A stretch of 32,137 nucleotides of DNA from an uncultured Collinsella sp. (lineage in GTDB: Bacteria; Actinomycetota; Coriobacteriia; Coriobacteriales; Coriobacteriaceae), in NCBI GenBank assembly GCA_949285915.1, contig CASDZW010000021.1, positions 1 to 32,137 of the forward strand, given 5' to 3'. Within the stretch, counting starts at the first letter, position 1; each line of letters begins with the position of its first letter. The position numbers and the translations under genes were made by a program. Shown piece by piece: positions 1 to 32,137 of this stretch. The notes beneath the pieces are model-generated. The model made no database searches. It saw only the letters and a list, made by a program, of their open reading frames with translations, and had not been told where the DNA came from.

Positions 1-67
1 AAGACGCCCCGCGGCGCCAGCGAACGCCTCTTTGGGCCGAACGGCAAGATACTGACTGGAGGTCGCT
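1..67. other. Upstream edge, gene end not identified
   Basis: These 67 bases precede fmt. One frame closes with TGA at 53-55 and another with TGA at 69-71, overlapping the fmt start, so the end of an upstream gene may lie here. In many bacteria def (peptide deformylase) precedes fmt, but too little protein is visible to say so. A ribosome binding site GGAGGT at 58-63 serves fmt. Confidence 0.3.
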
Positions 68-1009
68 ATGAGAGTTGTGTTTATGGGGACGCCGGCGTTT
101 GCGGTGCCTTCGCTTACGGCCCTTGCGCGCGAGCACGAGGTGGCTCTCGTCGTCACGCGGCCCGATGCGGTGCGCTCCCGTGGCAAGAAGCTCGAGCCTT
201 CGCCCGTGAAGGCGGCGGCGCTCGAGCTCGGTCTGCCCGTGCTCGAGACCTCCCGCATGACGCCCGAGGTGCTCGAGGCCCTCCGTGCGACCGAGGCTGA
301 CATCTTCTGCGTTGCGGCCTATGGCTGCATCCTGCCCGACGAGGTCCTCCATATGGCGCCCCTCGGCTGCGTGAACGTGCACGCGTCGCTTTTGCCCCGT
401 TGGCGCGGCGCCGCCCCCATCCAGCGCTCGATTCTTGCCGGAGACGACGAGACGGGCGTGTCCATCATGCGTATCGGTCAGGGTGTGGACACCGGCGACT
501 ACTGCGCCCAGGCCTCGTGCTCGGTCCCGGGCAAGACGGCAGATGAGCTGACCGCTGAGCTTGCGGAGCTCGGCGGCGAGCTGTTGGTGCGGACGCTCCC
601 CGCCATCGCGGACGGCACCGCTGTGTGGACGGTGCAGGACGAGTCCCTCGTCACGCACGCCGCCAAGATTGCCAAGACCGAGCTCCGTCTCGATCCCGCC
701 GTGTCTGCCTCTCAAAACGTGCGTAGGGTCCTCGCATCGAGCGACGCGGCGCCGGCGCGCTGCGCGGTGGCGGGCAGGCAGGTGCGCATCCTTAGCGCCC
801 GAGAGCTCGAGGGTGCAGACGCGTCCTCGTTGGGCGGTCTGCCAAAGGAGGGCGCCTTTGCGATTCGCGCCAAGCGCGTGCTTTTGGGCTGCGCCGATGG
901 CGCCTTCGAGGTTCTCGCGGTAAAGCCCGACGGTAAGCGCGCCATGGATGCTGCCGCCTGGGCAGCCGGCCTCCAGACCAAAGAGGGCGCCTGGGAGCTT
1001 CTGTCGTGA
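68..1009 (+). CDS. fmt: Methionyl-tRNA formyltransferase
   Basis: Transfers a formyl group from 10-formyltetrahydrofolate to Met-tRNAfMet, producing the initiator for translation in the cytoplasm. The 313-residue length is normal for the family. The N-terminal formyltransferase fold opens with VVFMGTPAFAVPSL. The catalytic trio is visible as Asn103 and His105 in NVHASLLPRWRGAAPIQ and Asp141 in GVDTGD, close to the known N106, H108 and D144 of E. coli Fmt. The C-terminal tRNA-binding domain follows from about residue 205. GGAGGT lies 4 bases before the ATG, which fixes the start. The stop overlaps the rsmB start by 4 bases, so the two genes are probably translationally coupled. Confidence 0.97.
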   Translation: MRVVFMGTPAFAVPSLTALAREHEVALVVTRPDAVRSRGKKLEPSPVKAAALELGLPVLETSRMTPEVLEALRATEADIFCVAAYGCILPDEVLHMAPLGCVNVHASLLPRWRGAAPIQRSILAGDDETGVSIMRIGQGVDTGDYCAQASCSVPGKTADELTAELAELGGELLVRTLPAIADGTAVWTVQDESLVTHAAKIAKTELRLDPAVSASQNVRRVLASSDAAPARCAVAGRQVRILSARELEGADASSLGGLPKEGAFAIRAKRVLLGCADGAFEVLAVKPDGKRAMDAAAWAAGLQTKEGAWELLS

Positions 1010-2400
1010 GTGCGCTTGCGCCGGCGCGCCGTGTTGCGCTCGATGTGCTCGTAGCAGCGACGCGGGAGAAGCGCTACGCCCGCGAGGTGCTCGACCGCGC
1101 GGATGCGGTCGCGCGCCTGGACGCCCGCGATCGCGGGCTTTGCCGCAGGCTCGTTTTGGGTGCCACAGCCACGGAGGGTTCGCTCGACGAGCTTCTCGAC
1201 ACCTATCTATCGCAGCCCCGCAAGGTTTCCCCTCGCGTGCGCGCGGCGCTGCGCATCGCGGCGTTTGAGATCGTCTATCTGAGGAGGCCCGCCGAGGTCG
1301 CGGTAAGTCAAGGGGTGGAGCTTGTGCGCTCCGTTGCCCGTGGCGCCGCCGGCCTCGCCAACGCCGTGCTGAGGCGCGTGGCCGAGGGAGCGGAGGGCTA
1401 TCTCTCTGCGCTGGATGCGCCTCTGGGCGAGCGTGAGCGTATCTCCCGCGCCCGCCGCGCAGGGCTGCCGGTGTGGCTCTCCGACCGTATCGATGCCTCC
1501 CTTCCCGCAAGCGTTGCAGAGGCTCTTCGCCAATCCGAGCTCGAGCCGGCGCCCGTGAGCGTGCATGTGCGCCCCGGTGCCGCGCGCCTGCAAGGGGGAC
1601 GCCCCTCTGAGCTCCCGGGTTGCGTGCTCGACGCCGATGCGGGCCAGATTGCGCGCACAGGCGCCTTTGCGAGCGCCGAGGTGGTCGCCTCCGACCTCCA
1701 CGCCCAGCTCGTTGCGACCGCGGCGGTGTCGCCGGGCGCATGCCTCGAGATAGGCGCCGGCAGGGGGACCAAGACGTTCATCATGGCGTGCCAGGCGGCG
1801 CGTGCGGGCTATAAACGGAAGCATGTTGCCGTCGATTTGTATCCGGGCAAGTGCGCCGCGAACCTCGAGCGTCTTGAGCGCGCCGGTTTCTCTGGCGTGC
1901 GCACCCTCGCGGGCGACGCCCGCGACCTCGATGCCGTGCTCGCGCCTCTGGGCGACGCGGCCGGGATGCTCTTCGATACCGTGCTGGTCGATGCGCCCTG
2001 CTCGGGAACGGGCACCATGCGCCGCCACCCGGAGATTCCCTGGCGGCTCGCGGAGGCGGACATCCAGCCGGGCGGCTCGCTGCCGACACTTCAACTTTCT
2101 CTGCTTACGGCTGCCGCCGCGCGCATTCGCCCCGGCGGTGCGCTCCTATACGCCACCTGCTCGGTGCTCGACGCCGAGAACCGGGATGTGATCGCAGCGT
2201 TTCTTGCGAGCGAACAGGGGAGGGCGTTTCGTCTGGCGCCGGTCTCCGAGAGTCCGATTTTTACGCTGGAGGGGTTCATGGGCGCCGCGGAGCTTGTGCG
2301 CGCGCACGAAAAAGGGGACGGCACGTTCCGTACCGCCCCCGCTCCCGGTGCCTATGATGGGCACTTCTGCGCCCGTATGGTGCGCTCCCGCGAGCTCTAG
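1006..2400 (+). CDS. rsmB: 16S rRNA (cytosine-5) methyltransferase RsmB
   Basis: Methylates a cytosine (C967 in E. coli numbering) in 16S rRNA using S-adenosylmethionine. Residues 1 to about 135 form a NusB-like RNA-binding domain and the rest is the methyltransferase. Both family cysteines are present: Cys332 in VDAPCSGTGTMRRHPE and Cys385 in LLYATCS. The first is expected to aid product release and the second to be the nucleophile. The SAM-binding motif I reads LEIGAGRGTKT, where most relatives have a C-A-A-P-G-G-K-T type sequence; this is an unusual but still glycine-rich variant. The GTG start lies inside the fmt stop. The gene ends tail to tail with the fmdB-like gene, and the two stop codons overlap. 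Confidence 0.93.
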   Translation: MSALAPARRVALDVLVAATREKRYAREVLDRADAVARLDARDRGLCRRLVLGATATEGSLDELLDTYLSQPRKVSPRVRAALRIAAFEIVYLRRPAEVAVSQGVELVRSVARGAAGLANAVLRRVAEGAEGYLSALDAPLGERERISRARRAGLPVWLSDRIDASLPASVAEALRQSELEPAPVSVHVRPGAARLQGGRPSELPGCVLDADAGQIARTGAFASAEVVASDLHAQLVATAAVSPGACLEIGAGRGTKTFIMACQAARAGYKRKHVAVDLYPGKCAANLERLERAGFSGVRTLAGDARDLDAVLAPLGDAAGMLFDTVLVDAPCSGTGTMRRHPEIPWRLAEADIQPGGSLPTLQLSLLTAAAARIRPGGALLYATCSVLDAENRDVIAAFLASEQGRAFRLAPVSESPIFTLEGFMGAAELVRAHEKGDGTFRTAPAPGAYDGHFCARMVRSREL

Positions 2401-2669
2401 CCGTTCTTGTGCGGGCAGTTTTCGCAGCTGTGCGTCTCCGCTGCCGGCGCGGTGCTGCTCGAACCCGAGGTGGCCTCGGTGGATGAGCTGCCACCGCGCT
2501 GATCAGTGTTGTAGAAGCCGCTTCCCTGGAAGGTGATGCCGCTTGCGCTGAAGACCTTGGTGGCCTCGGCGCCGCAGGCAGGGCAGTTCACCTCGGGGTG
2601 CTCCATCATGCCGTGCTCGACCTCAAAGACCTCGCCGCACGAGGTGCAGCGGTAATCGTAACGTGCCAT
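2397..2669 (-). CDS. FmdB-family zinc ribbon protein
   Basis: A 90-residue protein. The start MARYDYRCTSCGEVFEV is the classic FmdB/CxxC ribbon, with cysteine pairs C8/C11 and C29/C32 that should hold one zinc. The middle (about 58-78) is rich in Ser, Thr and Ala and is probably disordered. The tail has a further C82-x-x-C85 plus His80 and His87, so a second metal site or redox pair is possible. The family is linked by name to formamidase and amidase regulation, but its function is not settled. The start was chosen from the family start and an AGGAG upstream; the reading frame stays open further upstream but without similarity. It has its own promoter candidate and a hairpin in the leader. 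Confidence 0.85.
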   Translation of the reverse strand: MARYDYRCTSCGEVFEVEHGMMEHPEVNCPACGAEATKVFSASGITFQGSGFYNTDQRGGSSSTEATSGSSSTAPAAETHSCENCPHKNG

Positions 2670-2694
2670 GTGCTTCCTCTCCTGTTTGCCGAAA

Positions 2695-2714
2695 GCGGCG
2701 CCCGAAGGCGCCGC
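2695..2714 (-). terminator. UUCG-capped hairpin before the fmdB-like gene
   Basis: A perfect 8-base stem, GCGGCGCC with GGCGCCGC, encloses a 4-base loop. On the minus strand the loop reads TTCG closed by C-G, an especially stable RNA tetraloop, followed by TTTC. It sits between the fmdB promoter candidate and the start codon, 25 bases before the ATG. It could be a leader hairpin or attenuator, or the end of the glycogen transcript. Confidence 0.55.
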
Positions 2715-2735
2715 CTGAGCGTTTGACCATCCGAT

Positions 2736-2764
2736 ACTGTACCCAAAACGCCCCGTCATGTGAA
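2736..2764 (-). promoter_or_regulatory. Candidate promoter of the fmdB-like gene
   Basis: On the minus strand, a -35 box TTCACA (2759-2764, 5 of 6 to consensus) is 17 bases from a -10 box TACAGT (2736-2741, 4 of 6). Transcription would start near 2729, upstream of the UUCG hairpin. Pattern-based call only. Confidence 0.5.
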
Positions 2765-2800
2765 GCGGGACGCGCGCCGCAGAAAGACAGCGCGCAGGCG

Positions 2801-5800
2801 TCACATTTCCCTTGCGTGGGCCGAGCGACCGCAGCGCTCGAGCAGCTCTGCGCATGCCTGCTCGGCAGCCGCGATATCGGCCTCGTCCGCCTGCCAGCTC
2901 CAGTTGCCCTCTGCAACGCCGGGCACGTTCATGCGGCAGTCGTCGCCAAGCCCCAGCACGTCCTGCAGCGGCATCATGACAAGTTCCGCATCGCTCGCAA
3001 GGGCGCACTCGACGAGCTTCTCGGCAAGCTCGGCTGCTGCCGTTTCATCGCCATCGGTGAAAGAGGACGCGCAGAAGCCCACGAGGGTGGCCGTGTCGTG
3101 CGTCGAGGTGTAGAGGATCTTCTCCGGCTTGGGATAGAGACCCGCCCGAATGTCGTAATCCTCAAAGAGCATCACGTCCATACCCGGGAAGCCGCAGGCG
3201 CTTACCAGCGAGCGCACGCCGGGGGTAAGTACGCCCAGGTCCTCGGCGATAAACGGCAGGGGGCCGAGCTCGGCGTAGGCGCGCTCAAAGAGCTCCTTGC
3301 CCGGACCCGGTATCCAGCGTCCATCGGAGCCGGGGTGGCCGGCGGGGATGGAGAAGTAGTTGTGGAAGCCGAGGAAGTGGTCGAGGCGCACCCGATCGTA
3401 GACGCGCGTGGCGCGGCGCAGGCGCGCGAGCCACCAGGCGTAGCCCTCCGCGCGCATGACATCCCAGCGATAGGTGGGGTTGCCCCAAACCTGTCCGCCG
3501 GGGGCGAAGTTATCGGGCGGCGCACCGGCGATCTCGGTCGGGCGTCCGTCGCGGTCGAGGTTGAAGAGCTCCGGGCGCGCCCATGCATCGGCCGAGTCGT
3601 CGGAGACATACATGGGGATGTCGCCGATGACCTCAATACCTTGCGCGTTGGCGTATCCCATAACGTCCTGCCAGGCAAGCTCAAAGCGGTACTGCAGGTA
3701 GGACTGGATATGCGCCTCCTTGGCAAGGCGCGCATCAGAGAGGAGCTCGGGCCGGTAGTGGCTAAACTCCTCCGGCCACTCGTGCCGCGAGGCGCCATCG
3801 GTGAGCTTCTTTATGGCCATAAAGGCGCAGTAGGGCTCGAGCCAGCTGCGCGCATCGGCCACGTAGTCGCGGTAGGCGATGTCAACACCGGCGCCGCCGC
3901 GCGCTTCCCAGGCGAGGTAGTCGGCGCGGAGCTCCTCTTCCGTCTCGGGCAGAAGGTCGATGTTGCCCGCAAAGGCGGAGGGACCGGCGTAGGGGGAGTT
4001 GTAGAAGTCCGTGGGGTTCACGGGCAGTACCTGCCAGTAGCGGAAGCCCATGGCCGCCAGGTGGTCGACAAAGCGCTTGGACGCATCGCCGAGCGTACCC
4101 GGGCGTCCGTCGTCGGTTGGCACGGAGGTGATGTGGCAGACCACACCGGCACCCTTATGCAGGGGCTCCTGCAGCCGGCGTGCGGGATGGAAGGAGACCA
4201 CGGCCGAGCCGAACGGCCAGAGGTGGACCTCCACAAAGCCCTCGGCGTCCACGGTGAGTTCGGCGCCCGAGACGACGTCGGTTGCGCACGCGCCACGAGC
4301 GGGAATGCGCACGGTCGCCTCGTTGGTGCGGCTGCGGTTGATGAGCACGGTTGCCGCCTCGCCGCGGTCGTTCACGCGGGTATAGCCGAGCACGTCGTCA
4401 CCGGAGGCAAAGGCCTCGATGCGGCCGTTCACGAGCACAGGGAGCTCACGACGGATGCCGGCGGCGTTCTTGATGATGGTCTCCATGTCGTACTCGTGCG
4501 GGTCACCGGGGCGCGGCAGGCCGCGACGGTTGCCGGGGTCAGAGAGACCCTCCAGGCCGTACTCGTCGCCGTAGTAGATGGACGGCACGCCCGGGAACGT
4601 CATCTGCATGAGCGTGGCGAGCCAGAAGCGCGCCTTGGCAAGCCCCATGGCCTCAGGGGAGAGGCGCCAGCGGCCGCGCTCCTCCTCGGGGAGCTTGCTC
4701 TCGTCGGGGCCGCCGCCGAGCACGCTCGCGATGCGCGGGCGGTCGTGACTGCCAAGAAGGTTCAGGCAGCAGGCGAGCGCCTCCGGCGGATAGTTCTCCG
4801 CCAAGCTCCAGATGACCTCGGCCGCATCGGCGGCGGAGATGTTGCCCATGAGGTAGTCGATGACCATGGTGCGGAACGGGTAGTTCATGGCCGAGTCGAG
4901 CTCCTCGCCCTGGAGGTAGTGGCGGGGCTTGCCGTAGCTGATCTTATTTGAAGCGTCCTCCCAGACCTCGCCGAGCAAGAGGGCGTCGGGCTTCTCCTCA
5001 GTCAGAACCTGCTTGATGTCGGCGATGAGGTCCTCATGGAGCTCGTCAGCCACATCGAGACGCCAGCCGCGCGCACCGGCGCGCGTCCAGTGGCGGATGA
5101 CGCCGTCCTCGCCGAGCAGCAGCTCACGCACGAGCGGGGAGTCCTGGTTGAAATCGGGCATGTTGTCGATGCCCCACCAGCACGCGTAGGTGCCGTCCTC
5201 CTTGAACTCGTAGGCGTCGCGCCATGGAGAGTTGGGGTTATTCCACGCGCCCTCATCCGGATAGTTGCCAAACCGGTTGAAGTAGCGGGAATCGTCACCG
5301 GTGTGGTTGAAGACGCCATCCAAGATGATGGAGATGCCAAGTTTCTCGGCAGCGGCGCAGAGGCTCTTGAAATCCTCCTCCGTGCCGAGGATGGGGTCGA
5401 TCTTGAGGTAATCGGCGGTATCGTAGCGATGGTTGCTCGCCGCCTCGAAGATGGGGTTCAGGTAGATGGCAGTGATGCCAAGCTCGGAGAGGCGCGGCAG
5501 GTCCTCCTCGATGCCCTTGAGCGAGCCGCCGTAGAAGTCCCAGTACTTGATCGATCCGTCCTCGTTACGCTCGTAGACCGGCGGCTCCCACCAGTCCTCG
5601 ATGAGGCGGCGCTGAACGCCGTTGCGGGGGATGGAGAGCGCTGCCTCGGTGCGCTCGCGCCAGGCGGCATCGCGGCGGTAGCGGTCGGGGAAGATCTGGT
5701 AGACCATGCCGTTCTCATACCACGACGGGCGTGTGGCGCGATGGCGGTAGACGCTGATCTGGAACGACGGGCAGTTCGCATAATCGTAGGGCACGCCCTC

Positions 5801-6115
5801 TCCGCCTACGTGTCCCTCGCGCGCGCCGAGGTGCATAACGTGCGTGCCGTCCGCTTCGTTCCACGTCGCATGGAAGGTGTACCAGATGTTGGCGGTGCGG
5901 GGGCAGGCGAGGGTGTAGGCGTAGAGACCCTCGTCGTTGAGCGCCATCTCGTGCAGGCGCTCGCCCTCACCATCAACCCAGGTGCGCAGGGTGACGGTGA
6001 TAGGACTCGAGACGGGGTCTTCAACGCGGACCGCCAAGGTAACAGAGCCCCCGACTTCAACCGCTCCAAACGGCGAGCGGAATTCCGGCAGGCGAGAGTT
6101 ATGGATGAGCTTCAT
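2801..6115 (-). CDS. GH13 neopullulanase-like amylase fused to GH77 4-alpha-glucanotransferase
   Basis: A 1104-residue two-enzyme fusion. Residues 1 to about 120 resemble the N-terminal beta domain of neopullulanases (NSRLPEFRSPFGAVEVGG). Residues about 130-645 are a GH13 alpha-amylase barrel: VFNHTGDD, nucleophile Asp354 in GWRLDVADE, acid-base Glu383 in LLLGEVWED, and Asp458 in GSHDRPR. From about 655 a GH77 (MalQ, amylomaltase) domain begins (GVVCHITSVPT), with Asp912 in RLDHFLGF, Glu958 in FIAEDLG and Asp1007 in STHDT. Both triads look complete, so it should hydrolyse or debranch malto-oligosaccharides and disproportionate the products. No signal peptide is seen, so it is probably cytoplasmic. 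The open frame reaches a GTG at 6184, but that codon lies 3 bases from a -10 box; the ATG at 6115 matches the family start, although its ribosome site (GGAAA) is weak. Confidence 0.93.
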   Translation of the reverse strand: MKLIHNSRLPEFRSPFGAVEVGGSVTLAVRVEDPVSSPITVTLRTWVDGEGERLHEMALNDEGLYAYTLACPRTANIWYTFHATWNEADGTHVMHLGAREGHVGGEGVPYDYANCPSFQISVYRHRATRPSWYENGMVYQIFPDRYRRDAAWRERTEAALSIPRNGVQRRLIEDWWEPPVYERNEDGSIKYWDFYGGSLKGIEEDLPRLSELGITAIYLNPIFEAASNHRYDTADYLKIDPILGTEEDFKSLCAAAEKLGISIILDGVFNHTGDDSRYFNRFGNYPDEGAWNNPNSPWRDAYEFKEDGTYACWWGIDNMPDFNQDSPLVRELLLGEDGVIRHWTRAGARGWRLDVADELHEDLIADIKQVLTEEKPDALLLGEVWEDASNKISYGKPRHYLQGEELDSAMNYPFRTMVIDYLMGNISAADAAEVIWSLAENYPPEALACCLNLLGSHDRPRIASVLGGGPDESKLPEEERGRWRLSPEAMGLAKARFWLATLMQMTFPGVPSIYYGDEYGLEGLSDPGNRRGLPRPGDPHEYDMETIIKNAAGIRRELPVLVNGRIEAFASGDDVLGYTRVNDRGEAATVLINRSRTNEATVRIPARGACATDVVSGAELTVDAEGFVEVHLWPFGSAVVSFHPARRLQEPLHKGAGVVCHITSVPTDDGRPGTLGDASKRFVDHLAAMGFRYWQVLPVNPTDFYNSPYAGPSAFAGNIDLLPETEEELRADYLAWEARGGAGVDIAYRDYVADARSWLEPYCAFMAIKKLTDGASRHEWPEEFSHYRPELLSDARLAKEAHIQSYLQYRFELAWQDVMGYANAQGIEVIGDIPMYVSDDSADAWARPELFNLDRDGRPTEIAGAPPDNFAPGGQVWGNPTYRWDVMRAEGYAWWLARLRRATRVYDRVRLDHFLGFHNYFSIPAGHPGSDGRWIPGPGKELFERAYAELGPLPFIAEDLGVLTPGVRSLVSACGFPGMDVMLFEDYDIRAGLYPKPEKILYTSTHDTATLVGFCASSFTDGDETAAAELAEKLVECALASDAELVMMPLQDVLGLGDDCRMNVPGVAEGNWSWQADEADIAAAEQACAELLERCGRSAHAREM

Positions 6116-6153
6116 AGGGGTTTCCGATCTATCTGCCGCCCGGACGTACAGGA

Positions 6154-6168
6154 TTGACAGAGCGTCAA
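6154..6168. promoter_or_regulatory. Dyad operator candidate in the GH13-GH77 leader
   Basis: A perfect dyad TTGAC-N5-GTCAA lies about 12 to 26 bases downstream of the predicted transcription start of the GH13-GH77 gene and 39 bases before its ATG. This size and place suit a repressor dimer. No regulator can be named. Confidence 0.4.
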
Positions 6169-6178
6169 GAATTGGGCA

Positions 6179-6247
6179 GCCCACCTATTATAAGGGAGAG
6201 CGCCGCCCATAGAAGGCATAGTTCAACAGTTTTAGGTGGGCTGTTGA
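6179..6247. repeat. Nested inverted repeats around the GH13-GH77 promoter
   Basis: GCCCACCTA (6179-6187) is perfectly complementary to TAGGTGGGC (6233-6241), 45 bases apart. The first copy touches the -10 box and the predicted start; the second lies about 55 bases upstream. Separately, TCAACAG (6223-6229) pairs with CTGTTGA (6241-6247). These arrangements resemble binding sites for a looping or paired regulator, but could also form RNA structure at the end of glgA transcripts. Confidence 0.45.
6187..6192 (-). promoter_or_regulatory. Candidate -10 box of the GH13-GH77 gene
   Basis: A perfect TATAAT on the minus strand. The predicted start is near 6180, giving a leader of about 65 bases. No good -35 box is found at 16-18 bases (CTTCTA at 17), so an activator or another contact may be needed. 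It lies within a pair of 9-base inverted repeats (6179-6187 and 6233-6241). Confidence 0.5.
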
Positions 6248-6277
6248 GAAAGCAAGGTTGCAGGTGTCGGCATAGGG

Positions 6278-6304
6278 GAGGAGCCGCCTCGCGGGCGGCT
6301 CCTC
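6278..6304 (-). terminator. Hairpin after glgA
   Basis: A perfect 11-base stem, GAGGAGCCGCC with GGCGGCTCCTC, and a 5-base loop, starting 29 bases after the glgA stop. There is no T tract on the minus strand, so it would be a non-classical terminator or an RNA end protector. Confidence 0.5.
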
Positions 6305-6332
6305 TTGGCGTTGGTATGGAGGGTGGCAGACC

Positions 6333-8600
6333 CTAGCGCCTGGTCGTGCGCTTCTTGGCAGCGCTCACCGAAGCGGTCTTAGTCGCGGGCTTCGCGGCCG
6401 GCTTGGCGGGCGTCTTCTTAGCGGCATCGTCAGCCTTGGGCGCTGCGGCGGGCTTGGCTGCGGTGGTCGTCTTTGCGGCGGGCTTAGCCGTGGCAGTCGA
6501 CTTAGCAGCGGGCTTGGCTGCGGCGGGCTTTGCCGCAGCTGCCTTGGCAGCAGGTTTTGCTGCGGCAGGCTTTGCCTCAGCAGCCTTGGTTGCCGTCTTG
6601 GGCGCGGCAGCCTTCGTGGCGGTAGTCTTTGCAGCACTGGCCTTCGTAACGGCAGGAGCCTTCTCAGCGGGCTTGTTGGCGGGCTTTGCCTCTGCCGTCT
6701 TGGCGGCGGGCTTGGCGGCCGCCTTGCTGGTAGCAGGCTTCTCAGCGGCCTTTGCCGTGGTCTTGGCCTCAGCCGTCTTAGGCGTGCTCGCGGCCTTGGT
6801 CGCGGTCGTCTTGGGGGCAGCCTTTGCCGCGGTCGTCTTCTTGGCGGTAGCGGCCTTGGGGGCAGCCTTCTCCGCAGCCGGCTTGGCAGCGGTCTTGCGT
6901 GCGGCAGGCTTCTTCGCCGCCGGCTTCTCAGTTACTTTTGGGGAGCTCGCTTTCGCGGCCTTCTCCTCAGCTGGTTTAGGCTCGGGCTTAACCTCGGGCT
7001 TCTTGGCGGGCTCGGGCTTGGCCTCCGCTTTGGGCTCAGGCGCAGGAGCCGGCTCGGGCTTGGGCTCAGGCTTTGCCTCGGGCTCCGGCTCGGCGACGGG
7101 CTTAGGCTCGGGCGCCGGGGGAGTGGGCGGGACGGGCTGGACATCGGGGCGCAGGAAGGTGTAGAGGTCCATGTAGGCGCCCGCAGAGCGCTTCCACGAG
7201 AAGTCGGTCTTCATGGCCTGCTCGACGACGCGGTTGAAGGCGTCGCGGTCGTCCCAGAACAGACGGGCGCCGCGGAAGACGGCGTCGCCCATCTCGTCGC
7301 CGTTGAAGTTGGCGAACGAGAAGCCCGTGCCCTCGCCGGTCTCGTAGTTGTAGGGGATGACGGTGTCGCGCAGACCGCCGGTCTCGCGGACCACCGGCAG
7401 GGTGCCGTAGCGCATGGCGATGATCTGCGACAGGCCGCAGGGCTCAAAGAGCGACGGCATGAGGAAGAGGTCGGCGCCGGCGTACATGCGGCGGGAGAGC
7501 GCGGAGTCGAAGGTGATGCGCGCGGCCATGGTTCCCGGGTACTTGCCCGCGAAGTAGTTCATGGCGTCCTCGTAGGCGCGGTCGCCGGTGCCGAGCACCG
7601 CCACCTGGACGCCGCCAGAGAGGATGCGGTCGAGCGAGTAGGTGACGAGGTCCATGCCCTTCTGGCGGGTGAGGCGGGTCACCATGACCATGAGCGGACG
7701 GTCGTCGCGGACCTCGAGGCCGAGCTCCTCCTGAAGCGCGCGCTTGCAGGCGGCCTTGCCTGCCATGTTGTCCACGCTGTAGTTCTCAGTGATCTGGTAG
7801 TCGGTCGCAGGGTCCCAGGACGGCTCGTCAATGCCGTTCAGGATGCCCTGGAGGCTCTCGGAGCGGTTGCGAAGCACCCAGTCCAGGCCCTCGCCGTAAT
7901 CGGAGGTCTTGATCTCGCGGGCGTAGCTCGGGCTGACCGTGGTGATGGCGTCGCTGTAGCAGAGCGCGCCCTGCATGAAGTTGATGGAGCACGAGTCGCA
8001 GCGGAGCTGGCGCGCTGCGTTGGGGATGTGCGCAAGGCCCAACACGTCGTTCAGCATCTTGTCGGAGAACTGACCTTGGAAGGCGATGTTGTGGATGGTG
8101 AAGATGGTCTTCACGCGCTCGTACAGGGGAAGACCCTGGTAGAACTCGCGCAGAAAGACCGGGGCGAGGGCGGTCTGCCAGTCGTTGCAGTGCAGGATGT
8201 CGCATTCAAAGCCCTCGGGGAGGTGCTGGAGGCTCTCGCAGATGGCCTTCGAGAAGAAGGCGAAGCGCTCGCCGTCATCAAAGAATCCGTACGGGTAGCT
8301 GCGGTTGAAGTAGTGCTCGTTATCCACGAAGAGGTAGGTGACCCCACCCTCCTCGAGCTTCTCGAGGCCGCAGTACTCGTTGCGCCATCCGAGCGGAACG
8401 TAGAAGTCGCAGAAGTGCTCCATACGCGCTTTGAACTCCTCGGGGATGCTCGCGTACTTGGGGCACATGACGATGACCTCGGAGCCGTCCTTCACGAGCT
8501 CCTGGGGAAGGGATCCCGCAACGTCGCCGAGTCCGCCCGTTTTGACAAAGGGGGCCACCTCGGCGGAGGCGAAGACCACATGCATCTTGTCTTTTGCCAT
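6333..8600 (-). CDS. glgA: Glycogen synthase with a long basic repeat tail
   Basis: Adds glucose from ADP-glucose to growing alpha-1,4-glucan chains. Residues 1 to about 485 form a complete GT5 glycogen synthase: the ADP-glucose site KTGGLGDVAGSLP at 20, and the C-terminal motif FEPCGLSQIIAMRYGTLPVV. Typical family members stop near 480 residues. This one runs to 755. Residues about 487-546 are Pro-Glu-Lys repeats (like TonB linkers), and about 547-755 are Ala-Lys-Pro-Thr repeats with almost no acidic or aromatic residues, ending in AAKKRTTRR, like a histone H1 C-terminal tail. The start MAKDKMHVVFASAEV follows AGGAGAG by 7 bases; the upstream extension of the frame is not expected to be translated. 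The tail is in frame with no break, so it is not a frameshift artefact. Confidence 0.95.
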   Translation of the reverse strand: MAKDKMHVVFASAEVAPFVKTGGLGDVAGSLPQELVKDGSEVIVMCPKYASIPEEFKARMEHFCDFYVPLGWRNEYCGLEKLEEGGVTYLFVDNEHYFNRSYPYGFFDDGERFAFFSKAICESLQHLPEGFECDILHCNDWQTALAPVFLREFYQGLPLYERVKTIFTIHNIAFQGQFSDKMLNDVLGLAHIPNAARQLRCDSCSINFMQGALCYSDAITTVSPSYAREIKTSDYGEGLDWVLRNRSESLQGILNGIDEPSWDPATDYQITENYSVDNMAGKAACKRALQEELGLEVRDDRPLMVMVTRLTRQKGMDLVTYSLDRILSGGVQVAVLGTGDRAYEDAMNYFAGKYPGTMAARITFDSALSRRMYAGADLFLMPSLFEPCGLSQIIAMRYGTLPVVRETGGLRDTVIPYNYETGEGTGFSFANFNGDEMGDAVFRGARLFWDDRDAFNRVVEQAMKTDFSWKRSAGAYMDLYTFLRPDVQPVPPTPPAPEPKPVAEPEPEAKPEPKPEPAPAPEPKAEAKPEPAKKPEVKPEPKPAEEKAAKASSPKVTEKPAAKKPAARKTAAKPAAEKAAPKAATAKKTTAAKAAPKTTATKAASTPKTAEAKTTAKAAEKPATSKAAAKPAAKTAEAKPANKPAEKAPAVTKASAAKTTATKAAAPKTATKAAEAKPAAAKPAAKAAAAKPAAAKPAAKSTATAKPAAKTTTAAKPAAAPKADDAAKKTPAKPAAKPATKTASVSAAKKRTTRR
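6336..7145 (-). repeat. Low-complexity Ala-Lys-Pro coding repeat in glgA
   Basis: The 3' third of glgA is built from degenerate repeats of short units such as AAKPAAK and TATKAA, coded by GC-rich triplets. The DNA strands are strongly biased: on the plus strand, GCGGGCTT and GCAGCC type words recur. Such arrays can change length by replication slippage or recombination. Confidence 0.85.
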
Positions 8601-8666
8601 GTTGTACTCTCCTAATCGATCTGAGAGATAAAACTGCCGCCTGCGGGGCGACACCTAAATGATAAC

Positions 8667-8696
8667 GCGCCCGCCCAGACGGTGCCGGGCGGGCGC
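8667..8696 (-). terminator. Hairpin between glgD and glgA
   Basis: A perfect 10-base stem, GCGCCCGCCC with GGGCGGGCGC, with a 10-base loop, lies 21 bases after the glgD stop. On the minus strand it is followed by GTTATCATTT, which is only mildly T-rich. It may end part of the glgC-glgD transcripts; glgA begins 66 bases further on. Confidence 0.5.
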
Positions 8697-8717
8697 TGGG
8701 TTGTTACATGCGCGCGG

Positions 8718-9824
8718 TTAGTGGCGTGCTCCCTTGCCCATCACGAGGATCGCGTCGGGTGTGCCGCGGTACTCGGTGTTCTCGGGGATGACATTGTTCT
8801 TGTCGAGGATGGCGTTCTCGACACGGGCGCCGCGCTTGATGACGCAGCTGAACATGATGATGGAGTTCGAAACATTCGCACCGCTCTCGACGATAACGCC
8901 GCGGGAGAGGATGGAGTTGCGAACCGTGCCGTAGATCTTGCAGCCAGCGGAGATGAAGGAGTTCTGCGCGTTGCTGCCCGCATAGTACTTGGCGGGTGCC
9001 GCGTCGTGCGCCTTCGTGCGAATCGGGCGATCCTTCTGGAAGAGCTGGTCGAAGACATCGGGCGTGAGGAGCTCCATGCTGCGCTGGTAGTAGGTGCGCT
9101 CGCCGAAGATGCCGATGGCGAGGCCCTTGTACTCGTAGCTGCAGACGTCGATGCGCGCGAAGTCGCCCGCGATAGCCTCGAAGAAGTCGAGGTAGTCGGC
9201 GTTCGCGTAGTTGTTGATGATGTCGAGCAGAAGCTCGCGGTTGATGACGAAGCAGTCGATGAACTTGTTGTCACCGTACTCGCAACCGGCCTCGATCGAC
9301 TGAACGCGGCCCGCGTCACCGATGATGAGGCGGCTGGCGTCGTCGTGATGGCGCTCGGCCTTGACGTAGACCATGGTCACGCCCACGCCGGAGCGCTCAT
9401 GGGCATCGATGATCTCGTCGAGGTCCATGTTGAAGATTATGTTGGCGCCCATCATCACGACATAGGGGGTCGTGGCGCGCTCGAAGAGTTCGCGGTTGGA
9501 GATGATGTCGCGCAGAAGGAAGCGCATACCGCGCTTGGTGGTGCCGTAGGGGTTGCCGGGCATGCAGAACAGGCCGCCGCTCTTGCGGTCGAGCATCCAG
9601 TCCTTGCCGTGACCCACATGGTCGGAGATCGAGCGCCAGTTGCCCGGCATGACGAGGCCGACGGTGCGGATGCCGGCGTTGGTCATGTTGGAGAGCGGGA
9701 AGTCGATCAGACGGTAGCGGCCCATGAACGGCAGCGACGCCACGGGGCGGTTCTCTATCAGTTTGCTGGCTTCAGTGCCCGCGTAGTTAGCAGTGATATA
9801 GCCGATGGCCTTGGAGTTGATCAT
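8718..9824 (-). CDS. glgD: GlgD subunit of ADP-glucose pyrophosphorylase
   Basis: A 368-residue GlgC paralogue. It has the nucleotidyltransferase fold and the C-terminal left-handed beta-helix (from about residue 270), but lacks the N-terminal GGxGxRL phosphate loop that GlgC has, starting instead IGYITANYAG. Such GlgD proteins, known from Firmicutes, are largely inactive alone and boost GlgC activity in a heterotetramer. It follows glgC with 4 bases between stop and start; its ribosome site, AAGGGGG, is inside the end of glgC, so the two subunits are probably co-translated. A GlgD is uncommon among classical Actinobacteria. Confidence 0.92.
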   Translation of the reverse strand: MINSKAIGYITANYAGTEASKLIENRPVASLPFMGRYRLIDFPLSNMTNAGIRTVGLVMPGNWRSISDHVGHGKDWMLDRKSGGLFCMPGNPYGTTKRGMRFLLRDIISNRELFERATTPYVVMMGANIIFNMDLDEIIDAHERSGVGVTMVYVKAERHHDDASRLIIGDAGRVQSIEAGCEYGDNKFIDCFVINRELLLDIINNYANADYLDFFEAIAGDFARIDVCSYEYKGLAIGIFGERTYYQRSMELLTPDVFDQLFQKDRPIRTKAHDAAPAKYYAGSNAQNSFISAGCKIYGTVRNSILSRGVIVESGANVSNSIIMFSCVIKRGARVENAILDKNNVIPENTEYRGTPDAILVMGKGARH

Positions 9825-9828
9825 CGGT

Positions 9829-10974
9829 TCATTCCCCCTTCCCGATCACGACGTCATTTCCGACGACGGCGGTGTCCTTCGTAGTATCGACGCTGCCGAG
9901 CTTGACGCCCTCTTCGACGACGGCGTTCTCACCCAGGATCGCGCGGCTCACATGCGCACCGTTCTTAACGACGGCGCCGGGCAGCAGCACGGAGTCCTCG
10001 ACGATGGCGCGGTCGCCGACCACGCAGTCGGTGGAGATGATGGAGTGGCGCACGGTGCCCATGATCTTGCAGCCGTTGGCGACGAGCGAATCGTCGACGC
10101 GGCCGTCGGGGCCGATGTAGTGCGGCGGGCGAGTCGAGTCGTTCGACATAATGGGATGCTTGGTGTCGAAGAGGTCGAACTCGGGGTTCTCGCCGAGCAG
10201 GTCCATCGAGGTCTCGTGATAGCTCGCGATGGTGCCGACGTCCTTCCAGAAGCCGTTGTACTCGTGGACGAACAGGCGCTTGCCGTCAGCGAGGGCCTTG
10301 GGGATGATGTCGTTGCCAAAGTCGTGGCTCGAGCGCTGGTTGATGGCGTCCTCCTCGAGGGCGTTCACGAGGAAGTCATAGGAGAACACGTAGATGCCCA
10401 TGGAGGCGAGGTTCGAATCGGGCTGCTCGGGCTTCTCGGTGAACTTGGTGACCTGATGATCCTCATTGGTCGTGAGGATGCCAAAGCGGCTCGCGTCCTC
10501 CCACGGCACCGGCATGACCGCGATGGTGAGGTCGGCGTTGTTGGTGATGTGGGTGGCGAGCATCTCACGGTAATCCATGCGATAGAGTGCGTCGCCCGAG
10601 AGGATGAGAACGTACTCGGGGTGATGGGACTTGATGTAGTCGAGGTTCTGCGTCACGGCGTCAGCGGTGCCGGCATACCAGGCGCCGCCCTCCTGCGTGG
10701 CGTATGGCGGGAGGATAGAGATGCCCGCGCCGGTCTCGTTGAGGTCCCAGCCGCGGCCCGAGCCTACGTACTCGTGAAGCTGGTAGGGACGGTACTGCGT
10801 AAGGACGCCGACCGTGTCGATACCAGAGTTAGCGCAGTTGGACAGCGTGAAGTCAATGATGCGGTACTTGCCGCCGAATGAGACGGCTGGTTTGGCGATC
10901 TTAGCGGTGAGCGCCCCCAACCTGCTGCCCTGCCCCCCGGCGAGGAGCATCGCGATGCATTGCTTTCTACTCAT
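9829..10974 (-). CDS. glgC: Glucose-1-phosphate adenylyltransferase (ADP-glucose pyrophosphorylase)
   Basis: Makes ADP-glucose from glucose-1-phosphate and ATP, the committed step of bacterial glycogen synthesis. The 381-residue protein opens with CIAMLLAGGQGSRLG, the phosphate-binding loop (residues 13-19), followed by KPAVSFGGKYRIIDF, a family signature. The C-terminal part carries hexapeptide-type repeats (VVGDRAIVEDSVLLPGAVV) of the beta-helix regulatory domain. AAGGAGA precedes the ATG. It lies directly before glgD and is the catalytic partner. Confidence 0.96.
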   Translation of the reverse strand: MSRKQCIAMLLAGGQGSRLGALTAKIAKPAVSFGGKYRIIDFTLSNCANSGIDTVGVLTQYRPYQLHEYVGSGRGWDLNETGAGISILPPYATQEGGAWYAGTADAVTQNLDYIKSHHPEYVLILSGDALYRMDYREMLATHITNNADLTIAVMPVPWEDASRFGILTTNEDHQVTKFTEKPEQPDSNLASMGIYVFSYDFLVNALEEDAINQRSSHDFGNDIIPKALADGKRLFVHEYNGFWKDVGTIASYHETSMDLLGENPEFDLFDTKHPIMSNDSTRPPHYIGPDGRVDDSLVANGCKIMGTVRHSIISTDCVVGDRAIVEDSVLLPGAVVKNGAHVSRAILGENAVVEEGVKLGSVDTTKDTAVVGNDVVIGKGE

Positions 10975-11023
10975 CGATGTTCTCCTTCAAAATCCCTGAA
11001 CCCTATAGACCTTGCTATCGAGC

Positions 11024-11046
11024 GGGGCGGACGGTGAGTCCGCCCC
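11024..11046 (-). terminator. Hairpin between glgP and glgC
   Basis: A perfect 9-base stem, GGGGCGGAC with GTCCGCCCC, and a GGTGA loop in the 118-base gap. No T tract follows on either strand. It may be a weak terminator or a transcript-stabilising or processing hairpin. Confidence 0.45.
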
Positions 11047-11092
11047 GTGGATGCCTTTATGGGGATGCGCCGTCGTGCAATGACGCGATCCG

Positions 11093-13519
11093 TTACGCGT
11101 GCCAGATCTCGTCGCGGTACTCGCGGATGGTGCGGTCGGACGAGAACCAGCCCGAAGACGCGGTGTTCATAAGCGCACGGCGGTTCCAGCTCTTGCGGTC
11201 CGCATAGCTGGCGGTGAGCTCCTCCCACGCGTCAACGTAGGAGCGGAAGTCCTTCATGACAAAGTCATGGTCGTTTCCGCTCATGAGCTCATTATGGATG
11301 CTTTCGAAGTCACCCGAGAGATGAGCAAACGTGTTATCGGTGAGTTCGTCAATAACGCGCCCTAAACGGTCACGGTCGCTGTTGTACATATCCCATGCGA
11401 AGTGCATATGGCTTGCACGGAGCTCGTCGACCTCAGGTGCGGTGAGACCAAAGATCTTCTCGTTCTCGATGCCGGCGAGGTTCACGATCTCGATGTTGGC
11501 GCCGTCCATCGTGCCGAGCGTGAGCGCGCCGTTCATCATGAGCTTCATGTTCGAGGTGCCCGAGGCCTCCATACCGGCCGTGGAGATCTGCTCAGAGATC
11601 TCGGCGGCGGGGTAGATGAGCTGGGCGTTCGACACGCGGAAGTTGGGGATGAAGCAGACCTTCATGACCTCGTTCACACGCGGGTCGTTGTTGATGACGT
11701 CGGCGACCGAGTTGATGAGGCGGATGGTCTCTTTGGCAAACGCGTAGCTCGACGCGGCCTTGCCCGAGAAGATGAAGGTGGTGGGCGCCACGCGGAAGTT
11801 GGGGTCGGCAAGGCGGCGGTTGTAGATGTCCATCACCTTGAAGATGTTCAGGAGCTGGCGCTTATAAGCGTGGAAGCGCTTCACTTGGACGTCGAAGATC
11901 GAGTTGGGGTCGATGTCGAGACCGCACTCGCGCTTGACGTACTTGGCAAGGCGCACCTTGTTGGCGCGCTTGGCCTCGCCCACGCGCTCGAGGAACGCCG
12001 GGTCGTCGGTAAAGTCCTTGAGCTTCTCGAGCTCGGCGGCGTCGTCGAGCCAGCCGGTGCCGATGGCCTCGTTGATGAGCTTGGTGTAGGAGGGGTTCGC
12101 CTCGGCGAGGAAGCGACGGTGCGAGATGCCGTTGGTCTTATTGTTGAACTTCTGCGGCGTGAGCTCATAGAACTGCTTCAGCGTCTCGCGCTCGAGGATG
12201 TCGGTGTGGATCTTGGCCACGCCGTTGACGGAGTGCGAGCAGATGACCGAGAGGTTCGCCATGCGGACCTCGCCGTCCCAGAGGATGGCGGTCTTGCGCA
12301 GACGGTTCTGCCAGTCCTCGGAGGTGCGATCGAAGCTGTCGCTGTAGCGGCGGTTGATCTCGTCGATGATCTGGTAGACGCGCGGCAGCAGCTTGGAGAA
12401 CGTGGAGATGGGCCACTTCTCGAGCGCCTCGGGGAGGATGGTGTGGTTGGTGTAGGAGATGGTGTTGGTCACGATCTTCCACGCCGTGTCCCACTCGAGC
12501 CCCTTCTCGTCCATGAGGATGCGCATGAGCTCGGGGCCGCACATGGCCGGGTGCGTGTCGTTGGTGTGGATGGCGACGTAGTCGGGCAGCTGCTCCCAGT
12601 TAGCGCCAAAGTCCTTCTCAAAGGTGTCGAGCAGGCTGTAGATGCCCGCGGAGACAAAGAGGTACTCCTGCTTGAGGCGCAGAAGACGCCCGTGCTCGCC
12701 GGCGTCGTTGGGGTAGAGGATGGCGGAGATCGCCTCGGCCTCGGCGCGGTGCGCGTCGGCACCGGCGTAGTCGCCGCGGTTGAAGGCCTCGAGGTCGAAC
12801 TGCTCCTCGACGGGCTCGGCGCTCCAGACGCGGAGCTTGTTGACGGTCTCGCCGCCGTAACCCACCACGGGAATGTCATAGGGGACCGCGAGGACGTCCT
12901 GGGTGCCCTCGGTATGGAAGACCATGCGGCCGTCCTTCTCCACGCCCACGACGTGACCGCCGAAGCCGATGCGCACGGCGCGGTCGGGGCGGCGGACCTC
13001 CCAGGGGTAGCCGTGGGAGAGCCACTCGTCGGTCGTCTCGTGCTGGGCGCCGTTCACGATCTCCTGCTTGAAGAGGCCGTAGCGGTAGCGCATGCCGTTG
13101 CCGTAGCCGGCGATGCCCTCATGGGCCATCGAGTCGAGGAAGCACGCCGCAAGACGGCCGAGGCCGCCGTTGCCGAGCGCGGGATCGGGCTCAAATTCGC
13201 AGAGCTCGTCGAGGTCGGCACCGAGGTCGGCGAGGCCCTCCTTGACGATGTCGCGCACACCGAGGTTCAGCAGGTAGTTGTCGAGCAAGCGACCGATGAG
13301 GAACTCGATGGAGAAGTAGTAGACGCGCTTCTTCTTCTCGGTAGAGACGCGCTTCTCGGTATCGGTCTGGATGGCGCGGGCACGCCCGGCGATGAGCTTT
13401 GCCAGCGCGGTGAAGCGGTCGAGGTCGCTCGTCTTCTCAAAGGGCTTGCCAGAGAGGGACATGATCGAGGCCTTGTAGCCCTCGATGAACTCCTCTTTGC
13501 TGTCGAAGATCTTATTCAT
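11093..13519 (-). CDS. glgP: Glycogen/maltodextrin phosphorylase
   Basis: Releases glucose-1-phosphate from the non-reducing ends of alpha-1,4-glucans using phosphate and pyridoxal phosphate. It is 808 residues, a normal length. The PLP lysine is Lys659 in EASGTSNMKLMMNGA. Other family blocks visible are EPDPALGNGGLGRLAACF and TNDTHPAMCGPELMRI. The start at 13519 (MNKIFDSKEEF) has AAAGGA 5 to 6 bases upstream. The frame is open 25 codons further, but that stretch covers the promoter candidate, so the shorter form is preferred. Its product can feed back into the glgC reaction or glycolysis. Confidence 0.96.
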   Translation of the reverse strand: MNKIFDSKEEFIEGYKASIMSLSGKPFEKTSDLDRFTALAKLIAGRARAIQTDTEKRVSTEKKKRVYYFSIEFLIGRLLDNYLLNLGVRDIVKEGLADLGADLDELCEFEPDPALGNGGLGRLAACFLDSMAHEGIAGYGNGMRYRYGLFKQEIVNGAQHETTDEWLSHGYPWEVRRPDRAVRIGFGGHVVGVEKDGRMVFHTEGTQDVLAVPYDIPVVGYGGETVNKLRVWSAEPVEEQFDLEAFNRGDYAGADAHRAEAEAISAILYPNDAGEHGRLLRLKQEYLFVSAGIYSLLDTFEKDFGANWEQLPDYVAIHTNDTHPAMCGPELMRILMDEKGLEWDTAWKIVTNTISYTNHTILPEALEKWPISTFSKLLPRVYQIIDEINRRYSDSFDRTSEDWQNRLRKTAILWDGEVRMANLSVICSHSVNGVAKIHTDILERETLKQFYELTPQKFNNKTNGISHRRFLAEANPSYTKLINEAIGTGWLDDAAELEKLKDFTDDPAFLERVGEAKRANKVRLAKYVKRECGLDIDPNSIFDVQVKRFHAYKRQLLNIFKVMDIYNRRLADPNFRVAPTTFIFSGKAASSYAFAKETIRLINSVADVINNDPRVNEVMKVCFIPNFRVSNAQLIYPAAEISEQISTAGMEASGTSNMKLMMNGALTLGTMDGANIEIVNLAGIENEKIFGLTAPEVDELRASHMHFAWDMYNSDRDRLGRVIDELTDNTFAHLSGDFESIHNELMSGNDHDFVMKDFRSYVDAWEELTASYADRKSWNRRALMNTASSGWFSSDRTIREYRDEIWHA

Positions 13520-13571
13520 GGGGTCCTTTCTGTCGGCTGACGCCGAGTTGCTAGGCGAACACAACTTTTCC

Positions 13572-13600
13572 ATTATCGCGCAAATCGGGTTCATGGTAAA
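13572..13600 (-). promoter_or_regulatory. Candidate promoter of glgP
   Basis: On the minus strand, TTTACC (13595-13600, 4 of 6) and GATAAT (13572-13577, 5 of 6) are separated by exactly 17 bases. It lies in the 84-base gap after glgB, giving a leader of roughly 45 bases. Confidence 0.55.
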
Positions 13601-13603
13601 ACG

Positions 13604-15796
13604 TTACGCCTTCGTTTTCCGGTCAGCGGCGGTGTCCTTGGCGGCACGCGGCTTCGTGGTGGTCTTTTTAGCGGTGGTCCGAGTAGCAGCCTTGGCGGCG
13701 GGCTTCTTCTTGGGCTTCGGCGGCACATAGGAGCTCTTCCCGATGCGCTTCAGCACGATGCCCGAGAGGCCGGGGAGCGCGAGCGTGATGGAGTTGTCGC
13801 AGCCGTTCCACGGATAGGGCTCGCTCGAGCACACTGCCCCCTCGAGCTTGTCGAGCATGTAACCGCTGCCACCGAACTCCGGTTTGTCAGAGTTGAAAAT
13901 GACCTGCCAGTCGCCCTCGCGCGGCACGCCCATGCGGAAGGTCTCGTACGACGCCGGATCGAAGTTGATGATCACGATGACGTCGTCCTTCTTCTTGCTG
14001 CCGTGGCGCGTGAAGGAGATGATCGACTGCTCGTTGTTGTCCGGGTCGATCCAGGTGAAGCCATCCTCGGTGTAGGCGTTCTCCCAGAACGCGGGCTCAG
14101 AGAGATAGAGGTGGTTGAGCGCGCGCACGAACTCGCGATGGTTGCGGTGCGCGTCGAACTCGTCGGCAAGGAACCACTCAAGCGACTCGTAATAGCGCCA
14201 CTCGATGAAGGGCGCGATCTCGTTGCCCATGAAGTTGAGCTGTGCGCCGGGGTGGGCCATCTGGTAGAAGGCGAGGGTGCGGAGCCCCGCGAACTGGCGC
14301 CACTGGTCACCGGGCATGCGGCCCATGAGCGAGCACTTGCCGTTCACGACCTCGTCGTGGGAGAGCGGCAGGACAAAGTTCTCGTTGAAGGCGTACATGA
14401 GCGAGAACGTGAGGAGCCGGTGCGCGCCCGGGCGCCACGGGAAGTCGGTCTGCATATAGTGCAGGGTGTCGTTCATCCAGCCCATGTCCCACTTGTAGTG
14501 GAAGCCGAGTCCGCCCTCCTCGGGAGGATAGGTGACGAGCGGCCAGGCGGTGGATTCCTCGGCGATCATCATGACGTCGGGGAACTCGCGGCCTACGGCG
14601 CAGTTGACCTGGCGGATGAAGGCGGAGGCGTCGAGGTCCTCCTCGGTGCCGTACTTGTTGAACTTCTTCTGGCCGGGGTCGTCGACGCCAAAGTTCAGGT
14701 AGAGCATGCTCGACACGCCGTCCATGCGGATACCGTCGGCGTGGAACATCTCGAGCCAGAAGAGGGCGTTAGAGACAAGGAAGCTGCGCACCTCGCCGCG
14801 ACCGAAGTCGAACTTATGGGTGCCCCAGTTGGGATGGATCTCGCGCTCGTAGAGCATCTTGCCGTTAAACGTTGCGAGGCCCTCGGCGTTGGCGCAGAAG
14901 CCGCCCGGCACCCAGTCCAGAATCACGCCGATACCCGCCTTATGGCAGCTCTCGATGAAGTGCATGAACTGCTTGGGCGTGCCGTAACGCGCGGTGGCAG
15001 CAAAGTAGCCGGTCGGCTGATAGCCCCAGGACCCGTCGAAGGGATGCTCCATCACGGGCAGGATCTCGATATGGGTGTAGCCCATGTCGCGCACGTACTC
15101 GACGAGCTCGGTCGAGAGATCGTCATAGGTGTAGTAGGTGCCGCGCTGCGCGGGGAACGGGTCGCCCGGGCCCGGGTAGTTGCCGTTCTCGTCCGGTTCG
15201 CCCTGCGGATCGTTGCCGTGGCGGCGCCAGCTGCCCAAGTGCACCTCGTAGATGTTGAGGGGCTGCTTCATGTGGTCGCGGCGCGCGCGGTTGCGCATCC
15301 AGACGCCGTCTTTCCAGTCATACCCGGTGATATCCATGAGGCGGGATGCCGTGCCGGGGACGTTCTCGGCAAAGAAGCCGTAGGGGTCGGCCTTGTAAAG
15401 AAGCGTGCCGTCCTGCGTCTCAATCACATACTTATAGAGCTCACCTTCCGGCAGGCGGGGGACAAAGCCCTGCCAGACACCGCTATGAGCGAGCTGCTCG
15501 AGGGGGTTGGCCCAAGAATCCCAGCCGTTGAAGTCGCCCACGACATGGACGCTCTTAACGTCGGGTGCCCATACGGCAAAGTGCCAGCCGGGCTCACCGT
15601 TCTGCTCGTCGGGGTGGGCGCCGAGCTTCTCCCAGCTGCGCAGCCAGGTGCCGTTGGCAAACATGTAAAGGTCGTCCTCGGTGATGATGAGGAGCGGCTT
15701 TTCTGCCTTTGCCTTGGTGCGGCGGGTCCGGCGCACGGGCTTTTGCGTGGTTGCGGTTGCAGTGGCGGTATCAGGTGCTTCTGGCTTCTTTTCCAC
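13604..15796 (-). CDS. glgB: 1,4-alpha-glucan branching enzyme with basic tails
   Basis: Creates alpha-1,6 branches in glycogen. It is 730 residues. A CBM48-type domain (VWAPDVKSVHVVGDFNGWD) occupies about 70-190, then a GH13 barrel with Asp359 in DGIRMDGVSSML, Glu413 in MMIAEESTAWP and Asp481 in LPLSHDEVV; spacing matches E. coli GlgB. The N-terminus (about 1-34) is Thr-, Arg- and Lys-rich (KPVRRTRRTKAKAEK). The C-terminus, after the normal end near 688, adds about 40 residues rich in Lys, Ala, Thr and Pro (PPKPKKKPAAKAATRTTAKK). Both tails echo that of GlgA. The start is GTG, preceded by AGGGGAAG; no ATG gives a better start. Confidence 0.95.
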   Translation of the reverse strand: MEKKPEAPDTATATATTQKPVRRTRRTKAKAEKPLLIITEDDLYMFANGTWLRSWEKLGAHPDEQNGEPGWHFAVWAPDVKSVHVVGDFNGWDSWANPLEQLAHSGVWQGFVPRLPEGELYKYVIETQDGTLLYKADPYGFFAENVPGTASRLMDITGYDWKDGVWMRNRARRDHMKQPLNIYEVHLGSWRRHGNDPQGEPDENGNYPGPGDPFPAQRGTYYTYDDLSTELVEYVRDMGYTHIEILPVMEHPFDGSWGYQPTGYFAATARYGTPKQFMHFIESCHKAGIGVILDWVPGGFCANAEGLATFNGKMLYEREIHPNWGTHKFDFGRGEVRSFLVSNALFWLEMFHADGIRMDGVSSMLYLNFGVDDPGQKKFNKYGTEEDLDASAFIRQVNCAVGREFPDVMMIAEESTAWPLVTYPPEEGGLGFHYKWDMGWMNDTLHYMQTDFPWRPGAHRLLTFSLMYAFNENFVLPLSHDEVVNGKCSLMGRMPGDQWRQFAGLRTLAFYQMAHPGAQLNFMGNEIAPFIEWRYYESLEWFLADEFDAHRNHREFVRALNHLYLSEPAFWENAYTEDGFTWIDPDNNEQSIISFTRHGSKKKDDVIVIINFDPASYETFRMGVPREGDWQVIFNSDKPEFGGSGYMLDKLEGAVCSSEPYPWNGCDNSITLALPGLSGIVLKRIGKSSYVPPKPKKKPAAKAATRTTAKKTTTKPRAAKDTAADRKTKA

Positions 15797-16134
15797 GAGG
15801 CACTTCCCCTCGACAGCGCGACGCGCATGCGCATCGCGAACCGATAGATATTGGATGGGGGCGGGAGCGTCCGGGGGTATGTCCTATGCCCTCGTGCGCT
15901 CTTGCGGTGAAAGCCCATACCAAAACCAGCATACCATTCGGCCGATTTTGTCTATCACCTAAGTCAGGGGATGGTAGCTATGGGTTCGTAAGCGTTTTAT
16001 ATGTCCGTACAAGCGATGGCTGGCTTGACGGTTGGCGGGGGAGTGTCAACGGAAGTTGGCTCCTACGGGCTTCCGCACGGCCTGTCCGTCCGCTATTTGC
16101 TACCATGCACGGGAGCAGAAACGAGGAGGCAGCA
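15797..16134. promoter_or_regulatory. Divergent intergenic region glgB / thiN
   Basis: This 338-base region must hold promoters for both glgB and thiN. For glgB the best minus-strand candidate is an extended -10, TGG plus TATGCT, with TAGACA 15 bases upstream (short spacing). Two direct copies of CATACCA (15916-15922 and 15930-15936) lie there, and their cores recur inverted at 15971-15984 (ATGGTA, TATGGG). TTGAC at 16024-16028 faces a distant GTCAA near 16046. No convincing thiN promoter, TPP riboswitch or small gene is visible. Confidence 0.35.
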
Positions 16135-16848
16135 ATGACAGAGGCCCGCGACGTCGCGACACACGTTCCCGAGACCGTTCTTTTGGTGGGCGGCTCGCCG
16201 GAGCCGTCCTCGTCCGCCACGGTAAGACGCGCCGCGGTTGGCTGCACCCGTGTGGTCGCTATCGACCGCGGGCTCGATGCGCTCACCTCTGCGGGCCTTA
16301 CGTGCGATCTGTTCTGCGGCGACGGTGACTCGGTGGGGGAGCGAGGCGCGCGCGAGGTCGAGCGCGCCGAGCGTCGGATGCCGGACGCCCCGTTTGCCGT
16401 CGTGCGTTATAACCCCCATAAAGACGATACCGACCTGGGCCTTGCGCTCGGCGAGATCGAGCGGCGCTGGCCCGGGGCCAGCGTGCGCACCACGTGCTTT
16501 GCGGGCGGCAATCCCGACCATCTTCTCGGTGTGCTCGGCCGCCTTGCCGCGTTTCGCTGCTCCGATGCGGCGGGTGCCAACGCCCCCGTCGAGCTTGTAG
16601 AGGACGGATTCGAGGGGCGCGTGCTCCAGGCTGGCGGCACGTGGGAGATGGACGGTGCTCAGGGCAGGCGCTTCTCGTTCATGGTGCTCTCGCCCCATGC
16701 GTGCGTTTCAGAGGTCGGTATGCGATGGGAGCTCGACCACCATCGGGTGGAGCTTCTCGACGACCTGGGCATCTCCAATGTGATAGAAGCGGACACGGCG
16801 CGCATCAGCTGCCATGAGGGGACCGTTGGCTGCTGGCTATTTAGCTGA
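16135..16848 (+). CDS. thiN: Thiamine pyrophosphokinase
   Basis: Converts thiamine and ATP to thiamine pyrophosphate and AMP. The 237-residue protein shows the family layout: VVAIDRGLDALTSAGLTCDL, then FCGDGDSVG (usual form GDFDS), NPHKDDTDLGLAL (usual form K.xTD.xLAL) and AGGNPDHLLGVLGRLA (usual form GGR.DH). The C-terminal half (from about 150) is the beta-rich substrate domain. The ATG has AGGAGGC upstream; the open frame extends 142 codons upstream without family similarity. It stands alone between the glycogen island and metY. Confidence 0.88.
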   Translation: MTEARDVATHVPETVLLVGGSPEPSSSATVRRAAVGCTRVVAIDRGLDALTSAGLTCDLFCGDGDSVGERGAREVERAERRMPDAPFAVVRYNPHKDDTDLGLALGEIERRWPGASVRTTCFAGGNPDHLLGVLGRLAAFRCSDAAGANAPVELVEDGFEGRVLQAGGTWEMDGAQGRRFSFMVLSPHACVSEVGMRWELDHHRVELLDDLGISNVIEADTARISCHEGTVGCWLFS

Positions 16849-16966
16849 GCCGGGTGCGTCGCTAAAGATTGCACGCGGGTAACGGCCCGCCTCGGCGTGC
16901 GCGGCGCCGCGTCGTTGGGGTAAGCTTTTGCAACATGTGATTAACTGTCTGCGAAAGCGAGGAGCC

Positions 16967-18247
16967 ATGGACCAGCATATCGGAACGGTATGTGTGCAAG
17001 GCGGATACCGACCCGGCGACGGCGAGCCGCGCCAAGTGCCCATCTACCAGTCGACGACATGGAAGTACGACACCTCGGAGCATATGGGTCGCCTGTTCGA
17101 CCTCGAGGAGTCGGGCTACTTCTACACGCGCCTGCAGAACCCCACCAACGATGCCGTGGCGGCAAAGATCGCCGAGCTCGAGGGTGGTGCGGCCGCTATG
17201 CTCACGAGCTCCGGCCAGGCGGCGAACTTCTTCGCGGTCTTCAACATCGCCGGCGCGGGCGATCATATCGTCGCGAGCTCGGCCATCTATGGCGGTACGT
17301 TCAACCTGCTCGCCCACACGCTTGAGCGCATGGGCATAAGCTGCACCTTTGTTGCGCCCGACTGCACGGATGAGGAGCTTGAGGGTGCATTCAGGCCCAA
17401 CACGAAGGCGGTCTTTGGTGAGACCATCGCCAACCCCGCCCTCGACGTGCTCGATATTGAGCGCTTCGCCACGGCAGCGCACGCCCACGGCGTGCCGCTG
17501 ATTGTTGACAACACGTTCCCGACACCCGTCATGTGCCGACCCATCGAGTGGGGCGCCGACATCGTGACGCACTCGACCACCAAGTACATGGACGGTCACG
17601 GTGCCGCCGTGGGCGGCGCTATCGTCGACTCCGGCAACTTTGACTGGGACGCGCATGCGGACAAGTTCCCGGGCCTCACTACGCCCGATGAGACCTACCA
17701 CGGTGTGGTCTACACCGAGAAGTTCGGTCAGGCGGGCGCCTTCATCACCAAGGCGACCTCGCAGCTCATGCGCGACCTGGGCAGCATCCAGAGTCCCCAG
17801 AACGCGTTCCTTTTGAACGTGGGTCTTGAAAGCCTTCACGTGCGCATGCCGCGCCATTGCGCCAACGGTCAGGCCATGGCCGAGTTCTTGCACGACCACC
17901 CCAAGATTCGCTTCGTCAAGTATCCCGGGCTCCCCGACGATCCGTGGTACGACCTTGCGCAGAAGTACCTTCCCAACGGCTCGTGCGGCGTAGTGAGCTT
18001 TGGCTTTACGGGCGGTCGCGCCGCTGCGGAGCAGTTCATGAAGAGCCTGCATGTCGCGCAGATCGCTACTCACGTGGCGGATGCGCGCACCTGCGTGCTG
18101 CATCCCGCTAACGCCACGCATCGCCAGATGAACGACGAGGAGCTCGCTGCCGCGGGTATCGCGCCCGATATGGTGCGCCTCTCGTGCGGCCTCGAAGACA
18201 CCGAGGACCTCATCGCCGACGTTGCCCAGGCGCTCGAGACGGTATAG
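16967..18247 (+). CDS. metY: O-acetylhomoserine aminocarboxypropyltransferase (sulfhydrylase)
   Basis: A PLP enzyme that makes homocysteine (or methionine with methanethiol) from O-acetylhomoserine and sulfide. It is 426 residues, a normal length. The PLP lysine is Lys206 in HSTTKYMDGHGAAVGG, and the following block IVDSGNFDW plus FPGLTTPDETYHG is typical of the acetylhomoserine branch rather than of cystathionine lyases. GAGGAG lies just before the chosen ATG; an earlier in-frame ATG at 16928 has no ribosome site and adds residues atypical of the family. A SAM riboswitch was not recognised in the 118 bases upstream. A related methionine gamma-lyase activity cannot be excluded. Confidence 0.9.
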   Translation: MDQHIGTVCVQGGYRPGDGEPRQVPIYQSTTWKYDTSEHMGRLFDLEESGYFYTRLQNPTNDAVAAKIAELEGGAAAMLTSSGQAANFFAVFNIAGAGDHIVASSAIYGGTFNLLAHTLERMGISCTFVAPDCTDEELEGAFRPNTKAVFGETIANPALDVLDIERFATAAHAHGVPLIVDNTFPTPVMCRPIEWGADIVTHSTTKYMDGHGAAVGGAIVDSGNFDWDAHADKFPGLTTPDETYHGVVYTEKFGQAGAFITKATSQLMRDLGSIQSPQNAFLLNVGLESLHVRMPRHCANGQAMAEFLHDHPKIRFVKYPGLPDDPWYDLAQKYLPNGSCGVVSFGFTGGRAAAEQFMKSLHVAQIATHVADARTCVLHPANATHRQMNDEELAAAGIAPDMVRLSCGLEDTEDLIADVAQALETV

Positions 18248-18249
18248 CG

Positions 18250-18409
18250 GTTTTTCAGGTATTCAACAATCTTGGGGCTTGCGCACGAGTAGCGAGACAA
18301 GAAAAGCCCCCTGCCTGTTCTGTTTTCGCAGATAGGCAGGGGGCTCCTCTCTGAGTCAGGAACGCTGTACTTGGGCGTACCCGCAAAGATTGTTGAATAG
18401 TTGAAAAAC
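18250..18409. repeat. Mirror-image intergenic element between metY and mscL
   Basis: A 24-base inverted repeat, 22 of 24 matching, has arms at 18250-18273 and 18386-18409; the core of each arm reads TATTCAACAATCTT going away from the neighbouring stop codon. The left arm starts 2 bases after the metY stop and the right arm ends inside the mscL stop codon. A strong hairpin (18305-18345) lies between the arms. Confidence 0.8.
18299..18345 (-). terminator. mscL: Terminator hairpin, probably serving both metY and mscL
   Basis: A perfect 12-base stem, AGCCCCCTGCCT with AGGCAGGGGGCT, and a 17-base loop. On the minus strand it is followed by TTTTCTTGT, a good rho-independent signal for mscL. On the plus strand CTCCTCT follows, a poorer tract, so termination after metY may be partial or aided by the outer inverted repeat. 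Confidence 0.75.
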
Positions 18410-18876
18410 TACTCGGCGGGGTTCTCGTAACCCTCGAGCTTGGCGGTGCAGTGCGGGCAACGCGTAGCGTCGTCGGCGATCTCCTGCTTGCAGTACGGGC
18501 AGGTGCGCGGCTCGGGAGCGGCCTCCTCCTCGGCCTTCTTGGCGAGGCCGGCCTTCTCGGCGGCGAGGTTCTTGAGGTCGTTCAGCGTGTTCATGCCCTT
18601 CACGATAGCGAAGACCGCGACGGCGGTGATCAGGAAGCTGATGACCGCGGAGATGAAGGCGCCGAAGTCGATCATCTGACCGTTGAGCACGAGCGCCATG
18701 CCCTTGACCTCGGGGTTGCCACCGATCGCGGAGATGAGCGGCTGGATGAGGTTGGTGACAAGAGCGTTCACCACCGAAGTGAACGCGCCGCCGATGATGA
18801 CACCGACGGCGAGGTCGACGACGTTACCGCGACTGATGAACTCGATGAATTCCTGAGCAATGTTTTTCTTTGCCAT
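18409..18876 (-). CDS. mscL: Large-conductance mechanosensitive channel with a C-terminal Cys4 ribbon
   Basis: Forms a pore that opens on membrane tension to release solutes during osmotic downshock. The 155-residue protein starts with the family pattern FIEFISRGNVVDLAVGVIIG. TM1 spans about 17-45 and TM2 about 70-97, with the short periplasmic loop between. Beyond the usual C-terminal helix (about 98-118) it adds an Ala/Glu linker and a ribbon, CPYCKQEIADDATRCPHC, with Cys126, 129, 140 and 143 able to bind zinc in the cytoplasm. Ordinary MscL proteins lack this. AAAGGGGG precedes the ATG. Confidence 0.94.
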   Translation of the reverse strand: MAKKNIAQEFIEFISRGNVVDLAVGVIIGGAFTSVVNALVTNLIQPLISAIGGNPEVKGMALVLNGQMIDFGAFISAVISFLITAVAVFAIVKGMNTLNDLKNLAAEKAGLAKKAEEEAAPEPRTCPYCKQEIADDATRCPHCTAKLEGYENPAE

Positions 18877-19007
18877 AATGGCCCCCTTTCACTCGAGCTC
18901 GCCATAGTAGCGGAAAGTTCCTAAGATGCAGATACCTTAACGTAATTTTGAAACGACTCCATAACTAGGGGAGAGGAGTTGTTAGGGGAGCGCGCCGGAC
19001 AGGTGCG
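18877..19007. other. Intergenic region mscL / lipid kinase gene
   Basis: This 131-base gap must carry the mscL promoter and the end of the lipid kinase transcript, as both are on the minus strand. TACTAT on the minus strand near 18907 is a weak -10 candidate with no good -35. A short ACTCC/GGAGT stem with a T-containing tail (near 18955-18980) might end the kinase transcript, but is weak. Confidence 0.3.
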
Positions 19008-19982
19008 CTAGCGCGCGGGAGCGAGTACGGTGAGCGCGCGGGGAAGAAGGTCGATTTCCGCACGCCTGAGTTCGAGCGCCTCTCCGTCTGCCTGCGCGGG
19101 ATAGGCGCCATCGGTGAAGTCGATCGACACCGTGCGCGCTCGGCCCATGGTGACGTGGCGGTTGGTTACGTGCTTGCCCTCTTTGGCAGAGAGGAAGACG
19201 GGAAGCGCGAGGGCGCGGGGCAAAGGGCCCGTGGCGTAGCAGATGTCAAAGACACCGTCTTGCGGGTCGGCATCGGGCGTGATGCGGTATCCCGAGCCGT
19301 AGGTGGGTCCGTTTTGAACGGCGCAGATGATGGTCTTGAGGTCACGCTTCTCGCCGCCGTCGAGGCCAAGGCGCACGGGATAGCTGCGATAGTGCGCGCC
19401 AAAGACATTGAGTCCGCTTAACGTGTACAGAGGAGCGCCGGCGAGCTTGGTGGTGCGCCGCAACGCGGCGGTGCCGTGCGCGATAGCGGCATCGAGTCCG
19501 AAGGAGAAGGTCTCTACAAAGTATTCCGTTGCGTCGAGCGGGGCGGCAGCGTCGGCGGAGGGCGTGTAGCGGATCCGCCCCACGTCGATCTGTGTCGGCA
19601 CGCAGGTAAGGGTCTGCACTAGGTCGGCATCGCACGTTACTTCGCGAATACCGAGGGTCCGCGCAAAATCGTTACCGGAGCCCACGGGGATTACGCCGAG
19701 AACGGGTCGCTCCGCTTCGGGGATTGTCATGAGACCGCAGGCGACCTCGTGGATGACGCCGTCCCCACCGAGCGCGAGCACGGTGTCGTATCCTGCGGCG
19801 CCCGCCGCCATTTCCGTTGCGTGGCGCGGGCGCTCGGTGCGCTTGACCTCAAAGGAGCTGTCTGCGTGGAGGTACAGGGTGAGAAAGCGGCTCAGCCTCT
19901 CCGCGATGGTGCCCGCGGCACCGGAATGGGCCGTAGAGTTAACGATGACAAGCGTTCGCCCGAACGAATAGGTTGTCGCCAT
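19008..19982 (-). CDS. Diacylglycerol/lipid kinase family protein
   Basis: A 324-residue protein of the DagK/YegS/LCB5 lipid kinase family, which phosphorylates diacylglycerol or related lipids with ATP at the inner membrane face. The nucleotide motif LALGGDGVIHEVACGLM and the following GVIPVGSGNDFARTLGI are clear. The C-terminal block ends with the expected glycine-rich strand (AQADGEALEL). GGAGG lies 6 bases before the ATG at 19982; an ATG 4 codons earlier overlaps that ribosome site and is unlikely. The exact lipid substrate cannot be told from sequence. No neighbour shares a pathway; rpmB and its terminator lie upstream. Confidence 0.88.
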   Translation of the reverse strand: MATTYSFGRTLVIVNSTAHSGAAGTIAERLSRFLTLYLHADSSFEVKRTERPRHATEMAAGAAGYDTVLALGGDGVIHEVACGLMTIPEAERPVLGVIPVGSGNDFARTLGIREVTCDADLVQTLTCVPTQIDVGRIRYTPSADAAAPLDATEYFVETFSFGLDAAIAHGTAALRRTTKLAGAPLYTLSGLNVFGAHYRSYPVRLGLDGGEKRDLKTIICAVQNGPTYGSGYRITPDADPQDGVFDICYATGPLPRALALPVFLSAKEGKHVTNRHVTMGRARTVSIDFTDGAYPAQADGEALELRRAEIDLLPRALTVLAPAR

Positions 19983-20047
19983 AAAGGCCTCCATCTGTTG
20001 GTGTACGACTGAAAGCGTACGCGTCCGCACCGACCGCGTCTAGCTAT

Positions 20048-20074
20048 AAAAAAACACCCCCGCAAGCGGGGGTG
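20048..20074 (-). terminator. rpmB: Rho-independent terminator of rpmB
   Basis: On the minus strand, CACCCCCG pairs with CGGGGGTG (8 base pairs, CTTG loop), and seven Ts follow. It starts 31 bases after the rpmB stop and is the clearest terminator in the window. Confidence 0.92.
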
Positions 20075-20104
20075 CGATGACGCAAAGATTGAGGGGAGGG
20101 TCCC

Positions 20105-20293
20105 TTAGGAACGAGCGACCTTGCCGGACTTCAGGCAGGTGGTGCAGACGTTCATCTTGCGACGGTGGCCGTTCACCACAACGTAGACACGCTGGATGTT
20201 CGGACGGAACGTACGGTTGGTGACGCGGTGGGAGTGGCTGATGGAGCGACCAGCAACGGGGTGCTTACCGCAGATCTCGCAAACTTTGGACAT
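20105..20293 (-). CDS. rpmB: 50S ribosomal protein L28
   Basis: A small large-subunit ribosomal protein, 62 residues. The start MSKVCEICGKHPVAGRSISH and the block RTFRPNIQRV are diagnostic. The cysteine pairs C5/C8 and C50/C53 make it the zinc-binding form. AAGGAGGG precedes the ATG. It has its own promoter candidate upstream and a strong terminator downstream, so it is a single-gene unit. In many Firmicutes rpmB stands beside the asp23-fakA-recG group; here it is divergent from that group with an exporter pair between. Confidence 0.97.
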   Translation of the reverse strand: MSKVCEICGKHPVAGRSISHSHRVTNRTFRPNIQRVYVVVNGHRRKMNVCTTCLKSGKVARS

Positions 20294-20347
20294 GGTTGAA
20301 CCCTCCTTGGGCAGCATTTGGCGATGCCGCGTGAACAAACAAATCGG

Positions 20348-20356
20348 AACTATAGC
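20348..20356 (-). promoter_or_regulatory. rpmB: Candidate extended -10 promoter of rpmB
   Basis: On the minus strand TGC precedes TATAGT (5 of 6 to TATAAT), an extended -10. No -35 box is found at the normal distance; TTGCAC is 20 bases upstream. The leader to the rpmB ATG would be about 48 bases. Confidence 0.5.
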
Positions 20357-20724
20357 ACAAAACCAGCCCTCTACGTGCAATCTTCAAATCACCATCAGCG
20401 GAAGCAGCATGCCGGGGCGAAAAAGGGATCCACCTCGGCCGTCGATGGCCGGCTTCTGGTTTGCGCGAGGGACAGTATTGCAGGTCAAAGCTGTCAAGGC
20501 AAGAGGTATACCAAGATTTTTCGGCAATCTTTTGCCCGATGTTCGTACGGTACCTCATCTGTTGGCTTCCTGTGTAGAAGGGGGTCAATGCCGGTTCTAC
20601 AGATAGCGTCTCGGCGTGTTGGGAAAAATAGCTTAGCGCTGGGCCTGTGTGCCCGCGCATTCTTTTTGCCTGCGCTCCGTCGGTGCCGGCGTTTATCTAT
20701 CCACAATCAGACGGGGGAGGCCGC
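20357..20724. other. Gene-free stretch between rpmB and the ABC exporter
   Basis: No open frame here has protein-like composition or a ribosome site, apart from GGGGGAGG at the very end, which serves the exporter. It contains a small AT-rich hairpin, AAGATT with AATCTT (20513-20531), and two of the recurrent CAATCTT words. The promoter of the exporter must lie here, but no clear -35/-10 pair was found. Confidence 0.5.
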
Positions 20725-22584
20725 TTGAAGATCTTCAGCTTCCTCAAGAATCACAAGATCAACTTTGTTATCGCGTTGGTTCTTTTGCTCATCCAGGCGA
20801 ATCTCGAACTTACAGTTCCCGGCATCATGAGCAATATCGTTGACATCGGTATCGCTCGCGGCGGCCTTACCGGCGCCGCGCCCGCGGGGGCCACCGCCGC
20901 TGAGCTCGCCCAGATTCAGACCTCCTACATCCTGAGCCAAGGCGGGCTCATGCTGGGCGTGACGCTACTGTCAGTCGCGTGCTCTATTTTGGCCGCCTAC
21001 AATGCGAGCCGCACCTCCGCCGCTATCGGACGCGAGGTGCGCCATGCCCTTTACGAGCGCGTGCTTACCTACTCGCCCGCCGAGATGGAGAAGTTCTCGA
21101 CCGCATCGCTCATCACCCGTGCGACCAACGATATCCAGCAGATCCAGATGATCACGGTCATGTGCCTGCGCATTGTGCTTTTTGCCCCTTGCATGGGCAT
21201 CGGCGCCATTATCCGGGTGCTGTCGACGCCCACGGGCATGGAATGGATCTTGGTGGTCGCTATCTGCGTTATCGCTATCGCCATCGGTGTGCTTATGGGT
21301 ATCACCATGCCCAAGTTCCGCAGCATGCAGCGGCTCGTGGACCGCAACAACCTTGTGGCGCGCGAGATTCTCACCGGCATCATGCCCATTCGCGCCTTCG
21401 GCCGGCAGGTCTACGAGCAGGCGCGCTACGACGAGGCAAACCGGGCTCTTACGGGTACCTATATCTTTACCAACCGTGCCATGGCCTTTTTGGGGCCGGT
21501 GATGATGGTGGTCATGAACGCCACGACGGTCGCCATCGTCTGGTTTGGCGGTTTGGGCGTCGAGGAGGGCACCCTCGAGGTCGGTACGCTCATGGCGTAT
21601 ATCAACTATGTCATGCAGGTCATCATGAGCTTCATGATCCTCACGATGATCTCGGTCATGCTCCCGCGCGCGGGCGTTGCAGCCGAGCGCGTGCTCGAGG
21701 TGCTTGAGTGCGAGACCTCCATCCGCGAGCCTGAGGAGGGCGAGCGCGTCTCGCGTGCGGGGGAGGACGGTTGGCGCGGTGTCGTCTCGTTCAACGACGT
21801 GACCTTCACCTACCCCGATGCGGATTTGCCCACGCTCGAGCATATTGACTTCACGGTTAGGCCGGGACAAACGCTTGGCGTCATCGGTTCCACCGGATGC
21901 GGCAAGTCGACCCTCGTCCAGCTCATCCCGCGCCTGTACGATGTGACCTCGGGTTCGGTCACGCTCGACGGGGTGGATGTGAGAAACATCCCGCTCACCG
22001 AGCTGCGCGCCCAGATCGGCTACGTTCCCCAAAGGCGCATGCTGTTCTCCGGAACGGTCGAGAGCAACATCAAATATGGCGACGAGACCATGGACGACGC
22101 CCAGATGGAGCGCGCCGCGCGCATCGCGCAGGCGATTGAGTTCATCGAGGTCAAGCCCGAGGGGTACCAGAGCCCCATCGCACAGGGCGGCTCCAACGTG
22201 TCGGGCGGGCAGAACCAGCGCCTGCAGATCGCACGCGCCCTGGCGATTCAGCCGAAGGTGCTCGTTTTTGACGATTCGTTCTCTGCACTCGACTACAAGA
22301 CTGACGCGGCGCTGCGCGCGGAGCTCGCCGAAAGCTGCCGCGACGCTGCCGTCGTCATCGTCGCCCAGCGCATCGCCACCATCATGCACGCGGACGAGAT
22401 CATCGTGCTCGACGACGGGCGCATGGTCGGCAAGGGAACGCATGAGGAGCTCCTCAGGAGCTGCCCTGCCTATCTCGAGATTGCGTCCTCGCAGCTCTCC
22501 GCCGAGGAGCTCGGCCTTTCTGCCGATGCGGCCGGAGATTCGCCCGCTTGCGACGCTTCTGTTTGCGAAGGGGGTGAGCGCTGA
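20725..22584 (+). CDS. ABC exporter half-transporter with degenerate ATP site
   Basis: A 619-residue type IV ABC half-transporter: six transmembrane helices (about 1-320), then an ATPase domain. Walker A is GSTGCGKST (Lys394), the signature is VSGGQNQRLQ, and Walker B is VLVFDDSFSALD, with Asp517 in place of the catalytic Glu. The switch histidine is replaced by Gln548 (AQRIATI). These are the marks of the degenerate-site partner in heterodimeric exporters such as LmrCD or TM287/288. Start: a TTG at 20725, 5 bases after GGGGGAGG; no ATG fits as well, as the ATG at 20647 has no such site. The stop overlaps the next start by one base. Substrate unknown; drugs or peptides are usual. Confidence 0.9.
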   Translation: MKIFSFLKNHKINFVIALVLLLIQANLELTVPGIMSNIVDIGIARGGLTGAAPAGATAAELAQIQTSYILSQGGLMLGVTLLSVACSILAAYNASRTSAAIGREVRHALYERVLTYSPAEMEKFSTASLITRATNDIQQIQMITVMCLRIVLFAPCMGIGAIIRVLSTPTGMEWILVVAICVIAIAIGVLMGITMPKFRSMQRLVDRNNLVAREILTGIMPIRAFGRQVYEQARYDEANRALTGTYIFTNRAMAFLGPVMMVVMNATTVAIVWFGGLGVEEGTLEVGTLMAYINYVMQVIMSFMILTMISVMLPRAGVAAERVLEVLECETSIREPEEGERVSRAGEDGWRGVVSFNDVTFTYPDADLPTLEHIDFTVRPGQTLGVIGSTGCGKSTLVQLIPRLYDVTSGSVTLDGVDVRNIPLTELRAQIGYVPQRRMLFSGTVESNIKYGDETMDDAQMERAARIAQAIEFIEVKPEGYQSPIAQGGSNVSGGQNQRLQIARALAIQPKVLVFDDSFSALDYKTDAALRAELAESCRDAAVVIVAQRIATIMHADEIIVLDDGRMVGKGTHEELLRSCPAYLEIASSQLSAEELGLSADAAGDSPACDASVCEGGER

Positions 22585-24389
22585 TGCCCGGTCCGCGCCG
22601 TGGGCCCGCCTCCGAGCGCGCCCGTGATTTCTCCGGAACTATTAAGAAGCTTCTTGCCTACATCGCGCACGAGCGCATAGCCCTCGTTGTCTCGCTCGTC
22701 TGCGCGGTAGCGTCGGTTGTCTTCAACGTCATCGGCCCGCGCATCCTTGGCATGGCGACCACTAAGCTCTTCGAAGGGTTCACTGCCAAGCTCGCCGGTA
22801 CGGGCTCCATCGACTTCAGCGGCATCTCTTATATACTTGCCGGCCTCATGTGCCTGTACGTCACCTCGGCGCTCTTCAACCTCCTCCAGGGCTTCCTTAT
22901 GACGGGGCTCACGCAACGCGTGTGCTACCGCATGCGTCGTGCGATTATCGAGAAGATCGACCGCATGCCGCTTGCCTACTTTGAGCGTACGAGTACAGGC
23001 GACGTCCTGTCGCGCATCACCAACGACGTGGACACCGTCGGCCAGTCGCTCAATCAGTGCGTGACGCAGGTGGTGACTTCGGTGACCCAGCTCATTGGCG
23101 TTACCGTCATGATGCTGTCGCTCTCGCTTGAGCTCGCGGGCATCACGTTTATCACCATCCCCGTTTCACTCGTGCTGGTGGTTATCGTCGTGCGCGCCTC
23201 TCAGCGCTACTTCCGCCAGCAGCAGGCGCTGCTCGGCCGGGTGGACGGCATTGTCGAGGAGAGCTTCTCCGGGCAGAGCGTCATCAAGGTCTTCAACCGC
23301 GAGGACCGCGCGCTTGCCGACTTCGATCAGGACAACGACCGCCTCTACCACGCCGGCTGGAAGAGCCAGTTCCTCTCCGGCCTCATGCACCCCATCATGA
23401 ACTTCGTTGCCAACCTCGCCTATGTGGCGGTGGTTGCCGTGGGTGCCTTCCTTGCGATCGCGGGCACGATCACTGTGGGCGATATCCAGGCCTTCATGCA
23501 GTACGTGCGCAACTTTACGCAGCCCATCACCCAGCTCACGCAGGTATCGAACATGGTCCAGATGCTTTCTGCGGCGGCGGAGCGCGTGTTCGAGTTCCTG
23601 GACGCACCGGAGGAGACCCCCGACGCCCCCGCGCGCGCCACGGGCACCTGCGAGGGGAGGGTGAGCTTTAACCACGTGCGCTTTGGCTACACGCCCGATA
23701 AGACCATCATCCACGACTTCTCCTGTGAGGTGGAGCCGGGCGAGACCGTCGCCATCGTCGGTCCTACCGGTGCGGGCAAGACCACCCTCATGAAGCTCCT
23801 CATGCGCTTTTACGACGTCGACGCGGGCGCGATCTTGGTCGACGGCGTGGACGTGCGCGACCGCCCGCGTGACGAGCTGCGGAGCGACTTTGCCATGGTG
23901 CTCCAAGATACGTGGCTTTTTGAGGGCACGATTGCCGAGAACATCCGCTACGGCCGCGAGGGGGCGTCCGATGACGAGGTGAGGGCCGCCGCCCGCGCCG
24001 CGCTCGCCGACCACTTCATCCGCACGCTGCCGGGTGGCTACGACTTCTGCTTGAACGAGGACGCCTCCAACGTGAGCCAGGGCCAAAAGCAGCTTCTCAC
24101 GATTGCGCGCGCCTTCATTGCGGACCGCCCCATCCTCATTCTCGACGAGGCGACCTCCAACGTGGACACGCGCACCGAGGAGCGCATCCAGCGCGCGATG
24201 GACGCCCTCATGCAGGGGAGGACGAGCTTCGTTATTGCGCATCGCCTCTCCACGATACGCTCGGCCGATAAGATCTTGGTTCTGCGCGACGGCGACATCG
24301 TGGAGTCGGGTACGCATGAGGAGCTGCTTGCGCAGGGCGGTTTCTACGCAGGGCTTTACAACAGCCAGTTTGAGGACGTGGGCGAGTAG
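22584..24389 (+). CDS. ABC exporter half-transporter, catalytic partner
   Basis: A 601-residue half-transporter that pairs with the preceding gene. A transmembrane domain fills about 25-335. In the ATPase domain, Walker A is GPTGAGKTT (Lys399), Walker B is LILDEATSNVD with the catalytic Glu522, and the switch histidine is His553 in IAHRLSTI. The signature is VSQGQKQLL, with Gln where the canonical motif has Gly, as in TM288-type partners. Thus only one of the two composite sites should hydrolyse ATP fast. The one-base overlap (TGATG) with the upstream gene favours equal production of both halves. Confidence 0.92.
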   Translation: MPGPRRGPASERARDFSGTIKKLLAYIAHERIALVVSLVCAVASVVFNVIGPRILGMATTKLFEGFTAKLAGTGSIDFSGISYILAGLMCLYVTSALFNLLQGFLMTGLTQRVCYRMRRAIIEKIDRMPLAYFERTSTGDVLSRITNDVDTVGQSLNQCVTQVVTSVTQLIGVTVMMLSLSLELAGITFITIPVSLVLVVIVVRASQRYFRQQQALLGRVDGIVEESFSGQSVIKVFNREDRALADFDQDNDRLYHAGWKSQFLSGLMHPIMNFVANLAYVAVVAVGAFLAIAGTITVGDIQAFMQYVRNFTQPITQLTQVSNMVQMLSAAAERVFEFLDAPEETPDAPARATGTCEGRVSFNHVRFGYTPDKTIIHDFSCEVEPGETVAIVGPTGAGKTTLMKLLMRFYDVDAGAILVDGVDVRDRPRDELRSDFAMVLQDTWLFEGTIAENIRYGREGASDDEVRAAARAALADHFIRTLPGGYDFCLNEDASNVSQGQKQLLTIARAFIADRPILILDEATSNVDTRTEERIQRAMDALMQGRTSFVIAHRLSTIRSADKILVLRDGDIVESGTHEELLAQGGFYAGLYNSQFEDVGE

Positions 24390-24473
24390 CTTGTGCTGGC
24401 GGGAGCGTCGAGTCCTAAGGGGACGGCGCGCCCGCCGCTCATCCGATGGAGTTTCATATTGCTCCCGTGTTCT

Positions 24474-24503
24474 TTGCGCAGGGACTCTCCGTCGTAGTAA
24501 GAT
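24474..24503 (+). promoter_or_regulatory. Candidate promoter of the asp23-fakA-recG group
   Basis: TTGCGC (24474-24479) and TAAGAT (24498-24503) are 18 bases apart, in the 165-base gap after the exporter. Box quality is moderate (3 of 6 and 4 of 6). Confidence 0.35.
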
Positions 24504-24554
24504 ACGGTAGATTACTCCCACGATTCGATGCCTCTGCATCAGATAGGAGATCCC

Positions 24555-24911
24555 GTGTCTGATACCATCACCGGCGCACTCAGTGTCTCCAACGACGTCA
24601 TCGCCGACATCGCGGGTTACGCCGCCCTTTCCTGCTACGGTGTCGTAGGGATGGACGAGCAGCTCCAGGGCGCCGAGAGCGTCCGACTCCTTCCCGGGCA
24701 GCGCCTGCGCAAGGGCGTTCTTGTCACGAGCGACGAGGGCGGCCTGCGCGTCGATCTGCATGTCGTGCTCGAGAACGGCGTCAACATGAAGTCCGTCTGC
24801 GAGAACCTGTCGAGTGCGGTCACCTTCACCCTGCAGGAGATTGCGCAGATCGATCCGGCGAAACTCACCGTGGGCATCCATATCGAGGCCCTCAAGAATC
24901 GCCTGAGCTAA
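24555..24911 (+). CDS. Asp23/Gls24 (YloU-like) envelope stress family protein
   Basis: A 118-residue DUF322 protein. The central ADIAGYAALSCYGVVGM is the family core. In Staphylococcus, Asp23 lies at the membrane via a partner and affects cell wall stress; YloU-type members are nearly always next to fakA, as here (32 bases before it). The role of this version is unknown. GTG at 24555 follows AGGAG by 5 bases; an upstream in-frame ATG lacks a ribosome site. Confidence 0.88.
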   Translation: MSDTITGALSVSNDVIADIAGYAALSCYGVVGMDEQLQGAESVRLLPGQRLRKGVLVTSDEGGLRVDLHVVLENGVNMKSVCENLSSAVTFTLQEIAQIDPAKLTVGIHIEALKNRLS

Positions 24912-24943
24912 GGCCTGGATACGGAACAACGGAGAGAACTGAC

Positions 24944-26614
24944 ATGATCGCCAAAACAATTCGCACCTGCTTTCCCATCGCGGCAAACGCCGTCTCGGAC
25001 TGCTCCGAGGAGATCAATAAGCTGAACGTGTTCCCGGTCCCCGATGGAGATACGGGCACCAACATGTCGCTCACCCTTGCCTCGGTCGTGAAGGAGCTCA
25101 GCTCCCTTCCGGCCGATGCCGACATGGAGGCCATCGCCGGCGCCATCACCCACGGCTCGCTCATGGGCGCGCGCGGCAACTCCGGTGTCATCACCTCGCA
25201 GATCCTGCGCGGTGTCGCCGAGGGCCTTGTGGGCGCTACCGACCCTGCGAGCGCCTCGGATGTCGCCGCAGCGCTCCGCCGCTCCGTCAAGGTCGCCTTC
25301 AAGGCCGTCCGCAAGCCCGTCGAGGGAACCATCCTCACGGTTCTGCGTGACATCTCCACGCGTGCCGATGCCTGCGAGAAGGCACATGACTCTGTCGAGG
25401 ATACGCTCGATGCCATCGTCGTCGAGGCGTATCAGTCCGTGGCTCGTACCCCCGACCTGCTGCCCGTCCTGAAGGAGAACGGCGTGGTCGACTCGGGTGC
25501 CTTCGGCTTTGCCATCTTCCTCGAGGCGTTTGTGAACGCGGCTCTTGGCCGCGACCTCCGTCAGGGCGAGGAGTTCTCCACCACGTTCGAGGCGACCGGC
25601 GAGACCGCTCGCGAGGGCGCGCTCGATCGCGTCAAGATCGAGGCGAACGACGACTGGGAGGGCTCCGAGTACCGCTACTGCAACGAGTTCCTCTTCAAGG
25701 CGGACGCCCCGTTCAACGAGGATGAATGCCTGGCGTTCCTCGCCTCCATGGGTGACTGCGAGCTTCTGGTGGGTTCGTATCCCGACTACAAGATCCATGT
25801 TCACTCCAATACGCCCAACCTCGTGCTCGAGCACATGCTCAAGCTCGGTCAGGTCTACGAGGTCTTCATCCACAACATGGAGATGGAGGCTCACGAGCGC
25901 ACCGCTAAGATTCACGCCGACCAGGATGCCGAGGCAGCCGAGCCCGCTAAGGCTCTTGGTTACGTCGCGGTTGCCGCAGGCTCCGGCGAGGCGGAGATTC
26001 TGACCTCGCTCGGTGTCGATGTCGTCGTCTCCGGCGGCCAGACCATGAACCCCTCCACGGCCGACCTGCTCGACGCCGTGAACGCGGTAAACGCCGAGTC
26101 CGTGATCATCCTGCCCAACAACGGCAACATCCGCATGGCCGCCGAGGCCGCGGCGACCGCCTGCGAGGACAAGCAGGTCGCCGTCGTTCCGACCAAGACC
26201 GTGCCGCAGGCGTTCTCGGCACTCTTTGCCGTTCTGCCCGACTCGTCCTTTGAGGACGCGGTCGCCGCTATGACCGAGGCCGCTGCCGAGGTCCGCGACG
26301 GTGAGGTCACCACCGCCGTGCGCGATTCCGCCGCCTCCGATGGCACGCCCATCCACGCAGGTGACGTCATGGGTATCATCGACGACTCCATTGACATCGT
26401 AGGTTCCGACGTGAAGCAGGTCACTCTCGACTGCATCAACCGCATGCAGGCAGACGAGGAGGGCGACTCCCTCACGATTCTCGCCGGCTCCGATATGGAT
26501 GATGAGGCCTTCCAGGATCTTCTCGACGCCATCGAGGAGGCCCAGCCCGACCTCGAGATCGATGCTCACCGTGGCGAGCAGCCGCTCTATCCCATCATCT
26601 TCTCGATCGAGTAA
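24944..26614 (+). CDS. fakA: Fatty acid kinase catalytic subunit FakA (DhaL domain)
   Basis: Phosphorylates fatty acids held by a FakB carrier, giving acyl phosphate for phospholipid synthesis. It is 556 residues. Residues 1 to about 200 form the DhaL (DAK2) kinase domain with NVFPVPDGDTGTNM (Asp34, Asp36 for magnesium) and HGSLMGARGNSGVITSQ. The C-terminal part (about 320-556) is the FakA-specific FakB-binding region, with VVVSGGQTMNPST and ILPNNGNI. No fakB is in the window. The plsX gene at the far end uses the same product, acyl phosphate, so the chromosome segment contains two entry points of that pool. Confidence 0.92.
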   Translation: MIAKTIRTCFPIAANAVSDCSEEINKLNVFPVPDGDTGTNMSLTLASVVKELSSLPADADMEAIAGAITHGSLMGARGNSGVITSQILRGVAEGLVGATDPASASDVAAALRRSVKVAFKAVRKPVEGTILTVLRDISTRADACEKAHDSVEDTLDAIVVEAYQSVARTPDLLPVLKENGVVDSGAFGFAIFLEAFVNAALGRDLRQGEEFSTTFEATGETAREGALDRVKIEANDDWEGSEYRYCNEFLFKADAPFNEDECLAFLASMGDCELLVGSYPDYKIHVHSNTPNLVLEHMLKLGQVYEVFIHNMEMEAHERTAKIHADQDAEAAEPAKALGYVAVAAGSGEAEILTSLGVDVVVSGGQTMNPSTADLLDAVNAVNAESVIILPNNGNIRMAAEAAATACEDKQVAVVPTKTVPQAFSALFAVLPDSSFEDAVAAMTEAAAEVRDGEVTTAVRDSAASDGTPIHAGDVMGIIDDSIDIVGSDVKQVTLDCINRMQADEEGDSLTILAGSDMDDEAFQDLLDAIEEAQPDLEIDAHRGEQPLYPIIFSIE

Positions 26615-26625
26615 GCGGGATTGGG

Positions 26626-28797
26626 GTGACGGTCTCGCTCACGGCGAGCGCGACGCGTCTCGCCGCCACCTCTGCGCTCGCGGATGACGTGAGCCGTCTC
26701 AAATTTGTATCTGGTGCACGGGAGGAGGCCCTCCGCAGGCTCGGTATCGAGCGTGTGGAGGACCTCCTCCTCCATATTCCGCGGCGCTATCTCGACTTCT
26801 CGCACGCCTACCGTATCGAGGATGCGCCGTTGGGCGAGGTGGCGACGGTCGTTGCGCGCGTCGACCGCGTGACGCAGCGTCGTCCGCGTCCGCGCATGAC
26901 GGTCGTCGAGGTCTCGCTCGTTGATGACACCGGGGTTCTTCAGGTCGCCTTCTTCAAGCAGCCCTGGATAGCCCAGCAGCTTGAGCCCGGGATGCGCGTC
27001 GCGGTGATGGGTAAGGTCGAGTTCGCCTACGGGTTCAAGCAGATGGCCTCCCCGCATTACGAGGTGCTCGACGATGAGGCGTCCGGCACCATCATGCCGG
27101 TCCATCCGGTGGGAGAGGGCATCTCCGCCGCCTGGATGCGCCGCATCGTGTCGGTCGCGCTCGAGCGCTCGGTGACGCTCTCTGACTATCTGCCCGCGCG
27201 CCTGCGCACGAAGCGCCGCCTTATGAGCCTCGCTCGAGCGCTTCGCTCCATCCACTTTCCCCACGATATGTCCGAGCGGAATCAGGCGAGGACGCGCCTT
27301 GCCTACGACGAGCTTCTGTTGCTGCAGCTGGCGCTTCGCTTGCGCAACGATGCGAACCTGCTTGACGTCGCACCTTGCGCTCATCGCGTAGGCGAGCACG
27401 TCGAGGCACTCCGCCGCGCTCTCCCTTTCGCGCTTTCCGAGGAACAGGATGCGGCGGTGCGGGATATCCTCGCCGATATGACCGACGCCGGCCATATCAT
27501 GAACCGCCTGCTGCTCGGCGACGTTGGCACGGGTAAAACGGCTGTCGCGTGCTTTGGTCTCGCCGCTGCGGCAGATAGCGGCACCCAGGCGGCGGTTATG
27601 GCTCCCACCGGGGTGCTCGCCCGCCAGTATGCACAGAAATGCGGACCTTTGCTCGATGCGGCGGGCATAAGCTGGACCCTTATCACCGGCGCCACGCCCG
27701 CTCCCGAGCGCGAGGAGGCGACCCGGCGCCTGCGCAACGGTGAGATCACGGTTGCCTTTGGCACGCAGGCGCTGCTCTCAGACGACGTAGTGTTTCATGA
27801 GCTGACGCTCGTGGTGATCGACGAGCAACACCGCTTTGGCGTCGGGCAGCGCAACGCCTTGCGTTCGAAGGGCCCGGGCGCCGACCTTCTCGTCATGACC
27901 GCCACGCCCATCCCGCGCACGCTTGCGCTCTCGGTCTACGGCGACCTCGACACGAGCGTCATCCGCCATCGGCCCGTGCCGGGCGCGGGGGTGGCGACGC
28001 GCGTGCTCACCGAGGCAAACCGCGACATCGCCTACGATGCCATCCGGGAGGCGCTCGCGCGCGGCGAGCAGGCGTATGTGATCTGCCCGCTCGTCGAGGC
28101 GGGCGACCCCTTGAGCGAGCTCGAAGTGGTGCCGGGTGCAGAGGATATGCTGGATTCGTCTGCGAAGACAAAGGCCGCTCCCGCCCTGCACGACGTTGCC
28201 CATGAGGTGGAGGAGCTCAAGAGGGTCTTTGCAGGCGTCCGTGTAGAGGTGCTCACCGGACGGATGCGCGCGGCCGAGAAGGATGCCGTCATCGATGCCT
28301 TCCGGCGCAACGAGGTGCAGGTGCTGGTGTCCACCACCGTAGTCGAGGTGGGCGTCGACGTGCCCTCGGCCACGGTTATGGTGATCGAGAACGGCGAGCG
28401 CTTTGGTCTGGCGACCCTGCATCAGCTGCGCGGTCGCGTGGGTCGCGGCGACATCTCGGGCAGATGCTTTGTCATGATGCAGACAAAGACCAAGCGAAAC
28501 TCCACCGCCTACCAGCGCCTCGAGGCGCTGGAGAAGACAGAGGACGGCTTTGCCCTGGCAGAGCTCGACCTGCGTCTTCGTCATGAGGGGGAGATACTGG
28601 GCTTTCGCCAGAGCGGCGGGGTGAGCCTAAGGTTCGTCGATCTGGACGAGGACGTTGAGATTATCGAGGCGGCGCAGCGTGACGCAAAGCAGCTGCTCAC
28701 GTACTCGAGGGATTTGGGGGCGTGCGCGACGACCCCCTTGCGGCAGGAGGTTATCGTGCGCTACGGCGACGTGTTCAAAGAGGTGAGCGGCGGATGA
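26626..28797 (+). CDS. recG: ATP-dependent DNA helicase RecG
   Basis: Remodels stalled replication forks and branched DNA. It is 723 residues. An N-terminal wedge OB fold (about 75-190) comes first. The helicase core has Walker A LLLGDVGTGKTAVA (Lys304), the DEQH box VVIDEQHRFGVGQR, MTATPIPRTLALSVYGDLD, and motif VI QLRGRVGRG. A short insertion (VVPGAEDMLDSSAKTKAA) lies between motifs IV and V, where RecG proteins vary. The start is GTG with a weak ribosome site (GGGATTGGG), 11 bases after fakA, so coupling is probable. The stop overlaps rsmD by 4 bases. Confidence 0.96.
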   Translation: MTVSLTASATRLAATSALADDVSRLKFVSGAREEALRRLGIERVEDLLLHIPRRYLDFSHAYRIEDAPLGEVATVVARVDRVTQRRPRPRMTVVEVSLVDDTGVLQVAFFKQPWIAQQLEPGMRVAVMGKVEFAYGFKQMASPHYEVLDDEASGTIMPVHPVGEGISAAWMRRIVSVALERSVTLSDYLPARLRTKRRLMSLARALRSIHFPHDMSERNQARTRLAYDELLLLQLALRLRNDANLLDVAPCAHRVGEHVEALRRALPFALSEEQDAAVRDILADMTDAGHIMNRLLLGDVGTGKTAVACFGLAAAADSGTQAAVMAPTGVLARQYAQKCGPLLDAAGISWTLITGATPAPEREEATRRLRNGEITVAFGTQALLSDDVVFHELTLVVIDEQHRFGVGQRNALRSKGPGADLLVMTATPIPRTLALSVYGDLDTSVIRHRPVPGAGVATRVLTEANRDIAYDAIREALARGEQAYVICPLVEAGDPLSELEVVPGAEDMLDSSAKTKAAPALHDVAHEVEELKRVFAGVRVEVLTGRMRAAEKDAVIDAFRRNEVQVLVSTTVVEVGVDVPSATVMVIENGERFGLATLHQLRGRVGRGDISGRCFVMMQTKTKRNSTAYQRLEALEKTEDGFALAELDLRLRHEGEILGFRQSGGVSLRFVDLDEDVEIIEAAQRDAKQLLTYSRDLGACATTPLRQEVIVRYGDVFKEVSGG

Positions 28798-29369
28798 GAG
28801 TCGTTGGAGGGGATTGGCGGGGGAGAAGGATCTTCGAGCCCGAGGGGAGCGACGTCACGCGTCCCACGACGGACCGTGTTCGCGAGGCGATGGCGTCTAT
28901 GGTGAACTCCGCGCTGGATGAGGGCATTGAGGGTGTGTGCGTGCTCGACGCCTTCGCAGGCTCCGGTGCTCTCGGTATCGAGATGCTCTCGCGCGGCGCG
29001 GCGTTTTCGCTGTTCGTTGATGCCGATAGAAAGGCGGCGGCGCTTGTCCGCAAGAACCTCGAGAGCCTGGGCGCCGGCGCCGAGCGGTACCGGGTTGTCG
29101 TCGGCGACGTCTCTGCGCTTGCGGCGCGGGGACGCCTTGCGGGCGGCCCCTTCGACCTCATCATGCTCGACCCGCCGTATGCCTTAGGTCCTGAGCCCGT
29201 CGAGCGTCTGCTCGACGATCTTATCGCCGCCGGGCTCGTTGCCCCCGGGGCGCTCGCGGTCGTGGAGCACGCGGCGCGCGATGCCGGCGCGCGGCCCGAG
29301 GGCTTTGAGGTCCTGCGCGAGAAGCGCTACGGCATCACGGCGGTGGACCTTCTGCGCTACGTCGGCTAG
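28794..29369 (+). CDS. rsmD: 16S rRNA (guanine-N2) methyltransferase RsmD
   Basis: Methylates G966 (E. coli numbering) of 16S rRNA using SAM. It is 191 residues, of normal length. The start MRVVGGDWRGRRI and RPTTDRVREAMASM are the substrate-recognition N-terminus. SAM motif I is FAGSGALGIEMLSRGA (from Phe54), and the catalytic motif is DPPY (126-129). The ATG overlaps the recG stop (ATGA), and the coaD gene follows after 33 bases, the usual order in Gram-positive bacteria. Confidence 0.95.
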   Translation: MRVVGGDWRGRRIFEPEGSDVTRPTTDRVREAMASMVNSALDEGIEGVCVLDAFAGSGALGIEMLSRGAAFSLFVDADRKAAALVRKNLESLGAGAERYRVVVGDVSALAARGRLAGGPFDLIMLDPPYALGPEPVERLLDDLIAAGLVAPGALAVVEHAARDAGARPEGFEVLREKRYGITAVDLLRYVG

Positions 29370-29402
29370 CATACGCATGTGACGCCAATCTGGAGGAGCC
29401 CT

Positions 29403-29900
29403 ATGAGCGGAAACATCACCCACGTTCTCGTGCCGGGAACGTTTGACCCCATCACCTACGGACATATCGATGTCGCCCGGCGCGCGCGGCGCATCTGCCC
29501 CCACGTCACCGTCGCCGTTGCGGCGTCTCTCGGCAAAAACGGCGTGGGTACGACTTTCTCGCTCGAGGAGCGCGTCGAGCTCGCCAAAGAGGCGCTCGCC
29601 GATATCGACGGTATCGAGGTGAGGCCGTTCACGGGCCTGCTCGTCGACTTTGCGCGCGAGATCGGGGCGGAAGCCGTCGTCAAGGGCCTGCGCGCGATGA
29701 CCGACTTTGAGTACGAGCTCCAGCAGGCGGACCTCAACTACCGGCTCGACCCCGATCTCGAGAGCATCTTTGTGATGAGCAGCCCCGAGTTTGGCTACCT
29801 CTCGTCATCGGCCGTCCGCCAGATCGCCTCGTGCGGCGGCGACGTGTCGCTCTTTGTCCCGGCGTGTGTCGCCTGCGCGCTCAAAGACCGGTTCAAATAG
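29403..29900 (+). CDS. coaD: Phosphopantetheine adenylyltransferase
   Basis: Forms dephospho-CoA from 4'-phosphopantetheine and ATP, the fourth step of coenzyme A synthesis. It is 165 residues. The nucleotidyltransferase motif VPGTFDPITYGH contains the TxGH site (18-21), and the C-terminal block LSSSAVRQIASCGGDVS matches the ISS-type motif. GGAGGAG precedes the ATG; the open frame upstream lacks a site and family residues. Confidence 0.96.
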   Translation: MSGNITHVLVPGTFDPITYGHIDVARRARRICPHVTVAVAASLGKNGVGTTFSLEERVELAKEALADIDGIEVRPFTGLLVDFAREIGAEAVVKGLRAMTDFEYELQQADLNYRLDPDLESIFVMSSPEFGYLSSSAVRQIASCGGDVSLFVPACVACALKDRFK

Positions 29901-29916
29901 CTAAACGAGACGTATG

Positions 29917-29925
29917 TGGTACTAT
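29917..29925 (+). promoter_or_regulatory. Candidate extended -10 promoter of the coiled-coil gene
   Basis: TGG followed by TACTAT (4 of 6), 17 bases after the coaD stop and 35 bases before the next start. No -35 box at the normal distance. Confidence 0.35.
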
Positions 29926-29960
29926 CAAGACTTGATATGCACCCAATGAAAGGAGACGGG

Positions 29961-30464
29961 ATGCCGGGCGAACCCCTTCCTGGCGAGCGCATCGAGAGCC
30001 TCGTGGACGAGCTCGAGGGCATCATCGAGGACGCTAAGCCCCCGTTTGGCAAGAACGCCCAGTTCAAGGTCATCGAGACCGAGGTGTTCTTCAACATTCT
30101 CGACGAGATTCGCATGAGCTACCCCGAGGAGTGGCAGAAGTCCCGCCGCATTCTGCGCGAGCGCGACGAGCTCATCTCCTCTGCAACGGCCCAGGCCGAT
30201 TCCATCGTGGCAGACGCCCAGCAGCAGGCGCTCACCATCGCCGGCGAGCAGGAGATCGTACGGCTGGCTCAGCAGCAGGCCGAGGACATCCGCGCCCGCG
30301 CCGACCAGTACGAGCGCGATACCCGCTATGCTGCCGAGGACTATGCCGAGCAGGTCTTCACGCATCTCGAGGAGAACCTGAAGAGCCTGACCGGCACCGT
30401 TGCCCGCTGCCGCCAGCAGCTCACCGAGAGCGCAAGCGGTCCCGGCCTCACGAGCGGCTACTAA
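29961..30464 (+). CDS. Coiled-coil protein of unknown function
   Basis: A 167-residue soluble protein, not recognised as a named family. Residues about 5-70 are helical and charged (PLPGERIESLVDELEG). From about 60 to 145 there is a long Gln-, Ala-, Glu-rich heptad-like helix, resembling the DivIVA or ATP synthase b-subunit type of coiled coil. No membrane segment or signal is visible. AAAGGAGA lies 5 bases before the chosen ATG; the frame extends upstream by 15 codons through another ATG (29940), without a good site. It overlaps no other gene and stands 2 bases before yceD, so the two are probably co-transcribed. A role in envelope growth or division is a guess from its shape only. Confidence 0.75.
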   Translation: MPGEPLPGERIESLVDELEGIIEDAKPPFGKNAQFKVIETEVFFNILDEIRMSYPEEWQKSRRILRERDELISSATAQADSIVADAQQQALTIAGEQEIVRLAQQQAEDIRARADQYERDTRYAAEDYAEQVFTHLEENLKSLTGTVARCRQQLTESASGPGLTSGY

Positions 30465-30466
30465 TC

Positions 30467-31018
30467 ATGGCGTTTATCGATTCGCTCATCGTCGAGCTGG
30501 CCGACCGGGTTGAGAACCCCGGCGAGAGCTGGCAGACGTCAGGCACGGTCGACGTCGCCGGCTACACGGTGGGGGAGAAGGAGTTCACGCTCAACGGCGG
30601 CGTCAGCTACGATGCCGTCTTCACCAACGCCGGTGACGGCATCCTGCTCACGGGCATGGTGCGCGCGAGCGTCACGGGTGCGTGCGACCGCTGCCTCGAG
30701 CCCGCTCAGTTCGATGTTGCCGGCGAGCTCCAGGAGTACTACCTCTTCCACGAGCCCGAGGGTGCCGACGAGGACGACGACTACGAGCTTCTCCGCGAGG
30801 ACCGTAAGATCGACCTTGCGGAGCCCATCTCGGACGCCGTGGTGATGGACACGCCCTTTGTGGTGCTGTGCCGCCCCGACTGTCGCGGCCTCTGCCCGAT
30901 CTGCGGTGCCAACCTCAACGAAGAGACCTGCGATTGCGCCGAGCGGGCCGAGGAGGAGCGCGTCATGGGCGACGACAACCCGTTCGCCGCGCTCAAAAAC
31001 CTCAAGCTTGACGATTAG
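30467..31018 (+). CDS. yceD: YceD/DUF177 family protein
   Basis: A 183-residue DUF177 protein. The family marks are GACDRCLEPA and the C-terminal Cys-rich CRPDCRGLCPICGANLN followed by CDC. Family members are nearly always placed before rpmF and plsX, as here, and are needed for normal 23S rRNA levels in some organisms. The middle carries an acidic stretch (EGADEDDDYE). The ATG lies 2 bases after the upstream stop with no strong ribosome site, which fits translational coupling. Confidence 0.9.
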   Translation: MAFIDSLIVELADRVENPGESWQTSGTVDVAGYTVGEKEFTLNGGVSYDAVFTNAGDGILLTGMVRASVTGACDRCLEPAQFDVAGELQEYYLFHEPEGADEDDDYELLREDRKIDLAEPISDAVVMDTPFVVLCRPDCRGLCPICGANLNEETCDCAERAEEERVMGDDNPFAALKNLKLDD

Positions 31019-31068
31019 GTTCATCCATTCGCTGAAGTTTTGCAGCTCGTGTGGTGAGAAAAAGCCTC

Positions 31069-31097
31069 TTATCAGGGGCGGATATCTGTGCTAATAT
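31069..31097 (+). promoter_or_regulatory. Candidate promoter of rpmF-plsX
   Basis: TTATCA (31069-31074) and TAATAT (31092-31097) are 17 bases apart, and TGC directly precedes the -10 box, making it an extended one. The leader to rpmF would be about 45 bases. Confidence 0.6.
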
Positions 31098-31149
31098 CGC
31101 TACTTGCGCGTATTCGTGCCTGTTAGCTAACCATGTAAGGAAGGTCATC

Positions 31150-31329
31150 ATGCCAGTACCTAAGCAAAAGAAGGGCCGCGGTGCCACTCACTCCCGTCGC
31201 TCTGCCAATATGAAGATCAGCGCTCCTTCGCGCTCCGTCTGCCCCCGTTGCCATGCCGTGAAGCTTCCGCATCACGTCTGCCCCAACTGCGGCTACTACA
31301 AGGACCGCGAGGTCATCGTCACTGAGTAA
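31150..31329 (+). CDS. rpmF: 50S ribosomal protein L32
   Basis: A 59-residue large-subunit protein. The start MPVPKQKKGRGATHSRR and the Cys4 ribbon CPRCHAVKLPHHVCPNC identify the zinc-type L32. AAGGAAGG precedes the ATG. The placement yceD, rpmF, plsX is the widely conserved arrangement that links ribosome and fatty acid genes. Confidence 0.97.
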   Translation: MPVPKQKKGRGATHSRRSANMKISAPSRSVCPRCHAVKLPHHVCPNCGYYKDREVIVTE

Positions 31330-31370
31330 CCCTTCCGGGTAAGGCTCGATGCGTGAGAGTTGCAATTTGC

Positions 31371-31401
31371 ATGGCCGGCTCGCTGAGTCGGCCATTTCTC
31401 T
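31371..31401 (+). terminator. Short hairpin between rpmF and plsX
   Basis: ATGGCCG (31371-31377) pairs with CGGCCAT (31389-31395) over an 11-base loop; TTCTCT follows. The 7-base stem makes it a weak terminator or attenuator, so plsX may receive only part of the rpmF transcripts. Confidence 0.45.
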
Positions 31402-31417
31402 ATCGAAAGGGGATGTC

Positions 31418-32137
31418 ATGAAGGTCCGCGTTTGCGTTGACGCTATGGGTGGCGACGAGGAACCCTCCGTCGTCTTGCAGGGAATTGCCGAGGCGCTTGC
31501 TGCCGACAGCGAGCTCGAGGTGCTTGTGGCGGGTCCGGAGGAGGTCATCGACGAGTTCTGCCGCACGCACGAGCGCGCCGAGGCCCTTGTGGCCCCGGAT
31601 GTGATCACCATGGAGGATGACCCCATCAAGGCCGTTATGACCAAGCGCAAGTCGAGCATCGTCCTCGCGTGCCGTGCGATCAAGAAGGGCAACGCCCAGG
31701 GCTTCTTCTCCGCCGGCTCGACCGGAGCGGTGACGGCGGCGGCAACGGCGTACGTGACGCCGTTTCGCTATGAGCAGGACGGTGAGCGCCGTCCGGTGCG
31801 CCCCTGCATCACCACGGCCGTCCCCAACGCCAAAGACGGCCTCACGGTGTTTGCCGACATGGGCGCCAACCCCGATGTAGAGCCCGACGACATCGTCCGC
31901 TTTGCTCAGATGGCCTCCGCTTACGCGCGCGTGGTCTGCGGAATCGAAAACCCGAGCGTGGGCTTGCTCTCCAACGGTACCGAGGAACACAAGGGCTCGC
32001 GCTTCACCCAAGCCTGCTTCCCGCTTATGGCCGAGCGCGTCCCGGGTTTTGCCGGCAACTGCGAGGGGACCGATCTGCTCTCCGGCCGCCTTGACGTCAT
32101 CGTATCCGACGGCTTTGCCGGAAACATTGCGCTCAAG
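31418..32137 (+). CDS. plsX: Phosphate acyltransferase PlsX (3' end beyond window)
   Basis: Makes acyl phosphate from acyl-ACP for phospholipid synthesis, at the membrane surface. The first 240 residues are present; the frame is open to the window edge. Family marks: VCVDAMGGDEEPSVV at the start, FFSAGSTGAVTAAAT near 100, VFADMGANPDVEPDD, GLLSNGTEEHKGS (where many relatives have N-I-G-E-E-x-x-K-G), and DVIVSDGFAGNIALK at the cut. AAAGGGG precedes the ATG; an ATG 5 bases upstream is out of frame. Confidence 0.95.
   Translation, partial: MKVRVCVDAMGGDEEPSVVLQGIAEALAADSELEVLVAGPEEVIDEFCRTHERAEALVAPDVITMEDDPIKAVMTKRKSSIVLACRAIKKGNAQGFFSAGSTGAVTAAATAYVTPFRYEQDGERRPVRPCITTAVPNAKDGLTVFADMGANPDVEPDDIVRFAQMASAYARVVCGIENPSVGLLSNGTEEHKGSRFTQACFPLMAERVPGFAGNCEGTDLLSGRLDVIVSDGFAGNIALK

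Follow-up and report, generated by a model that had tools for sequence, protein, structure and literature searches.

Histone H1-like tails on glycogen synthase, branching enzyme and an amylosucrase-family enzyme of Collinsella and relatives: a possible mooring of nascent glycogen to the nucleoid

Introduction

Lysine-rich tails of the histone H1 type are described on two bacterial granule proteins. PhaF of Pseudomonas putida carries a KPAA-type tail that is reported to bind DNA and to spread PHA granules (PMC13052382, PMC9239181). AlgP of Pseudomonas aeruginosa, with 25 perfect KPAA motifs and a net charge of +55, is described as residing on polyphosphate granules, whose even spacing requires the tail (PMC9239181). 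Enzymes can also carry such sequences: the lysine-type repeats of Streptomyces topoisomerase I (TopA) are reported to stabilise DNA binding (PMC7398561). In E. coli, accumulation of glycogen and GlgA-GFP at the old poles and their unequal sharing have been described (PMC4836754). The main text of a 2025 review on bacterial organelle positioning contains no occurrence of glycogen, and the placement and inheritance of bacterial glycogen have apparently been little studied. Among the literature matches listed, no earlier report of such tails on glycogen enzymes was found.

Here we describe a glycogen synthase (GlgA) encoded in the window, the whole stretch of 32 137 nucleotides that was analysed. 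It shares with PhaF a KPAA-type C-terminal tail on a granule-associated protein and with AlgP an H1-like tail rich in KPAA. PhaF differs in having a granule-binding N-terminal part that is not an enzyme and in serving PHA rather than glycogen, whereas AlgP differs in its polyphosphate granules, in a helical N-terminal domain whose function is unknown and in its larger number of KPAA motifs (25 versus 11). Actinobacterial topoisomerase I resembles GlgA as an enzyme with an H1-like lysine-rich C-terminal tail, but its substrate is DNA and its tail confers processivity (PMC7398561). Ordinary bacterial GlgA (TIGR02095) has the GT5 domain in common and, in nearly all of the loci compared outside the Coriobacteriia, ends close to that domain, without a basic tail. 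The disordered, lysine-rich KPAA tail that characterizes tethers of the PhaF/AlgP type is present in the window GlgA, and a Pfam scan found neither a phasin nor an AlgP-like N-terminal domain in it. GlgA is thus not a member of the PhaF/AlgP family, since its N-terminal domain differs, although by analogy it is plausible that its tail works as theirs do.

The GlgA gene and its catalytic domain

The gene lies on the minus strand in a reading frame that, on translation, is open from 8654 to the stop codon at 6333. The likely start is ATG 8600, which has a Shine-Dalgarno-like AGGAGAG upstream and with which the starts in relatives concur. The gene comprises the following features.

6333..8600, minus strand: GlgA (ATG 8600, stop 6333), 755 residues, consisting of a body of 482 and a tail of 273 residues
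7155..8600, minus strand: catalytic part of GlgA, residues 1–482; GT5, ADP-glucose glycogen synthase, from profile matches and pLDDT
6969..7154, minus strand: Pro-Glu-Lys linker, residues 483–544 (62 residues), net charge −2
6336..6968, minus strand: basic Ala-Lys-Pro-Thr tail, residues 545–755 (211 residues), net charge +40

GlgA contains a complete, ordinary GT5 domain above curated cut-offs. It scores 541 bits against TIGR02095 (cut-off 328), with positions 1–475 of the 477 in the profile covered, 647 bits against NF001898 (cut-off 603) and 270 bits against the Pfam family PF08323; with E values up to 0.1 the Pfam scan returned nothing but glycosyltransferase domains. In an AlphaFold2 model calculated from a 17-sequence alignment the body is well folded, with pLDDT values of 79–98 for ten-residue blocks up to residue 490. 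The catalytic part is acidic (pI 4.8, net charge −21) and the entire protein has a pI of 9.06. The gene belongs to a glycogen gene cluster, in which GlgB is identified by a curated model and the neighbours, in the window and in relatives, are presumably GlgP-, GlgC- and GlgD-like.

Composition of the GlgA tail

The tail as a whole (residues 483–755; window positions 7154–6336, minus strand; 273 residues) has a net charge of +38 and a pI of 10.3, and is composed largely of Ala (93), Lys (56), Pro (47), Thr (31), Glu (20) and Arg (5). Its C-terminus reads SVSAAKKRTTRR, the last residues being KKRTTRR. An earlier note on this DNA had described an unbroken frame from the GT5 domain into about 270 extra residues, made up of about 60 of Pro-Glu-Lys and then about 200 of Ala-Lys-Pro-Thr, with an H1-like make-up, a strong positive charge and a KKRTTRR end. 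Translation bears out each of these points. Of the span that it gave for the tail, 6336–7145, the boundary at 6336 stands and that at 7145 does not, as the tail starts 9 bases farther out, at 7154 on the minus strand.

Tail statistics were compiled for 31 GlgA tails, each 100 residues or longer (the window and L031–L068). KPAA occurs 11 times across the whole window tail and 0–11 times among the 30 relatives, one tail of the 31 being devoid of it. Residues 501–755 have pLDDT values of 28–44 and no secondary structure in the AlphaFold2 model, and the tail is accordingly predicted to be disordered. Neither GlgA nor GlgB matched the HC2 profile of histone H1-like nucleoproteins (PF07382).

Distribution of tailed GlgA

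For the counts, families and genera were coded as f1, f5 and g1–g6, the genera all lying within f1. A GlgA tail of 112–467 residues is present in 37 of the 41 f1 loci read, six of which had been selected for extreme frame length, and is a conserved trait of this bacterial family. By genus it is found in 8/8 loci of g1, 3/3 of g2, 21/21 of g3, 1/1 of g4, 4/4 of g5 and 0/4 of g6, where GlgA ends 5 residues past the domain. Carriers include Collinsella sp. An307, An268 and An7, C. stercoris, C. massiliensis and Enorma burkinafasonensis. The net charge is low in g2 (+3 to +9, one tail being clipped by a contig end); the GlgA tail of G018 is clipped by a contig end, and no match to GlgA was obtained in two f1 genomes, G002 and G026.

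This search across homologues, which the earlier note had proposed, also settles the matter of a frameshift or gene fusion. Such an artefact is excluded, as the frame continues unbroken past the domain at 37 of the 41 f1 loci; a complete Collinsella stercoris chromosome is among the loci with an open frame.

Outside f1 but within the same order, 4 of 18 loci have a GlgA tail (G227, G282, G276 and G236), a fraction that is no rate because the loci were chosen partly for long open frames. The GlgA of Olsenella RUG014 has no tail, nor have 11 of the 14 f5 loci read. The GlgA tail is thus dispensable in general, as it is absent from g6 and these f5 loci, where GlgB is mostly tailed. A quick tree with 63 rows puts the smallest number of changes in the trait at three, the number of gains being unsure.

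Beyond the Coriobacteriia, 64 of 66 GlgA loci aligned over more than 400 residues, and in 63 of these 64 the protein stops no more than 7 residues past the domain. No basic tail was found among the 64, the single tail being charge-balanced. To our knowledge, E. coli GlgA is likewise without such a tail. In a survey of the phylum, GlgA was detected in 47 of 296 genomes, of which 33 belong to other orders. From these 33, six with long frames were selected and read; in five the protein stops no more than 9 residues past the domain, and the sixth (L254) has a 450-residue extension with a net charge of −12. The charge-balanced tail mentioned above belongs to an Oscillospiraceae GlgA (L085) and consists of a EEAARKAAEEAAAKKAA repeat of 106 residues with a net charge of −4; the adjoining GlgB has a lysine-rich tail with a net charge of +16.

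GlgB and the remainder of the glycogen operon

The neighbouring genes of the operon are listed below, the names of GlgP, GlgC and GlgD being presumed.

13604..15796, minus strand: GlgB branching enzyme, 730 residues; NF008967, 815 bits (cut-off 577)
13607..13726, minus strand: basic C-terminal tail of GlgB, 40 residues, net charge +12
11093..13594, minus strand: presumably glycogen phosphorylase GlgP; no tail
9829..10974, minus strand: presumably a GlgC-like ADP-glucose pyrophosphorylase subunit; no tail
8718..9824, minus strand: presumably a GlgD-like ADP-glucose pyrophosphorylase subunit; no tail
2801..6184, minus strand: GH13 and GH77 fusion of the debranching/4-alpha-glucanotransferase type (PF00128, PF02446); no tail in the window

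The N-terminus of the window GlgB is basic as well (net +6 in the first 38 residues). In a first set of 39 loci, three without a GlgB gene, all 36 GlgB proteins have a basic C-terminal tail, of 22–158 residues and net charge +5 to +33. In a second set, of twenty regions, 18 GlgB ends were read; 13 carry a net charge of at least +5, the values being lower in G225, G078, G156, G178 and G172. The f1 genomes G178 and G172 combine a tailed GlgA with weakly charged GlgB ends (+4 and +2, respectively). Where GlgA is untailed, GlgB has a tail in 3/3 loci of g6 and 9/10 of f5. Outside the Coriobacteriia, tails that reach 20 residues and net charge +5 are found on 6 of 25 GlgB proteins; a phylum-wide survey of GlgB was set aside, since in it tails are indistinguishable from upstream open frames.

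No tails were found on GlgP, GlgC or GlgD in the operon loci compared. Relative to the window C-termini, GlgP extends by 0 residues everywhere, GlgC by 0 or 1 but by 18 in L068, and GlgD by −2 to +7. The GH13–GH77 fusion has C-terminal extensions of 15–35 residues in L034, L042, L046, L050 and L053. In a control covering 15 neighbouring gene families, each seen at four or more of 41 loci, the tail score was reached by GlgB (25/29), GlgA (22/28) and the debranching fusion (1/36) and by no other family; operon genes account for a large share of this set, and some genes were missed by the crude ORF calling. The fusion, which lies at the end of the glycogen operon, scores 912 bits against a GlgX/MalQ fusion model with a cut-off of 1322.

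A third tailed enzyme

The genome of the window, an assembly that is 82% complete, was scanned for codons specifying KPAAK. Eight matches were obtained, six in GlgA, one in GlgB and one in an amylosucrase-family enzyme, against two for the reversed control pattern; KPAAK is a motif derived from the tail of GlgA, and it does not pick up the TopA tail encoded in this genome. The third match lies near the N-terminus of a GH13 enzyme encoded elsewhere in the genome (C23), and the tail is thus N-terminal. For its counterpart in G003 (97% identical), the 18 best solved sequences are amylosucrases or sucrose hydrolases, the closest being 4ays (E = 6e-109). By these nearest solved relatives the enzyme belongs to the amylosucrase family, presumably subfamily GH13_4, with synthesis of glucan from sucrose as its putative activity. 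It is present in 27 of 60 genomes. About 12 of 26 N-terminal extensions are long and basic by eye and the rest short, weaker or near neutral, these lengths depending on tentative start codons. Against PF07382 (HC2) its N-terminal tail scores 17 bits, below the cut-off of 40.

Tails are therefore carried by GlgA, GlgB and the amylosucrase-family enzyme, and GlgC, GlgD and GlgP of the operon have none. A protein search of the window's genome with the basic GlgA tail retrieved the tail itself alone, which is no evidence of absence because GlgB and the amylosucrase-family enzyme were missed too. A broader pattern gave 10 matches in the same genome, eight in GlgA and GlgB and two elsewhere, neither of these a tail. 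Among the matches listed for 20 genomes, many are chance helices or non-coding frames; matches outside the operon were examined from 10 genomes, and in each of these only some were coding.

A possible mooring of glycogen to the nucleoid

The occurrence of these tails beyond GlgA, on GlgB and the amylosucrase-family enzyme, is new relative to the earlier note, which had proposed anchoring to the nucleoid, to polyphosphate or into a granule. That proposal is plausible by analogy, and it is strengthened because two further enzymes have the same kind of tail and because PhaF and AlgP are known tethers. We consider it an even call that the tails act as polycationic disordered tethers by which glycogen, as it grows, is moored to the nucleoid or to some other polyanion. 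The enzymes that lengthen or branch alpha-glucan are GlgA, GlgB and, putatively, the amylosucrase-family enzyme, which would place all three on the granule during its growth. Through their tails they would attach without specificity to a polyanion, nucleoid DNA being the likeliest, and DNA-bound tails could then spread granules along the chromosome, so that the granules would be shared by daughter cells and not driven to the pole. The Pro-Glu-Lys block of GlgA might serve as a stiff spacer that keeps the basic part off the acidic body and the glucan surface. We infer DNA binding, granule attachment and positioning by the tails; the nucleoid is favoured because the KPAA tails of PhaF and AlgP bind DNA and E. 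coli glycogen is polar. The tail of topoisomerase I, a DNA-binding protein of these genomes, points the same way, since sequences of this type stabilise DNA binding in Streptomyces TopA (PMC7398561).

The more specific proposal, held somewhat tentatively, is of a glycogen-positioning system inside the polymerising enzymes, in which the H1-like tails of three enzymes moor nascent glycogen to the nucleoid. With similar reserve, such a system may be seen as a counterpart of PhaF and AlgP, a tail on each enzyme replacing a dedicated tether protein. If this is true, a third storage polymer would join the KPAA-tail strategy known from PHA and polyphosphate. Three tailed glucan-building enzymes beside untailed GlgC, GlgD and GlgP make polymerase-driven positioning directly testable in common gut bacteria.

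Charge order and assembly

The partner of the tails need not be DNA. The tails of the three enzymes and the acidic body of GlgA could attract one another and so build a glycogen-synthesis cluster or condensate, which we judge unlikely. The tailed enzymes do all work on one polymer, and the GlgA catalytic part and tail differ sharply in pI (4.8 versus 10.3). Moreover, acidic residues lie towards the front of the GlgA tail and basic residues towards the rear (p < 0.01 against shuffled sequences for 22 of the 31), and GlgB tails have few acidic residues (0–9 each). However, the front block of the window tail is merely net −2, and the first third of the tail, with net charge at or below zero in 22 of 31 tails, is positive in 9, the window's own being +4. 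GlgB also mostly retains its tail at loci with an untailed GlgA, which argues against such an assembly.

Selection on the tail

The tails might instead be weakly constrained low-complexity growth, in which simple repeats expand in GC-rich genomes and Ala-Lys tails are merely tolerated; we consider this rather improbable. Tandem repeat units are present in the GlgA tail DNA, the length varies widely (112–467 residues) and unrelated proteins have similar tails (see below). Against this, dN/dS is 0.21–0.45 for the tail (0.01–0.11 for the body) in 15 pairs of relatives, which are not independent because some have genomes in common. In five close pairs with no genome in common (window–L032, L035–L036, L031–L033, L056–L059 and L061–L064), charge is altered in 45 of 177 amino-acid changes, below the 0.37–0.41 expected from a random-mutation model that disregards transition bias. 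Five divergent pairs, with tails 53–62% identical and unsure alignments, show no such shortage (272/567, above the random 0.35–0.41), and selection on charge at each position is thus seen only in the short term. Low-complexity growth is further opposed by the retained frame in 37 of 41 loci, by the recurrence of tails on GlgA and GlgB across genera, by the charge blocks ordered in 22 of 31 tails and by lysine spacing: for 16 of the 31, K/R residues in the last two thirds of the tail show a regularity of spacing that exceeds 99% or more of shuffles. The other 15 do not reach this level, and in L040 and L048 the spacing is less regular than in most shuffles. The GlgA tail thus appears to evolve fast and yet to keep its frame, being maintained, if loosely.

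In one genus (G011/L040), the GlgA tail has 26 Arg and 15 Lys and no KPAA but is still net +22. Since this tail, with arginine and without KPAA, keeps its charge, overall charge seems to be more important than the KPAA motif. At this locus both the GlgA and GlgB tails are rich in Arg and Ser in place of the usual Lys, Ala and Pro; the topoisomerase I tail of G011 is of the lysine type despite this.

Polyphosphate and self-regulation

As a variant of mooring, the tails might link glycogen to polyphosphate granules and so join energy and carbon stores, which seems quite improbable. AlgP, with a similar tail, is located on such granules (PMC9239181), and of 10 genomes searched for polyphosphate kinase PPK1, 9 gave a match. 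The sole miss is the window's own assembly (82% complete), and the presence of PPK1 says little because 7 of 14 control genomes have it too. That the basic tail folds back onto the oppositely charged GT5 domain and tunes its activity, perhaps via lysine acetylation, is very improbable: GlgB is tailed as well, the very low pLDDT suggests an unstructured tail (although AlphaFold2 does not reliably show fuzzy contacts), and the arginine-rich G011 tail (R 26, K 15, net +22) also weakens acetylation as the main point of the tail, an idea raised in the earlier note.

Similar tails on unrelated proteins

The tails are genuinely specific to glucan-building enzymes, though with exceptions. In each of the eight genomes examined, topoisomerase I ends in a basic tail, lysine-rich in seven, and relatives of the window have similar tails on TopA, a ferredoxin-like protein, ribosomal proteins S16 and L31, and FtsQ-like and esterase-like proteins, where S16, L31 and FtsQ are identifications that we assume. 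The ferredoxin-like protein (L181 in G003, which was scanned by Pfam, and L199 in G006) has an Ala-Lys-Glu-Pro tail. Two proteins with long Ala-Lys-Pro tails (L187 and L190; G013, g6) gave no Pfam match at E values up to 0.01, L190 having been scanned minus most of its tail; both occur in g6, the genus with untailed GlgA. In f5, two esterase-like proteins (PF00756; L184 in G048 and L192 in G227) have C-terminal KPAAK tails of about 220 and 110 residues, respectively, as estimated by eye.
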